A DNA stretch of 64,000 nt from Adlercreutzia sp. ZJ141 (GTDB lineage: Bacteria > Actinomycetota > Coriobacteriia > Coriobacteriales > Eggerthellaceae), in the NCBI RefSeq assembly GCF_011038965.1, contig NZ_JAAKEB010000004.1, positions 62,001 through 126,000 of the forward strand, written 5' to 3'. Shown here one piece after another: positions 1-64,000 of the stretch. Positions within the stretch are counted from its first letter, which is position 1. Every line of letters begins with the position of its first letter. A program made the translations under genes and the position numbers. Under the pieces are notes generated by a model, which was not told the origin of the DNA, searched no databases, and was given only the letters and a program-made list of their open reading frames with translations.

Positions 1-80
1 CAGTTCCCGGCGGCGTGGGTACCGTAACTACCAGTGTGACCATGGCGCATGTGGTACAAGCCGCCGAAGCCTTGCGCTAG
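1..80 (+). CDS. folD: 3' end of folD (methylenetetrahydrofolate dehydrogenase/cyclohydrolase)
   Basis: Only the last 25 codons are present, reading from base 3 to a TAG at 78-80. The visible peptide begins VPGGVGTVTTSV, matching the conserved PGGVGPMT segment close to the C-terminus of FolD, and ends in a short helix (AHVVQAAEALR) as that family does. FolD interconverts methylene-, methenyl- and formyl-tetrahydrofolate in the cytoplasm. It fits a genome that also has purC, purL and folC nearby. The rest of the gene lies before the window. Confidence 0.8.
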   Translation, partial: VPGGVGTVTTSVTMAHVVQAAEALR

Positions 81-492
81 CTTGGCAAGGCTACAAGCAC
101 AGCGCATGGCGAAGGTAGCGCAGTAACTCAGGGCGCGAGCGAAGGCGAAGTCCAAAGACGGAAGCAAGCCGAAGGCGGGCGGAGGCGGGGTGATGCTCCG
201 CACAAACAAAGCACACCGGAAAGCGCTTGTCTTGTATGAAGCAGTATTCGTTCTGCCTGAAGAGTTCGATAGAGAAATTCGTCATCCTTATACAAGGACA
301 GAGCACGTCTGATCTCTCTTTAGGACAAAGAGTTTACTATGGTTCCATACGAAAAAAGGCGCCTCGCCGAATGGAAGGGACGGCGAGGCATAGGATTGTG
401 TTGATGTGGTTAAGTGTAAGGCATTGCAGTCTGCTTGTGCTTATTGAAGGGGAGACCTGCTGTTTCGTAGGCTGCGGCAGTAATTTGTCTCA
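81..492. other. gene-free stretch between folD and the flavin reductase
   Basis: No coding region with a convincing start and composition is visible on either strand. The only clear signal is the minus-strand terminator at 352-389. Confidence 0.5.
352..389 (-). terminator. rho-independent terminator of the flavin reductase gene
   Basis: GCCTCGCCG at 361-369 pairs with CGGCGAGGC at 381-389. Read on the minus strand the stem is followed by GCC and then six T residues (352-357). It lies about 100 bases beyond the stop codon of the reductase gene that runs toward it. Confidence 0.8.
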
Positions 493-2055
493 CTAACGAG
501 AGCAAGCATCCAGTGCGGCTACATGTCCGCTAACGGCTGCCCAGGTCTGAGCGATGGCATGAAACGTCGTTAGTGGATATTTGTTCTTGTATACGGTGCC
601 ATTGTCCAACCCGCAGGCGTAAAGGCCGTCAATGATCGTGCCTGAAGCTGTTTTCACCCGCATCTTGGTATCCGTCACAGCACCTCCGTTGGTGCAGTAG
701 ATCGCAGTATGTAGCTCGGCGGCGTAGAACGGTGCCTTCTCGATAGGTGTGAGGTATTCCGCCGCACAGCTGAACTCAGTGTCTACGCCGGTTTCGCAGG
801 CTTTGTTGTAGGTCTCGATGGATTCTTTCAAGGTGTCGGCGGGCACATCGATCATCTCTGCAAGTTCTTCGATTGTATCCGCTTTGTAGACGCCGGAGCA
901 CTCCTCAACACCTGCTAGTCCGCGGCCGCTGCTGTATTGCTCCCATGTCTTTGCGATTTCCCCTTCGGCCATATAGGTATAGTCTGCAATGATAAAAGCA
1001 CGATTCTGGGCTAAAAACGCGTTGTTCATCACTTCGTTGTTTAGCGTGTCGCCTCCGTTGGACTCGTCGTAGTACCGCTTACCTTCTTCGTTGAAATGGG
1101 GCAGCGGGGTCCAGGTGAACCAAATATTGGGGTCTTCGGAGAATCCCACTGTTCCCACGACACCGGGCTCGGCAAGCATGGCTGGCATGCCTGTTATGCT
1201 TGCATCGAGCTTTCTCATTTCTCGGTACCCGTCGCCGTCTCGACCCGGCATGCCGTAGTTGAAATATCGTTCTTTGTTTTGGTGCATGGCTTCCCAGAAC
1301 AGGTCAGGATTATCCACAAAACCACCTGTACACACAATCACGGATTTGGCATTAATTTTCACTATCTCGCCATTGGTCTCCTTGGTATAGACGCCGGTTA
1401 CGGTGCTATTGTCTGCTACTAGTCCGATCATCGGTGATTTTGTGCGAAACTCCAGGTTATCCATGGCCTCTCCCATTTCCCAGAGCGGTTTGAGCATTCC
1501 GTCTGCCAGAAATACCTGTTCTTCTCCTTGCATGATGACTACGAGATGGCTGGCTGCTCCGCCTGGTTGGAAAGGAATTCCGCAGTCGTCAATAAGCCAA
1601 TCTAGGGTTTTGCCGGATTCCACAAATAAGGTTTCTACCACATCATATGGTGCACCCCAGTCGGTTTCCACCTGATATTCTCTTATGCGCTCGGCGATGT
1701 CGAATTCGATTCCGGAGTCCGTCTGCACTTTGGCACCGAAACCGCCGATGTATTCTGCGAAGTTGGAAGTGCCACCCAAGTTATCATTCTTTTCGAGACA
1801 GATAACATTGGCTCCTTGTTGAGCCGCAGTGATAGCAGCGCAGGTTCCAGCGGTTCCTGATCCTACTACTACGATATCGCAGCTCTCTTCACGATCAAAA
1901 GTTATAGCTTCTGTTTCGCTTCCTGTTTCGGTTTTGGTTTCCGTTTCTGCCATATTGTTACCGGAGCATGCTGTCAGCATCGATGTTCCGGCCGTTGCGA
2001 TACCGAGCGCTCCGGCTGCCTTTAAGAAGCTTCTGCGGTTCATTTCTGCTTTCAT
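493..2055 (-). CDS. Tat-exported FAD-dependent fumarate reductase-like flavoprotein (lipoprotein)
   Basis: A 520-residue flavoprotein of the fumarate reductase/succinate dehydrogenase FAD-binding type (FAD_binding_2 family). The N-terminus MNRRSFLKAAGALG is a twin-arginine signal and ends in LTAC, a lipobox, so the mature enzyme is probably a lipid-anchored protein outside the membrane. A nucleotide-binding loop GSGTAGTCAAITAA follows, with an acidic residue of the usual beta-alpha-beta fold and then LGGTSNFAE. The C-terminal CTNGGAVTDT and GLYACGLDNG complete the FAD site. There is no haem or FMN-binding domain, so electrons must come from a separate donor. The start at 2055 is preceded by AGGAGG on the minus strand; an in-frame start 129 bases upstream lacks a ribosome site. 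The gene is divergent from a LuxR-type membrane regulator, an arrangement common in Eggerthellaceae. The substrate cannot be read from the sequence; the usual fumarate-site motifs are not obvious. Confidence 0.88.
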   Translation of the reverse strand: MKAEMNRRSFLKAAGALGIATAGTSMLTACSGNNMAETETKTETGSETEAITFDREESCDIVVVGSGTAGTCAAITAAQQGANVICLEKNDNLGGTSNFAEYIGGFGAKVQTDSGIEFDIAERIREYQVETDWGAPYDVVETLFVESGKTLDWLIDDCGIPFQPGGAASHLVVIMQGEEQVFLADGMLKPLWEMGEAMDNLEFRTKSPMIGLVADNSTVTGVYTKETNGEIVKINAKSVIVCTGGFVDNPDLFWEAMHQNKERYFNYGMPGRDGDGYREMRKLDASITGMPAMLAEPGVVGTVGFSEDPNIWFTWTPLPHFNEEGKRYYDESNGGDTLNNEVMNNAFLAQNRAFIIADYTYMAEGEIAKTWEQYSSGRGLAGVEECSGVYKADTIEELAEMIDVPADTLKESIETYNKACETGVDTEFSCAAEYLTPIEKAPFYAAELHTAIYCTNGGAVTDTKMRVKTASGTIIDGLYACGLDNGTVYKNKYPLTTFHAIAQTWAAVSGHVAALDACSR

Positions 2056-2278
2056 TTTTTCCTCCTGTATTTCATGGGTGAGTGCCATCCAGCTAGACCA
2101 GTATTGCGCTCGGTTTCCGTATTCTTCGCCATGCAAAACGGATGAAAAGCACTCATAGAGGGCTTTTTGCGAAAAATGGTACAAAATGCATGAGACTACG
2201 ACCTGTCTCTAATTGCCACGGGGTATATGAGCGATGTTAGAATCTAACTCGAGGTGGTAGAAAATAGGGGGTGTTATC
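2056..2278. promoter_or_regulatory. divergent control region with dyad GTTAGAATCTAAC
   Basis: This 223-bp gap must hold the promoters of both the flavoprotein gene and the LuxR gene. A 13-bp palindrome, GTTAG-AAT-CTAAC, lies at 2236-2248, about 30 bases before the regulator's GTG start, and is a candidate operator. Promoter hexamers are not clear enough to call. Confidence 0.4.
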
Positions 2279-3784
2279 GTGTCCGAAGCAGATGACATGA
2301 AACGCGAACGGTCCAACGATTGCAGCCTGTTAGTGCGTGTTTGCTTGATCGGCGGCATGGGTCTCTGCTGGGCGTTTGAAAGCTGCGTGTCTATTGTTGG
2401 AGAAACGGCAATTGCCAAATCTGACATGGCATTTTCATACTATCTTGTTCAATCTCCTGGGCTCGTCGTGGTCGCGTTGATAATAATGGGGTCTTCGATT
2501 CTCGAGCGATTCGCTGTCTCCAGAGCGGCGCAGACGCTTCTTCTCGTGCTGTCCTGGGCTTCTTTATTGGCCTTGTGTATAGCGGCCGAAAGCCCCGTGG
2601 TTACGTTCGTTGCTATCCAGGTTCTATCTGTTACGTCGATGGCGATAAACTACTTATGGTTTTGCGAAATCGGGAAAATATCCACGCGTTTTGCGAAGCA
2701 GTGCACTTTAGGAACAGCGGTTGTTTACGGGCTCTTCGGTTGCTTCGGAAATATTCTTGTAAGCATTGATGCCGCTATTGTTGCTGCTCTTCTGCTTGTG
2801 TTGAGCTACTGCGCGTATCTGTGTGTATCTAGGTTTTCTAAAGCTATTCAGGGTGATGACAGCCTTGTACCTGCCATGTCTTTCACTTGGTCATGGCAGG
2901 TTATTGTGGGTATTGTCGTGTTTGTGGTCTGCGTATCGTATTTGCAGGTTGTAGAATTCAAACCATATGCAGAAACTTTGGATTTGTGGCTGGTTGTTTC
3001 CCATATTGCGACCGTCGGTCTGGTAGCAACACTTGTATATGTTGTCAAGGGTTCTGAATACACACTTACCATAAGGATTCTTTCGACAATCGTTCTGATT
3101 TCCTTGTTTGAAGCGTGTGTCCAGCAATCGTTGTCGCAGTTCTCTATGGTGTGTGCTGCTGTTGTGTTTAACACATTTACCTTCATTTCATTCGTTGCTC
3201 TTGCCCAGCTTACATACTTCAGTGGAGCGAAAAAAAGCCTTGTTGTTGGGGCGTATCAGCTCATCATGATCGGATCTGTGCTTCTTGGGCACTTTCTTGG
3301 CATGCTGCCTGTCGAATTCCGTACTTTATCCGCGCTGGCGCTGGAGAGTCTCCTTGTTATCTCTGCATTGTGGTTCCTTACCGAAGACAGGGTGTTTCGG
3401 TTCTTCTATGGCATTCCAGCCTCCTTGTTGGTAGACTCAAAGGACGGGGAAACGCATGGGAGTATTGAGAAATCAGCCGATTGTTCCTCTGAGGCGGAGG
3501 CACAACGGACAATCGGAATGCTGGATATTGCGTCGCGAGAAATATCCGAAGAATTTGGCCTTACCAAACGCGAATCAGATGTTTTATCGCTTATCTCAAA
3601 AGGTCGCAGTTCGACATATATAGCAGAGCAGCTGGTGGTCAGCCAGAATACGGTTCGCAGCCATGTGGCTCACATCTATACGAAATGCGGAGTTCATTCT
3701 AGGCAAGAGATCATTACCATGGTGAACTCGAGAGCATTTGGCCGCCGTCCGAATGCCGACGCTGTCTCTGATGAGCAAAGCTGA
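2279..3784 (+). CDS. LuxR-family regulator with multi-spanning membrane sensor domain
   Basis: A 501-residue protein. Roughly residues 15-395 consist of about twelve hydrophobic membrane segments resembling a transporter body. A short linker follows, then a GerE/LuxR helix-turn-helix at about 425-485 (TKRESDVLSLISKGRSS, then VSQNTVRSHVAHIYTKCGV). The layout suggests a membrane-embedded one-component sensor that binds DNA from the membrane. The GTG start at 2279 is preceded by AGGGGG. It is divergent from the Tat flavoprotein at 493-2055, so the likely role is to induce that reductase in response to its substrate. This is inferred from gene order; no ligand can be named. Confidence 0.85.
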   Translation: MSEADDMKRERSNDCSLLVRVCLIGGMGLCWAFESCVSIVGETAIAKSDMAFSYYLVQSPGLVVVALIIMGSSILERFAVSRAAQTLLLVLSWASLLALCIAAESPVVTFVAIQVLSVTSMAINYLWFCEIGKISTRFAKQCTLGTAVVYGLFGCFGNILVSIDAAIVAALLLVLSYCAYLCVSRFSKAIQGDDSLVPAMSFTWSWQVIVGIVVFVVCVSYLQVVEFKPYAETLDLWLVVSHIATVGLVATLVYVVKGSEYTLTIRILSTIVLISLFEACVQQSLSQFSMVCAAVVFNTFTFISFVALAQLTYFSGAKKSLVVGAYQLIMIGSVLLGHFLGMLPVEFRTLSALALESLLVISALWFLTEDRVFRFFYGIPASLLVDSKDGETHGSIEKSADCSSEAEAQRTIGMLDIASREISEEFGLTKRESDVLSLISKGRSSTYIAEQLVVSQNTVRSHVAHIYTKCGVHSRQEIITMVNSRAFGRRPNADAVSDEQS

Positions 3785-3967
3785 GTTGACGTTTTGCTCT
3801 ATGCGCATCGCTTGCATCTCTGCTTGATGATGCTTATTCGGTTTTTCACGCTTAAGAGGCTCAAGTTCTGAGTGGCACTTACTTGCCGCTCGCTTCGCTT
3901 CACAGCCTGCACGCATCGTTGTGGTAAGGTGAGCGCGATGTAATGGCTGCGAAGGAGTGAGACTCAC

Positions 3968-4486
3968 ATGGCGAACGGATTGGCCTACAGCAGGGTGGTT
4001 ACCTCTCCCGAGGTGATGAAGCAGCTGGCGGCGACGCTGGTACCGTACCTTCATCCGGCCGACGTCGTTGTGCTTACAGGCGATCTTGGTGCCGGAAAAA
4101 CCCAGTTCGTGCAGGGGGTTGCGCAGGCACTGGGTGTGCGTGGTGCTGTGGTAAGCCCCACGTTTAACATCGTGCTGCAGTACGACAGCGGTCGTTTGCC
4201 CTTGTACCATTTCGACTTGTATCGCCTTGACGAAGGAGAAAGCCTCGAAGACATTGGTTTTTACGATATCGTGGATGCCGATGGTGTGTCGTTTGTCGAA
4301 TGGGGCGATCGCTTCGAAAGCCAGCTGCCCTACGATTACCTGAACGTGTCCATCACCGTGGACGATTCGGGGGCGCGGCGTGTGCGCGTGCGCTCGTTTG
4401 GCGATCGGTCGCGCCAGATGCTGTGTGTGTGGGCGAACGATTCGAAATCGCGCCTGATGAAATGCTCCGGCCCGCGATGGTCTTAG
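3968..4486 (+). CDS. tsaE: tRNA t6A biosynthesis ATPase TsaE
   Basis: A 172-residue P-loop ATPase of the TsaE (YjeE) family with Walker A GDLGAGKTQ at about residues 38-46, then SPTFNIVLQY and YHFDLYRLDE, both typical of the family. TsaE works with TsaB and TsaD in transferring threonylcarbamoyl to A37 of ANN-decoding tRNAs. It is followed after 55 bases by the fused tsaB-rimI-tsaD gene, so the whole bacterial t6A transfer machinery except TsaC is in one place. The start is preceded by AAGGAG. Confidence 0.93.
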   Translation: MANGLAYSRVVTSPEVMKQLAATLVPYLHPADVVVLTGDLGAGKTQFVQGVAQALGVRGAVVSPTFNIVLQYDSGRLPLYHFDLYRLDEGESLEDIGFYDIVDADGVSFVEWGDRFESQLPYDYLNVSITVDDSGARRVRVRSFGDRSRQMLCVWANDSKSRLMKCSGPRWS

Positions 4487-4541
4487 CGTCGAGCATAAGT
4501 TATTAGATACAAAACGCTGTTTAAAGTGCGGGAGTTCGCTC

Positions 4542-7166
4542 GTGGAGGAATGCAACAAGCAGAATAGGTACGTGCTGGCCTTTGACACCGCCAATGAGGC
4601 AATCGCTGTGGGAATCGGTGCGCTGTATGTGGCCGACCGCTCGGTTGTGTGCGTTGCCGAAGAGAAAGTTGCGGCACATCGTGCGTCGAATACGAAACTG
4701 TTGAGTATCGTTGACAGTCTGATGAAGCGCGCTGGCGTATGTCGCAATGATATCGAGTGCGTGGCAGTGGGTCGTGGGCCAGGATCGTTTACCGGAGTGC
4801 GCATTGCCATGGCTACGGCAAAAGGCGCTGCTCAGGCGCTAGGCGTGGGGCTTATCGGCGTGTCGTCGCTTGACGCCGTTGCGTGGCACGCGCAGGCATC
4901 GGGGGTGCGCGGAACGCTTCTCGTTGTTGCCGATGCCATGCGTAAGGAAGTCTATCCTGTGCGTTTTCAGCTAGACAAAGCAGGTACGCATCGACTCGAG
5001 GGCGACAGTGTGGTGAAGGCCGACGTGTGTGCGGAAATGTATGCGCGAAAGGCCGCAACCGCCGCCGGAGCCTCTTCGCACGCTTCAAAGACACAGAGCG
5101 AACGCCTGCTTATTTCGGGTGATGCGTTGGTAAAGTACGCCGAGCTGTTCGAGCCGTGCGGCCAGTTGCTTCCCAGTAGCTTATGGACTCCCACTGGCGC
5201 GGGTTTGCTGCTGTCCCTGCAGGACATGTGGCAATCAGGCGAGGTCGATCCCACCGATGCGCGCCGGCACAATCCCGCATTTGCGCTACCGGTGTATACG
5301 CGCTTGTCGGACGCCGAAGAAAATGAACGCGTTCGCTTGGCGAAATGCGACATATCGCTTGCGGAAAGCCGCGACAGCAAGCACATAACCATGAACGACA
5401 CTGCCATTTCCAACGCGCGGGCAAACAGCGCCGGCATTGCGTACAAACCGCTCGATGCCGCGCACGCCGCGCATGTTGCGACACTTGAAGCCTACATAAT
5501 GGGAACTGACGCATGGAGTGAATCGCTGGTTGCTGACGAGCTCGGACGCGCCGACCGTGTATGGTGGGCGGCGTATGCGGCCGATCCGTCGACGCCGCTT
5601 CCTACTGATGCGCCGCTTGTCGGCTATGCTGGCGGTTGGGTGGTCGATGGCGACGTGCAGATTCTAAAAGTCGGCGTTGACCAGGCATTTCGCAGAAGTG
5701 GTACCGCGACCGAACTCATTGCTCGCGTGGCGTCCGACGCGCGAAACTTAGGTGCACACACAAGCTCGCTTGAGGTGCGGGCGGGTAATACTGGGGCGCA
5801 GGCGCTCTATCGCTCGCTAGGGTACGAGAGTTTGGGTACACGTCCACGCTACTATTCCGACGGCGAAGATGCCGTCATCATGAAGGCAAACGCGCTGCCG
5901 TGTGCAACGGGCGACGTGGCGGGCATGGATATCATTGTTGCGCCAACATGCCGCGCCTTTGATAATTGCTCTGGTGGTCCAGCGGGCGCCACCGCGTCAA
6001 GCGGCGCCGCGGATGTGTCGGGTGAAACAGATGCGCTAAGTGGCACGGACACGTCAAGCGGCACGGAAACACCAAGTGGAACTGATGCATCAAGTGTTGT
6101 GAGCACTCGCCTGCAGGTGGCCCGTCCGCTCATCTTTGCTATTGAGTCGTCGTGCGACGAAACGGCAGCCGCTATCGTCGATGGCAACGGTACTCTGATT
6201 GCCGATGTGGTTGCCAGCCAAGTCGACTTCCATGCGCGTTTCGGTGGCGTAGTGCCCGAAATCGCCAGTCGCAAGCATATCGAGGCTATTTGCGGCGTGT
6301 GCGACGAATGTTTCGATGTGGCGTCGCGCAACATGGGGCTGCCGGACGGGTCGCTTGCGTGGGCCAATATGGATGCAGTGTCTGTTACCTACGCGCCCGG
6401 CTTGCTCGGCGCGCTGGTGGTGGGTGTGGCGTTCGCGAAGGGTGCCGCATGGGCCGCCGACCTGCCTTTCATTGGGGTGAACCACCTGGAAGGTCATCTC
6501 TATGCGAACAAGATTGACGCACCCGATTTTGCACCGCCAGCGGTGGTGTCACTCGTGTCGGGCGGTAACACCATGCTCGTGTATATGAAGGGCTGGGGCG
6601 ACTACCAGGTGCTGGGGGAGACCATCGACGATGCAGTGGGCGAGGCGTTCGACAAGGTGGCAAAAGCGCTGGGACTCGGTTACCCAGGTGGCCCCGTGGT
6701 GTCGAAGCAGGCGGCAGCGGGCGATGCGGCAGCTATCGCGTTTCCCCGCGCTATGATACATTCGGGTGACTTGCGTTTTTCGCTGTCGGGCCTAAAAACT
6801 GCTGTGGTTACCTACATCAATGCCGAGCGCGAGGCGGGCCGCGCCCTGAACGTACCCGATATCTGCGCCAGCTTCCAGCAAGCGGTGGTTGACGTGCAGG
6901 TGAAGAAGGCTCAGGCGGCACTCGAGCAAACCGATGTGCCAACGTTTTGCCTCGGCGGCGGTGTAGCGGCGAATCCGGTGCTTCGCCGTGCCTACGAGCG
7001 CATGTGTGAACATGAGGGCGTGCGGTTGGTTATGCCACCGCTTTCCTCGTGCGGTGACAATGCCGGCATGATCGCGCTTGTGGCACTCGACCGCTTCCGT
7101 GCCAGCAAATTCTTTGACTTAACCGCCGACGCCCTCGCTCACGTGAACCTAGAGGAGCCTTATTAG
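4542..7166 (+). CDS. tsaD: TsaB-RimI-TsaD fusion: t6A complex plus ribosomal-protein acetyltransferase
   Basis: One 874-residue chain carries three normally separate proteins. Residues ~8-280 are TsaB (GRGPGSFTGVRIA near 77-89). Residues ~295-450 are a GNAT domain like RimI, the S18 N-terminal acetyltransferase (KVGVDQAFRRSGTATELI for acetyl-CoA, then LEVRAGNTGAQALY). A Ser/Gly/Thr-rich linker covers ~455-525. Residues ~526-874 are TsaD, with AIESSCDET, metal-binding HLEGH in NHLEGHLYAN, VSGGNTML and GEAFDKVAKALGLGYPGG. The GTG start at 4542 follows GGGAG. TsaB and TsaD form the catalytic core that, with TsaE next door, makes t6A. All key motifs of the three domains look intact. The linker is encoded by near-identical 18-bp repeats, implying that its length may vary between strains. 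Confidence 0.93.
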   Translation: MEECNKQNRYVLAFDTANEAIAVGIGALYVADRSVVCVAEEKVAAHRASNTKLLSIVDSLMKRAGVCRNDIECVAVGRGPGSFTGVRIAMATAKGAAQALGVGLIGVSSLDAVAWHAQASGVRGTLLVVADAMRKEVYPVRFQLDKAGTHRLEGDSVVKADVCAEMYARKAATAAGASSHASKTQSERLLISGDALVKYAELFEPCGQLLPSSLWTPTGAGLLLSLQDMWQSGEVDPTDARRHNPAFALPVYTRLSDAEENERVRLAKCDISLAESRDSKHITMNDTAISNARANSAGIAYKPLDAAHAAHVATLEAYIMGTDAWSESLVADELGRADRVWWAAYAADPSTPLPTDAPLVGYAGGWVVDGDVQILKVGVDQAFRRSGTATELIARVASDARNLGAHTSSLEVRAGNTGAQALYRSLGYESLGTRPRYYSDGEDAVIMKANALPCATGDVAGMDIIVAPTCRAFDNCSGGPAGATASSGAADVSGETDALSGTDTSSGTETPSGTDASSVVSTRLQVARPLIFAIESSCDETAAAIVDGNGTLIADVVASQVDFHARFGGVVPEIASRKHIEAICGVCDECFDVASRNMGLPDGSLAWANMDAVSVTYAPGLLGALVVGVAFAKGAAWAADLPFIGVNHLEGHLYANKIDAPDFAPPAVVSLVSGGNTMLVYMKGWGDYQVLGETIDDAVGEAFDKVAKALGLGYPGGPVVSKQAAAGDAAAIAFPRAMIHSGDLRFSLSGLKTAVVTYINAEREAGRALNVPDICASFQQAVVDVQVKKAQAALEQTDVPTFCLGGGVAANPVLRRAYERMCEHEGVRLVMPPLSSCGDNAGMIALVALDRFRASKFFDLTADALAHVNLEEPY
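6018..6092 (+). repeat. 18-bp tandem repeats encoding the RimI-TsaD linker
   Basis: Three 18-bp units (6039-6056, 6057-6074, 6075-6092) encode SGTDTS, SGTETP and SGTDAS, preceded by a related 21-bp unit encoding SGETDAL. They lie in the flexible linker of the fusion protein, where in-frame gain or loss of units should be tolerated. Confidence 0.75.
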
Positions 7167-7200
7167 CGAATAATCTGAAGACGGAAGCTCACGCCCTGAG

Positions 7201-7887
7201 TTACTGCGCCACTTTCGCCGCGCGCTGTGCTTGTAGCCAGTCGGCTAGCTCGGGTATACCTTCACCCGTGCGCGCGCTGGTGACGAAGATTTCGAGTGTG
7301 GGGTTCAGCACACGTGCCCGCTCTTTTAGGCGTTCCATGTCGAAGTCGGGGTTTAAGGGCAAGTAGTCGCACTTGGTGACAATAAGTGCGTCAACGGCAG
7401 CGAACATTGGCGGGTACTTCATCACCTTATCCCACCCTTCGGGCACGCTCAGCAGCATCACGCGGGTGTGCGCTCCGGTGTCGAAATCGGCTGGGCACAC
7501 CAGATTGCCGATGTTCTCCAAGAACAGGTAGTCGAACTTGGTTCCATCGAAGGCCTTAAAAGCCATCTCAACCATGCCCATTTCCACATGGCACACGCCG
7601 CGGGTGTTCAGCTCCACCGACGTCACGCCGGCTTCTTTAATCTTAAGCGCGTCAACGTCGCTTTCCAGGTCGGCTTCGATGACGCCGAGCGAATCGGAGT
7701 TGACACCGCGGGCACGCAGCTCGGCAATGAGTGCCAATAGAAGTGTGGTCTTGCCGGCACCAGGCGAGGCCATTACGTCAACGAAGAACGTGCTTTCGGC
7801 GGCCCGTGCCGCGCGGAATTGGCTGGCAACCTCGTCGTTTGCTGCTGTAATGCTCTTCTTTATTTCGATAACGCGCTTCTGGTCCAT
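7201..7887 (-). CDS. hypB: HypB-type GTPase for nickel insertion
   Basis: A 228-residue SIMIBI-class GTPase of the HypB family. Walker A SPGAGKTTLL is at 41-50, followed by GVIEADLESDVD, LNTRGVCHVE, ENIGNLVCP and VTKCDYLP. HypB hydrolyses GTP to deliver nickel to NiFe-hydrogenase large subunits. The N-terminal Cys/His-rich nickel store of some HypB proteins is absent. The start at 7887 has AAGGAGA on the minus strand; an upstream in-frame GTG adds eight residues without a better site. The gene stands alone and converges on the tsaD fusion, with no hypA, hypC-F or hydrogenase gene in the window. HypB homologues can also serve urease or other nickel enzymes, so the target is open. Confidence 0.9.
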   Translation of the reverse strand: MDQKRVIEIKKSITAANDEVASQFRAARAAESTFFVDVMASPGAGKTTLLLALIAELRARGVNSDSLGVIEADLESDVDALKIKEAGVTSVELNTRGVCHVEMGMVEMAFKAFDGTKFDYLFLENIGNLVCPADFDTGAHTRVMLLSVPEGWDKVMKYPPMFAAVDALIVTKCDYLPLNPDFDMERLKERARVLNPTLEIFVTSARTGEGIPELADWLQAQRAAKVAQ

Positions 7888-8009
7888 AGCTTCTCCTTCT
7901 TGCTTTGGCACGCTGCTTGTGCGAACCCAAGGGTAAGACGGCTGTAATTAGTATTTCTAGCTGGAGTATAGCTCATGCTTCCCATCTTTAGGATTTCCGA
8001 CGGGTGTGC

Positions 8010-8414
8010 CTAAACGACGAGTACGCAGGGCTCGTCGTAGCCGCTCAGGAGGGAATCGTGGGTCAGCAGCAGGAGTCCATCGGCCTTGGCCTGGGCGATG
8101 AGCATGCGGTCGAAGGGATCCTTGTGGGGTTTCGCTTCAGGGTTTCGTGTCAGCGATTTCAAAGTGCTAACATGCCTTCCTGCCACGGGAAGCTGGATAA
8201 GCCCCCCTTTGTCGCACAGGCTCATGAGGGAATCGCCGTCGATGAGCATCTTGAGGGGCGCATTCATGTGCTTGATCTGCACCTCCCAGGCCGAGGCCAC
8301 GCTGTAGAACAGCTCGTTGGTCGCATCTTCGATGAGGTAGCGAACTTGAGGCGGCAGCCGCGGGCTATCGTCCAGAGCCCATAAAATAAGGTGGGTATCT
8401 AAGAGCAGCTTCAT
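8010..8414 (-). CDS. PIN-domain ribonuclease toxin, VapC type
   Basis: A 134-residue PIN-domain protein. It opens with LLLDTHLILWAL, supplying the first acidic residue of the active site, has a central SAWEVQIK, and HKDPFDRMLIAQAKADGLLLLTHD carries the later acidic residues. The DPFDRMLIAQA motif is typical of the VapC/PIN subgroup paired with Phd/YefM antitoxins. VapC toxins cleave RNA, often tRNA. Its ATG overlaps the stop of the antitoxin gene by four bases, so the two are translationally coupled. Confidence 0.9.
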   Translation of the reverse strand: MKLLLDTHLILWALDDSPRLPPQVRYLIEDATNELFYSVASAWEVQIKHMNAPLKMLIDGDSLMSLCDKGGLIQLPVAGRHVSTLKSLTRNPEAKPHKDPFDRMLIAQAKADGLLLLTHDSLLSGYDEPCVLVV

Positions 8415-8656
8415 TGCTCGACCCCGAACAGTGCGGCGATTTCCTCGTCCTGCTCGGAGGGATCGTAACCATCGGCCATGACGCGGCCTCGCATCGAGCC
8501 GATGAACTCGGAGCGACGGGCGGGCTCGATGCGCCGTATCTCTACCACAGGCTTGCGGCGGCGGCAGACGCGAACGACATCCTCTTGGCCGCTCTCCAGC
8601 TGGGCGATGAGAGCCGATAGGTTATTCTTGGCATCGGCTACGGTTGCTGTGACCAT
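8411..8656 (-). CDS. Phd/YefM-family antitoxin of the VapC-type toxin
   Basis: An 81-residue protein beginning MVTATVADAKNNLSALIAQL, the usual N-terminal DNA-binding and dimer region of Phd/YefM antitoxins, followed by a basic segment (VCRRRKPVVEIRRI) and an acidic tail that would bind the toxin. AAAGGAG precedes the ATG. It is the first gene of the pair; the dyad overlapping its promoter suggests that it represses its own transcription. Confidence 0.88.
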   Translation of the reverse strand: MVTATVADAKNNLSALIAQLESGQEDVVRVCRRRKPVVEIRRIEPARRSEFIGSMRGRVMADGYDPSEQDEEIAALFGVEQ

Positions 8657-8671
8657 AATGGCTCCTTTAGT

Positions 8672-8694
8672 TGGCTAAGATAGCCATGATTATA
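8672..8694 (-). promoter_or_regulatory. toxin-antitoxin promoter with overlapping operator
   Basis: On the minus strand TATAAT (8689-8694) is preceded by TGC, an extended -10. A dyad TGGCTA-AGA-TAGCCA at 8672-8686 lies just downstream, over the expected transcription start, as in autoregulated antitoxin operons. No good -35 is seen at 17 bp. Confidence 0.7.
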
Positions 8695-8761
8695 GCACAG
8701 GCGTAAGGCACAAGGCCGCTTGCGCGGGCTCGATCGTGCTGAAATGCCGCAAGGTTGGTTG

Positions 8762-8781
8762 CATTAACATTAACATTAACA
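8762..8781. repeat. short tandem repeat (CATTAA)3
   Basis: Three perfect copies of a 6-bp unit ending in CAT, in the gap between the antitoxin gene and infA. It could vary in copy number. Confidence 0.7.
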
Positions 8782-8829
8782 TCTGCAACTAACCTTCAAA
8801 CTGAAGTCAGGTACTTCTCTCGTTTGTGC

Positions 8830-8858
8830 TTGCATGCTGCTTGTGCTTCTGGTACAGT
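8830..8858 (+). promoter_or_regulatory. probable promoter of the infA ribosomal operon
   Basis: TTGCAT (8830-8835), a 17-bp spacer and TACAGT (8853-8858), with TGG before the -10. It would give a leader of about 260 bases before infA. No gene is seen between 8657 and 9126. Confidence 0.6.
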
Positions 8859-9126
8859 ATCGCAGTCAACACCGACAAGGCGGTGGTGCTGCGTGTCTCT
8901 AACTCGGCACGCAAGCGCAAATACCTGGCGATCCCGCTTCGGCGCACTTGCGTAGCGAGGGTTGCGCGGCCTTAGTACCGCTGGCCTGACAAGCAGGTCT
9001 TTGAAACCAGCACCGCCGGTTCTCTGGTTTTGTGCGCTTATTTGCGAAAATCTCTTCCATAATTGAATCTCCTTTGCTAACATGCATTCTTGCTGTTTAC
9101 TGACCACTCGCAAGAAGAGGGATCCC

Positions 9127-9345
9127 TTGGCTAAAGAAGATGTTATTGAGCTCGAAGGCACGGTGCTTGAAGCGCTGCCGAACGCGATGTTCAACGTCGA
9201 ACTTGAGAATGGGCACAAGGTTTTGGCCCACATTTCCGGCAAGATGCGCATGCACTACATTAAGATCCTGCCGGGCGACAAGGTGACCGTAGAGTTGTCT
9301 GTTTACGATTTGAATCGCGGGCGCATCACCTACCGGTTCAAGTAG
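9127..9345 (+). CDS. infA: translation initiation factor IF-1
   Basis: 72 residues, the normal length for IF-1, beginning [19 protein letters not shown] and containing the OB-fold signature [21 protein letters not shown]-1 binds the 30S A site during initiation. The start is TTG at 9127 behind GAGGG; longer readings upstream would add a non-homologous tail. It heads the classic infA-rpmJ-rpsM-rpsK-rpsD-rpoA-rplQ cluster. Confidence 0.95.
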
Positions 9346-9366
9346 CACGCGCGTTTCACGCGCACG

Positions 9367-9404
9367 AAGACGCTTTCGATCCCGCAAGGGCGAAGCGTCT
9401 TTTC
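9367..9404 (+). terminator. hairpin between infA and rpmJ, possible attenuator
   Basis: AAGACGCTT (9367-9375) pairs with AAGCGTCTT (9393-9401), followed by only a few T residues. It may partly terminate, or set infA level against the downstream ribosomal genes. Confidence 0.5.
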
Positions 9405-9524
9405 TGCGCCCCGATGCAGGCTTGTAGCCGTGAAGTCGTGGGGAGCAGCGGAAATGAAGGAAAACAACCGCCAGCGGCTGGGCGTTTAGATAGACGGAAA
9501 ACGCATAACCGAAAGGATGAAAAA

Positions 9525-9638
9525 ATGAAGGTACGCCCTTCGGTCAAGAAAATGTGCGACAAGTGCAAAATCATCCGACGCCATGGCAAGGTTCTCGTCA
9601 TCTGCGAGAATCCGCGTCATAAGCAGCGTCAGGGCTAG
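9525..9638 (+). CDS. rpmJ: ribosomal protein L36 (bL36)
   Basis: 37 residues: [19 protein letters not shown], then [18 protein letters not shown]. It is the zinc-binding form with C-x2-C, a further Cys and His. L36 is part of the 50S subunit. The ATG at 9525 follows GAAAGGATG. It is followed closely by rpsM. Confidence 0.97.
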
Positions 9639-9658
9639 GAAGAAAGAGGAGATAACCT

Positions 9659-10027
9659 ATGGCACGTCTTGTTGGTGTCGACCTTCCTCGCGACAAGCGC
9701 ATTGAAGTCGGCTTGACCTACATTTACGGCATTGGCCTGACCACTTCCAAGAAGATCCTCGCCGAAACCGGTGTCAACCCCGACACTCGCGTCCGCGATC
9801 TTACGGAAGACGATCTGCAGAAGCTGCGCGACTATATCCAAGAGCATGTGAAGCACGAAGGCGACCTGCATCGCGAGGTTAGCCAGAACGTGAAGCGTCT
9901 CATGGAGATCGGTTGCTATCGCGGCCTGCGTCATCGTCGCGGTCTGCCCGTTCGCGGCCAGCGCACCCATACGAATGCTCGCACCCGCAAGGGTCCCCGT
10001 AAGCAAATCGGCGGAAAGAAGAAGTGA
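9659..10027 (+). CDS. rpsM: ribosomal protein S13 (uS13)
   Basis: 122 residues, normal for S13: [20 protein letters not shown] at the start, the [17 protein letters not shown] signature, and a basic tail ending GGKKK. It sits in the head of the 30S subunit and contacts the 50S and P-site tRNA. AAAGAGGAG precedes the start; rpsK follows after 10 bases. Confidence 0.97.
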
Positions 10028-10037
10028 GGTAGCTTAA

Positions 10038-10436
10038 GTGGCAGCAAAGAAAAACGTGCGCACGCGCATCAAGCGCTCCGAGCGTAAGAACATCGCTGTT
10101 GGCGCTGCGCATATCAAGTCTACGTTCAACAACACCATCGTGAGCATCACCGATCCTCAGGGCAACGTGATCACGTGGCAGTCCGCCGGCACGGTGGGCT
10201 TCAAGGGTTCCCGTAAGGGCACGCCGTTCGCGGCTCAGCTCGCCGCTGAGAACGCCGCCAAGACGGCGATGGAGCACGGTCTGAAGAAGGTTGCCGTTTA
10301 CGTGAAGGGCCCTGGTTCGGGTCGCGAGACGGCTATTCGCTCGCTTCAGGCTGCTGGCCTCGAGATCGCCAGCATCCAGGACTGCACTCCTATTCCGCAT
10401 AACGGCTGCCGCCCCAAGAAGCGTCGCCGCAACTAG
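10038..10436 (+). CDS. rpsK: ribosomal protein S11 (uS11)
   Basis: 132 residues with a GTG start. Contains [33 protein letters not shown] and the C-terminal [16 protein letters not shown] typical of S11. It lies in the 30S platform. It is cotranscribed with rpsM and rpsD. Confidence 0.97.
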
Positions 10437-10452
10437 AAGGGATCCGATAACC

Positions 10453-11049
10453 ATGGCAATCAATAGAACTCCGGTTCTGAAGCGCTGCCGTCAGCTCGGC
10501 CTCGATCCGGTTGTGCTCGGCTACAGCAGCAATAAAACCTCCAAGCGCGAGCCGAAAAGGCGTCGCAAGGAATCCGAGTATGGCATGCAGCTTCGCGAGA
10601 AGCAGAAGGTGAAGTTCATCTACGGCGTGCTCGAGAAGCAGTTCCGCGGCTACTACGAGAAGGCCAAGCGCATGCCGGGCATCACGGGTGACAACCTGAT
10701 GATTATCCTGGAGTCGCGTCTTGACAGCGTCATCTTCCGCCTGGGCTTTGCCCGCACTCGTAAGGAAGCTCGTCAGATCGTCACTCACGGTCATATTACC
10801 GTGAACGGCCGTCGTGTCGACGTGCCTTCCTTCCGCGTGAAGGCTGGCGATTTGGTGGCTGTTGCGCCGAAGTCGAAGGATCTGCTGGTCATCAAGAGCG
10901 CTTTGGTTTCCAACGAGCGTTTCCAGGTTCCGGCTTGGCTCGAGGTTGACATCGAAAAGCTGCAGGGCAGCGTTCTGTCTCTTCCGACTCGCGATCAGAT
11001 CGATTTGGAGATTCGCGAACAGCTTATCGTCGAGCTTTACTCGAAATAA
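10453..11049 (+). CDS. rpsD: ribosomal protein S4 (uS4)
   Basis: 198 residues. The N-terminal region carries a single cysteine, so it is the zinc-free form. The S4 RNA-binding domain includes [15 protein letters not shown] and [18 protein letters not shown]4 nucleates 30S assembly and commonly represses its own operon by binding mRNA; no S4 target was identified here. Confidence 0.97.
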
Positions 11050-11078
11050 TCGCAGCATAGTAAGGAGGCTAATAAAGC

Positions 11079-12029
11079 ATGACAGAGTTCATGAGGCCTA
11101 CTGTAGAAACGGAAGAAGTCAACGATACGGTAGCTCGCTTCATTGTCGAGCCACTCGAGCGCGGTTATGGTTATACGCTGGGTAACTGCATGCGTCGTGT
11201 GCTGCTGTCGTCGTTGGATGGAGCGAAAGCAACCGCCATTCAGATCACTGGCGTGCAGCATGAGTTCACCACGGCCGAAGGTGTCATCGAAGACATCACC
11301 GACATCGTGCTGAATGTGAAGGGCCTGGTATTCTCGGCGCTCAACGACGACATCGAAGAGGCCACCGCGCATGTGTCCATCGAAGGTCCCTGCGTTGTTA
11401 CTGGCGCTGACCTTGAGGTGCCGACGGAATTCACGCTGGTGAACCCCGACCATGTTATCGCTACGGTTGCCGACGGCGGTCAGCTTGACATGACCATTCG
11501 CATTGGTGTGGGTCGCGGGTACGTTTCCGCCGAGCGCAACAAGCGTACAGAGGATCCCATTGGTGTCATCCATGTGGATTCGTTGTTCTCGCCGGTTCGC
11601 CGTTGCACGCTCAACGTTGCCGACACGCGTGTTGGTCAGCGCACCGACTACGACAAGCTGGTGCTCGAGGTTGAAACCGACGGTTCGCTGTCTCCGAAGG
11701 ATGCGGTGTGCCGTGCGGCCAACATCATCAACCAGTACATGGGCGCGTTCCTAAGCCTGTCCGACATGATGGACGAGGAAGAGGGCGAGATTCCCTCCAT
11801 CTTCGCTCCCGAAGGCCAGGAGTCGAACGCCGAGCTGGACAAGCAGATCGAAGACCTCGATCTGTCGGTTCGCTCGTACAACTGCCTGAAGCGCGCCGGC
11901 ATCCATTCCGTGCGCCAGCTCGTTGAGTTCTCCGAAAACGACTTGCTGAACATACGCAACTTTGGTGCGAAGTCCATTGAGGAAGTGAAGGACAAGCTCA
12001 TTTCCATGGACCTCAATTTGAAGCTTTAG
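11079..12029 (+). CDS. rpoA: RNA polymerase alpha subunit
   Basis: 316 residues. The N-terminal dimerisation domain includes ARFIVEPLERGYGYTLGN and RRVLLSSLDGAKATAI. The C-terminal DNA-binding domain contains LSVRSYNCLKRAGIHSV and LLNIRNFGAKSIEEVKDKL. It assembles core RNA polymerase and contacts UP elements and activators. AAGGAGG precedes the ATG. rplQ follows after 13 bases. Confidence 0.98.
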   Translation: MTEFMRPTVETEEVNDTVARFIVEPLERGYGYTLGNCMRRVLLSSLDGAKATAIQITGVQHEFTTAEGVIEDITDIVLNVKGLVFSALNDDIEEATAHVSIEGPCVVTGADLEVPTEFTLVNPDHVIATVADGGQLDMTIRIGVGRGYVSAERNKRTEDPIGVIHVDSLFSPVRRCTLNVADTRVGQRTDYDKLVLEVETDGSLSPKDAVCRAANIINQYMGAFLSLSDMMDEEEGEIPSIFAPEGQESNAELDKQIEDLDLSVRSYNCLKRAGIHSVRQLVEFSENDLLNIRNFGAKSIEEVKDKLISMDLNLKL

Positions 12030-12042
12030 GAGATAAAGGATC

Positions 12043-12645
12043 ATGAGGCACAATTACAAGGGCCGCAAGCTGGGCACCGACTTCAGCCACACCAAGGCTA
12101 TGAAGAAGAGCTTGGTTTGCGCGCTGTTCAAGAACGACCGTATTAAGACGATCGAGTCGCGCGCCAAGGAGATCCGCGGCGACGTTGACCACATCATCAC
12201 GCTTGCCAAGCGTGGCGACCTGCATGCTCGCCGTCAGGCTATCGCGAAGATGGGCGACAAGGAGCTTGTGCGCGAGATCTTCGAGAAGGTGGAGCAGGGT
12301 CTGTTTGCCGATCGCAATGGTGGCTACACCCGCATCATGAAGCTCGGCAACCGCAAGGGCGACAATGCTCCCATGGTTATCATGGAGTTCTGCACCGAGC
12401 CCGTTGCGAAGAAGGACGACAAGAAGGCTGCTCCTAAGAAAGTTACGCCGAAGAAGGTTGCTCCTGCTGAAGACAAGGCCGAAGAGGCTGCTGCCGAGGA
12501 AGCCGCCGAGGTTGCTGAGGACACCGAAGCTCCGGCTGAGGAAGCCGCTGCGGAAGCTGTCGAAGCCGAGGCTGCTCCGGCCGAGGCCGAAGAGGCTGCT
12601 GAGGAAGCAGAAGAGGCTCCCGTCGAGGAAAAGAAGGCCGAGTAA
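12043..12645 (+). CDS. rplQ: ribosomal protein L17 (bL17) with acidic Ala/Glu-rich tail
   Basis: 200 residues. The first ~120 are a normal L17 (MRHNYKGRKLGTDFSHTKAM, RGDLHARRQAIAKM, NRKGDNAPMVIMEF). A Lys-rich stretch follows, then about 65 residues dominated by Ala and Glu, which make this protein much longer than the ~115-130 residues usual for the family. The tail is probably disordered and exposed. It is the last gene of the cluster and is followed by a strong terminator. Confidence 0.95.
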   Translation: MRHNYKGRKLGTDFSHTKAMKKSLVCALFKNDRIKTIESRAKEIRGDVDHIITLAKRGDLHARRQAIAKMGDKELVREIFEKVEQGLFADRNGGYTRIMKLGNRKGDNAPMVIMEFCTEPVAKKDDKKAAPKKVTPKKVAPAEDKAEEAAAEEAAEVAEDTEAPAEEAAAEAVEAEAAPAEAEEAAEEAEEAPVEEKKAE

Positions 12646-12678
12646 GCTGCTTCTGGCGTTTCTGTCACAAGTAATACA

Positions 12679-12708
12679 AGAAAGGGTCCGCTTCGGCGGA
12701 CCCTTTCT
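12679..12708 (+). terminator. terminator of the ribosomal operon
   Basis: A 13-bp perfect stem, AGAAAGGGTCCGC against GCGGACCCTTTCT, closed by a TTCG tetraloop. The A/T ends make it potentially active in both directions. Confidence 0.88.
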
Positions 12709-12771
12709 GTTAGAATCTGCCTTCGTTGAAAAGGGCGGATGACGGTTCAAAGGCGTACGGGCGAGGTTGTA

Positions 12772-13629
12772 ATGGGTTTGAGCGTGCAGACATACATTCC
12801 GGGTTCAACACCGATGCATGCCCTCGACGCGCGGGTGAAGCTGGTGCTGCTTGCTGCCTATTCTGTTGCGCTGTTTCTGATACAAACATGGCTAGGCTTG
12901 CTGTGCGCGTTTTTCCTGCTCGCAGGCGCGATCGCTTTGGCAAAGTTGCCCGTGAGCCGCATCGCGGGCATGCTTGTACCGGTGTATGTAATTGTGTTGT
13001 TCACTGTACTGTTCAATGGCTTTGCGCTCGACGTATCCGCAGCAACCGACCGGGTTGTCGCATCGGGGCTGGCGGGCGTGTCTGCGGGTGTGCTGGCCGA
13101 CTGGCAGCCCGTTGTGCTTGTAGGGAACTTCGGCTGGTATCCGGCGGGTTTCGCTCGTGGTTGCTTTTACGCGGTGCGCATTGTGCTGTTGGTGGCGGCG
13201 AGTTTGGTGCTGTGCTTCACTACCACGTCAACAAAGCTTACCGACGCGCTGAACTCGTTTTTGAAGCCACTTCGATCATTCGGTGTTCCAACAGACGATG
13301 CGGCGATGATCTTCAGCCTGGCGCTACGGTTCATTCCCGTGACCGCCGAAGAGTTCACGCGCGTACGCGTGGCGCAGCTGTCGCGCGGGGCGAAATTCGA
13401 CGTAGGCACTCTCCAACAGAAGCTGCGTGCGTGGCAGACGGTGCTCATCCCTTTGTTTGTGGGTATGTTTCGCCGTGCCGATTCTCTGGCACACGCCATG
13501 GAGGCTCGCTGCTATGGCATGCCCGATGTTGCGCGCACAAGTCTTCACGATTCATCAATTCCGCTCGCCCACGTAGCCGCGCTCATTGCGGGGCTGCTTA
13601 CGTGTATCGCGCTTGCTCTGGTGTTTTAG
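12772..13629 (+). CDS. ecfT: energy-coupling factor transporter membrane protein EcfT
   Basis: A 285-residue membrane protein of the EcfT/CbiQ family. After an N-terminal YIPGSTPMHALDARVKLVL, several membrane segments follow. The coupling region contains the paired Ala-Arg-Gly-like elements VRVAQLSRGAKFD and MEARCYGMP (family AxARG/AxSRG motifs). EcfT links two ATPases (EcfA1/A2) to vitamin-specific S components. The ATG at 12772 follows GAGG; an in-frame ATG 33 bases upstream is less well placed. Many genomes have ecfA1-ecfA2-ecfT-truA after rplQ; here only ecfT is present. Confidence 0.87.
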   Translation: MGLSVQTYIPGSTPMHALDARVKLVLLAAYSVALFLIQTWLGLLCAFFLLAGAIALAKLPVSRIAGMLVPVYVIVLFTVLFNGFALDVSAATDRVVASGLAGVSAGVLADWQPVVLVGNFGWYPAGFARGCFYAVRIVLLVAASLVLCFTTTSTKLTDALNSFLKPLRSFGVPTDDAAMIFSLALRFIPVTAEEFTRVRVAQLSRGAKFDVGTLQQKLRAWQTVLIPLFVGMFRRADSLAHAMEARCYGMPDVARTSLHDSSIPLAHVAALIAGLLTCIALALVF

Positions 13630-13651
13630 AACGGAAGGGGAGCGCAGGCGC

Positions 13652-13719
13652 GACAATGGGGGCCAGATGTGACAAAAAACTCCGCCCTGACCCTACTGTC
13701 ACGTCTGACCCCCATTGTC
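13652..13719. repeat. 23-bp imperfect inverted repeat (REP-like hairpin) after ecfT
   Basis: Arms at 13652-13674 and 13697-13719 are reverse complements with two mismatches, around a 22-base A-rich loop. Core words are GACAATGGGGG and CCCCCATTGTC. There is no T run after it on the plus strand. It lies 23 bases past ecfT and could act as an mRNA 3' end, or be a dispersed palindromic element. Confidence 0.7.
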
Positions 13720-13834
13720 CGGGTGCGGATGTTTGAGAAAGTACGCGTCCAACCGCGGAACCGTGGGCATTCGGCTGTTTGAAGGCTCGGAGTTGTACAA
13801 AACGCTGTGTGCTCCGGCGCTTCGGGCTGCGTCG

Positions 13835-13843
13835 TGCTATGAT
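13835..13843 (+). promoter_or_regulatory. extended -10 promoter of eno
   Basis: TGC followed by TATGAT (13838-13843), 43 bases before the eno start. No -35 match at normal spacing. Confidence 0.5.
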
Positions 13844-13877
13844 TCTTCCAGTTGTTTATTCCGAACGTTCTCTTTAG

Positions 13878-15179
<1,302 letters not shown>

Positions 15180-15240
15180 CTCAAAACCAGTGCGGAAGCC
15201 CTGCCGCTGAGTAAAGCGAACGGGAACCAAAGGGGAAGAG

Positions 15241-15268
15241 GCGGCATCCAAAACGGGTGCCGCTTTTT
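15241..15268 (+). terminator. rho-independent terminator of eno
   Basis: GCGGCATCC (15241-15249) pairs with GGGTGCCGC (15255-15263, one G-U pair) and is followed by five T residues. Confidence 0.85.
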
Positions 15269-15424
15269 CTGGTGCGCTGAGTATTTCTCTAGAGCTGGCG
15301 CTTGCGTGCAGTTTGCCCCTGTTGCGGCGCACGCGTGCCGCCCTTGCGATACACTGTGCACGCGCGTTTATTCCGCGCGGTGCGAGACGAAAACCACGGT
15401 CAAGCAGGTACGGGGGAATGCATC

Positions 15425-16729
15425 ATGCCAACCTTAGCGGATGTCGTCGAAATTGCAGAGGTACTGGGAACCAAGGCGGTTTTTCCGGTGAAAGACCGCT
15501 GCATTGCCGTGCGCAACCGTCATTCCTCGTGCCATAAATGCAGCGAAGCGTGTCCGGCAGGTGCGGTGTACGCCGAAAAAAACAAGCTCGAATTCGATGC
15601 AGCGGCTTGCATGTCGTGTGGAGCATGCACGACTGCATGCCCGGTTGAGGCATTGGTGCCGCTGCTCCCCGACGATGAGACGCTGGGGCGCGCCGCGCGT
15701 ATCGTCGTTGAGGAAACGGGCGGCGTGGCGGTGTTCGCTTGTGCGCGCATTGCGTCGAAAGGCGTGGGTGATCCGGCGAAGTATGCCGAAGTGCCGTGTA
15801 TGGCGCGTATCGAAGAAAGCCTGCTGGTTGAGCTCGCCTCAGAAGGCGTTCGCGATATCGTGTTGGTTGACGGCGTGTGTAAGACGTGCAAGTATCGCTC
15901 GTGCGTGCCGCGCTTCGACGAAGTGGTGCGCACCGCAACAAAACTCATTTCCGTGCAGGGTGGCCAGGCTCGCATTTCGCGGACGTCGGAGTTTCCCGAT
16001 TGCGCGCTGGTGGACAACAAATGGGAACTGCTCAGCGAATCGCGTCGCGGCTTCTTCACGTCCATGGGCACGCGTGCGGCCGATGCGGCCACTGAAACAG
16101 TGAAATACCTGGTGGGGAAGAACCCCGAGAACCAGGTGCAGGAAAAGCTGCGCGATTTTCTTCAAATAACCGAAAGTGGCTCGCTTCCGCAATTCTCACC
16201 CGAACGGCGCGGACGCTTGCTCGATTCCATGTATGCCATTGGGGAAGCGGCGGCGCACGAGACAGCCGAGGCGATCGAGGCAGATGAAGCGGTGTCGTAC
16301 GTGGCCGACGAAGCGGCGGCGCACGAGGCAACCGAAACTACCGAAGCTATCGAACCAGCCGAAGCTGCCGAACCAGCCCGGCTCGAAACGAGGCTGTTCG
16401 GCTCGGTTGAGATCGACGAAGACAAGTGCCGAGCTTGCACTATGTGCACAGTGTTTTGCCCTACGGGTGCGCTGACGAAAAGTACCATCGCACCCGAAGA
16501 CGGGGTGGGAAGCTACCTTGAATTCTCGGCGTCAGACTGCGTGCAATGCAACCTGTGTGCTGATGCCTGCCTGAACAAATGCTTGACGGTGCATCCGGTG
16601 GTGTCGGTTGACGAGCTGTTCGATTTCGAGCCGCGGCTCATTCATCTACCCGACAAGCCAAAGAACAAGGGTATCGGGGCGGCGTTCCGTACTCCGAAAC
16701 CGTCATCGCGGCGACCGGTGAAGCAGTAA
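15425..16729 (+). CDS. multi-cluster 4Fe-4S protein with two bacterial-ferredoxin pairs
   Basis: 434 residues. N-terminal pair of 4Fe-4S motifs: CHKCSEACPAG and CMSCGACTTACPVEAL. A middle domain has scattered cysteines (FACARIA, PCMARIEESLL, GVCKTCKYRSC) in a pattern reminiscent of heterodisulfide reductase or MvhD-like redox domains. A Glu/Ala-rich linker follows. A second pair of motifs (CRACTMCTVFCPTGAL, CVQCNLCADACLNKCL) lies near the C-terminus. No signal peptide or membrane segment, so it is cytoplasmic and should carry four cubane clusters plus possibly a further centre. The start at 15425 follows GGGGGAA. It probably moves electrons between a cytoplasmic donor and an oxidoreductase; its partner is not evident from neighbours (eno, alr). 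Confidence 0.82.
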   Translation: MPTLADVVEIAEVLGTKAVFPVKDRCIAVRNRHSSCHKCSEACPAGAVYAEKNKLEFDAAACMSCGACTTACPVEALVPLLPDDETLGRAARIVVEETGGVAVFACARIASKGVGDPAKYAEVPCMARIEESLLVELASEGVRDIVLVDGVCKTCKYRSCVPRFDEVVRTATKLISVQGGQARISRTSEFPDCALVDNKWELLSESRRGFFTSMGTRAADAATETVKYLVGKNPENQVQEKLRDFLQITESGSLPQFSPERRGRLLDSMYAIGEAAAHETAEAIEADEAVSYVADEAAAHEATETTEAIEPAEAAEPARLETRLFGSVEIDEDKCRACTMCTVFCPTGALTKSTIAPEDGVGSYLEFSASDCVQCNLCADACLNKCLTVHPVVSVDELFDFEPRLIHLPDKPKNKGIGAAFRTPKPSSRRPVKQ

Positions 16730-16795
16730 CGAAACGAGTGCGAGTGTGTCAACGCGCGAACACGCGAGCAAAAAATGTGTAAGGAAGGTTCAACC

Positions 16796-18187
16796 ATGGC
16801 ACAAGACGATTTGCCCAATGGGTTCACAGGATTCGCCAACAGGAAGCCGGCCGGATTCGAGTCGGCGGCAAGTTCGATGCATCGCACCGCAGGTTCAGAC
16901 GCGTACAAGACGGCTATGAGCACGTTCGGCGAGACGTCTTCGTGGGGGGCGAACAACGCCTTTCAGTACGCACGCGATCATGCGCGTCCCGACGCCGATC
17001 AGGCGCCGGCGACGTTTGATCCCGACGAGCTGCGCGCTATCCCTGCGCTCGACCGGCGCTGGTCGTGGGTTGAAGTCGACTTAAATGCTATTCGCCACAA
17101 TGCGATGGCATACAAGCAGCGCATTGGTGCAGGTCGCAGGCTGATGGCAGTGGTGAAGGCCGACGCCTACGGTCATGGTGCGGTTCGCTGTGCGCGCACG
17201 GCGCTGAATTCCGGTGCCGAGTACTTGGGCGTGGCTACGGTGCAGGAAGCAATCGAGCTGCGCGAAGCGCTGGTGAACGCGCCGATTCTGGTATTGGCGG
17301 AGCCCCCGATAACGGCTATCCCGCTGCTTTTAGGCTACAAGGTTATGCCATCGGTTTACACGCCCGAATTCGCTATCGCGTATGCCGAAGCTGCCGATGC
17401 CATGGGTCTGCGAGCACCGTTTCATCTGGCGGTGAACACGGGCATGAACCGCATTGGCGTGCGCTACGACGAAGCGGTCGAGTTTATGATGCAAGTGGGT
17501 TTTCATCGTGCGCTCGACCTGGTGGGCACGTTTACGCACTTCGCAACCGCTGACCAGGCAGAAACGCTCGATTTCCAAATCCAGCTGAAGCGCTTTATCG
17601 AAGCGGTGGGGGCGCTTCGCGCGGCCGGCATTGACCCTGGCATCGTGCATAGCGCGAACTCGGCGGCGGGCATGCGCTATCCCGATTCGTTCTTCGACAT
17701 GATTCGTCTGGGTATTTCGCTGTACGGGTTCCATTCATGCCGGGAAACTCGGTCGATGGTCGACCTTGTTCCCGCCATGAGCGTGCATGCGCGTATTACC
17801 GATGTGCGTACGGTTCCCATGAGCGAAGGCGTAAGCTACGGGCTGAACTACCGCAGTCCCGGCAGCGTGAAAATTTGCACGCTGCCCATCGGATATGCCG
17901 ACGGGTACCGTCGGGGGCTTTCCAGCCGCGTGAGTGTGGTGTACGAGGGTCGGCTGTGCCGTCAGGCGGGAAACATCTGCATGGATCAGTGTATGTTCGA
18001 GGTGGACATGAGGTCGTCGGCACTGCGGCCGCGGCTCGACCCGCAGATTGGTGACGAGGTGGTGCTCGTCGGCTCGCAAGGCGACGCTTGCGTGACCATC
18101 GACGAGATGGCAACGCTTTTGGGAACCATTCCGCACGAGGTGGCCATCGGCTTCGGCTGCTCGCGTCTGCCCCGCATCTGGCGCTGA
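16796..18187 (+). CDS. alr: alanine racemase with N-terminal extension
   Basis: 463 residues, against about 370-390 for most Alr. The catalytic part begins near residue 83 (RRWSWVEVDLNAIRHN). The PLP lysine lies in MAVVKADAYGHG near residue 120, the second catalytic base Tyr in EGVSYGLNYRS, and the substrate region in GYADGYRRGL. It makes D-alanine for peptidoglycan. The start at 16796 follows AAGGAAGG. The extra ~80 residues are polar and look unstructured, with no signal sequence. The uracil-DNA glycosylase gene begins 17 bases downstream and folC follows, suggesting an alr-udg-folC operon. Confidence 0.93.
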   Translation: MAQDDLPNGFTGFANRKPAGFESAASSMHRTAGSDAYKTAMSTFGETSSWGANNAFQYARDHARPDADQAPATFDPDELRAIPALDRRWSWVEVDLNAIRHNAMAYKQRIGAGRRLMAVVKADAYGHGAVRCARTALNSGAEYLGVATVQEAIELREALVNAPILVLAEPPITAIPLLLGYKVMPSVYTPEFAIAYAEAADAMGLRAPFHLAVNTGMNRIGVRYDEAVEFMMQVGFHRALDLVGTFTHFATADQAETLDFQIQLKRFIEAVGALRAAGIDPGIVHSANSAAGMRYPDSFFDMIRLGISLYGFHSCRETRSMVDLVPAMSVHARITDVRTVPMSEGVSYGLNYRSPGSVKICTLPIGYADGYRRGLSSRVSVVYEGRLCRQAGNICMDQCMFEVDMRSSALRPRLDPQIGDEVVLVGSQGDACVTIDEMATLLGTIPHEVAIGFGCSRLPRIWR

Positions 18188-18204
18188 TAAGGGGAGGTTT
18201 CACC

Positions 18205-18957
18205 ATGTCGAAACCCGCTTTGCCACTTGAGAGCATCCGCGCGCAGGTTGAAGCGTGCCGAAGGTGCCCCTTGGCCGACGGCCGCACGCAGACGGTGTTC
18301 GGAGCGGGCGACTCTCACGCCCGTGTGCTCATCGTTGGTGAGGCACCGGGAAAAAACGAGGACCTTCAGGGCGAACCGTTCGTGGGTGCTGCGGGAAAGT
18401 ACCTGAACGAATTGCTGGCCATTGCGGGGCTGCGCCGCGAAGACGTGTTCATCGCGAACGTATTGAAGTGCAGGCCCCCGGGAAACCGCGACCCTCGCCC
18501 CGAGGAAATACAATTGTGCGCCGACTTCCTGCGTGAACAGACGCGCTCTATCAATCCGGAGTTTATTGTTACACTGGGAAATTTCGCGACGAAGTTCATC
18601 CTGAAAACCGAAGTCGGCATCACGCGGTTGCACGGCAGCATGCAGCGTGCGGGGCGTTTCAAGGTGTTTCCCATCTTCCATCCGGCGGCGGCGCTGTACG
18701 ACGGCAGCAAGCGCGTTGCCCTTGAAGATGACTTCCATACGCTCGGCGAACTGATTCGCCAGTCAGACGAGACACATGCACTTCAGCAAGCGCAGGAAGC
18801 TGCACGCTGCGCGCCGGAAAGCGTGGTGCAGGAAGCTGGTGGACAACCTGCTGGCAAATCAGCTGATCAACCTGCTGACGAGCAGCCTGCTAACGAGCAG
18901 CCTGCTAACGAGCAGCCTGCCGCACAAGCTTCACTCGACTTCTCCGCAGGAGCGTGA
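18205..18957 (+). CDS. family-4 uracil-DNA glycosylase (4Fe-4S)
   Basis: 250 residues. Cluster cysteines C18, C21, C89 and C105 (CRRCPLADG, KCRPPGNRDP, CADFL) match the UDG family 4 layout. Motif A is GEAPGKNEDLQGEPFVG and the second catalytic motif is HPAAALYD. It removes uracil from DNA to start base excision repair. The enzyme part ends near residue 200; the remaining 50 are Ala/Gln/Glu/Pro-rich and encoded partly by 15-bp tandem repeats. GGGGAGG precedes the ATG. Confidence 0.93.
   Translation: MSKPALPLESIRAQVEACRRCPLADGRTQTVFGAGDSHARVLIVGEAPGKNEDLQGEPFVGAAGKYLNELLAIAGLRREDVFIANVLKCRPPGNRDPRPEEIQLCADFLREQTRSINPEFIVTLGNFATKFILKTEVGITRLHGSMQRAGRFKVFPIFHPAAALYDGSKRVALEDDFHTLGELIRQSDETHALQQAQEAARCAPESVVQEAGGQPAGKSADQPADEQPANEQPANEQPAAQASLDFSAGA
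18877..18921 (+). repeat. 15-bp tandem repeat in the glycosylase tail
   Basis: Three near-identical 15-bp units (18877, 18892, 18907) encode DEQPA/NEQPA. The reading frame is kept, so unit number can change the tail length without a frameshift. Confidence 0.85.
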
Positions 18958-18960
18958 GAA

Positions 18961-20295
18961 ATGCCCGCTGAAGAGAACCCTAACGCAGGCTTTGATGCGG
19001 TTGCGTACATCAACGAGCCGCGGTGGCAGGCGTCCAGGCTCGGGCTTGATCGCATTCGCGGCTTGCTGGATCGCATGGGGAATCCGCAGCGGCACCTGCG
19101 GTTCGTACACGTTGCGGGCACGAACGGAAAAGGCTCGGTCTGTGCCTATCTTGCCAGTGTGCTGCAGGCAGCAGGATTCCGAACAGGACTTTTTACGAGC
19201 CCCTATATTATTCGCTTTGAAGAGCGCATCCGTATTGATGGCAAAAGCATATCCGAGGCCAATCTTCGTGCGGTAACGCTATTCGTGCGCAGCCATGCCG
19301 AGGCGATGGCTGCGGAAACGGGCGACCACCCAACCGAATTCGAGTTGATGACCGCCGTGGCGTTCGAGTATTTTGAGCGCAGTGGATGCGACATTGCCGT
19401 TGTAGAAGTGGGGCTTGGCGGTCGTTTGGACTCTACGAACGTGATCGAGCAGCCCGAGGTGTGTGCGATTGCTCGCATTGGGCTTGACCACACGGCGCTA
19501 TTGGGCGACACGGTGGCAGCCATCGCAGGTGAGAAGGCGGGTATTGTGAAGTCGGGTGCGATGGTAGTGTCGTATCCGCAGGATCCCGAAGCTGCGGATG
19601 TTATCAATCACGTTGCGGCGAGCTGCGGATGTACGGTGCGTATCCCCGATTTCTCACAGCTAGAAGTTGAACCTGTTTGCGGCGCGCGCCGGGCGTTTCG
19701 CTACAAAGGTAGCACGTATACAACGCAGCTTCTGGGAAGCTATCAGCCGGAAAATGCCGCGCTTGTTATCGAAATTGTTGCCGCGCTACGCGCTCGGGGG
19801 TGGAACGTTTCCGATGAAGCGCTGTGTGTAGGCATCGCTTCTGCGCAATGGCCAGGGCGCTTTGAGGTGATAACGTTGGGCGCCAAACCCGCCGGACCCG
19901 CCGGACAAACCCTGGTCATCGACGGTGGACACAACCCGCAGGGGGCTTTCGTGCTAGCCGATTCGCTGCGCGATGCGTTTCCGGGCAGGAAGGTGACGTT
20001 CGCATGCGGTGTTCTGGCCGACAAAGACTACCGCGCAATGGTTGCTGCGGTGGCGCCGTTGGCAAACGCGTTCGTGTGTGCCGCCCCGCCCAACCCCCGT
20101 GCGCTTCCCGCAGATGACTTGGCGCGCGCGGTGCGCACCGAGCTGCAACAAGCAGGTGTTTCCGCCGTGGTGGAAACCGCGCCGACGATGGCAAGCGCTC
20201 TTGCTCGTGCGCGCGAACTTGCTGCGCCCGGCGGGCTCATCTGCGCGTTTGGCAGCTTGTACTCCATTGCTGAGCTGAAGGCGTCGCTCGCCTGA
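18961..20295 (+). CDS. folC: folylpolyglutamate/dihydrofolate synthase
   Basis: 444 residues of the Mur ligase superfamily: P-loop VAGTNGKGSVCAYL, TSPYIIRFEERIRIDG, VEVGLGGRLDSTNV, DHTALLGDT, carbamylated-Lys region AGEKAGIVKSG and IDGGHNPQGAF. It adds glutamate to folates and may also make dihydrofolate from dihydropteroate. It starts 3 bases after the glycosylase stop, so the two are probably coupled. Confidence 0.95.
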   Translation: MPAEENPNAGFDAVAYINEPRWQASRLGLDRIRGLLDRMGNPQRHLRFVHVAGTNGKGSVCAYLASVLQAAGFRTGLFTSPYIIRFEERIRIDGKSISEANLRAVTLFVRSHAEAMAAETGDHPTEFELMTAVAFEYFERSGCDIAVVEVGLGGRLDSTNVIEQPEVCAIARIGLDHTALLGDTVAAIAGEKAGIVKSGAMVVSYPQDPEAADVINHVAASCGCTVRIPDFSQLEVEPVCGARRAFRYKGSTYTTQLLGSYQPENAALVIEIVAALRARGWNVSDEALCVGIASAQWPGRFEVITLGAKPAGPAGQTLVIDGGHNPQGAFVLADSLRDAFPGRKVTFACGVLADKDYRAMVAAVAPLANAFVCAAPPNPRALPADDLARAVRTELQQAGVSAVVETAPTMASALARARELAAPGGLICAFGSLYSIAELKASLA

Positions 20296-20506
20296 ATACG
20301 CTTGAACACGACGAAGTATGACGGAGCTTACCTGAGCTCTACGGAGCTCGAATTGTGCCACTTTCGTTTCCCTGCTCGCCGTGCCGTGCCGTAAACGGTA
20401 CCATAGTGCAAACACCGATCAATTCCGCCAGCTCAAGCCGCACGGCGATACCCGTTGGTGTTTTCCAAACATATATCATGTCGACTACGTTTCAAGGAGA
20501 ACGAAC

Positions 20507-22465
20507 ATGGACGTAACGGAACAGCGCTACCTTAAGCTTCTTTCCCGGTCGTTCCCTTCCGCCGCGAAAGCGTCGGCGGAAATCATCAACTTAAGCGCCA
20601 TTTTGAACTTGCCTAAGGAAACCGAGTTTTTCGCTTCCGACATCCATGGCGAATACGAGGCATTCTCCCATATCTTGCGTAACGGTTCGGGGTCTATCCG
20701 CATGAAGATAGACGACGTGTTCGGCGACACGCTTGACGAAGCGGAAAAGCGATCGCTCGCTTCGCTTATCTACTATCCGTACGAGCGCATGGATCTGGTG
20801 CTTTCCCAGGTAAGCGACATACAGGGATGGTACTCGGTCGTGCTTCCCCGTTTAGTTGAGGTGTGTCGGCGCGCCGCGAGCAAGTATACGCGCAGCCGCG
20901 TGCGCAAGGCGCTGCCGCCGGAGTTCGCCTACATTATCGAAGAGCTGTTGACCGAAGATCGTTACGGCGTCGACAAGCAAGCCTACTACGAAGCCATCAT
21001 CAGCGCCGTCATCCGTACGAACAGCGGGCGAGCGCTCATCGAGGCGCTGTGCAACCTCATACAAAAGCTGGCCATCGACCACCTACACATTGTGGGCGAC
21101 ATCTACGACCGCGGGCCGGCCCCGCACGTCATCATGGATGCGCTGATGGGCTATGGCTACCATGCGCTCGACATTCAGTGGGGAAATCACGACATCGTGT
21201 GGATGGGCGCGTCGCTGGGGCAACGCGGCTGCATCGCGCATGTGGTGCGCAACTGCGCGCGTTACGGCAATCTGTCCATTCTGGAAGACGCCTACGGCAT
21301 CAATATCTTGCCGCTCGCGCAGTTCGCGCAGCGCGCCTACGCCGACGACCCGTGCGTGGCATTCGGCCTGAAGGGCAACCCCGATTTAAGCCCGCAAGAC
21401 CTTGAACTGAACATCAAAATACAGAAGGCCATGGCTATCATCCAATTTAAGGTGGAAGGTCAGCTCATCGACGAGAATCCCAGCTTTGGGCTGCAAGATC
21501 GCAAGCTGCTGCACCTTATCGACTACGAGCGTGGCACCGTGCTTCTTGACGGCGTGGAACACGAGCTTACCGACAAGGTGTTCCCCACAATCGACCCGGA
21601 AAATCCCTATCAGCTCACCCCCGAAGAAGAAGACGTGATGCAGCGCCTGGAGCAGGCGTTTACAAGTTGCGAAAAGCTACAGCGCCACATGCGCTTCTTC
21701 CTAGAAGTTGGCAGCTTGTACAAGGTGCAGAACAACACGCTTATGCTCCACGCCTGCGTGCCGCTGAATGCCGACGGAACGCTCAAAGAAGTAAACGTGT
21801 TCGGCGAGATACTGAAAGGTCGCGAGCTGTACGACACCATGGAGAACTGGGTGCGCATCGGTTTCTACAGCGACGACGCGCGACTGCGTAAGTGCGGCCG
21901 CGACCTGATGTGGTACCTGTGGCTGGGGGAGGGTTCGCCCCTGTTCGCGAAGAGCAAAATGGCCACGTTTGAGCTGTACCTTATCGCCGATAAGGCGGCG
22001 CGCAAGGAAGTGAAGAACCCGTTCTACACGCTGTTGGAAGACGAGTCGGCACTGGCGGGTATCTTCGAAGACTTCGGGCTTGATCCTGACCAATCGCGTA
22101 TCGTGTGCGGACACGTGCCGGTGAAGGTGAAGGACGGCGAAGACCCGGTGAAGTGCGGCGGGCGTGTGCTTACCATCGATGGCGGTTTCTCGAAAGCCTA
22201 CCAGCCTACTACCGGCATTGCGGGATACACGCTGATCAGCAACTCATACGGTTTCGTGCTGGCTGCCCATGAGCCACTGGAATCGAGGCAAGCGGCGGTG
22301 GAGAAGATGCTCGACATCCATTCGTCCCGGCGTGTGGTGGAAAGCGTGCGTGCTCGAACGCTGGTGGCCGATACGGACACGGGAACAGTGCTAAAGCAGC
22401 AGATCGCCGACTTGGAACGCCTGCTCGAAGCATACCGTCGTGGCGAAATAGCCGAGCGAGAATAA
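20507..22465 (+). CDS. fbp: fructose-1,6-bisphosphatase class III
   Basis: 652 residues of the large Firmicutes-type FBPase family (Fbp class 3). The metallophosphoesterase motifs are visible: SDIHGEYEAF, GDIYDRGPAPH and GNHDIVWMG. The later part contains CGHVPVKVKDGEDPVKC and GGFSKAYQPTTGIAGYTL. It dephosphorylates fructose-1,6-bisphosphate in gluconeogenesis, which suits an organism living on amino acids and organic acids. The ATG at 20507 follows AAGGAGA. It is followed by two strong hairpins. Confidence 0.95.
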   Translation: MDVTEQRYLKLLSRSFPSAAKASAEIINLSAILNLPKETEFFASDIHGEYEAFSHILRNGSGSIRMKIDDVFGDTLDEAEKRSLASLIYYPYERMDLVLSQVSDIQGWYSVVLPRLVEVCRRAASKYTRSRVRKALPPEFAYIIEELLTEDRYGVDKQAYYEAIISAVIRTNSGRALIEALCNLIQKLAIDHLHIVGDIYDRGPAPHVIMDALMGYGYHALDIQWGNHDIVWMGASLGQRGCIAHVVRNCARYGNLSILEDAYGINILPLAQFAQRAYADDPCVAFGLKGNPDLSPQDLELNIKIQKAMAIIQFKVEGQLIDENPSFGLQDRKLLHLIDYERGTVLLDGVEHELTDKVFPTIDPENPYQLTPEEEDVMQRLEQAFTSCEKLQRHMRFFLEVGSLYKVQNNTLMLHACVPLNADGTLKEVNVFGEILKGRELYDTMENWVRIGFYSDDARLRKCGRDLMWYLWLGEGSPLFAKSKMATFELYLIADKAARKEVKNPFYTLLEDESALAGIFEDFGLDPDQSRIVCGHVPVKVKDGEDPVKCGGRVLTIDGGFSKAYQPTTGIAGYTLISNSYGFVLAAHEPLESRQAAVEKMLDIHSSRRVVESVRARTLVADTDTGTVLKQQIADLERLLEAYRRGEIAERE

Positions 22466-22576
22466 ATCGCAGGGGGGCAAATGCCGCGCCCTGCCGCGCT
22501 CTACGCCCCCTGCGCTCTTCCGAGCTCTTCCGCGCCTCCTGCACCCCTATACCTTCTGTACACCCACGCCCCTGCA

Positions 22577-22601
22577 CGCCCCCGCATTGAATGCGGGGGC
22601 G
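22577..22601 (+). terminator. GC-rich hairpin downstream of fbp
   Basis: CGCCCCCGCATT (22577-22588) and AATGCGGGGGCG (22590-22601) form a long stem with a tiny loop, followed by TTTGCG. First of two adjacent stem-loops in the 386-bp gap between fbp and the molybdoenzyme operon. Confidence 0.65.
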
Positions 22602-22610
22602 TTTGCGTCG

Positions 22611-22660
22611 CGCAATGACACGAGTGCCGCGCCCTGCTGCACCCGTGTCATTGCGGGTTT
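22611..22660 (+). terminator. second hairpin downstream of fbp with T tract
   Basis: CGCAATGACACG (22611-22622) is fully complementary to CGTGTCATTGCG (22644-22655), followed by GGTTTT. A tandem terminator pair with the previous hairpin. No gene is seen between 22466 and 22851. Confidence 0.7.
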
Positions 22661-22851
22661 TCCCAATTTCCCAAAACCTGTTGAGGTGAGCCTTTCTGGC
22701 CTAGATACTGTACGTGGCAAGGGGAGACGTTTAATTCAATCAAATCGCAGATCACGCTATTACTGTACAGGGAAATTGCTTCCCTTGAACGCGTATATCT
22801 GCAACCTGGTCCCTTGTGTAACGCTGGCAGTCGATCAAGGAGGCGAGCTTC

Positions 22852-25440
22852 ATGACGAGAGGTCTTACAGCAAAAGGCGAGGTGCGCCCGTGGAGCGAAA
22901 CACACGTGCGAAATGAATCAGGTAGGGGCGACGAAGGGGCAAGCATGCTGCCTTCAACAAGCCGTCGCTCGTTTCTGAAACTTGCGGGCGTCGGAGCGGT
23001 TGCCGCCATTACGCCGCAGGTTCTAACGGCGTGTTCTACGCAAGAGAAAGCCACAGATGGCGGTGCGCCTTTAGGGAAATCGGGGCCGGTGGGCACGGCG
23101 CAGCCCGATTACGATCGTGTTGGTCGGTGTACCTGTGCGCCGAATTGCGTGGGAAGCTGCGGCATTAACGCTTTCGTGAAAGACGACACTATCGTAAAGG
23201 TTGAACCTGCCGACTTTCCCGATGAAAACTACAACCGCATTTGCCTGTGCGGCATTTCGAACGCGCTCCAGCGCGTGTATTCTCCCGATCGCATAAAGTA
23301 CCCCATGAAACGCGTTGGCGAGCGGGGCTCAGGCGAATGGGAGCGCATCAGCTGGGAAGAGGCCATCGATCTCATCTGCGAAAAGATGACGTACAACATC
23401 GAGAACTACGGACCTACCGCTAACTCATGGCTGGGGATGACGGGCAATTACGGCATCGTTCCGCAGTGCTTCTCGGGAATGATGGCCAGCACGTATGATG
23501 GCACGCAGTGGACAAACTTCGGCATCATGGGCGACTTGGGATGCAACATGGGCTGGATTCCCACAACGGGCGTTCAGCAAGACGCTGCCGACTGGGAAGA
23601 CATGTTGGGGTCGAAGACCATCATCATGTTTGGCTGCAACTACGCAGAAACCAACAAACAAGAAATGCACTTCCTTTTCGACGCGCAGGAAGCAGGCTCC
23701 CGCGTGATTGTGGTCGATCCTCGTTACTCGCGCACGGCGGCGAAAGCTGATGTGTGGATTCCTATTCGTCCGGGAACCGACGCAGCGCTCATGATGGGCA
23801 TGATGAACTGCCTTATCGCTGACAACAAGATTGACACCGATTACATTCGCTCGAACACAAACGGTGCGTTCCTTGTTGACGCGGCCACGCGAAAGCTCGT
23901 GAAAGACGGCGATGACTACCTGGTATGGGACGAGCAGGAAAACGCCGTGGCGAAGGTGTCTCCCCTCTCTGATGACTTGAAGCCGGCCTACCCGTCGGTG
24001 CAGGTGCAAGGCGAGGTGCCCGATGCGTGCGACGTCCCCGATACCGCTGCGATAACCGGAACGTACGAAATTGAGGTTGGCGGCGAAAAACTCACGGCCA
24101 GTCCCGCGTTCCAGGCGATTGTTGACTCTGTTGCCGCCTACACGCCCGAAGTGGCCAGCGCCATCTGTGAAGTGTCGGTTGACGACATTGTTGAACTTGC
24201 GCGCGCATACGCCGAGGATACGCCGGCGAAGATCCAGATCAGCCAGGGAACCAATCGCTACTGGAATGGGCATCTTCCCACGAGGGCGGCCATTCAGATG
24301 GCGGCCATTACCGGCAACGTGGGCAAGCAATATGCCGGCGTCAACTGGGCGGGTGGCGGCCTCATGCGTGTTTTGTTCAGCGTGAACCCTGAAGGTATGG
24401 CGCCGCGCGAAGGCCATGCGGCCACAGCACTGCCAGGCACGCAGTGGATGGATCTTGTTGCCAGCCAGCAGCCGCATCCCATTAAGCTCATCTGGTTCAA
24501 CAACTATGGATGGGGAACGCAAGGCCCCGAAGGCAGAAAGCTTGTCGAAGAGGTTTTGCCTCAGCTCGATTTCATTATCACTACGGATAACATTTTAAAC
24601 GCTGGTGCCGAGATGTCCGATCTTGTGCTGCCCGCCACGTCGTATTACGAAGAGCCGTTTGAGGTAGTTACCGCTTGGTCGAACTTCTACGTGCAGGCGC
24701 GCGAGCAGGTAATTCCGCCAATGTACGAGGCGAAAAGCGATTACGAGATTGGCCAGATGGTAGCCGAGCGTTTCGGTATCAAAGACGAAACGGCGTGGAA
24801 ACACGATGCGAAGGAATGGGCGCGCAAGTACGTTATCGAAGGAAACGCCGCGCCGGAATTCCGCGCCATCGACTTCGATGAGCTTGTGGAAAAGCAGGTC
24901 GTACGAGCCGATTTCCCCAGCCCGTATATTCCGTTCGAATCGCAGCGTTTCGCCACGCCGTCGGGCAAGCTGGAAATCTACACCGACAGCCTGGTCGATT
25001 TCGGCGAGGAAGTAGCCGCATTCTACGAGCCGGCCGAGAGCAACCGTCAGGAATTGGCGGCCAAGTTCCCGCTTACGTTCATGAATGCCAGAACGGTGTA
25101 CACCACGCACAGCCAGCACGTCAACCTGCCGTGGATTGGCGAGCTCATTCCCGAGCCGTGGATTGAGATATCTACCGCCGACGCGCAGGATCGTGGCATC
25201 GCGACTGGTGATGTGGTGCGAGTGTTCAACGATCGCGGCGAGTACCGGGTGAAGGCGCTGGTGACCGAAGAGCTGAAGCCAGGCTGCGTGAACCAGCGGC
25301 AAGGCTGGTGGCCGAAGCACTTCCCCGAGAACAGCCATTACCGCGATCTGCTCCACATGAAACTAAACCCAGCTCAGGACGCGATCTTCGAAACGAACTT
25401 CGCGCCGTACGACAATCTTGTTGAGATCGAGAAGGCGTAA
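22852..25440 (+). CDS. Tat-exported molybdopterin oxidoreductase, DMSO reductase family, catalytic subunit
   Basis: 862 residues. A twin-arginine signal SRRSFLKLAGVGAV ends in LTAC, a lipobox-like site, so the protein is exported folded and perhaps lipid-anchored. The N-terminal 4Fe-4S motif is CAPNCVGSC with a fourth cysteine in ICLCG. Long molybdopterin-binding regions follow (WERISWEEAIDLIC, VDPRYSRTAAKADVW, IRPGTDAALMMGM) and a C-terminal dinucleotide-binding domain (MNARTVYTTHSQHVN, CVNQRQGWWPKHF). GGAGG lies 8 bases before the ATG at 22852; an alternative ATG at 22945 starts closer to the signal. The family reduces sulfoxides, N-oxides, polysulfide and similar acceptors. Related gut actinobacterial enzymes also dehydroxylate catechols, so the substrate is unknown. 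Confidence 0.9.
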   Translation: MTRGLTAKGEVRPWSETHVRNESGRGDEGASMLPSTSRRSFLKLAGVGAVAAITPQVLTACSTQEKATDGGAPLGKSGPVGTAQPDYDRVGRCTCAPNCVGSCGINAFVKDDTIVKVEPADFPDENYNRICLCGISNALQRVYSPDRIKYPMKRVGERGSGEWERISWEEAIDLICEKMTYNIENYGPTANSWLGMTGNYGIVPQCFSGMMASTYDGTQWTNFGIMGDLGCNMGWIPTTGVQQDAADWEDMLGSKTIIMFGCNYAETNKQEMHFLFDAQEAGSRVIVVDPRYSRTAAKADVWIPIRPGTDAALMMGMMNCLIADNKIDTDYIRSNTNGAFLVDAATRKLVKDGDDYLVWDEQENAVAKVSPLSDDLKPAYPSVQVQGEVPDACDVPDTAAITGTYEIEVGGEKLTASPAFQAIVDSVAAYTPEVASAICEVSVDDIVELARAYAEDTPAKIQISQGTNRYWNGHLPTRAAIQMAAITGNVGKQYAGVNWAGGGLMRVLFSVNPEGMAPREGHAATALPGTQWMDLVASQQPHPIKLIWFNNYGWGTQGPEGRKLVEEVLPQLDFIITTDNILNAGAEMSDLVLPATSYYEEPFEVVTAWSNFYVQAREQVIPPMYEAKSDYEIGQMVAERFGIKDETAWKHDAKEWARKYVIEGNAAPEFRAIDFDELVEKQVVRADFPSPYIPFESQRFATPSGKLEIYTDSLVDFGEEVAAFYEPAESNRQELAAKFPLTFMNARTVYTTHSQHVNLPWIGELIPEPWIEISTADAQDRGIATGDVVRVFNDRGEYRVKALVTEELKPGCVNQRQGWWPKHFPENSHYRDLLHMKLNPAQDAIFETNFAPYDNLVEIEKA

Positions 25441-25452
25441 AGGAGATAAGCC

Positions 25453-26034
25453 ATGACGAAATATGCCTTTGCTATCAACCTTCACCGTTGCGTTGGGTGT
25501 CGTACCTGCACAGTCAGTTGCAAGATGGAAAACACGGTTGCCGATGGCCTGCAGCGCATTCGCGTGCTGAACGACGCCGGCGAAACCACGCTCGATGCGC
25601 CCGCGGGCGTTTACCCGAACGTGTCGTTTCTGTGGCGACCCGTGCCTTGCCAGCATTGCGATGAGCCGCCGTGTATCGACCCCTGTCCGGTTGAGGCCAC
25701 ATGGAAGCGCGATGATGGCGTAGTCGTCGTTGACAAGGAGCTCTGCATCGGGTGCGACTCGTGCATTAAGATGTGCCCCTACGACGCTCGCTTCTTAGAC
25801 GAAACGGCGGGTGTGGTTGACAAGTGCGATTTGTGTATTCACCGCCTGTCGAACGGCGAGGAAAAAACCATGTGTGAGCTGTGCTGTCCCAACCGCGCAA
25901 TCACCGTGGGCGACTTAGACGATCCGGAATCGGCCATTTCGAAGATTATTGCGGAAAACAACGTCGAACGCTACGATGAAGAAGCGGGAACACAACCGAA
26001 CGTGTACTACTGGTGGTCGGTGAAGAAGGCGTAG
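25453..26034 (+). CDS. four-cluster ferredoxin subunit of the molybdoenzyme (DmsB/NrfC-like)
   Basis: 193 residues with four sets of cluster cysteines: CVGCRTCTVSCK, CQHCDEPPCIDPCPVEAT, CIGCDSCIKMCPYDAR and CDLCIHR...CELCCP. This is the standard electron-transfer subunit that wires the molybdenum subunit to a quinol or other donor. It has no signal of its own and would be exported as a complex with the Tat-signalled partner. It starts 12 bases after that gene, with AAAGGAG. Confidence 0.92.
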   Translation: MTKYAFAINLHRCVGCRTCTVSCKMENTVADGLQRIRVLNDAGETTLDAPAGVYPNVSFLWRPVPCQHCDEPPCIDPCPVEATWKRDDGVVVVDKELCIGCDSCIKMCPYDARFLDETAGVVDKCDLCIHRLSNGEEKTMCELCCPNRAITVGDLDDPESAISKIIAENNVERYDEEAGTQPNVYYWWSVKKA

Positions 26035-26059
26035 CGCACGCAAAGGGTGTCGCACGTAT

Positions 26060-26110
26060 GGCGCCGCGCCGGTCGTGCCGGCTACGTCGGTCGCGTCGCG
26101 GCGCGGCGCC
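26060..26110 (+). promoter_or_regulatory. 12-bp all-GC hairpin before the chaperone gene
   Basis: GGCGCCGCGCCG (26060-26071) and CGGCGCGGCGCC (26099-26110) are perfectly complementary. There is no T run. The stem ends just before the AAAGGAAGG ribosome site of the next gene, so it could stabilise the upstream message or reduce chaperone expression. Confidence 0.65.
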
Positions 26111-26129
26111 GAAAGGAAGGTTGATTGTC

Positions 26130-26897
26130 ATGAGCGAACGGTGCGCGCAGGTACCGCCGCAGGTTGTGTCGAAACAGGTACCACCACAGGCTGTACCGCC
26201 GCAGGTGTTAACGCAGACGCCACCGCAGGTTGTACCGAACGAGAACCAGACGCAGGCGCAAGCTGCGCAGGCGTTTGCGCTGCTTGCTGAAACGCTTTCG
26301 CGCTGCCTGTTGCGTCCTACCGAAGGCTTGGCAGGCGAGTTGCAGTCGGGCGCGCTGTCGGCTCAGTTAGAAAGCCTGATTAACACGGGTGATGACGAAG
26401 AGCTCGTGAAGGCACTTGCCGCCGTCAAGAGCGAAGAGCTCGCGCTTGCGCACATGGAGTTGACTCAGGCGCGGCTTACGCTTGAGGTCGAGTACAATCG
26501 GCTGTTTGTGGGGCCAGGCAAGGTGCTCGCGCCTCCGTACGAGTCGTTCTTCCTTACTGCACATGAGGAAGGCGGGCGAGGTCGTCTTCGTGGTCCGTCC
26601 GAACGTGCGGTGCGTGCATGTTATGCAAAGTTCGGCTATGCCATGCCCGAGTTGTTCGTTGACTTTCCTGACCATATTGCCATCGAACTCGAATTCATTG
26701 CGATGTTGGCAAACGAGGAAGCGCGCGCCTGGTGCGATGGCAACGAAGATATAACTTTATTCAAGCAGCGTGCAATTGACGATTTCTGCCGCGATCATCT
26801 TGCCTGTTGGGTTGCCCCGTTTGCCTCCGCTGTGGCTGCAGGGTCTCGCCGTGCGTTGTATCCCGCCATCGCCACACTGGCAAAGCGCCTGGCTTAG
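26130..26897 (+). CDS. TorD/DmsD-family molybdoenzyme chaperone
   Basis: 255 residues. The first ~45 are a Gln/Pro/Val-rich repetitive tail (QVPPQ-type units). The rest is all-helical and TorD-like, with VEYNRLFVGPGKVLAPPYES and VDFPDHIAIELEFIAML, matching the family signature around the conserved PDH region. Such chaperones hold the Tat signal of the catalytic subunit until cofactor insertion is complete. AAAGGAAGG precedes the ATG. It is the last gene of the three-gene operon; no NrfD/DmsC-type membrane anchor is present. Confidence 0.85.
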   Translation: MSERCAQVPPQVVSKQVPPQAVPPQVLTQTPPQVVPNENQTQAQAAQAFALLAETLSRCLLRPTEGLAGELQSGALSAQLESLINTGDDEELVKALAAVKSEELALAHMELTQARLTLEVEYNRLFVGPGKVLAPPYESFFLTAHEEGGRGRLRGPSERAVRACYAKFGYAMPELFVDFPDHIAIELEFIAMLANEEARAWCDGNEDITLFKQRAIDDFCRDHLACWVAPFASAVAAGSRRALYPAIATLAKRLA

Positions 26898-26908
26898 GGC
26901 AGCAGAGG

Positions 26909-26984
26909 GCGGCGTTGCTGGCACTGCCAATAACGCCGCTTAGCCCGGAGTAAGCCAAAAGCGCGGTGTTGCAGGCAACGCCGC
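26909..26984. repeat. two related stem-loops between torD-like gene and fic gene
   Basis: GCGGCGTT (26909-26916) pairs with AACGCCGC (26932-26939), and GCGGTGTTG (26963-26971) with CAACGCCGC (26976-26984). Both right arms continue into CTTAGCC, so the second looks like a copy of the first. They sit between convergent genes and may act as bidirectional 3' ends. Confidence 0.6.
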
Positions 26985-27032
26985 TTAGCCTTGGGTAGGG
27001 CAAGGAACCTGCGTTTTCGGCGTGCCGAACAA

Positions 27033-28436
27033 TCAGTTTCGGGGCTGGTTGCCGGCGAACAGTTCGCGCGAAACAGGATGAGCCGACAGCAGCGATGTTG
27101 TTGCTCCGTCGATGAGGGCGAAAGCGCCGCTCGCCTCGAAGATTCTGCTGGGGGAACGAGCGTCGTCGCATGTTTGTACAATGCCGCAACGATGCATTCT
27201 GTTGAGTGCATCGTTGCATGCCGAAAAGCTCTTTCCGGTAAGCTTGCACGCGCACTCTACCGTGATCAGCGGATAGCCGGCAAGCAGTTGCAAGATGGCA
27301 TCGGCGGCCGATCCCTTACTCGATTTCCCCAGCTTTCGACTCCATTCCGCCTTCAATTTCTCGAAATGGGCAATACAGCTTTCGGTAACCGCTGCGGCGG
27401 CACCGGTGCTATCGGCGCAGAACCGCGCCCAGTTGTCCAACGCCAGGGCGCGATCGCGGTCGTCCATCGAATTGCCGAAACGGTATGGCAAAAGCAGCTT
27501 CGCGTGACAAGGAGTATTGATGGCAGGCAGCAAGGCGATGGGTGCAATGATGCTTTTCACCAGGCCACGCGCGTAGAAAAGCGCATGCGAAAGCGCGCGG
27601 CCCGTTCTATCGAGACCTGTTTTGAACGGTCGAATTTCCTCAAATTGAAAATGCATGAAGCTCGCCTGAGCAATGGGGGAGAAGCAGCCGCTGTTCACGA
27701 AGTCGCAAAGATCGTTAACAAGCGGGGTAATTTCTTCAGGTAGCGAGGGTTGAAAACATGCAGGGCCACTTCCGGCGTCGCTCTCGCATTCGTCTTCGGG
27801 TGCTCGTTCGGGGGTGCCCTCCAAACAGGGGTTGCCTCGAAAATGTGTTCCAGTTTCGACGGCAGGCTTTCCGTGTACGCAGCGAGAATGCACGTCGAGA
27901 ATAAAGTCGGGCGTGAACGTAAACCCAGGCTCCACTGTGTGTGATATCCAACGCAGCGTTTGCAAGTAGCGGTACGCCTCTTGCGATGCTTCGGCTTGCA
28001 TGGAGGCCGAAGCATCGGGTTGAGCTGTCGCATGAGAAGGTACGGCGGCGTTTGGCGGCTGGCTTTTAGCGGTGGCGTCGTACACTGCCAAGTCGCGCAT
28101 GCTCGGCTGCAGGCCGTCTACGCGCACGGTCGAATACGCCTCAATGCGTGCGATAGTTTGCATGAGGGATCGTCCGAACAACGACGACGCTAGATGATCT
28201 TCAAGCCGCACAAGTGCCATTTCGGCGCGAAATGCCTCCGCAGAGGTTCTGCCAGAAAGAAAGAACTGCTGGTGGGACAGGGGAACTGGAGCAAACACGG
28301 TGACCTCCCATGATCCGCGGTCCTCCATGAGCCGTCTGTACTTTCCTTCATTGTACGCCATCGCCCGGCATCGCTGGCCGCCATTGCGGTTTCTTTGATT
28401 TTCTGCAATGGGTGCGTAGGTGACGAGGGCTGACAT
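27033..28436 (-). CDS. Fic-fold protein with degraded AMPylation motif
   Basis: 467 residues. The Fic core is recognisable from ASFMHFQFEEIRPFKTG followed by LDRTGRALSHALF, at about residues 258-285. Active Fic enzymes have HPFxDGNGR here; this protein has RPFKTGLDR, so the catalytic His and the Asp/Asn are missing. Upstream, STVRVDG resembles the inhibitory-helix motif (S/T-x3-E-G/N) with Asp in place of Glu. The C-terminal ~80 residues form a winged-helix-like domain. It probably no longer transfers AMP and may act as a binding or DNA-associated protein. Start choice is uncertain: neither this ATG nor the one 75 bases in has a clear ribosome site. Confidence 0.75.
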   Translation of the reverse strand: MSALVTYAPIAENQRNRNGGQRCRAMAYNEGKYRRLMEDRGSWEVTVFAPVPLSHQQFFLSGRTSAEAFRAEMALVRLEDHLASSLFGRSLMQTIARIEAYSTVRVDGLQPSMRDLAVYDATAKSQPPNAAVPSHATAQPDASASMQAEASQEAYRYLQTLRWISHTVEPGFTFTPDFILDVHSRCVHGKPAVETGTHFRGNPCLEGTPERAPEDECESDAGSGPACFQPSLPEEITPLVNDLCDFVNSGCFSPIAQASFMHFQFEEIRPFKTGLDRTGRALSHALFYARGLVKSIIAPIALLPAINTPCHAKLLLPYRFGNSMDDRDRALALDNWARFCADSTGAAAAVTESCIAHFEKLKAEWSRKLGKSSKGSAADAILQLLAGYPLITVECACKLTGKSFSACNDALNRMHRCGIVQTCDDARSPSRIFEASGAFALIDGATTSLLSAHPVSRELFAGNQPRN

Positions 28437-28767
28437 GTGGCGGGAGCGCGGCGGGTACGCTCAGTTCGCAAAGCAATTGTTTACGCTTCAATAATGGGGA
28501 GGGGGGACAATATAGAGCAGTACTAACCAAGGAAGCCAAAAAGCCCCGAGGAAAGAAACCGTGTCGTCAAAGCCCCACTTGTAGCGCAAAAGTACCCCTT
28601 CACACAGAAAAATGAAGACATATGCGGAACTTAGCTGTAATATGCAAAAGGTTTGCGAAAAACAATACGATAAGCGTAAACCGTCAATGTTAGTTTGCGA
28701 GAATCAAATCGGGATACGACATTTACCGTTTTGAAATGTGTGTGAATGTAGGGGGCGTAACTCTAAC
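28437..28767. other. gene-free, AT-rich stretch upstream of the fic gene
   Basis: No coding region is supported. The right half is visibly richer in A and T than the neighbouring chromosome. It should contain promoters for the fic gene (leftward) and the small winged-helix gene (rightward), but none is clear. Confidence 0.5.
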
Positions 28768-29028
28768 ATGAAAAGGGAACGAGCTTGGCATCTGACGCGC
28801 TCCCAGCAACAGATTCTTAACTATCTTGTTAATCTAACGGCAACCGACGGCGTGGCGCGGTGCACGAAGCGCGATATCGCCCAAGCCATTGGTTGTAGTG
28901 ATAAAACCGCCGACCGTGCGCTCGTGCGCTTGCGCAGGGAAGGGTTTGTCGAAGCGTCCGCCTGCTTTGATGAAAGTGGAGCTCAAATAGGCAACACCTA
29001 TCGAGTCCTGCGACGTTCGGTCATGTAG
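28768..29028 (+). CDS. small winged-helix DNA-binding protein
   Basis: 87 residues: LTRSQQQILNYLVNLTATDG, then CTKRDIAQAIGCSDKTADRA and LVRLRREGFVEAS, a clear winged helix-turn-helix of the type that opens MarR- or replication-initiator-like proteins. There is no effector domain. An ATG 30 bases upstream is also in frame; GGGGG lies between the two. It sits in the AT-richer accessory region next to remnants of other genes, so it may be a control gene of a lost element. Confidence 0.65.
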   Translation: MKRERAWHLTRSQQQILNYLVNLTATDGVARCTKRDIAQAIGCSDKTADRALVRLRREGFVEASACFDESGAQIGNTYRVLRRSVM

Positions 29029-29049
29029 TGTACCAAAGCTGCTTAGTGC

Positions 29050-29137
29050 GTGTTCTGCTCGGCGACAATGGTGAAGTAGTGGGTATGGGTGCTATGACGG
29101 AAACCACCTCACGGGCGTCTACGTGCTGCCGGCATGG
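29050..29137 (+). pseudogene. fragment of a GNAT acetyltransferase gene (partial copy of 32372-32460)
   Basis: 88 bases match the middle of the intact GNAT gene at 32372-32460 at about 90% identity, with one base deleted and so out of frame. It covers the segment encoding VLLGDNGEVVGTG to VYVLPAW. Nothing of the gene's ends is present. It marks an old duplication or a recombination scar 3.3 kb from the intact copy. Confidence 0.85.
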
Positions 29138-29232
29138 TTTGGAGTGCTTCCAACTGCTTATTGTGGGAATCCGAGAAACTGCTCAGTGAATAAACGTTGA
29201 GAGCCGTTCCCTGTCTATGTAATGCCTGATAA

Positions 29233-29268
29233 GCAAACGTGGACCACACTTTAGTGATCCACGTTTGC
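29233..29268 (-). terminator. hairpin past the membrane-protein remnant
   Basis: GCAAACGTGGA (29233-29243) and TCCACGTTTGC (29258-29268) form an 11-bp perfect stem nine bases beyond the minus-strand stop at 29277. No strong T run on either side. Confidence 0.5.
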
Positions 29269-29276
29269 CAACGGTC

Positions 29277-29564
29277 TCAGCTTTGGAGAAACCCAGGGCT
29301 ATACAACTCGATTGGTTCAAAGCCGAAGCGATTCGCGTCAAGTGTTTTTACTACCGTCTTAATGGCCATAACTTCGCTAATGACCCAAATGGGCTCGAGA
29401 ACTCCGAACAGGGTGAACAACCAGAAGAAATCGTACTCAATCATAAGCACCCAGCACATCACGGAACACATAGTGTCCCACACGATCATGGCGCAGTGCA
29501 CATTGACGGGATAGCAGTCTACACCGTCGCGCTTCTGGATACCCGCGACGTTCGTGTAATGCAT
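29277..29564 (-). pseudogene. possible 3' remnant of a membrane protein gene
   Basis: A 95-codon minus-strand reading frame with a strongly hydrophobic middle (SVMCWVLMIEYDFFWLFTLF) and a polar tail. It is followed at once by a stem-loop, as a real gene end would be, but no ribosome site precedes the ATG. The family was not recognised. The best reading is the C-terminal part of a membrane protein whose 5' end was lost; an intact small membrane protein is possible. Confidence 0.35.
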
Positions 29565-29622
29565 AAAGCCTAGTGGTTAGTTAAGCACTCGTTTTCCAGT
29601 TCGATTGTCGGTTACAGGCGAA

Positions 29623-29666
29623 TCGGGACACCGGGGACACAAGGTCATTGTCCCGAATTGTCCCCG
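29623..29666. repeat. interleaved inverted repeats
   Basis: TCGGGACA (29623) and CGGGGACA (29632) are followed by TGTCCCGA (29649) and TGTCCCCG (29659): two palindromes whose arms alternate, so they are alternative hairpins or a pseudoknot. The words resemble those of the hairpin at 13652-13719. Confidence 0.6.
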
Positions 29667-29806
29667 TTGGTTCCGCCCTTTGAAGCAAATTCGGATAGTG
29701 TTCCCATTATCCACGTTGTCCCGTGGTCAGCGAAACCCTCTTTGGCCGGATGCGAGTTGTGGCCGAGTCTCGAAATCCGCCGCAGAGCGCAGTATGGGTC
29801 GTCGGC

Positions 29807-29812
29807 TATAAT
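29807..29812 (+). promoter_or_regulatory. -10 element before the ATPase/nuclease gene
   Basis: A perfect TATAAT 41 bases before the start at 29853, with GGC just upstream. No -35 at normal distance. Confidence 0.45.
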
Positions 29813-29852
29813 AGCCTTAATCAACGGGTAATGCGGTGAAAGCGGTAGAACC

Positions 29853-31631
29853 ATGGGCGAGTCGAGCGGGTTATACAAAGATGGCATATTTCGCAAGGGG
29901 AAGGTGCGTATCTCTGATCTTGCGGGCCGCAAGATGTTGCCCATTGGGAACAGCAACTTCGCCACGGTGGTAGAAAACTCGGTGTTTATCGATAAGTCGA
30001 TGCTTATTGCCGATGTGCTCGACAGTGGTTCGTCGGTCACGTTGTTCTGCCGGCCGCGCCGCTTTGGCAAGTCGTTGAACCTGAATATGTTGCAACGCTT
30101 CTTTGAAGCTGAGGTGCCGGGTTATCCGCTGCCCGTAGATATTCCGGCATTGTTCGGCAACCTGGCCATTTGGGATGCCGACAGCGGTCGCTACCAAATT
30201 CATGCCGGGGCTTATCCGGTCATTCGCTATTCGTTTAACGATGTGAAGCAGCAGGCATGGAGTAATGCACGAGAGGCGATAGCCGCTAACATTGCAGCAG
30301 AGTATCGGCGTCACGAGTACTTGGGTGAAAGCGATCGTTTGAGTGCGGTGGAAAAAGAGTTGGTCTTGCGTCTTGCCTCTGGAGAGGGCGAGGATGCGGA
30401 AGTGCAGAAGTCTCTCGCTACGCTTTCACAGATGCTCTTTAAGCATCACGGTAGGCGTGTCGTGGTGCTCATCGACGAATATGACGCGCCCGTCATGGCG
30501 GGTTATACCTACGGTTACTATGCAGAAGTGGTTGGCTTCCTTAAAGGATGGCTCACCGGTGCGCTGAAGGATAACGACGCGTTAGCATTCGCGGTACTCA
30601 CCGGGGTGCAGCGCATCACGAAGGAGTCTATCTTTTCAGATTTGAACAACATGACGGTGAACACCGCTCTCGATACGGCCTCCGATGAGCGTTACGGTTT
30701 TACTCAAGCAGAAGTGGATGCCCTGGCCGAGTATTTGGGGTGCAAGAATTGCGTAACTGAGGCCGGGTATTGGTACGATGGTTATCGCTTTGGCAACACG
30801 GACGTGTACAATCCCTGGAGCACGCTCAACTACTTCCGAAGCGGGGGTAAAGCCGATGTGTATTGGGGTAACACCTCGAGCAATGCGGTTTTAGGCGACA
30901 TGGTTCGTAGTGCCGACGACCGCCTGTTGGGAAAACTCTACGGCCTTTTAGAGCCCGGTGGCACTGTGCGCGAGCCGCTGGATTTGGGTATCGTGTTTCC
31001 CGATGTTGGCCTGCGCAAAAGGGCCCTGTGGAGTATGCTGTATTTGGCCGGTTACGTAACCACCGATGACACCGGATCGCCGAATCGCACAGATATCCTG
31101 CGAGCCTTGCGTATTCCTAATCGCGAAATTGGCCTGCTGTTTCAAGGCGAGGTCATCGAGCGTTTCGCTGAGATGGCTGGCGGCCGCGACCGATTGGACG
31201 ACCTTCATGCCGCTTTGATGCGCGGCGAGGAAGCTCTTGTGGAAGAAGAGCTCGAGCGCATCTTGCTGGATTCCGCTAGTTTCTTCGATCTGGTGAATGA
31301 AAACAGCTACCACATGCTCGTGTTAGGGTTGTTGTTTGGGATACCATACTATGGACGGCCGCAGTCGAATCGCGAGGCGGGCCGCGGCCGTTTTGATATC
31401 CAGATTGTGCCAGATAATCCTAAGCGTGCGCCCCTCATCACCATCGAGATTAAATACGCGAGGCCCGAAACGCTGTCCGAAGAGGGCTTGCGTGAACTTG
31501 CTAAGGAAGCTTTGGCCCAGGTTGCCGACCGTGCCTACGACGGGTGGGCGGTCAACAGTGTGGGCAATCTCCGTTATGGTATCGCCTTCAGTGGCAAGGC
31601 TGTCGCTGTGGCAGGGGATCGCATCTGCTAA
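29853..31631 (+). CDS. AAA-ATPase-like protein with C-terminal PD-(D/E)XK nuclease-like domain
   Basis: 592 residues of the AAA-ATPase-like plus DUF1703 architecture common in gut bacteria. The N-terminal half has FVDKS-type entry (NSVFIDKSMLIADVLDSG), a divergent P loop in CRPRRFGKSLNLNML and Walker B VVVLIDEYDAPV. Near the C-terminus GRGRFDIQIVP followed by ITIEIKYARP supplies the D...ExK residues of a PD-(D/E)XK nuclease fold. No partner gene is coupled to it. Members occur in many copies and in variable regions; a role in defence or mobile DNA is suspected but not shown. The ATG at 29853 has only a weak ribosome site. Confidence 0.85.
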   Translation: MGESSGLYKDGIFRKGKVRISDLAGRKMLPIGNSNFATVVENSVFIDKSMLIADVLDSGSSVTLFCRPRRFGKSLNLNMLQRFFEAEVPGYPLPVDIPALFGNLAIWDADSGRYQIHAGAYPVIRYSFNDVKQQAWSNAREAIAANIAAEYRRHEYLGESDRLSAVEKELVLRLASGEGEDAEVQKSLATLSQMLFKHHGRRVVVLIDEYDAPVMAGYTYGYYAEVVGFLKGWLTGALKDNDALAFAVLTGVQRITKESIFSDLNNMTVNTALDTASDERYGFTQAEVDALAEYLGCKNCVTEAGYWYDGYRFGNTDVYNPWSTLNYFRSGGKADVYWGNTSSNAVLGDMVRSADDRLLGKLYGLLEPGGTVREPLDLGIVFPDVGLRKRALWSMLYLAGYVTTDDTGSPNRTDILRALRIPNREIGLLFQGEVIERFAEMAGGRDRLDDLHAALMRGEEALVEEELERILLDSASFFDLVNENSYHMLVLGLLFGIPYYGRPQSNREAGRGRFDIQIVPDNPKRAPLITIEIKYARPETLSEEGLRELAKEALAQVADRAYDGWAVNSVGNLRYGIAFSGKAVAVAGDRIC

Positions 31632-31705
31632 CCTTTGTTGTCTTCAGATTTGTCAGTCACGCTCACGGGAAGCAGCCGCATTCTACTCTGGGGTCAATCG
31701 AGGAC

Positions 31706-31734
31706 TTGCATAGGAATAATTATGCCGCTATAGT
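31706..31734 (+). promoter_or_regulatory. promoter of the hipB-like gene
   Basis: TTGCAT (31706-31711), exactly 17 bp, then TATAGT (31729-31734), 79 bases before the gene start. One of the cleanest promoters in the window. Confidence 0.72.
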
Positions 31735-31812
31735 AGAGGCACTATTTTACCGAACTGAAATCGGCACAATACTACCTCAGCGTTTTCTATCCGAAGGACA
31801 CGAGGATCAACC

Positions 31813-32136
31813 ATGAACGCAACAACCTTCATAAACACTGTTGCTGCCGCTGTCAGGGAGCGTAGACACACCCTGGCTCTCACGCAAAAACAGTTGGCGA
31901 GCATGGCGGGGGTTTCCGAGCGGCTCGTTCGTCTGATTGAGGCAGGCCAAGCCCCTGGCGTAGGCGTTGAAAAGCTCGCGATGGTTCTCTCTCCACTTGG
32001 GCTTGAACTGGCTTTGGAGGGCGATGCGCGTTGCGTAGGCGCATCGGACGAGACGAGTGAGGAAAACGATGAGTACGAGCGACTCCTGCAATATGCGGTA
32101 AGCGGTTGGGAAGGTGCGGGCACCAATGGAAAGTAG
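31813..32136 (+). CDS. HipB-like Xre-family antitoxin
   Basis: 107 residues. An N-terminal Xre-type helix-turn-helix (LALTQKQLASMAGVSERLVRL, then EAGQAPGVGVEKLAMVLSPLGLEL) is typical of HipB. The acidic C-terminal tail would bind a HipA kinase. GAGGA precedes the ATG. A 26-codon hipA start overlaps its end, but the kinase itself is gone. It now stands as an orphan regulator ahead of a GNAT gene. Confidence 0.8.
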   Translation: MNATTFINTVAAAVRERRHTLALTQKQLASMAGVSERLVRLIEAGQAPGVGVEKLAMVLSPLGLELALEGDARCVGASDETSEENDEYERLLQYAVSGWEGAGTNGK

Positions 32137-32206
32137 GGCGCTTGAAGTTCTGATTTCGGGACAACATGCAGAGCTGCTGGCGTTACAGGATAGGAAAGCC
32201 TCGTGA
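32126..32206 (+). pseudogene. truncated hipA (first 26 codons)
   Basis: An ATG overlapping the last codons of the hipB-like gene opens a frame encoding MESRALEVLISGQHAELL and a few more residues, which matches the N-terminal strand-turn-strand of HipA kinases (a short polar start, then LxVxLNGxxVGxL-like). It stops at TGA 32204-32206. Its stop overlaps the GTG start of the GNAT gene, so the remnant may now act as a coupling leader. Confidence 0.6.
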
Positions 32207-32664
32207 GATACATCGTTGCTAAGAGCGATCATGCGGAAGCGATCCACTATGTGCTACAGACGACCATCCGAAGCGTGTATCCGAAGTACTACCCGGCCGA
32301 GGTAGTCGAATTCTTCTGCAGCTTGCACTGTATTGAACACGTGTGGGAAGGTGTCGCATCTGGGCACATGGGTGTTCTGCTCGGCGACAATGGTGAAGTA
32401 GTGGGAACGGGGTGCTACGACGGAAATCACATTACGGGCGTCTACGTGTTGCCGGCATGGCAAGGGCGTGGATGCGGCACGCAGATAATCGAGCAATTGG
32501 AGAAGCTCATCGAAGCCAATCACGATACGGTGTGTCTGGAAGCATCGCTTCCAGCAGCATGTCTCTACGAGCACAGGGGCTACAGGACCGTCGGCCATGG
32601 CGTCATCGATCTCGAAGGCGGCGTGAAGCTGGTTTACGAGAAGATGGAGAGACAATTGAAATGA
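32203..32664 (+). CDS. GNAT-family N-acetyltransferase
   Basis: 153 residues with the acetyl-CoA motif VYVLPAWQGRGCGTQIIEQL and the C-terminal ASLPAACLYEHRGYRTVGHG. Substrate unknown. The GTG start at 32203 follows AGGATAGGAAA and overlaps the stop of the truncated hipA frame. An 88-bp damaged copy of its middle lies at 29050-29137. Acetyltransferases of this kind sometimes act as toxins with a helix-turn-helix antitoxin, but the HTH partner here is HipB-like rather than ribbon-helix-helix, so that is only a possibility. Confidence 0.85.
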   Translation: MRYIVAKSDHAEAIHYVLQTTIRSVYPKYYPAEVVEFFCSLHCIEHVWEGVASGHMGVLLGDNGEVVGTGCYDGNHITGVYVLPAWQGRGCGTQIIEQLEKLIEANHDTVCLEASLPAACLYEHRGYRTVGHGVIDLEGGVKLVYEKMERQLK

Positions 32665-32781
32665 TGCAATTTTAAGCGCTCCAGAAAGCTGATTTACCAC
32701 AGGCCTCTCTTAGATCCTTCTCCATGGCAAAACATGCAGGGTTTTCTATCAGATGGTGGGGTGATTGATTCCTGAGTAAAG

Positions 32782-32816
32782 AAAAACCCCGCTAGCATTT
32801 GCACCGTACGCGGGGT
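32782..32816 (-). terminator. minus-strand terminator
   Basis: ACCCCGC (32786-32792) pairs with GCGGGGT (32810-32816); on the minus strand the stem runs into five T residues. It lies 120 bases past the stop of the gene at 32938-33489. Confidence 0.7.
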
Positions 32817-32828
32817 AAATCTAAACGA

Positions 32829-32859
32829 AGGAGTCGCCCGGTAGCGCGGGGTGCCTCCT
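32829..32859 (-). other. T-box-antiterminator-like sequence, possibly degenerate
   Basis: Read on the minus strand, AGGAG-GCACCCCGCGCTACC-GGGCG-ACTCCT has the closing stem and ACC/CGCG core of a T-box antiterminator and stands directly before the terminator at 32782-32816. The TGG that pairs with tRNA is missing and no specifier stem is evident upstream, so it is at best a relic. Confidence 0.22.
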
Positions 32860-32937
32860 GCTGCGAAGTGTAGCATGTCTAAAGACGGCTGCCATGGGCG
32901 GGTTTTGGAGTGCTACCTTCACGTTTGCCCGATGGAT

Positions 32938-33489
32938 TTAAACAACTCTCTTATACAGAATGGGTTCGTCGTATCCGAAAGTCTTTTTTCCTTTGACCTC
33001 CATACTCTCGCTGACCTCTAAGTAATCTTTGGAGAATCGTTCAAACAGAGTGAACTTTAGCGTAGGGGAAAACATGCTTGTACTGCCGCCTTCCCATACT
33101 CCGTTGCTTTCAACAAACAACGCCGGCGTGAATTTTTCGGATATTTTCAAGTCGTGATAATCAACCGATGTGAGTGCTTCATACGTAAACGTACTTTTCT
33201 TATAGCCATCAGGCAGTTCGTAAGATGTCAGTTGTATTCCAGCCTCTTCTTCGGTAAACAAAAACAAATGAGGTGAGGCGTGCGTATTTCCGTTCGCCGT
33301 ATAGTAGCTTTCCTCAACCATGAAAAGACCCTTGAAGTCCTTCGGCATATTCGTGATCTTTTCGTTGCAGATCGTATTGACATGCTCTGCGAAAGGGAAA
33401 TCGGCATGAGTTTGCTTCATTCTCTCAAACTGCTCAACGTTGTCGAAGTTACCCGTCAACAGAACCATAAACTCGTTCAATTTGCCCAT
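32938..33489 (-). CDS. unknown beta-rich protein in an operon with marR
   Basis: 183 residues, no signal peptide or membrane segment. The N-terminal pattern LNEFMVLLTGNFDNVEQFER, then FKGLFMVEESYY, recalls the CpcT/CpeT fold (short helix, GxFxNxxQ, then a barrel), but this is weak and no function is claimed. GGGAGGA precedes the ATG. Its start lies inside the 3' end of the MarR gene (41-base overlap), so it is very likely controlled by that regulator. The coding sequence is AT-rich compared with the core genes, suggesting transfer. Confidence 0.6.
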   Translation of the reverse strand: MGKLNEFMVLLTGNFDNVEQFERMKQTHADFPFAEHVNTICNEKITNMPKDFKGLFMVEESYYTANGNTHASPHLFLFTEEEAGIQLTSYELPDGYKKSTFTYEALTSVDYHDLKISEKFTPALFVESNGVWEGGSTSMFSPTLKFTLFERFSKDYLEVSESMEVKGKKTFGYDEPILYKRVV

Positions 33490-33925
33490 GTTGCTTTCCT
33501 CCCTGTTTTTTATTGGTCTTGAGAACCAGATTCTTCATGAGGTCTAACAATTCCCGGCGGCTGTCATCATCTATATCGGATAACACCAGTTCATCCCACG
33601 AATGAAAGAGATCACGACTCTCCTCAACTACGTTCATACCTCTTTTGGTCAAGCTTAAAACGTTGAATCTTCTGTCGTCGCTGTTCTTCCTTTGGGTAAC
33701 GAGTTCCTTGTCTATGAGCTTCGCCATAATACGGTGTAGTTGTCCTGCGTCTAATGTAAGGTACTCTGCAATTTCTGTGGAAGAGCAGTTGTTATTCTTG
33801 CTTATATAAATCAGGACGAACAGCTGACCGTACGTTATTCCAAGGTCGCGCATTCTTTCGGTGCAATACGACACAAAGTGTTTTCGCAGTAGTGCGATAT
33901 AAAAAGCAAACGATGTATGTTCCAC
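33449..33925 (-). CDS. MarR-family transcriptional regulator
   Basis: 158 residues with the MarR winged helix: LGITYGQLFVLIYIS, SSTEIAEYLTLDAGQLHRIM, LIDKELVTQRKNSDDRR and LSLTKRGMNVVEE. MarR proteins are dimeric repressors released by small ligands. GTG start at 33925 behind GGGGGTGA. Two 13-bp palindromes sit directly upstream. It overlaps and precedes the unknown gene at 32938-33489, so it probably controls both. Confidence 0.88.
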   Translation of the reverse strand: MEHTSFAFYIALLRKHFVSYCTERMRDLGITYGQLFVLIYISKNNNCSSTEIAEYLTLDAGQLHRIMAKLIDKELVTQRKNSDDRRFNVLSLTKRGMNVVEESRDLFHSWDELVLSDIDDDSRRELLDLMKNLVLKTNKKQGGKQHGQIERVYGSVDG

Positions 33926-33952
33926 GCGATCACCCCCTTCCTACGCTCGTAT

Positions 33953-33991
33953 TTGACAATGTCAATTATGACCTACATTTGACATTGTCAA
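33953..33991 (-). promoter_or_regulatory. marR promoter with two palindromic operators
   Basis: TTGACAATGTCAA (33953-33965) and TTGACATTGTCAA (33979-33991) are near-perfect palindromes centred 26 bp apart. The distal one supplies TTGACA as -35; 17 bp later is TAATTG. Dimer binding at both sites would cover the promoter. Confidence 0.78.
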
Positions 33992-34451
33992 GTTACGAGT
34001 GCCAAAGGGTTCACTCAATTGGCACTATATTGGTCCACGGGTCAGCTAGTGACAGGGGAGCAGTGAGGTAACACAAACGCTCTTTCAGTACACTATGCTG
34101 CAATGTGCCGCGTAGTGCCGTGGTGTGCCGCGCTGCGTTGCGCGTATCTATACAAGCTGCTACACGTTGTAAAGTGCTGCAAGTATCATATGGCGCTGCG
34201 TGTGTATGCATGCATTGTGATACGCTGCGTTCGTCCGTTTCTTGCTGCACACTGCTGAGCTGCTATGTTCAAGCTTAGCGATCTCTTGTCCTGAAAAATG
34301 CAGGATTGCTTGCAATAGGAACCGCGAAAGACATATTCAGGTACGGTTAGATATGTCGAACACCGTGCTGCCTGATTGGGTGTCTGACCGCGAAAGGTTT
34401 GGGCAGGTATGCTCAGGCAAAGAAAGCCTCGCTTTCAGCCACTTTTTCTAC
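33992..34451. other. gene-free stretch before the long inverted repeat
   Basis: Low-complexity GTGC/GCTGC-rich sequence around 34080-34250 with no supportable gene on either strand. It may be decayed coding DNA. Confidence 0.4.
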
Positions 34452-34704
34452 GAAATGCGCGATTGAGCAAAGTTAGCCGTGGCTTCGGGAACTTTTTTTA
34501 CGAAATGTACGATGTGATGGAGTCGGTAAAGCTCATCGAATCTTCAGAAAAAACAGCGGTCGTCTCTGACCAGGGAAAACGTAAGAGCAGTCTTAAGAAG
34601 AGAAGAGTAATGCTCGTTTCCTACCCACTTTTATCGCTTTAAATCGTACATTTCGTGGAAAAAGTTCCCGAAGCCACGGCTAACTTTGCTCAATCGCGCA
34701 TTTC
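34452..34704. mobile_element. 253-bp element with 62-bp inverted arms (MITE-like)
   Basis: Arms at 34452-34513 and 34643-34704 are reverse complements at 60 of 62 positions, around a 129-bp centre without a supportable gene. Each arm carries the word ACGAAATG or GAAATG plus YRCGAT at both of its ends, so the motif occurs four times. The transcript could fold into a very long hairpin on either strand. No transposase and no certain target duplication were found. Confidence 0.6.
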
Positions 34705-34812
34705 TCGAATTTTCTGACAGTTTGTGAGCAATGGACTGACGTGGAGATAAATGCTTGATGAGTATGGCAGAAGCTGGCCAATAGCGGCGGAAGACTTTGT
34801 TTTAGTAGCGTA

Positions 34813-36501
34813 TCAGCTGTTCTCGAGCGGCTTCCATATTCGTACGCGGCAGAGCTTTTGTGCATCGCCGCTGATGGGGGTATAATCGATGTTTGTGTAC
34901 GTGACCACCGATTGCTGCATGCCTGTTGAAGCAAGGTACTCGCCGTAGTCGTCGGCACCGTTTGCCACGTCTGACGAGAAGTAGCAATTCGCATCAAGGT
35001 CGACTCCTACCACGGCCGACGTCGACTTCACCATGAAGTAGCCCCCGCACCAGGCAGGCGCGGCAGTGGGGGTGCGGTTGAAGCAGAACCAGGGAACGTC
35101 GCTGTAGCTATCGTTGTTTCGGACGGTTGGCTCCGAGGTGTCATCGGCGTCTTTCCCACCGCTTCCCCCGTTGTTCCCGCTGCTTTTGCCGCCTTTGTCC
35201 TCGTCCTCGTTACCGACTTCCGCCGGCTGAGGCTCTACAGAAACAGTCGGCACGTACGTGCCCAAATTCGCAATGCCGTCGCCGTAGTTGTAAATGGCGT
35301 CGAACGTGAACGTGAAGCCTGTCTGCCCATAGCCCGCTTCGAGCGGCTTCATCGATCCGGGCAGTGTCATGGTGTCGAGTACCTGACCGCTTTCTCCGTC
35401 GATGTGTGTTAGCTGGTAGTAGATCGACGTCACGTTGGCTCGCGGCGTGATAACGAGTGAGTCCTGCAGCGCGTAGGGTGGCGTTGCCATACGTCCGTGC
35501 GAGGTATAGACAACCGTGGTGTCCGTCGATCCGAACGGGGCGCTTGTCAGCGTGGAGTCAGACGTGCTCATGGCTCCATTAACCTTGGGAAGCACTTGCC
35601 AAAACGCGCGGTTGCCAACAGCTGCCAAGCTGGGTATTTCCCAATCCGAGCCACCTTCGGCCGCAAGCGTTGGTTCACCGAGCGTCATTGATCCGCTCAG
35701 CGTAGCTGTGTATACGCGCCACACGTTGTCGAGGATATTCTCTTCCACCCATGCCAGTCCGTTCGAATTTCCGCGAACGTCGTACACTTCGAAGCCCTCA
35801 TCTGATCCAACGGCCTGCTCGAGCACGGTGCTGCACGTACCGTTTCCCAAGGTCAGAATGCCTATCTTTACAAGGGGGCGCGCTTTGTCGGTGGGCAGCA
35901 GGCAAACGGCTACGGACGGATCGTTGCACCAGAGCATCGTTCCGTAATCGAGTTCAATCTCGTGCGCGAGCGACATGCGCTCGCCCCATTCCGCCTGCTC
36001 AAAGCTATCGGTGGTAGTTACCGCGTCGGTGGAAACCTCGAGCACCGACATCTCGTCGTTGTCTTTGCCGGCATTCGCTGCCAAGTAGGCACCACCGCCC
36101 AACAAAGCGGCGCTTCCTGCACCCAGCGCTCCCAAAAGCAGGTTACGCCTGGTAATTAGAAGCTCCGCCCCAGCGCTCGCACCTTGAGGAACGCGTGCTT
36201 TGGGTGCCCGTGCGCTCGGTTTTGCCGGAGCAGAGGCTTGCGTTGGGCTCCGATGCGACGCGAACGTGCGCGGCGAAGCGAAATTCGGAGAATGCGATGC
36301 ATGTGACGCGTGCGACTCGTGGGCAGCGCGAGAAGCACGCGACGCATGGGGGATGTTCGACGCATGCGGAACGTGCGAGGCAGCCCCCGAACGGCGGGTG
36401 GCTCCCGTGCTGCGCGATGCGGTGGGCCTGCTTGCCGTCCCCCGCGATTTCGCCGCGCGCGCTCGGTGGTTCGTTGTGTGTGTCGTTCTGCGGGTAACCA
36501 T
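34813..36501 (-). CDS. membrane-anchored exported protein of unknown function
   Basis: About 562 residues from the ATG at 36501 (an earlier in-frame ATG exists at 36573; neither has a strong ribosome site). Residues 1-110 are basic and rich in Ala, Ser, His and Arg with ASHxPHAS-like repeats, and would lie in the cytoplasm. TRRNLLLGALGAGSAALLGG then forms a single membrane anchor or Tat-like signal. The ~400-residue external part resembles a beta-propeller-like sensor (repeated SxVA/VYT strands), interrupted by a Gly/Asn/Lys/Ser-rich linker. Divergent from the two-component system at 36646, so it may be functionally linked to it. No family was recognised. Confidence 0.65.
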   Translation of the reverse strand: MVTRRTTHTTNHRARAAKSRGTASRPTASRSTGATRRSGAASHVPHASNIPHASRASRAAHESHASHASHSPNFASPRTFASHRSPTQASAPAKPSARAPKARVPQGASAGAELLITRRNLLLGALGAGSAALLGGGAYLAANAGKDNDEMSVLEVSTDAVTTTDSFEQAEWGERMSLAHEIELDYGTMLWCNDPSVAVCLLPTDKARPLVKIGILTLGNGTCSTVLEQAVGSDEGFEVYDVRGNSNGLAWVEENILDNVWRVYTATLSGSMTLGEPTLAAEGGSDWEIPSLAAVGNRAFWQVLPKVNGAMSTSDSTLTSAPFGSTDTTVVYTSHGRMATPPYALQDSLVITPRANVTSIYYQLTHIDGESGQVLDTMTLPGSMKPLEAGYGQTGFTFTFDAIYNYGDGIANLGTYVPTVSVEPQPAEVGNEDEDKGGKSSGNNGGSGGKDADDTSEPTVRNNDSYSDVPWFCFNRTPTAAPAWCGGYFMVKSTSAVVGVDLDANCYFSSDVANGADDYGEYLASTGMQQSVVTYTNIDYTPISGDAQKLCRVRIWKPLENS

Positions 36502-36552
36502 GGTGTTTATTGTGTCATTTCGCCTGCAGGGGAAAGCCGCCTTGTGGTCAAT

Positions 36553-36561
36553 TGCTACAAT
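36553..36561 (+). promoter_or_regulatory. extended -10 promoter of the two-component system
   Basis: TGC then TACAAT (36556-36561), 85 bases before the response regulator start. Confidence 0.5.
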
Positions 36562-36645
36562 AAACGCAAACACGACTAAGGCGTATCAGGTTCTTGCGCG
36601 CTTCGCGTAGGAAGGTTCCGAAAAGCACTGTTAAGGAGCAAACTC

Positions 36646-37356
36646 ATGGGAAATGAAACTCGACGCATCTTGCTTGTTGAAGACGAGAAGACCATCCGCG
36701 ACGCCGTTACGGCGTATCTGGAGCGCGAGAACTACTGGGTAACGGCGGTCGGCGACGGCCAAGATGCCCTGGAAGAATTCTCGAAGCACCATTTCGACCT
36801 GGTTATTCTCGATCTCATGCTTCCGCGCGTGCCGGGCGAGCGTGTTTGCCGCGCCATCCGCGACAATTCCGATGTGCCTATCATCATGCTTACCGCGAAG
36901 GGCGAAGTTGAAGACCGCATCATCGGCTTAGAGCTGGGTGCCGATGACTACCTGGTGAAGCCCTTCAGCCCTCGCGAGCTGGTGGCTCGCAGCCGCGCGC
37001 TGCTGCGTCGCGTGCATGTTGATTCCGAACCGCAGCGCGAGGTGCTGGAATTCGGCGAGCTGACCATCGACGTGTCTGGGCACAAGGTACTCGTCGCCGG
37101 CAACGAAATCGACCTCACTGCTAGCGAGTTCAAGCTGCTCACCACGTTGTCTCGCTATCCGGGTCGCGTGTACTCGCGCATGGAGTTGGTGGAGAAGGTG
37201 CTCGGTTACGACTTTGAGGGCTACGAGCGTACTATCGATAGCCACGTGAAGAACCTGCGCGCAAAGATTGGCGACAACCCGCGTAGCCCCAAATGGCTGC
37301 ACACGGTTCATGGCGTGGGTTATCGCTTCGAAGACCCCACGAAGGCCGCGCAGTAG
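36646..37356 (+). CDS. OmpR/PhoB-family response regulator
   Basis: 236 residues. Receiver domain: acidic pocket VEDE near 11-14, phosphoacceptor Asp56 in VILDLMLPR, Thr in IIMLTAKGE, Lys in DYLVKPF. The C-terminal winged helix includes LTASEFKLLTTLSRYPGRVYS and the recognition region YERTIDSHVKNLRAKIG. TAAGGAG precedes the ATG. The histidine kinase follows 3 bases after its stop. The target genes cannot be read from the sequence. Confidence 0.95.
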   Translation: MGNETRRILLVEDEKTIRDAVTAYLERENYWVTAVGDGQDALEEFSKHHFDLVILDLMLPRVPGERVCRAIRDNSDVPIIMLTAKGEVEDRIIGLELGADDYLVKPFSPRELVARSRALLRRVHVDSEPQREVLEFGELTIDVSGHKVLVAGNEIDLTASEFKLLTTLSRYPGRVYSRMELVEKVLGYDFEGYERTIDSHVKNLRAKIGDNPRSPKWLHTVHGVGYRFEDPTKAAQ

Positions 37357-37359
37357 CGT

Positions 37360-39060
37360 ATGGGCACGTTGCGGTACCGCGGCGGCGAGCAAAGCGCCGA
37401 TTGCAACAAAGAATCTGGTGAAAAGCCTGTCGAGCAAGACAGTGCCGACACCGGCGAAACCGAACGGATCGTTATCGAGATGGGTGCCGACGAAGGGGCG
37501 CCCATCTCGTATTCTGAAGACGAAGACAACGACACTTCGCAGGGTCGCAGGCATCGCCGTCGGGGCACGTGGAGCAACCTGCCCTACATGCATCGTGTAA
37601 CTTTAAGCTTCGCGCTTATCGCGGTCATGACGGCGCTGGTTGCCATTGGGGTGCTGTCTTTCGTGTGGGACCAGCATTTCCGTTCCTACACGCAGGACAA
37701 CATGCAGGCGCTCGCCGACCAAACGGCCGACAACATTGAAGCCGTCTACAAGGAAACGGGCACGCTGTATTCGCCGCAGGTGTTCGCTATGGCCCGCTAT
37801 TCCGAAAGCCTGAACAGTGGCGTGGGCGTGGCTATTGTCGACAACCGCGGCGGCAACGTGGTGTACGACTCTTCCGATGTTCTCGCGAACGAGGACAACG
37901 GAGCAGAAGGCCCCGGGGCAGACGAGGGTGTAAACCCATTTCCCAGTGACGCTCCGTTAGGTCTGTCTCAGCATGGCAGCCAGTTCGCCAGCGCTCCCAT
38001 TACGGTCGACGGTGCGGCCATCGGCTCGGTGCGCGTGTGGGTGTACGGCTCCGAAACGCTCATCCGCCAAACCGACCAGCAATTCCGCGACAGTTCATAC
38101 CGCGCTATGGTGTTTGCCTCGCTGCTGTCTGTTGCTTTGGCAACATGCATCGGATGGCTGTTCGCCCGCAACTTGGTGTCGCCGGTGAATACGGTTGCCC
38201 GAACGGCGCGCGAGATCAAGGAAGGTGACTTGTCGGCGCGAACCGGCTTGCATGGTGATGACGAGATAGCCCGCCTCGGAGAAACGTTTGACGCCATGGC
38301 CGAAGCAGTGGAGAAAGACCGTGAACTCGAGCGGCGCCTGACAACCGACGTTGCTCACGAGCTGCGCACACCGCTCATGGCTATCCAATCGACAGTTGAG
38401 GCCATGGTCGATGGTGTATTTGAGGCCGACGAGGAACGTCTCGAAACCGTGAATTCCGAAGTTCAGCGGTTAAGCCGCTTGGTCGATGCCATTCTGAAGC
38501 TCTCTCGCTTGGAGAACCGCTCGACGCCCATGAAGAAAGAAGTCGTCGACGTGGGCGAGTTGGTAGATGGCATCGTCGCCACGCACGAAGCATTCGTTAT
38601 CGATTCGGGCCTGCGCTTCGAATCCGACTTGGAGCAGGGCGTTTACGTGCTGGGCGACGCCGACATGATTCGTCAGGCAACGGCAAACCTCATATCAAAT
38701 GCGGTGCGCTACACGCCGGAGGGTGGTTGCATTACGGTAAAGGTTTCCAAAGGCGACCTCATGGCCAGTATTGTTGTGGCTGACACCGGCATCGGGCTTT
38801 CCCCAGAAGAGGCAAAAATGGTGTTCTCACGCTTCTGGCGCGCCGATGCGGGCCGTCAGCGTGAAAGCGGCGGCCTGGGCATCGGGTTGTCGGTGGTGAA
38901 GGAAATCGTCGATCGCCACAACGGCTGGGTGCAGGTGAAAGGACAGAAGGGCGTAGGTGCCACGTTTATCATCCATATTCCGCTCTATCAGGGTGAGGAC
39001 AAGCGGAAGGGGCTGCGTCAGAAAAACCCAATTGCCCCGTCGTGGACGGGCGGAAAATAG
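37360..39060 (+). CDS. sensor histidine kinase partner of the OmpR-type regulator
   Basis: 566 residues. A ~75-residue acidic/basic cytoplasmic N-terminal tail, membrane segment 1 (LSFALIAVMTALVAIGVLSF), an external domain, membrane segment 2 (MVFASLLSVALATCIGWLFA), HAMP, HisKA with His in DVAHELRTPLMAIQ near 333, and an ATPase domain with N box (NLISNAVRYTPEGG), VADTGIGLSPEE and GLGIGLSVVKEIVDRH. Class-I kinase with an intact active site. The long N-terminal tail before the first membrane segment is unusual. Confidence 0.95.
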   Translation: MGTLRYRGGEQSADCNKESGEKPVEQDSADTGETERIVIEMGADEGAPISYSEDEDNDTSQGRRHRRRGTWSNLPYMHRVTLSFALIAVMTALVAIGVLSFVWDQHFRSYTQDNMQALADQTADNIEAVYKETGTLYSPQVFAMARYSESLNSGVGVAIVDNRGGNVVYDSSDVLANEDNGAEGPGADEGVNPFPSDAPLGLSQHGSQFASAPITVDGAAIGSVRVWVYGSETLIRQTDQQFRDSSYRAMVFASLLSVALATCIGWLFARNLVSPVNTVARTAREIKEGDLSARTGLHGDDEIARLGETFDAMAEAVEKDRELERRLTTDVAHELRTPLMAIQSTVEAMVDGVFEADEERLETVNSEVQRLSRLVDAILKLSRLENRSTPMKKEVVDVGELVDGIVATHEAFVIDSGLRFESDLEQGVYVLGDADMIRQATANLISNAVRYTPEGGCITVKVSKGDLMASIVVADTGIGLSPEEAKMVFSRFWRADAGRQRESGGLGIGLSVVKEIVDRHNGWVQVKGQKGVGATFIIHIPLYQGEDKRKGLRQKNPIAPSWTGGK

Positions 39061-39141
39061 CAGATAATATTACGATGCGAAAAAGCGGCGCGGCTTGCAT
39101 GTGGGTGCGTGCCGACAGAGGAGAAGAGGAAGGAATCTTAC

Positions 39142-40020
39142 ATGACGGGAATCGACATCAAGCCCGATGCGCAGGGCAAGGTTCGCGATCTGTATGACTT
39201 AGGTGATTCGCTGTTGCTGGTTGCGACCGATCGCATTTCGGCGTTCGACTACATTTTAGAAGACGAGATCCCCTATAAGGGTCAGGTGCTTACGCAGCTG
39301 TCGTGTTTCTGGTTTGAGCTGCTCGCGGGTGTGGTTGACAATCACCTCATCTCGGCTGACGTTGCCGACCTGCCCAGCAAATTTGCGCCCTACGCCGAGT
39401 ACCTCGACGGGCGCTTCATGTTGGTAAGGAAGGCCGACATGTTCCCTGTCGAATGTATTGTGCGCGGCTACCTTGCCGGCAGCGGTTTGGCGGAATACGA
39501 ACGCCAGGGAACCGTATGTGGCATTCAGCTGGCCGAGGGCCTGGTGAACTCGTCGAAGTTGCCCGAACCCATTTTTACGCCGTCTACGAAGGCCGAAATC
39601 GGTGACCACGACGAGAATATCAGCTTCGAGCGCTGCGCCCAGCTTATTGGCGACGAAGCGGCCGCGAGCTTACGCGATCTGGCCATCGGTGTTTATTCCA
39701 AGGCGGCCGATCATGCCGCCGAGCGTGGCATCATCATTGCCGACACCAAGTTCGAGTTCGGCGTGATCGACGGCAAGATCATCTTGGCTGACGAGGTGCT
39801 CACGCCCGATTCTTCTCGCTTCTGGCCGGGCGACGATTATCAAGAAGGACGCAGCCAGGCGAGCTTCGACAAGCAGTTCGTGCGCGATTGGCTTACGGCC
39901 AACTGGGATAAGACGTCGGGTACCAAGCCGCCGCGGCTTCCGCAGGACGTTATCGACCGCACCAGTCAGAAGTACATCCAAGCCTACGAAACCATTACCG
40001 GGCGCAAGTTCGTCCGGTAG
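39142..40020 (+). CDS. purC: phosphoribosylaminoimidazole-succinocarboxamide synthase
   Basis: 292 residues. GKVRDLYDLGDSLLLVATDRISAFDYIL at the start is the SAICAR synthetase signature region, with VRGYLAGSGLAEY and IADTKFEFGVIDGKI later. It joins aspartate to CAIR in purine synthesis. AGGAAGGAA precedes the ATG at 39142. purL lies two genes downstream. Confidence 0.96.
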   Translation: MTGIDIKPDAQGKVRDLYDLGDSLLLVATDRISAFDYILEDEIPYKGQVLTQLSCFWFELLAGVVDNHLISADVADLPSKFAPYAEYLDGRFMLVRKADMFPVECIVRGYLAGSGLAEYERQGTVCGIQLAEGLVNSSKLPEPIFTPSTKAEIGDHDENISFERCAQLIGDEAAASLRDLAIGVYSKAADHAAERGIIIADTKFEFGVIDGKIILADEVLTPDSSRFWPGDDYQEGRSQASFDKQFVRDWLTANWDKTSGTKPPRLPQDVIDRTSQKYIQAYETITGRKFVR

Positions 40021-40050
40021 ACACACCCGCTCGCAGACTCAAGGAGAGCC

Positions 40051-40848
40051 ATGACACAGCGAAACCCCATGAACGAACGTTACACCGTCGAGGGCAAGCG
40101 CAAGGGAACAACGCGCAAGAGCGCAGCGTCTGCCAAGCCCACAACCAAGGCTGCCTCTTCGGTGCGCATTGAATCAACTTCCAAAAAGAAAAAGGGCGGC
40201 AAGGCTGCCACGCCGAAGCAGAAGGCCGAAGAGAAACAGACCAAAGCTCGGGTGCGCGAAATCGAGGGCATTCTAGAGCGAAAGTACTACACGCCTCCTA
40301 CCAACGAGTTCAAACAAGCCCGCCGCGCATGGTGGTGCTTGCTTATCGTTGCCATCATCTGCACGATTGGCACCTGGGTTGGTCAGGGGAAACTGCCCAC
40401 GCCGGCGCTGTACTCGCTGCTGTTTGCTGCGTATGCGGGCATTATCGGCGCGCTGGTGCTCGACTTCACCAAGATCCGCAAAATGCGCAACGCCTACCTG
40501 CAGCAGATGTCGGGCGCGATTGCGAAAGACCGTCGCATACTGGAAAAGGCGCAGAAGGAAGCCGACGCTGCTGAGGCTCGCGGCGAGAAGATCGAGCGCA
40601 GCCAGTTCCTCGCTCAATCCATTGCTGTTCCCGAACTGCCTAAGCGCAAAGGGCTTTTCGGTAAGAACCGCGAGGACGTTCCTGACAAGGACGCCCAGCA
40701 GGCCCAAGAGGCAAAGGAAGCCGAAGAGGCCAAACGCGCCGAGAGTGCGAAACGCGCCGAAGATACAAAACAGGCAAAGGATACGAAGCACGCCGCTTCT
40801 ACTTCCGAAACGCCTGATGACAACAAGAACGACCCCGCAGACAAGTAG
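40051..40848 (+). CDS. small membrane protein between purC and purL, function unknown
   Basis: 265 residues. A Lys-rich cytoplasmic N-terminus (~90), two membrane segments (WWCLLIVAIICTIGTWVG and ALYSLLFAAYAGIIGALVL) and a Lys/Glu/Ala-rich helical C-terminus with repeated AKxAE-type units, probably coiled coil. AAGGAG precedes the ATG. It sits 30 bases after purC and 42 before purL, so it is likely cotranscribed with purine genes without an evident link to them. No family recognised. Confidence 0.7.
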   Translation: MTQRNPMNERYTVEGKRKGTTRKSAASAKPTTKAASSVRIESTSKKKKGGKAATPKQKAEEKQTKARVREIEGILERKYYTPPTNEFKQARRAWWCLLIVAIICTIGTWVGQGKLPTPALYSLLFAAYAGIIGALVLDFTKIRKMRNAYLQQMSGAIAKDRRILEKAQKEADAAEARGEKIERSQFLAQSIAVPELPKRKGLFGKNREDVPDKDAQQAQEAKEAEEAKRAESAKRAEDTKQAKDTKHAASTSETPDDNKNDPADK

Positions 40849-40890
40849 TTGCCTGCGCGGATACGCCTATGTAAGGGAAAGGGAGAACCG

Positions 40891-43800
40891 ATGGTTTCTC
40901 GAGTGTTCGTTGAGAAAAAGCCCGGGTTCGACGTTGAGGCGAGGCAATTGCTCGCTGAGGTGCGCGACATCTTAGACGATCCGTCGCGGCTTGTCGACGT
41001 GCGCCTGTTCAACCGCTACGATGTCGAGGGTATTACCGACGAGGTGTTCAGGCAATGTATCCCCACGGTGTTCAGCGAGCCTCAATCCGACAACGTATAC
41101 GACGAACTCCCCTGCGCTGACGAACCTTTTGACGGTGTCATGTTTGCGGTTGAGTATCTGCCGGGCCAGTTCGATCAACGAGCCGACTCGGCCAGCGAGT
41201 GTATTCAACTCATTACGCAGGGCGCTCGCCCCGAGGTACGCAGTGCCAAGGTGTACCGGTTTGCGTCGGCAGGCCCGCTTTGCGAGACTGAGAAAGCTGC
41301 CATTAAGCACTACGTGATTAATCCGGTCGAAGCGCGCGAGGCGTCGTTTAACAAACCCGACACACTGCGCATTGCTCAGCCCGTGCCCGCGCCGGTGGAG
41401 CGCATCGAAGGGTTCCTCGAGCTTGACGAGGCGGGCCTTGCCCGTTTCGTTGCCGAGCGCGGTCTTGCTATGGATGTGGCCGATATCGCGTTTTGTCAGC
41501 AATACTTTGCTGACGAGGGACGCGTGCCTACCATTACTGAGATCAAGATGATCGACACCTACTGGTCGGATCATTGCCGTCATACCACGTTTGGTACGGT
41601 GCTCGATGATGTGCAGATTGACGATACCCAGGTGCAGCAGGCGTTTGACCGCTATTTGGACATGCGCCACGAGCTGGGGCGCGACGAAAAGCCCATTTGT
41701 CTTATGGATATGGGAACCATTGGCGCGAAGTACCTGAAGGCCAAGGGTATCCTGACCGGTCTTGATGAGTCGGAAGAAATCAACGCCTGCACGGTGAAGT
41801 GTACGGTCGATGTCGATGGGCAAGACCAAGACTGGCTGTACTTATTCAAGAACGAGACGCATAACCATCCCACCGAGATTGAGCCGTTCGGTGGCGCAGC
41901 CACCTGTGTGGGCGGTGCCATTCGCGACCCGCTTTCCGGACGCAGCTACGTGTATCAAGCTATGCGTGTTACGGGCGCGGCGAATCCGCTGGCTCCCATA
42001 AGCGAGACGATTCCCGGCAAGCTGCCGCAGCGCAAGCTGGTGACCACGGCGGCGGCTGGCTATTCCAGTTACGGCAATCAGATAGGTCTTGCAACCGGCC
42101 AGGTGAACGAGCTGTACCACCCGGGCTATGCTGCCAAGCGCATGGAGATCGGCGCAGTGGTGGGCGCTACGCCCGCCGATCATGTTCGCCGCGAGACGCC
42201 TGCACCGGGCGATGTGGTGGTGCTTTTGGGCGGACGCACGGGACGCGACGGTATCGGCGGTGCCACTGGTTCGTCGAAGGCGCACAGCGCAAGCTCGCTT
42301 GAAACCTGTGGTGCCGAAGTGCAGAAGGGTAACGCGCCGGTTGAGCGCAAGATTCAGCGCCTATTCCGCCGCAAGGATGCCTGCGAGCTCATCAAGCGTT
42401 GCAACGATTTCGGCGCAGGCGGCGTGTCGGTAGCCATTGGCGAGTTGGCCGACGGCCTGCTTATCGACTTAAATGCCGTGCCGAAGAAATACGACGGTCT
42501 CGACGGCACCGAGCTGGCCATCTCCGAGAGCCAAGAACGCATGGCAGTAGCCCTTGCGCCCGAAGACGTTGAGACGTTCATGGGCTTTGCTCGCGAGGAA
42601 AACCTTGAGGCGACGGTAGTCGCGCGTGTGACAGAAGAACCTCGTGTGCGCATGACGTGGAATGATGACGTGATTGTAGATGTCAGTCGCGAGTTTTTGG
42701 CCAGCAACGGCGCACCGAAGCATCAGGCCGTGCATGTGCCGGCAGGTGGCTCGTATTGCCACACATGGGAAGGCGACACGTTGCAAGAGCGTATGGAGGC
42801 GCTGCTCTCCGATCTGAACGTGTGCTCGAACAAGGGTCTGGTGGAGCGTTTCGACTCGACCATTGGCGCAGCGACGGTGCTCATGCCGTTCGGTGGTACC
42901 CGCCAGCTTACGCCGAGCATGGCCATGGTAGCCAAGATGCCCGTCTTCGGTGAAACTACCACGTGCAGTGGCATGGCGTGGGGATTCAATCCCTACCTCA
43001 CCGAGGCGAACCAATTCGTGGGATCCTACGTTGCGGTACTGGAAAGCGTGTGTAAGCTAGTTGCCGCCGGATTTGCTCGCGAAAACGCCTACCTCACGTT
43101 CCAGGAGTATTTCGAAAAGCTGCGCACCGACCCCGACCGGTGGGGCAAGCCTGCCGCAGCGGTGTTGGGCGCGCTCATGGTCCAGGTTGACCTGGGTGTT
43201 GGTGCTATTGGCGGCAAGGACAGTATGTCGGGCAGCTTCGAAGAGTTCGACGTGCCGCCAACGCTTGTCAGCTTCGCTACCGCGGTGGGTTCGGTCGATC
43301 GCGTGACGAGTCCCGAGTTCAAGCGAGCGGGTTCGCGCGTGCTTGCAGTGGTACCGCGCTACGAGGACGACGGCATTACGCCGCGCACCGACTCGCTTTT
43401 GGCGGTGCTCGATTGCGTTGAGGGGCTCATTGGTGACGGTGCAGCCCTTGCGGTTGCCACACCGGGTTACGGCGGCATGGCGGAAGCGCTGTTTAAGATG
43501 TGCGTGGGCAACGGACTTGGAGTGAAGCTATACGGGTCGCTTGGTGGCGCGCTGTTCGGGCCGAGCTATGGCAGCTTTGTGGTGGAGCTCGCCGACGGCG
43601 CGGAAGTGCCGGAAGTTGGCTGCGATGTGGCGGTCGGCGTGGTGGGTGAAACCACCGAGGCATACGAGTTCGCCATTGGAACTGAGACGCTCGATCTTGT
43701 CCGGCTACAGGAAGTATGGGAAAGCGGCATCGAGAGTGTGTTCCCGTATCGCACCAAGGATACGGACAAAACTCCTGCTTCCTCTGCGGTTGAGAAAGTG

Positions 43801-44643
43801 TCGTTTACCGACGCTGTTCCGCTTACCTACGGTGGTACGATCGCGCGTCCGCGTGTGGTTATTCCGGTGTTTCCGGGAACTAACTGCGAGTACGATACCG
43901 CTCGCGCTTTTGAGCGTGCCGGCGCGGTAGCCGAAACGTTTGTGATCAACAACCTTACGCCCGATGCCGTTGCCGACAGCGTGAAGGAATTCGTGAAGCT
44001 CGTAGGAAACAGCCAGATCATCATGCTGCCGGGTGGTTTTTCCGGTGGTGACGAGCCCGACGGGTCGGCGAAGTTCATCACGGCGTTCTTCCGTGCACCC
44101 GAGGTGACCGAGGCGGTGCGCGACTTGCTGCAGAACCGCGATGGTTTGATGCTGGGTATTTGTAACGGCTTCCAGGCGCTGGTAAAGCTGGGATTGGTGC
44201 CGTATGGCGACATCGTTCCCATGACCGATGAGTGCGCTACGCTGACGTTCAACAACATCGGCCGCCACCAGAGCCGTCTTGTGCGTACGCGTGTAGCAAC
44301 GACGCTCAGTCCGTGGCTTTCGCGCTGCGAGGTGGGGGATATTCACACCGTTGCCATCAGCCATGGCGAAGGGCGCTTCGTCGCGTCGCCCGAGTTGGTT
44401 GCTGAGCTGGCGGCTAAGGGGCAAATTGCCACGCAGTACGTTGACCAGGCAGGTGAGCCGTCAATGGATCTTTCCGTGAATCCGAACGGTAGCGTGATGG
44501 CTATCGAAGGCATCACCAGCCCTGACGGGCGCGTGCTTGGCAAGATGGGCCACACGGAACGCAGCGGCTATGGCCTGTATAAGAACGTTTCGGGTAACTT
44601 GTACCAGCCGCTGTTTGAGGGAGGCGTCGACTACTTCGCGTAA
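40891..44643 (+). CDS. purL: phosphoribosylformylglycinamidine synthase, single-chain
   Basis: 1250 residues: the long form that includes its own glutaminase. Catalytic region: DTYWSDHCRHTTFGTVL, KNETHNHPTEIEPFGGAATC, GGRTGRDGIGGATGSS and GGKDSMSG. The glutaminase is at the C-terminus: PVFPGTNCEYDTARAFERAG, GGFSGGDEPDGSAKF and nucleophile Cys in GICNGFQALVKLG. It converts FGAR to FGAM with glutamine and ATP. The start at 40891 follows AAAGGGAGA. Convergent with feoAB. Confidence 0.97.
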   Translation: MVSRVFVEKKPGFDVEARQLLAEVRDILDDPSRLVDVRLFNRYDVEGITDEVFRQCIPTVFSEPQSDNVYDELPCADEPFDGVMFAVEYLPGQFDQRADSASECIQLITQGARPEVRSAKVYRFASAGPLCETEKAAIKHYVINPVEAREASFNKPDTLRIAQPVPAPVERIEGFLELDEAGLARFVAERGLAMDVADIAFCQQYFADEGRVPTITEIKMIDTYWSDHCRHTTFGTVLDDVQIDDTQVQQAFDRYLDMRHELGRDEKPICLMDMGTIGAKYLKAKGILTGLDESEEINACTVKCTVDVDGQDQDWLYLFKNETHNHPTEIEPFGGAATCVGGAIRDPLSGRSYVYQAMRVTGAANPLAPISETIPGKLPQRKLVTTAAAGYSSYGNQIGLATGQVNELYHPGYAAKRMEIGAVVGATPADHVRRETPAPGDVVVLLGGRTGRDGIGGATGSSKAHSASSLETCGAEVQKGNAPVERKIQRLFRRKDACELIKRCNDFGAGGVSVAIGELADGLLIDLNAVPKKYDGLDGTELAISESQERMAVALAPEDVETFMGFAREENLEATVVARVTEEPRVRMTWNDDVIVDVSREFLASNGAPKHQAVHVPAGGSYCHTWEGDTLQERMEALLSDLNVCSNKGLVERFDSTIGAATVLMPFGGTRQLTPSMAMVAKMPVFGETTTCSGMAWGFNPYLTEANQFVGSYVAVLESVCKLVAAGFARENAYLTFQEYFEKLRTDPDRWGKPAAAVLGALMVQVDLGVGAIGGKDSMSGSFEEFDVPPTLVSFATAVGSVDRVTSPEFKRAGSRVLAVVPRYEDDGITPRTDSLLAVLDCVEGLIGDGAALAVATPGYGGMAEALFKMCVGNGLGVKLYGSLGGALFGPSYGSFVVELADGAEVPEVGCDVAVGVVGETTEAYEFAIGTETLDLVRLQEVWESGIESVFPYRTKDTDKTPASSAVEKVSFTDAVPLTYGGTIARPRVVIPVFPGTNCEYDTARAFERAGAVAETFVINNLTPDAVADSVKEFVKLVGNSQIIMLPGGFSGGDEPDGSAKFITAFFRAPEVTEAVRDLLQNRDGLMLGICNGFQALVKLGLVPYGDIVPMTDECATLTFNNIGRHQSRLVRTRVATTLSPWLSRCEVGDIHTVAISHGEGRFVASPELVAELAAKGQIATQYVDQAGEPSMDLSVNPNGSVMAIEGITSPDGRVLGKMGHTERSGYGLYKNVSGNLYQPLFEGGVDYFA

Positions 44644-44705
44644 AGCTCAGCAGCTGCAGCGGGTGCAGTTGTCTCATAAGGTACGTGTTGTATATGAATA
44701 CCCAT

Positions 44706-44769
44706 GCCGTCAACTTTCCTGCTTTGTCCACCTTTCAAGCAAAGTGGTCAGAAAGGGGGAGTTGACGGC
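44706..44769. repeat. hairpin 1 between purL and feoAB
   Basis: GCCGTCAACT (44706-44715) is complementary to AGTTGACGGC (44760-44769), with further interrupted pairing inside (CTTTGTCCAC against AAAGTGGTCA). It shares the words AAAGTGGTCA and GTTGAC with the next hairpin. Confidence 0.65.
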
Positions 44770-44782
44770 GATTTAGTGTCTA

Positions 44783-44859
44783 AAAGTGGTCAAAACACAA
44801 GGGTTGACAGCGGATTTCAAGGAAAATGCCGCTGTCAACCCTTGTATTTTGGCCACTTT
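44783..44859. repeat. hairpin 2 between purL and feoAB, 31-bp arms
   Basis: Arms 44783-44813 and 44829-44859 are reverse complements with two mismatches and a 15-base loop. Located between convergent genes, it is a plausible bidirectional transcription stop, but it is far longer than needed and lacks a T run. Confidence 0.75.
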
Positions 44860-44898
44860 GCGAATTAGGCGCAAGGGGACATACTCTATGCGACGCTC

Positions 44899-47310
44899 CT
44901 ACGCAAAGCCGAGCGTCGCGCCGGTAAGGTAGATGCCGTACGCACACACCCATGCCACCACACATTGAGCCACCACCATGCAAGCAGCCCATGCGCCACC
45001 CAGCTCGCGTTTCACCGAGGCGATGGCAGCCACGCAGGGTGTGTACAGCAGGCAGAACACCAGCAGAGCTAAAGCCGACAGCGTCGAAAGGGCGGCGACC
45101 AGCGCATCGGTGCTGCCAAACAGCACCGATATGGTTGACACAACGCTTTCTTTTGCCATGAAACCCGACAGCAGCGCGGTCGAAATGCGCCAGTCGTCTA
45201 GGCCCATCGGTGCGAACAATGGCGAAGTAACACCAGCGATATTCGCCAAAATGCTCTGCGAAGAGTCGGCAACCACGTTGAAGTTTGTACCAAATGTCTG
45301 CAAAAACCAAATGATGATAGTTGCCAGAAAGATAATGGTGAAGGCGCGCTGTAGGAAGTCCTTCGCCTTGTCCCACAACAGGTGGCGCACGTTTTTTGCC
45401 CCGGGCATGCGATAGTTCGGCAACTCCATAACAAACGGCACTGCCTCGCCCTTAAACAACGTGCCCTTCAGCACAAGCGCACACAGCACACCAACGGCAA
45501 TTCCCAGGAAGTACAGCCCACCCATAATCAGCGCTCCGTGTTCGGGGAAGAATGCCGCCGTTAGAAACGCATAAATGGGAAGCTTTGCCGAGCAGCTCAT
45601 GAATGGCGTCAGTAGAATGGTCAGTTTGCGGTCGCGCTCGCTTGGCAGCGTACGGCTGGCCATAACGGCGGGCACGCTGCATCCGAAGCCAATGAGCATG
45701 GGCACGATGCTGCGTCCCGACAAACCGATTTTGCGTAGTAGCTTGTCCATAACAAATGCCACGCGCGCCATGTAGCCGCTGTCTTCCAGAAGCGACAAGA
45801 AAAAGAATAACGTGACAATAATGGGTAGAAACGACAGCACGCTGCCTACGCCGCCGAACACGCCATCGGCCACAAGCGACTGCAGCGTAACGTTTACGTC
45901 TGCCGCTTGCATCAGGCCCACCACAAAGCTTCCGAGCGCAGTTATGGCTACATCCAGCACGTTTTGAAAGAATGCGCCAATTACGTTGAAGGTCAGCCAA
46001 AACACTGCGAGCATAATGCCCACGAAAGCGGGAATAGCGGTAAAACGGCCCGTGAGCACGCGGTCGATGCGCGCGCTACGCGCATGCTCACGGCTTTCTG
46101 TCGGTTTTACCACGGTGGCGGCGCACACGCGGTTGATGAAGCTGAAGCGCATATCGGCAATGGCTGCGGCGCGGTCGAGTCCGCGCTCGGCTTCCATCTG
46201 GGTTATTACGTGTTCCACCGCTTCGCGCTCGTTCTGATCGAGTTGCAGCTTGTCGGCGACCAGTGTGTCGCCCTCGGCAAGTTTCGACGCGGCGAATCGC
46301 ACGGGCATTCCTGCGCGTTCGGCGTGGTCTTCGATAAGGTGCATAATGCTGTGCAGGCACCGGTGCACAGCTCCGCCATGTTCGCTTGCTTCGCAGAAAT
46401 CCTGTCGTTCGGGGCGCTCTTGGTAGCGCGCCACGTGAAGCGCATGGGCCACCAGCTCTTCGGTGCCTTCACTCTTCGCGGCGCTAATGGGCACGACTGG
46501 TATACCCAGCTGATTCTCCAGCTCGTTGACGAGCACCGATCCACCGTTTGCGCGCACTTCATCCATCATGTTTAAGGCCAGCACCATAGGCGTGTCCAAC
46601 TCGAGCAACTGCATGGTCAAATACAAGTTGCGTTCGATGTTGGTGGCGTCGACAATGTTTATGATGCCGCGCGGGCGCTCGCCCAGCAAAAACTCGCGCG
46701 TTACCAGTTCCTCGCTCGAATAGGGGCTCATGGAATAGATGCCAGGCAAGTCGGTGACCAGCGTGTTTTCGTGTTGCCCGATGCGGCCGTCTTTGCGGTC
46801 GACGGTGACGCCGGGGAAGTTGCCCACGTGCTGAGTCGATCCGGTGAGCAGGTTAAACAAGGTTGTTTTGCCGCAGTTCTGGTTGCCGGCCAATGCGAAG
46901 GTGAGCACGGCGTCATCGGGAAGCGGATGTTCGGCGGATTTGTCGTGAAACCGTCCGCCTTCGCCAAAGCCTGGGTGTTCTCGCTCGTGCGGGTGTCCGC
47001 CTGGGTATATGCCGCCAGCAGCTGCGATTTGAGTCGCGGCAGGAGGGGTTGTTTGGGGGCAGGGAAGCGTCTCGACGATTATCTTTTCGGCGTCGGCCAG
47101 ACGCAGTGTCAGCTCGTAGCTATGCAGGCGAACCTGCAGCGGGTCGCCCATAGGTGCGCGCTTCACGGCGGTCACGCAGGTTTGGGGAATAAGCCCCATA
47201 TCCAGGAAATGCTGCCGCAGACTGCCTTCGCCGCCTACGCTTGTGATAATGGCGCTGCTTCCCAAGGGCAGGTCGCGCAGCGTCGTTTGAGGTGCTGATA
47301 CGTCGGTCAC
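44899..47310 (-). CDS. feoB: FeoA-FeoB fusion, ferrous iron transporter
   Basis: 803 residues. Residues ~8-82 are a FeoA SH3-like domain (LPLGSSAIITSVGGEG). After a His/Pro/Gly-rich linker comes the FeoB G domain: G1 AGNQNCGKTTLFN (141-153), the switch region VGNFPGVTVDRKDG, G3 DLPGIYS, and NMMDEV. The membrane part has two Gate regions, with GFGCSVPAVMASRTL and LFCLLYTPCVAAIASVKRE carrying the conserved cysteines. It takes up Fe2+ across the cytoplasmic membrane, supplying the many iron-sulfur enzymes. GTG start at 47310, weak ribosome site. No FeoC gene is seen. Confidence 0.95.
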   Translation of the reverse strand: MTDVSAPQTTLRDLPLGSSAIITSVGGEGSLRQHFLDMGLIPQTCVTAVKRAPMGDPLQVRLHSYELTLRLADAEKIIVETLPCPQTTPPAATQIAAAGGIYPGGHPHEREHPGFGEGGRFHDKSAEHPLPDDAVLTFALAGNQNCGKTTLFNLLTGSTQHVGNFPGVTVDRKDGRIGQHENTLVTDLPGIYSMSPYSSEELVTREFLLGERPRGIINIVDATNIERNLYLTMQLLELDTPMVLALNMMDEVRANGGSVLVNELENQLGIPVVPISAAKSEGTEELVAHALHVARYQERPERQDFCEASEHGGAVHRCLHSIMHLIEDHAERAGMPVRFAASKLAEGDTLVADKLQLDQNEREAVEHVITQMEAERGLDRAAAIADMRFSFINRVCAATVVKPTESREHARSARIDRVLTGRFTAIPAFVGIMLAVFWLTFNVIGAFFQNVLDVAITALGSFVVGLMQAADVNVTLQSLVADGVFGGVGSVLSFLPIIVTLFFFLSLLEDSGYMARVAFVMDKLLRKIGLSGRSIVPMLIGFGCSVPAVMASRTLPSERDRKLTILLTPFMSCSAKLPIYAFLTAAFFPEHGALIMGGLYFLGIAVGVLCALVLKGTLFKGEAVPFVMELPNYRMPGAKNVRHLLWDKAKDFLQRAFTIIFLATIIIWFLQTFGTNFNVVADSSQSILANIAGVTSPLFAPMGLDDWRISTALLSGFMAKESVVSTISVLFGSTDALVAALSTLSALALLVFCLLYTPCVAAIASVKRELGGAWAACMVVAQCVVAWVCAYGIYLTGATLGFA

Positions 47311-47714
47311 AGTGGTTATCTTTCGTCGTCAGAAACAAGCACTCGTTGGTGCCCGTTGTTGTCTGCGGACTTCTGTTGTCGTCCGTTGTGGTTTGTGGTC
47401 GCCTGTTGTTGCCCGTTGTCGCTCGCTCGTATTGTTCCTGCGATATTCTACGCAAAGCACCTTTGCTTCGTGCTCAAAATGGCGTTGAACCCAAGTTTTC
47501 AACATCTAACTTTTAGCGCGATTGCAAAGCGGTTCGGGAAGAACGGCTTATCTGTGATCTGTGGGTAATAACGCAGGCGTTGTCGATGAGGCGACGAAGC
47601 ACCCGAAACCTCTATGCTCGAAGGGTAGACTGTGCTACCATTCGAAACGTCAGCGGTGCCCGCAGCTTGTGAGGCCAGCCGGGTTGCCGTTCGACTCAAG
47701 GGGTAACGGCCAGC
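47311..47714. other. non-coding stretch upstream of feoAB
   Basis: Contains a degenerate run of GTTGTTGCCC/GTTGTC words at about 47352-47430 and the left copy of an imperfect direct repeat at 47492-47533. No gene is supported. Confidence 0.45.
47492..47533. repeat. left imperfect direct repeat of the 47.5-50.5 kb module
   Basis: The 25-bp core (47509-47533) matches 50505-50529 at 23 of 25 bases. The CAxGTTTTC word before it is also shared at the same distance, giving about 42 bp of related sequence on each side of the accessory module. Confidence 0.6.
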
Positions 47715-47729
47715 TTAGCGCTGGCCGTT
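47705..47729 (-). terminator. hairpin at the end of the toxin-like gene
   Basis: AACGGCCAGC (47705-47714) and GCTGGCCGTT (47720-47729) form a 10-bp stem. On the minus strand the stop codon of the 38-codon gene falls in the loop, as is common for compact toxin genes. The T tract is weak. Confidence 0.6.
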
Positions 47730-47831
47730 CTTACGTTGCCGCTTGCGCCTGGTGACAAATCGCTCCGTGCAGCAGAGCACGAAACCCACGATGGTAAGCA
47801 CCGAGGCCACGCCGTTTAGAACGTCGAGCAT
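47715..47831 (-). CDS. 38-residue single-span membrane peptide, type I toxin-like
   Basis: MLDVLNGVASVLTIVGFVLC is followed by CTERF and a strongly basic tail (VTRRKRQRKNGQR). One hydrophobic segment plus a Lys/Arg tail is the hallmark of small membrane-acting toxins of type I systems (Fst/TxpA/Ldr-like), although no family is claimed. It begins directly after the in-frame stop of a 13-codon leader, and GGAGGTGA lies ten bases upstream. A stem-loop ends the gene. An alternative ATG four bases upstream opens a non-hydrophobic frame and is less convincing. No antisense antitoxin RNA can be identified by eye. Confidence 0.5.
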   Translation of the reverse strand: MLDVLNGVASVLTIVGFVLCCTERFVTRRKRQRKNGQR

Positions 47832-47873
47832 TCATGATTCACCTCCTTTCAATAAAGAAGACAAACCCGGCAT
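47832..47873 (-). CDS. 13-codon leader peptide upstream of the toxin-like gene
   Basis: Encodes MPGLSSLLKGGES and ends TGA at 47834-47832; the next triplet is the ATG of the 38-codon gene in the same frame. GGAGG lies 9 bases before its ATG. The SD for the toxin is inside the leader (AAAGGAGGTGAA), so translation of the two should be coupled. Confidence 0.4.
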   Translation of the reverse strand: MPGLSSLLKGGES

Positions 47874-47879
47874 GAGCGA

Positions 47880-47903
47880 ACACCTCCAACGGTGTCGATT
47901 GTA
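47880..47903 (-). promoter_or_regulatory. -10 element and hairpin covering the leader ribosome site
   Basis: On the minus strand TACAAT (47898-47903) is followed about 7 bases later by ACACC-GTTGGA-GGTGT (47895-47880). The GGAGG used by the leader lies in the loop and right arm of this hairpin. Confidence 0.4.
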
Positions 47904-48197
47904 TCCGTAGCACTGCAAAAGATAAACCCATGTACGTTTCGTATTAACGGGGATTCTCGCTTGTGATGGAGGAGCAATAGTCTCCGTTGTCTTTTACGGG
48001 ACTGTTGACTGGATGGTTTAACGACTTGCGTGTTTTCATTGGCAAGAAGAAGGCACTCACCCAACAGCCTGAGCTTTAGCTTCATATTCAAAAGTACAGG
48101 GTTCGTTCTAATGGATGCCATTTACGCAGATAAATTAGGTCATACTTTGCAGAGCTTCGTACTTTTTTGGTCTCAAAATTACAGGGCTTGCACAATG
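47904..48197. other. AT-rich non-coding stretch
   Basis: Nearly 300 bases between the toxin-like gene and the end of the TOPRIM-like gene, with no supportable coding region. It could encode a small RNA, but none is recognisable. Confidence 0.4.
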
Positions 48198-48848
48198 CTA
48201 ATCGGTTCCGAATGCGGCTTGCCGCAGGGCTTTGATACCCATAGGGGCTCTTTCTTCAATGACATCAAATGACAAACTGTGGATCAGGTTACGGGCTCTT
48301 TCTCCGGATTTGTAAGGCCGAGTCACGTCAACTGCCTTATATAAACTCTTAAGCTTAGCTTTTCCCTTCCTGCCACGCGGTTCAACGTCGGGGCCTAGTC
48401 CGAGAAACCTCCTGACTCCTTCGATATCGACAAGTATGACGTCTTCGATGTCCGCATCGGCGGCAAGATCAATTACGGGAAGTCCCATCTTGGCGAGATC
48501 CTGTCTGAAGCGCCTCCATGCTCTTGTGTCTAGGTTGAGAGATACGTCCCCATCGGTATCGTAGCAAAGCACCACGATCCATGGTATGTCCGTTGAGAGG
48601 CACGTGCTCCTGACCCAGTTCAGCGCATTTGGCACCGAGCTGACGGACCCTTTGACGTTGAACCTGATGAGAATATCACCGTCTTTAGCCCTGATGACGA
48701 AATCCTTATTGGGGAGTTGCTCTATCGCGGTACCCGGCTTATTGCTACAGCACCATTGAAGATATTCGTGATAGAAGACTCTTTCGGTTGACCCCTCGAC
48801 CACGAAAGCAAGACCCTTGGTGTAGTCGTTATCGCCTTGTTTAGCCAT
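48198..48848 (-). CDS. TOPRIM-like partner protein of the AAA ATPase
   Basis: 216 residues. LAFVVEGSTERVFYHEYL near residue 13 has the hydrophobic-strand-plus-VEGxTE pattern of TOPRIM-like proteins, and WIVVLCYDTDGDVSLN near 90 supplies the following DxDxD-like acidic cluster. A basic stretch (RGRKGKAKLKSLYKAVD) follows. Such domains cleave or bind nucleic acid. Its start overlaps the ATPase stop as TGATG, so the two are translationally coupled. The pair resembles two-gene anti-phage systems with an OLD/ABC-type ATPase and a TOPRIM effector (PARIS, AbiL/RloAB), but it cannot be assigned to one of these by eye. Confidence 0.7.
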   Translation of the reverse strand: MAKQGDNDYTKGLAFVVEGSTERVFYHEYLQWCCSNKPGTAIEQLPNKDFVIRAKDGDILIRFNVKGSVSSVPNALNWVRSTCLSTDIPWIVVLCYDTDGDVSLNLDTRAWRRFRQDLAKMGLPVIDLAADADIEDVILVDIEGVRRFLGLGPDVEPRGRKGKAKLKSLYKAVDVTRPYKSGERARNLIHSLSFDVIEERAPMGIKALRQAAFGTD

Positions 48849-50182
48849 CAGCTCACCTCAAGGAAGCTTTTGAGAATATCCTCTTCGTCCTCTCCAGAGG
48901 ACATAAGTGCAAAGATGTACTCTCCGGCAGACATGCCACGGTCGTATGCTGCGTCAGACAATCCGTTAACGCTATCAACCTTGAACGTCGCGAACGAAGC
49001 CACTCCGTTATCGTTTGGTATCCCCACGTAAATGCTGTTAAATGGCAGGCATTGAATGAGGTGAGGAGAATGGCTGGTGAGGATAATCTTGGTCTCTCCG
49101 AGTACTTCTCGGAGAGATTCTAGGAGGTCTTGCATCATTCTGGGGTGAATGCCAGTCTCAACCTCTTCGACGCCGAGACATCCAACGCCAGCTATGTCAG
49201 CCATCACAGACCTTGCTACAAGCCATATGACTCGCTTGGTTCCGTCTGACATGCGAGTCACGCTAACTGGTTGATTTAGATGGCTGCTGGTGACGAATAT
49301 CCTATACACCTCGTCGCGTATACGGTAGGGAACCGGGGTATCGGAATCTGACGACACCGTTTCTTGGAACTGCTGTGTCCGATCCGCGATTTGTTGTTTT
49401 TGCTCGGGCTGTAGCTGCGATGATACGACGTCGATGTTGACGATTTCCGGGAAAAGCTCGCAGACGATGCTCTGGAACTCATCATATTTGCTGGGGTATT
49501 TCTTCTTCAACTCAAACAAAGAATGCGGGAGATCTCGCTCTGCGAGTGAGAAAACACCGCTCTCCTGGCCCGCAAGCTCGAGGGGGTAGTCATCCATGAT
49601 ACCGTCTGTACTAAGGGGGTAGCATGCTCCATACTTGAGGTCGCGAATCGCACGGATCGCGGGGTTGATGTCAATGCTGTCAATAGCGGTGAGTACATCA
49701 ATTGCAAGCTGGTTCAAGTCAAGGTTGATTTTTCGCGTGCACCTTTGAGTTGAATGCCCAGGGCGATATTTCCCGATGTTCCGTTTCAGATATGAGGACC
49801 AGTTCCCGCCACGCTTGTAGTTGAGCTCAATTGTCTCACCGGTTACGCGCTCTCCGCTTCCGTCATCACGGCGCCACGCGAATGAGAACCCGTAACGCAC
49901 GAACTGGTACTCGCCTAGTTCAGGCGAGTGAAATTCGACTTCGAACGTGAAGTCATTCATGTCGAGTTCCGACACGAGAGGCATGCAGCTCTCGTCCCCC
50001 ATCATTCTCACACGTGTCTGTGGGGTCGAGTTCATAAACTGAACCCCGAACGCCACGGCGTCGAGGAAATTCGATTTTCCGTAGTTGTTGGTGGAAACAA
50101 GTGACGTAATGCTCTTGTTGAGAACGACCCTTGTTGTTTTAAGGTTACGAAAGCCACCTACCGTTATGCTCAGAAACTCCAT
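48848..50182 (-). CDS. AAA/ABC-type ATPase of a putative defence pair
   Basis: 444 residues of the AAA_21/OLD-like group. Walker A SLVSTNNYGKSNFLDAVAFG near 28-47 is of the NNxGKS type. The ABC-like signature region is VSVTRMSDGTKRVIWL, Walker B is VGCLGVEEVETGIHPRMM, and the switch is IILTSHSPHLIQCL. The middle is an inserted helical domain. These ATPases sense phage or DNA damage and control a nuclease partner, here presumably the coupled TOPRIM-like protein. AAGGAGG precedes the ATG. The coding sequence is visibly less GC-rich than lysA or feoB next door. Confidence 0.8.
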   Translation of the reverse strand: MEFLSITVGGFRNLKTTRVVLNKSITSLVSTNNYGKSNFLDAVAFGVQFMNSTPQTRVRMMGDESCMPLVSELDMNDFTFEVEFHSPELGEYQFVRYGFSFAWRRDDGSGERVTGETIELNYKRGGNWSSYLKRNIGKYRPGHSTQRCTRKINLDLNQLAIDVLTAIDSIDINPAIRAIRDLKYGACYPLSTDGIMDDYPLELAGQESGVFSLAERDLPHSLFELKKKYPSKYDEFQSIVCELFPEIVNIDVVSSQLQPEQKQQIADRTQQFQETVSSDSDTPVPYRIRDEVYRIFVTSSHLNQPVSVTRMSDGTKRVIWLVARSVMADIAGVGCLGVEEVETGIHPRMMQDLLESLREVLGETKIILTSHSPHLIQCLPFNSIYVGIPNDNGVASFATFKVDSVNGLSDAAYDRGMSAGEYIFALMSSGEDEEDILKSFLEVS

Positions 50183-50232
50183 GTCAGCCTCCTTGATGCG
50201 AACCCGGGATGATTCTAGATGCGCAGTCCAAG

Positions 50233-50261
50233 AGTATACTATCCTTGTACTTAAATGTACA
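50233..50261 (-). promoter_or_regulatory. promoter of the ATPase/TOPRIM operon with dyad over the -35
   Basis: On the minus strand TGTACA (50261-50256), 17 bp and TATACT (50238-50233). The dyad TGTAC-N6-GTACA at 50246-50261 overlaps the -35 and spacer, a possible repressor site. Confidence 0.5.
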
Positions 50262-50487
50262 TTGCAATATCTCTATTCCAATATATAGCCAGTTCAAGAT
50301 CTATCTTATGATTCTACCTTGTACTATTTGTAGCATAATGGAGGCAGAGCTGCTAGTTGAATTACTAAGCGCAATGCAAGGGTGATGCCACTTTCCGCGC
50401 TTCAAATCTCGCATCTCGTGAAAAGTGGCGTCTTCAAGTTCTTCTCCGGTGTGCTTAAGGTTGACACCAGTTTTCCTAAGCTCTCTT

Positions 50488-50529
50488 CAGGTTTTCTCCC
50501 TCGCACTTTTAACGCGCTTGCAAAGCGGT
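50488..50529. repeat. right imperfect direct repeat of the 47.5-50.5 kb module
   Basis: Partner of 47492-47533; the core 50505-50529 reads ACTTTTAACGCG then CTTGCAAAGCGGT. Confidence 0.6.
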
Positions 50530-50543
50530 GCGACGCTTGTGAT

Positions 50544-50551
50544 GGTACACT
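50544..50551 (+). promoter_or_regulatory. extended -10 promoter of lysA
   Basis: TGG followed by TACACT (50546-50551), 80 bases before the lysA start. Confidence 0.45.
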
Positions 50552-50630
50552 GTGCGCGATCAATGAGTGCATGCGTTCGCATGCTTGAATGCGCGGGCGC
50601 GCAGGGTCGCGTCGATGAAAGGACCACGTT

Positions 50631-51986
50631 ATGTCTCTACCGGCACCTGATTTGAGTAAGAAGGCGGACAACCGCACCACTATGGATTTAGGAGCTGCAC
50701 TTCCCTTAACGGCCGAGGTGCGCGACGGTCACCTGTTCGTGGGCGGTGTCGACATGGTTGAACTGGCCCGCACGGAGGGTACAGCGCTCTACGTGATGGA
50801 CGAGACTGACATGCGAAGCCGCATGCGTCGCTACCGTGAGTCGTTTGCCGCGAATTACCCGGCAAGCAGCATTATCTATGCCAGCAAGGCGTTTCTGAAT
50901 AAGGAAGCCGCGCGCATCGCTGCGCAGGAGGGCATGTGGCTCGATGTGTCGGGTGGTGGCGAACTCGCGTGTGCACTGTCGGTAGGGTTTCCTGCCGAGC
51001 GTGTGGTCATGCACGGCAACAACAAAACGCCGCTTGAACTTCGCGAGGCCATTTCTGCAGGTGTTGGCCGCATTGTGCTCGACAGTCCCTACGAACTTGA
51101 GCGCATTTCCCAGATAGCAGGCGAACTCGGTGTTGAACAGCAGGTGTACATGCGCGTGACACCGGGTGTCGAGGCCGACACGCACGAGTACATTCGCACA
51201 GGCTGCGAGGACAGCAAGTTCGGTTTCACCATGCGCGATGATTTTGCGTACAACAGCGTGCGCGCGGTTCTCGACGCGCCGAACGTAAAGCTGGTTGGCC
51301 TGCATTGCCATATTGGGTCACAGATTTTCGCGCTGCATTCGTTCCGCGAGGCAGTTGACGTGATGGTCGAGCTCATGGCGCGCATCGAGCAGGGTTACGG
51401 CTGCAAGCTTTCTGAACTCGACATGGGAGGCGGCTTGGGTGTTGCCTATAACGCTGACGATACGCCGTCTACCATCGAGCAGTTTGCCGAGCTCACTACG
51501 GGTGCAGTGAAGGAAAGCTGCGAGAAGTATCACGTTGCGCTGCCGCATCTGTCGGTGGAGCCCGGACGCAGCTTGGTGGCCACGGCGGGGCTGACGTTGT
51601 ACACGGTGGGCGTGCTGAAAACGCTGCCGGGAATTCGCAACATCGTAGCCATCGACGGTGGCATGTCCGACAACGTGCGCACCGCTCTGTACCACGCGAA
51701 CTACGAACCCACGGTGGCGAACAAGGCTGATCAGCCGCGCACGCAGATCATCACGCTGGTGGGCAAGCACTGCGAGAGTGGCGATGCGGTGGTAACCGAC
51801 ATGCCGCTGCAGCAGGCCGAGGTAGGCGACATCGTTGCTGTGTTCGGCACGGGCGCGTACTGCTACACCATGTCGTCGAACTACAACGGTCAACCGAAGC
51901 CTGGTATCGCGTTCGTGAAGGACGGAAGCTACCGCGTTGTCACACGTCGCGAAACCTACGACGACATTTACGGCCGCGACATTTAG
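50631..51986 (+). CDS. lysA: diaminopimelate decarboxylase
   Basis: 451 residues, fold-type III PLP enzyme. PLP Lys in SIIYASKAFLN, then LVGLHCHIGSQIF, ELDMGGGLGVAY, SVEPGRSLVATAG and catalytic Cys in GKHCESGDAVV. It makes lysine from meso-diaminopimelate, which is also a cell-wall precursor. The N-terminus is ~20 residues longer than usual. hom follows in the same direction after 280 bases. Confidence 0.95.
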   Translation: MSLPAPDLSKKADNRTTMDLGAALPLTAEVRDGHLFVGGVDMVELARTEGTALYVMDETDMRSRMRRYRESFAANYPASSIIYASKAFLNKEAARIAAQEGMWLDVSGGGELACALSVGFPAERVVMHGNNKTPLELREAISAGVGRIVLDSPYELERISQIAGELGVEQQVYMRVTPGVEADTHEYIRTGCEDSKFGFTMRDDFAYNSVRAVLDAPNVKLVGLHCHIGSQIFALHSFREAVDVMVELMARIEQGYGCKLSELDMGGGLGVAYNADDTPSTIEQFAELTTGAVKESCEKYHVALPHLSVEPGRSLVATAGLTLYTVGVLKTLPGIRNIVAIDGGMSDNVRTALYHANYEPTVANKADQPRTQIITLVGKHCESGDAVVTDMPLQQAEVGDIVAVFGTGAYCYTMSSNYNGQPKPGIAFVKDGSYRVVTRRETYDDIYGRDI

Positions 51987-52266
51987 GAAAGCGTAGGCCA
52001 TCGAAAGGCGTACACTAGTAAAAGCGTATAGGGCGGGCGCGTTTCGGAAGGGGCGCGCTCGTCCTGTGCTTTCCAGGAGTGTGCTCGACGCGCCCATCGT
52101 ACGTTTTCTTGGTGTGTGATCCGCGCCCGTGCAAGAGTCGTGCAAGAGTCGTCGCTTCGATCGAGTGTTCGTGGTAGGTTGTTTCCCCGCGCGATGGTCG
52201 CATGCGTTTTTTTCCACTACAATGACTAGCCATACGCAGCATTTCCCGAAAAGCAAGGAGGCGCGC

Positions 52267-53586
52267 ATGCGCACGATCAACGTAGGAATCATCGGCTTGG
52301 GCACCGTAGGCGGCGGAGTTGCGAGGCTCATTAACGAACATCACGACGACTACCTGGCCAATTACGGCATCGATCTCAGCATCAAACGCGCGTGCGCGCG
52401 CGAGGACTCGCGTCTGGATGAGCTGGGCATTTCGGCCGAGCAGTTCACGTTCGACTGGCATGATGTGGTGGCCGACCCCGATATCGACATCGTGGTTGAA
52501 GTGATCGGTGGCGAACATCCCGCAACCGAAATCTTCGAAGAGTCCTTCACGTCGGGCAAGCACGTGGTGTCTGCCAATAAGGCACTGCTTGGCCGTCATG
52601 TGGAGCATCTGGCAGCTCTTGCCGCTGAAAACGGTGTACAACTGCGCTGCGAGGCTGCGGCGGCAGGTGGCATCCCCGTGGTGCATGCGCTCGAGCATGA
52701 TCTGTCGGGCAACGGTATCCTTACCATCGCCGGTATTATGAACGGCACGACGAACTACATCCTTTCGCGCATGGCAAACGAGGGCTTGGGGTTTGACGAG
52801 GTGTTAGCGGCGGCTCAAGCGGCCGGTTATGCAGAAGCCGACCCCACGGCCGATGTCGACGGCTTCGACGCCGCGTCCAAAATCGCCATCCTGTCATCCA
52901 TTGGCTTCCGTACGCGTGTGGTCACCGACGACGTGTACATGCAGGGAATTCGCAACGTGTCAGCCGAGGATATGGCGCAGGCGGCCGATTTCGGTTACGC
53001 CATCAAGCTGCTTGCCATCGCGCGCAACACTCCCACTGGGGTTGATGTTCGCGTGCACCCTGCCATGATTCCGGTAAACCACCAGCTAGCCAGCGTGAAC
53101 GGTGCTATGAACGCTGTGTTTGTGGTTGGTGATGCAGTGGGTGAAACCATGTTCTACGGCGCCGGTGCCGGCGCGTTCCCCACGGCAAGCGCGGTGGTGG
53201 GCGACATCCTAGCGTTGGCCGATCCGCTGTCTCATGGTATAGCTCCCGTACCTGAAGCCGAACCCTTCGATGCCAACTTGCCAGTGCGCGACATGCTCGA
53301 TTTGCACACACGTTACTACATCCGCATGACGGTCGACAACACGAGCGGCGTGTTGGCGCAGACCACACGCGTGTTCGCCGATAACGACATCTCTATTTCC
53401 AACATGAGTCAGCACGACGGAGCTGACGAAAGCGCCACTATTGTGTATGTGACGCACATCGCGCAGGAGCGCAATCTGCAAGCAGCCATTGCCGACCTCG
53501 AAGCGCTCGATGTGGTGCGCGAAGTGGCCAGCGTCATCCGCGTGGAGGACATTGACGCGTGGAGCCGCGGTGTAATGGACAACTAG
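52267..53586 (+). CDS. hom: homoserine dehydrogenase with ACT domain
   Basis: 439 residues. NAD(P) loop VGIIGLGTVGGGVARL, then KHVVSANKALLGRH, IMNGTTNYILSRM, the catalytic region AAQAAGYAEADPTADVDGFD with KIAIL, and a C-terminal ACT domain (YYIRMTVDNTSGVLAQ) for feedback by threonine. It reduces aspartate semialdehyde to homoserine. AAGGAGG precedes the ATG at 52267; an upstream in-frame ATG would add 46 unrelated residues. Confidence 0.96.
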   Translation: MRTINVGIIGLGTVGGGVARLINEHHDDYLANYGIDLSIKRACAREDSRLDELGISAEQFTFDWHDVVADPDIDIVVEVIGGEHPATEIFEESFTSGKHVVSANKALLGRHVEHLAALAAENGVQLRCEAAAAGGIPVVHALEHDLSGNGILTIAGIMNGTTNYILSRMANEGLGFDEVLAAAQAAGYAEADPTADVDGFDAASKIAILSSIGFRTRVVTDDVYMQGIRNVSAEDMAQAADFGYAIKLLAIARNTPTGVDVRVHPAMIPVNHQLASVNGAMNAVFVVGDAVGETMFYGAGAGAFPTASAVVGDILALADPLSHGIAPVPEAEPFDANLPVRDMLDLHTRYYIRMTVDNTSGVLAQTTRVFADNDISISNMSQHDGADESATIVYVTHIAQERNLQAAIADLEALDVVREVASVIRVEDIDAWSRGVMDN

Positions 53587-53620
53587 GAAGATAGTAACAA
53601 CGCGTTCAAGAGGGGTTTTC

Positions 53621-54301
53621 ATGGAACAGTACAAGCAGGAATTCATCGAGTTCATGGTCGAAAGCAACGTGCTGAAGTTCGGCGAGTTTACGCTGAAGAG
53701 CGGCCGCAAGAGCCCGTTTTTCATGAACGCCGGCGCGTACGTAACCGGTGACCAGCTACATCGTTTGGGCCGGTATTACGCGCGCGCTATCCACGAGAAT
53801 TTTGGCGACGATTTCGACGTGGTATTTGGTCCTGCCTACAAAGGCATTCCGTTAAGCGTTATCACCGCCATGGCGTATCACGAGCTGTACGGCAAGGAAG
53901 TGAAGTACTGCTCCAATCGCAAGGAGGCGAAGGATCACGGCGAGGGCGGCAACCTACTGGGATACGTTTTACAGGATGGCGACCGCGTGGTTATGGTCGA
54001 GGATGTAACCACGTCAGGCAAGTCCATTGATGAAACGCACCCTATTATCACTGGTGCCGCAAACATCGAGATCAAGGGGCTTATGGTGTCGCTCAATCGC
54101 ATGGAAGTGGGCAAGGGCGGCGTGAAGTGCGCATGTGACGAGGTGTCGGAAAAATACGGATTCCCGTGCGCGTCAATCGTGAACATGGCTGAGGTCACCG
54201 AGTACTTACACAACCGCGAAGTGCAAGGTCGTGTGGTTATCGATGATGCTACAAAAGCCGCCATTGATGCTTACTACGAACAGTACGGAGCGAGAGAATA
54301 G
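53621..54301 (+). CDS. pyrE: orotate phosphoribosyltransferase
   Basis: 226 residues. FTLKSGRKSPFFMNAG at the orotate side, VVFGPAYKGIPLS, and the PRPP loop VVMVEDVTTSGKS. It makes OMP in pyrimidine synthesis. AAGAGGGG precedes the ATG. Other pyr genes are not in the window. It is followed by a strong 14-bp stem-loop. Confidence 0.96.
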   Translation: MEQYKQEFIEFMVESNVLKFGEFTLKSGRKSPFFMNAGAYVTGDQLHRLGRYYARAIHENFGDDFDVVFGPAYKGIPLSVITAMAYHELYGKEVKYCSNRKEAKDHGEGGNLLGYVLQDGDRVVMVEDVTTSGKSIDETHPIITGAANIEIKGLMVSLNRMEVGKGGVKCACDEVSEKYGFPCASIVNMAEVTEYLHNREVQGRVVIDDATKAAIDAYYEQYGARE

Positions 54302-54324
54302 CAAGTTTGCGCTCGAGAAGTTTT

Positions 54325-54366
54325 GGCGTGTCGCAAGGGTTGTTTGATAAGTCCTTGCGACACGCC
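54325..54366 (+). terminator. terminator-like hairpin after pyrE
   Basis: GGCGTGTCGCAAGG (54325-54338) and CCTTGCGACACGCC (54353-54366) pair perfectly over 14 bp, followed by TTCGTGTG. Confidence 0.7.
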
Positions 54367-54408
54367 TTCGTGTGTTAGCTCAACTGTTGGTTTGAGTGTG
54401 CTGTGTCA

Positions 54409-54478
54409 GGTGCTCTACACGAGGTGAGACGCACCAGGTGAATTGCATCAGGTGCGCTTCAACAGGTACGCTGCACCG
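54409..54478 (+). repeat. five 14-bp tandem units with internal dyads before the HAD gene
   Basis: Units start at 54409, 54423, 54437, 54451 and 54465 with consensus GGTGCGCTGCACCA, itself a dyad (GGTGC/GCACC). The array ends 24 bases before the HAD start codon, in its 5' leader. Confidence 0.65.
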
Positions 54479-54502
54479 AGTGCACTGCGGAAAGGATACC
54501 CC

Positions 54503-55171
54503 ATGTCCGAAACCCCTGTCGAGTTCGGCTGTGTCTTTGATTGCGACGGAACACTTATCGACTCCATGGTTGCATGGCGCGAGGTCGAAGATGAGCTGGC
54601 ACGCCTTGCGGGCGTTAAGCTAACGAAGGAGCAGACCGACCTCATAACAACGCTCACGTTGCCCGAGGTAGGGGATTTCTTTCACGATCAGCTTGGGGTA
54701 GGCAACTCACCGCAGGATGTGCTCGATCTTGTTGATGAGTTTATGGCTGACTTCTACGGAAACCGCGCGAAGCCGCGCCCCGGGGCGCTCGAATTCGTGC
54801 AAGCGCTCGCCGCGCGTGGGGTACCCATGGCGGTTGCCTCGTCCACGCCGACCGCACTTCTGCGCGCAGGCATTGAGCATGCTGGTTTCGCACCATATAT
54901 GCGGGCGGTAGTGTCGGTTGACGACGTGGGACATTCAAAGCGCGAGCCGCACGTGTACGATTGCGCGCGGGAATCGCTGGGCATGCCGCGCCATTGTACG
55001 TTCGGCTTCGAGGATGCCGCCTACGCGCTCGACACGCTGCGCACGGCCGGGTACCGCACGGTAGGCGTGTACGACTGCGACTTGTCGGGAACCTATGAGC
55101 AGTTGCTTAGCGCCGCCGACCGCACCGTGCGCAGCTTCCACGAACTAAACAGCGAACGCTTCCCTGAATAA
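54503..55171 (+). CDS. HAD-superfamily phosphatase (PGMB/Gph-like)
   Basis: 222 residues. Motif I FDCDGTLIDSM with the nucleophile Asp, a helical cap, motif II VASSTPTALLRAG, motif III Lys region GHSKREPHVYDCA and motif IV FGFEDAAYALDTLRTAG. Likely a sugar-phosphate or nucleotide phosphatase or mutase; substrate unknown. The start at 54503 follows AAAGGA. It is preceded by a tandem array of small dyads. Confidence 0.88.
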   Translation: MSETPVEFGCVFDCDGTLIDSMVAWREVEDELARLAGVKLTKEQTDLITTLTLPEVGDFFHDQLGVGNSPQDVLDLVDEFMADFYGNRAKPRPGALEFVQALAARGVPMAVASSTPTALLRAGIEHAGFAPYMRAVVSVDDVGHSKREPHVYDCARESLGMPRHCTFGFEDAAYALDTLRTAGYRTVGVYDCDLSGTYEQLLSAADRTVRSFHELNSERFPE

Positions 55172-55261
55172 CGTAGCTGACAGGTGAGCGTGCTGTGCTT
55201 TGTGTTGCTGTACCGAAAAAGCATCTTGGACGTTTTTGCTTGGTTGGAGCGCCTGAATGGT

Positions 55262-55270
55262 TGCTATACT
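55262..55270 (+). promoter_or_regulatory. extended -10 promoter of the zinc-ribbon protein gene
   Basis: TGC followed by TATACT (55265-55270), 42 bases before the start at 55312. Confidence 0.5.
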
Positions 55271-55311
55271 GAAAGAACCGATATTCCGGCACTTCTAAGT
55301 TAGGAGAAACC

Positions 55312-56826
55312 ATGGGATACATCAACTGTTCCCACTGCGGGCGCACGCTTGCTGATGATGTGGCGTTCTGTCCGATTTGTGGAACGCCTGTTGCTCGCGA
55401 CGCTGCAGGTCAGGTGTCCGAAAGCGATTCTGTTATACCCGAACCCGTGGCTCCCGCCGAGCCGGCCTTGCCGACGGAGCCCATCGAGTCTGTCGAGCCG
55501 GTTGTGCCGGCGGAATCCGTCGAACCTGCGGCTCCCGTCGACGACGCAGCTCCTGCGGTTCCCGTGTTTCCCGTTGAGCCTGCTGCTCCGGTGTCTTCTC
55601 CGTACGGTGTTCCCGTCGCGCCGAGTGGCTATCCTGCCCAGCCTGGTCAGGGCGGCGCCTTCCCTGCGAGCCCCTACGGCGCGCCTCCGGCTCCGCAGCA
55701 GCCGCAACAGCCTCCGGTCCCGCAACCGCAACAGCCTCCGGTCCCGCAACCGCAACAGCCTCCGATCCCGCAACTCCAGCAACCGCAGCAACCCACGAAC
55801 CCCTATGGCGCGCCGGTGGGTGGCCCTTACGCGCCCCCGCAGCCGACGCAGGGAATGCCCGCTGGTCAACCTCCCTACGGAGCGCCTCAACAACCAGGTG
55901 GTGTACCCCAGCAACCCGGTGGCATGCCTCCGTACGGCGCTGCGCCTGGGCCGTCCGGCATGCCCCCGTATGGCGGCATGCCTCAGCAGCCCATTCCTTA
56001 CTCGCAGATGAACAACGACGGCAAGGGTCGCGGCAAGGCGACGGCGTCGCTGGTGCTCGGCATCATTTCTATCGTGCTGGGCAGTTTGCTGTTCGGTATT
56101 ATCGCCATCGTGCTGTCGTCGCAGTACACGAAGAAGTTCGGTCCCGATGGCAGGGCGAAAGCAGGCAAGATCTGCGGCATCATCGGATCTGTCATTTCGG
56201 CGATCCTTATAGTTTTCATACTTGTTATCTCCTGCACTGCAGCCGACATAAGCGATATCAACGTTGAGGACACCGCTGCGCCTGTGACCTCGTTCGAATC
56301 CGGTACGGTCGACGCTGAAACCGAAGCAGCAACCGAAGCCGCACAGGCAGGGCTCGATCGCCTGAAGAATCCCGATGACGTCATGATCCAGGCTATGGCA
56401 GCCGAGGCCGATGCCGAGTTTAAGAGCTGGTTCGACTACAGTCTCACCGACATCGGCGTCGATCCGACCGAGCTGGTGAAGTGGAGCGTTGGTACGATTC
56501 AGTGCGAGCTCGATACCGATGGCGTATATGTGGACGGTGTTGATGCCGAGGCATTTGCTAACACATCATGCATCACGATCAATGCGCTCATAGATTCAGT
56601 GGGTGAGCAGGTTGACGCGTTCAATCAGAGCGAAGGCGGCGTGGCCAGTGACGAGGAAGCGAAGGCAAAGCTTGCCGAGTTCCTGGAAAACGCCAAGACG
56701 CAGGCGACCCCAGAGGAGTACTTCCTGTGCTTCGAGCTTGATAAGAAGGGCGATTCCTGGGTGGTTGAGGAAGAATCCTTCCTGGAAGAAGCAGAGTACG
56801 TATACAGCATGTATGACATCTTCTAA
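55312..56826 (+). CDS. zinc-ribbon, Pro/Gln-rich membrane protein (DUF4190-like)
   Basis: 504 residues. The N-terminal zinc ribbon is NCSHCGRTLADDVAFCPICG. About 200 residues rich in Pro, Gln, Gly and Tyr follow (PQQPPVPQ and QPPYGAP repeats). Two membrane segments (ASLVLGIISIVLGSLLFGII and ICGIIGSVISAILIVFILVI) with a short loop match the DUF4190 hairpin. A ~170-residue acidic domain follows, probably outside the cell, ending YVYSMYDIF. Often such proteins are secreted-stress or envelope sensors, but no specific role is known. AGGAGA precedes the ATG. Confidence 0.8.
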   Translation: MGYINCSHCGRTLADDVAFCPICGTPVARDAAGQVSESDSVIPEPVAPAEPALPTEPIESVEPVVPAESVEPAAPVDDAAPAVPVFPVEPAAPVSSPYGVPVAPSGYPAQPGQGGAFPASPYGAPPAPQQPQQPPVPQPQQPPVPQPQQPPIPQLQQPQQPTNPYGAPVGGPYAPPQPTQGMPAGQPPYGAPQQPGGVPQQPGGMPPYGAAPGPSGMPPYGGMPQQPIPYSQMNNDGKGRGKATASLVLGIISIVLGSLLFGIIAIVLSSQYTKKFGPDGRAKAGKICGIIGSVISAILIVFILVISCTAADISDINVEDTAAPVTSFESGTVDAETEAATEAAQAGLDRLKNPDDVMIQAMAAEADAEFKSWFDYSLTDIGVDPTELVKWSVGTIQCELDTDGVYVDGVDAEAFANTSCITINALIDSVGEQVDAFNQSEGGVASDEEAKAKLAEFLENAKTQATPEEYFLCFELDKKGDSWVVEEESFLEEAEYVYSMYDIF

Positions 56827-56892
56827 TCGCCAGTTCGAGTCAGAGGTTTCGCCAATCGCATCGCATGCAGTACCACAGATCAGCTATCGCCA

Positions 56893-56920
56893 CGGGTCCT
56901 CTTCGAAGAAGGGGACCCGG
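56893..56920 (+). terminator. hairpin after the zinc-ribbon protein gene
   Basis: CGGGTCCTCTT pairs with AAGGGGACCCG (one G-T pair) around a short loop. No T tract follows, so the stop may be inefficient. Confidence 0.5.
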
Positions 56921-56957
56921 TGCTATGAACCTTCCATGAACGCGCCGCTCGACAAAC

Positions 56958-57021
56958 TTGACGCATGATGCGCGTGCGGTACAATCCTTCTCGATTAGCA
57001 CTCGAAGGCTGTGAGTGCTAA
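56958..57021 (+). promoter_or_regulatory. htpG promoter with perfect CIRCE (HrcA operator)
   Basis: TTGACG (56958-56963), 16 bp, TACAAT (56980-56985). At 56995-57021 lies TTAGCACTC-N9-GAGTGCTAA, the exact CIRCE consensus, placed over the expected transcription start. HrcA should repress this promoter until heat shock. Confidence 0.95.
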
Positions 57022-57043
57022 ACATACTGAAAGGAAGGCGTTC

Positions 57044-58990
57044 ATGCGCAAGTTTAAAACCGAGAGCAAGAAGCTGCTCGACCTCATGATCAACTCCATC
57101 TACACGAATCGCGAGATTTTCCTGCGCGAGCTCGTATCAAACGCTTCCGACGCGGTTGACAAGCTATACTTCCGCAGTCTTACGGACGACACCGTGCAGC
57201 TTGACAAGGATAGCCTGGCCATTCGTGTGTCGTTTGACAAGGATGCGCGCACTGTCACCGTGTCCGACAACGGCATCGGCATGGGTAAGGACGACCTCGA
57301 TGTGAACCTAGGTACCATCGCGCATTCCGACAGCATGGCGTTCAAGGCCGAAAACGACGAGGCACAGGGCGGCGACGTCGACATCATCGGCCAGTTCGGC
57401 GTAGGTTTCTATTCGTCGTTCATGGTGGCTAAGCGCGTGCGCGTGGTGTCACGCGCCTTTGGCACCGACGAAGCGTGGGCGTGGGAAAGCGACGGCATCG
57501 AGGGCTACACCATCACCTCTGCCGAGCGCGATACGCACGGCACTGACGTCATTCTCACGCTGAAGGACGACACCGACGACGAGAGCTTCGACACGTTCTT
57601 GTCGGAATACGGCCTGAAGAGTCTCATCAAGCGCTATAGCAACTACGTGCGTTATCCTGTGCAGATGAACGTGACGAAGAGTCGCGAGTTACCCAAGCCC
57701 GACGACGCTGGTGACGACTACGTGCCGCAGCGCGAAAGCTACACCGAGCTTGAAACCATCAACTCCATGATTCCCATCTGGAAGCGCCGCAAGTCCGACG
57801 TTACCGACGAAGAGTACAACGAGTTCTACAAATCCGAGTTCCACGACTTCGCCGATCCTGCTCGCGTTACTACCATCCACGCCGAAGGCGCTCTGTCTTA
57901 CGATGCGTTGCTGTTCGTGCCGAGCAAGGCTCCGTGGGACCTCTACAGCAAGGACTACCAGAAGGGCTTGGCGCTGTACAGTTCCAACGTGCTTATCATG
58001 GAAAAGTGTGAAGACCTGCTGCCCGACTATTACAACTTCGTGCGTGGCGTGGTTGACAGCCAAGACCTTACGCTGAACATTTCGCGCGAAACGCTGCAAC
58101 AGAACAGCCAGTTGCGCGCTATCGCCAAACGCGTTGAGAAAAAGGTTACTTCCGAGTTGCAGAATATGCGCGACAACGACCGTGAAGCTTATGAGAAGTT
58201 CTTCGAGAACTTCGGCCGCGGCCTGAAGTACGGCATTTATGCCACCTATGGTCAGGCTCGCGATCCGCTGGCCGATCTGCTGCTGTTCCATTCTGCCAAG
58301 CAGCAGAAGCAGGTCACACTGGCCGAGTATGCCGCCGTCATGCCTGAGGGACAGGATGCCATCTACTACGCTGCGGGCGACTCGGTGGAGCATCTGCAGA
58401 ACATGCCGGCGGTAAAAACGGTACTGTCGAAGGGCTACGACGTGCTGCTGTGCACGCAGGATGTCGACGAGTTCACGTTCCAGATGATGTACGGCTACGA
58501 AGCGCCGAAGACCGACGACGCCGACGATGCTGAGCCCGCGGCACCGCTGCCGTTCAAGAGTGTGGCCGATGCCGACCTTGACATTTCCACCGAAGAGGAA
58601 AAGGAAGCGGCAAAAGCTATCACTGAAGACAATAAAGACCTCTTCGAGGCTATGACCAGTGCCCTTGACGGCAAGGTGGAAAAGGTGGCTGTGTCAGCTC
58701 GCCTTACCGACGAGCCGGTGTGTCTGGTGTCGGAAGGCCCCATCTCCATTGAAATGGAGAAGACGCTTGCCGGCACGCCCGACGCTGAAGGCATGAAGTC
58801 GCAGCGTGTGCTGGAGGTAAACCCCAAGCACGCAGTGTTTGAAGCGCTGAAGACCGCACAGGATTCGGGGGACGCCGACAAGGTACGCGCCTACACCGAT
58901 CTGCTGTATGGCCAGGCGTTGCTGATGGCAGGACTCCCAGTTGACGATCCGCTGGCGTTCTCGCAAGCGGTATCGGAGCTGATGATCTAA
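57044..58990 (+). CDS. htpG: molecular chaperone HtpG (Hsp90)
   Basis: 648 residues. N-terminal GHKL ATPase: REIFLRELVSNASDAVDKL, VSDNGIGMGKDDL, GQFGVGFYSSFMVA and the lid; a middle domain with MIPIWKRRKSDV and LNISRETLQQN; and a C-terminal dimer domain. Hsp90 folds late client proteins. AGGAAGG precedes the ATG at 57044. It is controlled by the CIRCE promoter immediately upstream and has a strong terminator behind it. Confidence 0.97.
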   Translation: MRKFKTESKKLLDLMINSIYTNREIFLRELVSNASDAVDKLYFRSLTDDTVQLDKDSLAIRVSFDKDARTVTVSDNGIGMGKDDLDVNLGTIAHSDSMAFKAENDEAQGGDVDIIGQFGVGFYSSFMVAKRVRVVSRAFGTDEAWAWESDGIEGYTITSAERDTHGTDVILTLKDDTDDESFDTFLSEYGLKSLIKRYSNYVRYPVQMNVTKSRELPKPDDAGDDYVPQRESYTELETINSMIPIWKRRKSDVTDEEYNEFYKSEFHDFADPARVTTIHAEGALSYDALLFVPSKAPWDLYSKDYQKGLALYSSNVLIMEKCEDLLPDYYNFVRGVVDSQDLTLNISRETLQQNSQLRAIAKRVEKKVTSELQNMRDNDREAYEKFFENFGRGLKYGIYATYGQARDPLADLLLFHSAKQQKQVTLAEYAAVMPEGQDAIYYAAGDSVEHLQNMPAVKTVLSKGYDVLLCTQDVDEFTFQMMYGYEAPKTDDADDAEPAAPLPFKSVADADLDISTEEEKEAAKAITEDNKDLFEAMTSALDGKVEKVAVSARLTDEPVCLVSEGPISIEMEKTLAGTPDAEGMKSQRVLEVNPKHAVFEALKTAQDSGDADKVRAYTDLLYGQALLMAGLPVDDPLAFSQAVSELMI

Positions 58991-59049
58991 ACGGTTCGAA
59001 TGGTTTATGATCTTCCCAACTATTAGGCCAAATAGTAGGGTGCATGGAG

Positions 59050-59090
59050 GGGCTGCGAACCGGGTTTTCGCAGCCCTTGCGTTTGTTTTG
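59050..59090 (+). terminator. terminator of htpG
   Basis: GGGCTGCGAA (59050-59059) and TTCGCAGCCC (59067-59076), followed by a T-rich TTGCGTTTGTTTTG. Confidence 0.8.
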
Positions 59091-59123
59091 CTTGCGCGTG
59101 GGTAGCTTACGTGTGGGTGGCTT

Positions 59124-60116
59124 CTACCGCTTTCGGAGCTCCCAGAAGGCAACGGCGCTGGCGGCGGCCACATTTAAGGAATCGACCCCATGCGCCATGG
59201 GAATACGCACGGTGAAGTCGCATTGGGCGATGGTTTCGGGCGCGAGGCCATCACCTTCGGTTCCCAGCACCAGGGCTATTTTCTCGCAGGTGGCAAGGCG
59301 CGCGTCATCCAAACTCACCGAATTGTCGCAAAGCGCGAGCGCTACTGTGGTGAAACCAAGCTGCTTCAGCTGAGGAATCCCACTGGTTGCCCAGGCGCTT
59401 TTTCCCAGTGTATGGGCGTCTTTGTTTGAGAGAGGAGAGCGCTTTCTCGTGCGGGCTGTCGCTAGCGCAGGAAGCTGGCTTGCAGCATCAGTGTCGTTGA
59501 CAGTGCCGTCGGCGTGGTGTTTTGTTTTCGGTGCGTCCGTTTCGCAATGCTGCACATGGCCGGTGCAACCGATGCGCGTCCAGGGAACTTGGAACACGGT
59601 ACCCATGCTCACGCGCGCGGCGCGTCGGTACAGCGGGTCGTAGCATTCAGGCGTTACGAGCACGGCGTCAACGCCGAGCGCTGCGGCCGACCGGAAGATG
59701 GCCCCTACGTTGGTGTGGTTCGTTACGTTTTCTAGCACCGCGATAAGCCGTGCGCCTTCCACCACCGTTTCAACACTGGGCAATGCGGGCCGTCGGAACG
59801 CGCCTAAGGCCCCGCGGGTCAGCTCGAAACCGGTCAGCTCTTGTAGCGCATCGTGCGGTGCTACGAACACGGGCATGGTGGGGTAGTGGGCTTCCATGCG
59901 TGTGATCAGTGACTCGAGGGATTTGAGCCACTTTTCCTCCATCAAAAGCGATAGCGGTTGCGCCCCACCTGAAAACGCCCGCTCAATCACCTTGCCCGAT
60001 TCAGCGATGAACAGGCCCTTTTCAGGCTCCAGTTTGTTGCGCAGTTGCGCTTCGGTCAGGCGCGCATACGCGTCGAGGCGGGGGTCATCAAGTGTGCTTA
60101 CGTGGAGTACGGGCAT
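59124..60116 (-). CDS. SpoU-family (TrmH-like) RNA 2'-O-methyltransferase
   Basis: 330 residues. SPOUT motifs are present: motif 1 ENVTNHTNVGAIFRSAAALG (129-148), ARVSMGTVFQVPW, motif 2 VLGTEGDGLAPETI (283-296) and motif 3 IPMAHGVDSLNVAAASA (305-321). An N-terminal substrate-binding domain precedes them. It should methylate a ribose in rRNA or tRNA; the site is unknown. About 60 residues of low-complexity sequence (182-244) interrupt the catalytic domain between motifs. AAGGAGA precedes the ATG at 60116. Divergent from mazG. Confidence 0.92.
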   Translation of the reverse strand: MPVLHVSTLDDPRLDAYARLTEAQLRNKLEPEKGLFIAESGKVIERAFSGGAQPLSLLMEEKWLKSLESLITRMEAHYPTMPVFVAPHDALQELTGFELTRGALGAFRRPALPSVETVVEGARLIAVLENVTNHTNVGAIFRSAAALGVDAVLVTPECYDPLYRRAARVSMGTVFQVPWTRIGCTGHVQHCETDAPKTKHHADGTVNDTDAASQLPALATARTRKRSPLSNKDAHTLGKSAWATSGIPQLKQLGFTTVALALCDNSVSLDDARLATCEKIALVLGTEGDGLAPETIAQCDFTVRIPMAHGVDSLNVAAASAVAFWELRKR

Positions 60117-60244
60117 GGTTCTCCTTCGTGGTTCGGTGCTGCGGTGCCGCCCAGCGTTCGTCAACGACCTGCCGCACGTCGGGTGATTCCATTATAATGG
60201 CGGCCGATACGGCAATGAAGCGCACGGTGGGAAAGGGGCACGGC

Positions 60245-61222
60245 ATGAATGGGCAAACTGACAAGGTGGAAAACGGCATGGAGGATGCGCGCAACCAGCG
60301 AGGCGACGAGCAAGGCGAGCAGTTGCAAAGCGCGATGGAGCGCGTGCAGAATCCGGTGAATCATCCGGCGTTCAACCAGTTCGTCGCTACGGTTTCGGCG
60401 CTGCGTGCGCCTGACGGGTGCCCGTGGGATCGCGAGCAAACCCACGCCAGCATTGCACACAACATGATCGAAGAAGCCTATGAGGCCGTTGACACCATTG
60501 AGTCGAAAGACGTTTCCCATCTGCGCGAAGAACTTGGCGATGTGATGCTTCAGGTGGTACTGCACAGCCAGATAGCCGCCGACGCGGGTGAGTTTACTAT
60601 CGACGACGTGTGCGCCGACGTAAATGACAAGCTTATTCGCCGGCACCCGCATGTGTTCGGCGACGTGAACGCCGGCAGCGCCGCAGAGGTGCTCGATCTG
60701 TGGGATCAGGTGAAGCTGTCAGAGAAGGCCGCAGGTGCCGGGTCGCAGACAGGGGAGGCCCGTGTTCCGGAAAGTCTGCTCGCCAGCGTTCCGGCAAGCT
60801 TTCCCGCGCTCATGCAGGCGCAAAAGATCGCGCGTAAGGCGGCATCGGCCGGGTTTGAATGGGGTGATGTTGCCGAAACGTGGGACAAGGTGTATGAAGA
60901 AATTGGCGAGCTTAACGAGGCGTACGCTGCCGCTCCCAAGGCTGGCAACGGCAAGATGGATGCGTCCGCCTGCGCTGAATCCGATGCTGCCGATCGCGTG
61001 GCGGCCGCCGAGGTCGAGTTCGGCGACGTACTGTTCAGCCTCATCCGTGTGGCGAACAAGATGGGCATCGATGCTGAATCGGCGCTGCGCGCTACCTGTC
61101 GCAAATTCCGCAGCCGATGGGAGTTCATGGAAGGTGCGGCGGCGGCAGAAGGCACACGCGTGCAGGACCTTTCGTTCGACAAGCTCGACGAGCTGTGGGA
61201 CACCTCGAAGCTCCTGTCATAG
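60245..61222 (+). CDS. mazG: nucleoside triphosphate pyrophosphohydrolase MazG
   Basis: 325 residues. Two MazG domains: the first with GCPWDREQTHASIAHNMIEE, AYEAVD and LREELGDVMLQV; the second with KVYEEIGELNEA and EVEFGDVLFSLIRV. It hydrolyses NTPs or dNTPs to NMP and pyrophosphate as a house-cleaning or alarmone-controlling enzyme. The start at 60245 follows AAAGGGG. Some Ala/Ser/Gly-rich inserts lengthen it relative to the ~260-residue type. Confidence 0.92.
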   Translation: MNGQTDKVENGMEDARNQRGDEQGEQLQSAMERVQNPVNHPAFNQFVATVSALRAPDGCPWDREQTHASIAHNMIEEAYEAVDTIESKDVSHLREELGDVMLQVVLHSQIAADAGEFTIDDVCADVNDKLIRRHPHVFGDVNAGSAAEVLDLWDQVKLSEKAAGAGSQTGEARVPESLLASVPASFPALMQAQKIARKAASAGFEWGDVAETWDKVYEEIGELNEAYAAAPKAGNGKMDASACAESDAADRVAAAEVEFGDVLFSLIRVANKMGIDAESALRATCRKFRSRWEFMEGAAAAEGTRVQDLSFDKLDELWDTSKLLS

Positions 61223-61266
61223 GCATTATGTTGCTTCTCAAGATTACCGCGATCAGTTCAAGTTGT

Positions 61267-61308
61267 GCTATTTCGGGGATTTCGGGGGCTTCAACTGCCC
61301 GAAATAGC
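61267..61308. repeat. stem-loop between mazG and trxB
   Basis: GCTATTTCGG (61267-61276) and CCGAAATAGC (61299-61308). Probably a mazG 3' end; it is followed by GAAAAATC rather than a T tract. Confidence 0.5.
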
Positions 61309-61346
61309 GAAAAATCACGGTTACGCGTGTGAAGTTGTGTCGAGGG

Positions 61347-61355
61347 TGATACAAT
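61347..61355 (+). promoter_or_regulatory. extended -10 promoter of the trxB-trxA-grdA genes
   Basis: TGA followed by TACAAT (61350-61355), giving a leader of ~140 bases before trxB. No riboswitch was recognised in that leader. Confidence 0.45.
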
Positions 61356-61500
61356 AACCGCGATCAGTGCGCGCGGCGCCGTTCTTGAAGTGCGTTCGCG
61401 AGTGCGCTATCATGGGGCCGGTGTCGTGCGTGTGAGCTTCGACTCCCATACTACGAATACCGGTTAGCTCGAAACCTTGAACAGAGAGATGAGGTAGGGT

Positions 61501-62448
61501 ATGGAAAACGTTTACGATGTCATTGTCTTGGGCGCGGGCCCGGCGGGTCTGACGGCCGGCCTTTATGCGGGCCGCAGCAGGCTCTCCACGCTCATTATCG
61601 AGAAGTCTCAGGACGGTGGCCAGATCGCCATTACCGACGAGATCGAGAACTATCCCGGCCAGCGCGTCGACATTGACGAGTCCGGCGCTTCCCTGGTTGC
61701 CCGCATGACCGAGCAGGCCGCTAAGTTCGGCTGCGAGCGCGTGAGCGATACCATCACCGCCGTTGACCTTGAGGGCGACGTCAAGCGCGTTACCTGCGTG
61801 AAGGGCGAGTACTGCGCCAAGACCGTCATTCTGGCAACGGGTGCTCATCCCCGCCCCATCGGCTGCAAGAACGAAGCGCAGTTCGTGGGCAAGGGCATTT
61901 CCTTCTGCGCCACCTGCGACGCTAACTTCTTCGAGGATCTTGAGGTGTACGTTGTCGGCGGCGGCGACGCTGCGGTTGAAGAGGCAATGTATCTCACCAA
62001 GTTCGCCCGCAAAGTTACCCTCATCCATCGCCGCGACGAGCTGCGCGCTGCCAAGTCCATCCAGGAGAAGGCATTCAAGTGCGAGGGTCTCGACTTCATG
62101 TGGAACACCGTGGTTGACGAGGTTGGCGGCGACGAAGGCGTTCTGGCCAAGATGGTCGTGCGCAATACCAAGACCGACGAGCTGACCACCATCGAGGCTG
62201 ACGAAGATGACGGTATCTTCGGTCTGTTCGGCTTCGTGGGCATGATCCCCGGCACCGATCTGTACGAGGGCATCATCGACATGGAGCGCGGCTACGTGGT
62301 TACCGACGACAACATGCACACCAACATCCCCGGCGTGTTCGCCGCCGGCGACCTGCGCAAGAAGACGCTGCGCCAGGTTGTTACGGCCGCTGCTGACGGT
62401 GCTATCGCCGCCATGCAGGCCGAGAAGTACATCAACGAGCAAGAGTAA
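61501..62448 (+). CDS. trxB: thioredoxin reductase
   Basis: 315 residues. FAD loop GAGPAGLTAG (11-20), redox pair Cys136/Cys139 in SFCATCDANFF, NAD(P) loop VGGGDAAVEEAMYL and the C-terminal FAD contact GVFAAGDLRKKTLRQV. It keeps the adjacent atypical thioredoxin reduced. In glycine-reducing bacteria this pair supplies electrons to selenoprotein A, encoded just downstream. GAGGTAGG precedes the start. Confidence 0.96.
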   Translation: MENVYDVIVLGAGPAGLTAGLYAGRSRLSTLIIEKSQDGGQIAITDEIENYPGQRVDIDESGASLVARMTEQAAKFGCERVSDTITAVDLEGDVKRVTCVKGEYCAKTVILATGAHPRPIGCKNEAQFVGKGISFCATCDANFFEDLEVYVVGGGDAAVEEAMYLTKFARKVTLIHRRDELRAAKSIQEKAFKCEGLDFMWNTVVDEVGGDEGVLAKMVVRNTKTDELTTIEADEDDGIFGLFGFVGMIPGTDLYEGIIDMERGYVVTDDNMHTNIPGVFAAGDLRKKTLRQVVTAAADGAIAAMQAEKYINEQE

Positions 62449-62508
62449 GACGGGATAAGCAAGCGAAGCGCTTGTGAGTAACCACAGATCAAGAAGAAGG
62501 AGACGAAC

Positions 62509-62826
62509 ATGCTTGATGTGGATAAGAAGACGTTTGAGCCCGAGGTTCTGCAGGCTGAGGGCAAGGTTCTGGTTGACTTCTACGGCGACGGCTGCGTGCC
62601 CTGCGCTGCGCTGATGCCGCACGTACACGGCTTTGCCGAGAAGTATGGCGACAAGATGAAGTTCACTTCCATGAACACCTCGAAGGCTCGCCGCGTGGCT
62701 ATCGGCCAGCAGGTGCTGGGCCTTCCCACTATCGCCATTTACGAGAACGGCCAGAAGATCGAAGAGCTCGTCAAGGATGACGCCACCCCTGAGAACGTTG
62801 AGGAAATGATTAAGCGTCATATCTAA
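62509..62826 (+). CDS. trxA: thioredoxin with CVPC active site, glycine-reductase-associated
   Basis: 105 residues. Active site GDGCVPCAALMP (Cys29, Cys32), replacing the usual WCGPC; the cis-Pro is in LGLPTIAIYENG. The same kind of altered motif is known in thioredoxins of Stickland-fermenting glycine reducers. Between trxB and grdA, so its natural partner is probably the selenoprotein GrdA. AAGGAGA precedes the ATG. Confidence 0.93.
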   Translation: MLDVDKKTFEPEVLQAEGKVLVDFYGDGCVPCAALMPHVHGFAEKYGDKMKFTSMNTSKARRVAIGQQVLGLPTIAIYENGQKIEELVKDDATPENVEEMIKRHI

Positions 62827-62946
62827 GCGTTGCGTTTACGTGTTACAGTTGAGCGCATTCGCGTTACAGCGGTGATTCGGTCGCTGATTGTCAGCGTCTG
62901 AAGCATAAAGAACCATAAGACACGAGTAGTAGAGAGAGGAGGGAAA

Positions 62947-63417
62947 ATGAGCATTTTGGCCAATAAGAAGGTTGTCGTTATCGGCGATCGCGACGGCGTA
63001 CCCGGCGAGGCGATTTCTGCCTGCGTCGAGACTGCCGGTGGCGAGGTTGTATTCTCCTCAACGGAGTGCTTTGTCTGAACGGCAGCCGGTGCAATGGACC
63101 TGGAGAACCAGAAGAGGGTTAAGGAATTCTCCGAGCAGTTCGGCCCCGAAAACGTTGTTGTTATCGTGGGCGCGGCTGAGGGAGAAGCTGCCGGCCTCGC
63201 TGCTGAGACAGTGGAGGCGGGCGACCCGACGTTCGCTGGTCCGTTGACGGGAGTCCAGTTGGGACTCGCCTGCTATCACATCTGCGAGCCTGAGATCAAG
63301 GAAGAAGTCGACGCTGACGTCTACGAAGATCAGGTTGGTATGATGGAAATGGTTCTCGATGTTGACGATATCGTCTCCGAGATGACCGACATCCGCTCTG
63401 AGTTCTGCAAGTACTAA
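62947..63417 (+). CDS. grdA: glycine/sarcosine/betaine reductase selenoprotein A (UGA = selenocysteine)
   Basis: 156 residues when TGA at 63076-63078 is read as selenocysteine (residue 44). The context [15 protein letters not shown] is the conserved GrdA active site. The reading frame is intact before ([20 protein letters not shown]) and after ([33 protein letters not shown]). GrdA carries the carboxymethyl group between substrate-specific protein B and protein C, and is re-reduced by thioredoxin. GGAGG precedes the ATG. A normal annotation would split it into a short peptide and a 107-residue fragment. Confidence 0.97.
63086..63103 (+). promoter_or_regulatory. candidate SECIS element of grdA
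   Basis: Eight bases after the UGA, CCGGU pairs with ACC-U-GG around the loop GCAAUGG, leaving a single bulged U. Position, small loop and bulged U match what is known of bacterial SECIS hairpins read by SelB. Drawn by eye, without folding energy. Confidence 0.55.
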
Positions 63418-63433
63418 GACGGATGCGTAAAGG

Positions 63434-63465
63434 GCTGAAGCGGCGGCGCAAGTCGTCGCTTCAGC
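63434..63465 (+). terminator. stem-loop between grdA and grdC
   Basis: GCTGAAGCGGCG (63434-63445) pairs with CGTCGCTTCAGC (63454-63465) with one G-U pair. Only TTGATTGG follows, so it may act as a partial stop or as an RNA-processing site that makes grdA message more abundant. Confidence 0.55.
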
Positions 63466-63571
63466 TTGATTGGATGTAGTTGCGGGCCGGTGGCAGTCTA
63501 TGGAAGCCCGGGGCATATTTCGGGTCTACCTTTTCGACTTTGTCATCGATCCTCGTTTCGCGGAGGTAGAA

Positions 63572-64000
63572 ATGAAATGTGTAATTAAGGGAACCGGCTA
63601 CGTGCTGGTTCACACGCCCGACATGGTGATCGAAAACGGCACCACGCAGACCACCGAGCGCGTGGTCAATCCCGACAGCGAGTATCTGAAGGAGCTGCCG
63701 AGCCATCTGCGCACCTTCGATCAGGTGCTGTCGTACTGGCCGAACCAGGTCTACATTGGCAACAAGACTCCCGATGAGCTGCGTGACGTTGCGGAGCCGT
63801 GGTGCAACGAAACCTGCGACGTGGCTGACCGTTACGGCAAATTCGGCCAGATGATGCCCGAAGATGAATTCTACCTGCTGCTGCAGGCCTGCGACGTGTT
63901 CGACCTGGTGGAACTCGATGCCGAGTTCGTTGCCGGTGCGAAAGAAGCGTTCGCCGCCAACAAGGTCATCGACGAGACCATCGTCGCTCGCGTGAAGGAC
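63572..64000 (+). CDS. grdC: glycine/sarcosine/betaine reductase complex protein C, beta subunit (5' part)
   Basis: 143 codons before the window ends, without a stop. The peptide opens MKCVIKGTGYVLVHTPDMV and continues NGTTQTTERVVNPDSEYLKE, YWPNQVYIGNKTPDELRDV and GKFGQMMPEDEFYLLLQACD, all typical of GrdC. Protein C (GrdC and GrdD) releases acetyl phosphate from the carboxymethyl-selenoether on GrdA. GGAGG lies just before the ATG. The rest of the locus (substrate-specific protein B, GrdD) should follow beyond the window. Confidence 0.92.
   Translation, partial: MKCVIKGTGYVLVHTPDMVIENGTTQTTERVVNPDSEYLKELPSHLRTFDQVLSYWPNQVYIGNKTPDELRDVAEPWCNETCDVADRYGKFGQMMPEDEFYLLLQACDVFDLVELDAEFVAGAKEAFAANKVIDETIVARVKD

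Follow-up and report, generated by a model that had tools for sequence, protein, structure and literature searches.

What kind of structure is the long palindrome described here, and how have its two arms stayed so closely matched? A preliminary description had offered three readings, a MITE, a source of double-stranded RNA and a regulatory cruciform, for a site in the window, the whole 64,000-nucleotide stretch that was analysed (C37:62001–126000 of G000, a draft genome of 2.29 Mb). A repeat search of the window confirmed the near-perfect 62-bp arms at the positions listed in Table 1, with 60 of 62 positions (97%) complementary and a spacer of 129 nt; all other inverted repeats of the window are far shorter. 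The view that such symmetry exceeds chance was borne out, as the longest arm with at most two mismatches reached 17–21 nt when the window was simulated 12 times with a first-order Markov model, versus 62 nt in the window itself. The related words reported at both ends of each arm were also recovered: ACGAAATG occurs at 34450 and 34500 with inverted partners near 34649 and 34699, and each arm holds two such words (..ACGAAATGYRCGATT) 50 bp apart. The extent first given, 34452–34704, is right for the arms, but the true unit is slightly longer, at about 34438–34719. The G+C content of the element is 44%, versus 57% for the window. The open reading frames that cross the copies are unconserved readings of the repeat itself, and the element is non-coding.

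Table 1. Features of the palindrome and its left flank in the window (the + orientation of the element is the direction of the spacer)
Feature	Position	Strand	Remarks
Left flank module P	34271..34437	+	homologous to left flanks of C55:86318 and C57:31709
Extra partial 50-bp unit overlapping left end	34417..34463	+	74% to next unit; R1 match E 1.4e-9
Left outer extension, type A GCCACTTTTTCT	34438..34449	+	
Outer word, left ACGAAATGCGCGATT	34450..34464	+	
Left arm	34452..34513	+	60/62 complementary to right arm; aligned with 23 other arms
Inner word, left ACGAAATGTACGAT	34500..34514	+	50 bp from outer word
Spacer/loop	34514..34642	+	80–92% among nine copies matching by blastn; inverted in C57 copy
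4-bp mini-hairpin in loop GGTCGTCTCTGACC	34558..34571	.	T run after it on the - strand, terminator-like
Inner word, right arm	34642..34656	-	
Right arm	34643..34704	-	arm profile R1 match 34638–34718, E 4e-25
Outer word, right arm GAGAAATGCGCGATT	34692..34706	-	
Right outer extension, type B, TGTCAGAAAATTC read inward	34707..34719	-	

The distribution of the element was evaluated by blastn of 34440–34715 against G000, which returned 12 full-length copies with 66–100% identity on contigs C3, C4, C18, C23, C24, C37 (three), C55 (three) and C57, together with at least six single-end fragments (C4:8015, C24:2162, C3:31043, C17:12329, C11:38138 and C37:165338). Every copy is intergenic, apart from the open reading frames derived from the repeat, and the orientation toward neighbouring genes differs among copies. 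The possibility raised earlier, that this was the only copy and hence a local inverted duplication, was excluded by the 12 dispersed full copies and the several fragments. These copies, and the gap between the 62-nt arm and its simulated counterparts, leave chance or a purely local duplication with a probability close to nil.

The same search suggested for relatives had a different outcome, as blastn found no match in 59 of them; the genus is represented by G000 alone among the genomes compared. A profile of 83 arm positions was run against 137 further genomes of the family and gave a single weak match (E 5.6e-4), and no match to the element was found in the plasmids, phages and viral contigs searched. 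A 21-letter word pattern matched ten places among genome_contigs, scattered over unrelated phyla, and no mirrored arm was found in the surroundings of these ten; 31 scattered viral matches to a looser word were taken as chance. By these sequence comparisons, the repeat family is lineage-restricted. Literature searches on such repeats in the presumed host group returned no account of this family, which appears to be undescribed so far, its kind, the short dispersed bacterial palindrome, being already known.

Alignment of 24 arms defined the anatomy of the family: an outer word with the consensus ACGAAATGCGCGATTG[A/T], a linker (GCAAAGTTAGCC..CTTC) and, 50 bp inward of the outer word, an inner word (..CACTTTTTTYACGAAATGTACGATT). 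Beyond the arms, each end of a copy carries a stretch of approximately 12 bp that is either of form A (GCCACTTTTTTC) or of form B (a variant of GGCAAAAAAyTC), and the two ends of the window copy are unlike, with A on the left and B on the right. The other young copies likewise have terminal inverted repeats. A reading as an integron attC site was dismissed on sequence inspection, since the GTTRRRY-like core is in the wrong orientation.

The two words are among the best-conserved columns of the alignment. This conservation, the strictly intergenic location of the copies and the recurrence of the spacing (50 bp in G000 and about 51 bp in units of another genome, G143) would fit a protein-binding array, in which a nucleoid- or chromosome-organising protein binds GAAATGYRCG, repeated in both orientations at ~50-bp spacing, and the palindrome arises as a side effect. 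We regard this reading as very improbable, because only some tens of words occur per genome, no protein is known for them, and in young copies the linker shows almost the same conservation as the words.

We then compared the arms within and between copies. Arm identity was 0.87 within a copy and 0.80 between copies, a contrast that none of 10000 permutations equalled, and 92.7% of cells were paired in the full alignment. Changes on both sides of a pair were found for 23 pairs (12.5 in shuffles) and 49 cells (21.6 in shuffles); none of 500 shuffles reached these counts, a figure that is not a probability, as the shuffle control leaves relatedness in. Two arm flavours, ..CTTCGGGAAC/G.. and ..CTTCTGCCAC.., were distinguished among the 24 arms. 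Most young copies carry the same flavour on both arms, and the diverged copies on C18 and C3 carry one flavour per arm, the pattern expected if an arm is rewritten from its partner. The arms are homogenised within copies. Arm matching could also reflect a few founder elements with matched arms, although in that case the founders' own arms must have changed together.

Paired changes of this kind are also what a structured regulatory or processing RNA kept by pairing selection would produce, acting as an RNase III site, a transcript stabiliser or a bidirectional terminator at gene borders. The strong covariation is accompanied by a stable predicted fold (-145 kcal/mol as RNA and -86 kcal/mol as DNA, each with z -14), two small helices of the loop are largely preserved among copies, and a terminator-like site lies in the loop on the - strand. 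If transcribed, the element would form a very stable hairpin. To tell pairing kept in RNA from pairing kept in DNA, departures in the stem were counted after each copy had been oriented according to its loop, giving 35 G-U and 25 A-C (P=0.25), or 25 and 16 by columns (P=0.21), with no significant G-U excess that would indicate an RNA-strand preference among the stem mismatches. Selection on one RNA strand should produce an excess of G-U, and the roughly even split fits a DNA-level process. In addition, Rfam 15 gave no match in the window, a promoter consensus scan found none, terminator-like sites were at chance level (1 found, 1.1 expected), and the orientation to neighbouring genes varies. 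We therefore consider a selected RNA element unlikely. The CREE/NEMIS elements of Neisseria are known to be processed by RNase III (PMC2649163), and by analogy the window element might be processed in the same way. A regulatory cruciform is possible, and nothing that was found speaks for it.

Further evidence for events at the DNA level came from the spacer and its flanks. A left flank of ~200 bp is common, in the same direction, to the window copy and the copies at C55:86318 and C57:31709 (identities of 115/142 for window and C57, and 146/182 for C55:86318 and C57; the window–C57 score was 156, versus a shuffled maximum of 112.5). In all three copies, the left end is of form A and the right end is B-like. 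The C57 spacer matches those of the window and C55:86318 only as the reverse complement (103/120 and 100/120), with scores of 186 and 172, respectively, versus 64 and 60 in the direct orientation. In at least one copy, that of C57, the spacer is therefore inverted next to a flank of unchanged direction. Arm homogenisation and inversion of the spacer have both been reported as products of template switching between inverted repeats (PMC8604942), and we infer that template switching caused the matched arms and the inversion here, although RecA-type recombination between the arms would yield the same inversion.

The B ends of several copies run on into a second dispersed repeat, which also stands alone. 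Because of this junction and the shared left-flank module, the intergenic regions that hold copies are mosaics. The second repeat is intergenic, ~65 bp long (GTTACTGTTCACGGGTCAGCCAGTGGCAG..GCAGATGAAGCTGGC), and was seen at C11:38119, C57:91229 and C55:68763 (L035, L036 and L037); it is joined to palindrome B ends in several copies, in two cases its start directly follows the T run of an intrinsic terminator, and the window shows a partial resemblance to it at about 34033–34060. Other repeats were observed as well. At 44706–44861 of the window lie nested palindromes, with 31-nt arms that match at 94% and another two pairs at 72%, which share a unit like AAAGTGGTCA..GTTGACRGCG and look like another intergenic palindrome array. 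At 33953–33991, two 13-bp palindromes (TTGACAATGTCAA and TTGACATTGTCAA), 13 bp apart, lie just upstream of a MarR-family gene (33449–33925, - strand; Pfam), and they are probably the operator of this regulator. A 215-bp stretch is identical in C2:78318–78532 and C8:40832–41046 (L039 and L040), and its C2 copy adjoins a truncated DDE_Tnp_1 transposase; the similar word that it carries was taken as a chance resemblance to the element.

The MITE reading of the preliminary description was assessed against these data. In its favour are the size (the family measures about 255–275 bp, within the MITE range of 50–500 bp), the terminal inverted repeats and the dispersed, non-coding and intergenic copies; the features that would prove it, a target-site duplication and a transposase flanked by the arms, were sought in G000 but did not turn up. 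Inspection of the flanks, which had been proposed as a check, revealed no target duplication in 12 copies: none was present at a constant offset of 0–59 bp with k=4–9, beyond A/T runs. Target-site duplications can decay with age. No arm pair in G000 encloses a gene or a transposase. The single ends at C4:8015, C24:2162 and C3:31043 were considered as parts of an autonomous element and rejected, as no transposase is enclosed; they lie between what we take to be ordinary genes (serC/rluB and purB/trkA, named by ORF reading). A complete-looking ISL3-family IS with nearly perfect ends of ~46 bp (GGCCCTTCGCGGTTTTTAGTGGTTAGCACAGGGTGCCAGCTGTGG) was observed at C55:86740–88150 of G000 (L161), ~140 bp from the palindrome copy at C55:86318, and was rejected as the source because its 46-bp ends are unrelated to the arm.

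A classical MITE would be an internally deleted derivative of a DDE transposon, moved by cut and paste by a transposase that binds two ~26-bp ACGAAATG sites per end. Such an origin would account for the size, the near-perfect terminal repeats, the two repeated sites 50 bp apart in each arm, the AT-richness and the multi-copy intergenic distribution. It is made rather doubtful by the missing duplication at a constant offset, the unrelated ends of the neighbouring IS, the absence of a gene between any arm pair and the alternation of the ends between forms A and B. We infer that the element has transposed; some copies may stem from segmental duplication, as neighbouring copies share flank modules.

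We consider it probable that the locus belongs to an old, lineage-restricted family of non-coding intergenic palindromes, which was once mobile in a MITE-like manner and is now remodelled by DNA events between the arms. Its past dispersal was most likely that of a non-autonomous MITE-like element, and the copies would now be old and fixed. An arm would then be rewritten from its partner by template switching or arm-to-arm recombination, so that the two stay matched while the copies diverge, and the same events could flip the spacer. If read into RNA, the element is predicted to form a duplex of >60 bp, a possible substrate of RNase III or block to read-through. This explanation is weakened by the absence of a target-site duplication, of an autonomous relative and, with one genome of the genus, of an empty site. 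As a natural record, the dozen copies document how the arms of bacterial palindromes remain matched. Covariation counts alone confuse DNA-level homogenisation with selection for RNA structure, and double changes free of RNA-strand bias, combined with an inverted spacer, provide a comparative test between the two.

The weak profile match in the family suggested a possible wider class. It lies in G143, a genome of another genus, aligns over the whole arm and has words 51 bp apart. The pattern GGCATT-N8-GAAATGTA, with one mismatch allowed, occurred 13 times in G143 (1 for a control pattern) and four times in its congener G151 (0 for the control), while most other genomes had 0–2 sites, near the control level. 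The G143 sites partly form inverted pairs 95 bp apart, and many of them have an inverted partner that was rarely equalled in shuffles. Conversely, a profile built from the G143 sites identified two places only in 137 kb of G000, both of them arms of the element (E 0.01 and 0.017). Common descent with the G143 palindromes is likely, judging from these sequence matches. A comparable intergenic palindrome that contains a similar word (45-nt arms, 82% complementary) is present in G085, a genome of a third genus, but arm profile R1 gave no match to it. Loci L116–L129 (G143 and G151) and L090 (G085) mark the intergenic palindromes that contain GGCATT-N8-GAAATGTA, in many cases followed by another unit ~51 bp on. 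Tentatively, several genera of the family might share fast-evolving intergenic palindromes made of ~50-bp units with the word (G)GCA-N8-11-GAAATGYRCG, which would have diverged beyond blastn recognition between genera with word, spacing and arrangement kept, pointing to a recognising protein or enzyme. If the cross-genus link holds, it offers a lead to an unknown recognition protein.

Comparison with known systems places the element among several short bacterial repeats. Prokaryotic MITEs such as ERIC, QMITE and MITEAba12 are similarly 50–500 bp long, AT-rich, non-coding and intergenic, with terminal inverted repeats (PMC10969869), whereas no target-site duplication or parent transposon was found here. 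REP/BIME differ in the size and form of the unit. The CREE/NEMIS elements of Neisseria, likened by description, are also short non-coding intergenic palindromes with alternative ends that give like or unlike termini, no transposase of their own and a predicted RNase III hairpin (PMC2649163). However, they have a 26-bp repeat, a TA target duplication and about 100 or more copies, in contrast to the 62-bp arms with two internal words, the lack of a detected duplication and the about 12 copies in G000. The BOX, RUP and SPRITE repeats of Streptococcus pneumoniae, again likened by description, are lineage-limited, mosaic, strongly folding and intergenic, and are probably parasitic with little present-day movement (PMC3049150); BOX consists of modules, unlike the single long palindrome with a spacer described here. 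The template-switched inverted repeats of yeast and bacteria are short, have short spacers and lie in genes (PMC8604942), in contrast to the dispersed intergenic family with 62-bp arms and a 129-bp spacer, for which the mechanism is read from the sequences; the two have in common the homogenisation of the arms and the inversion of the spacer.
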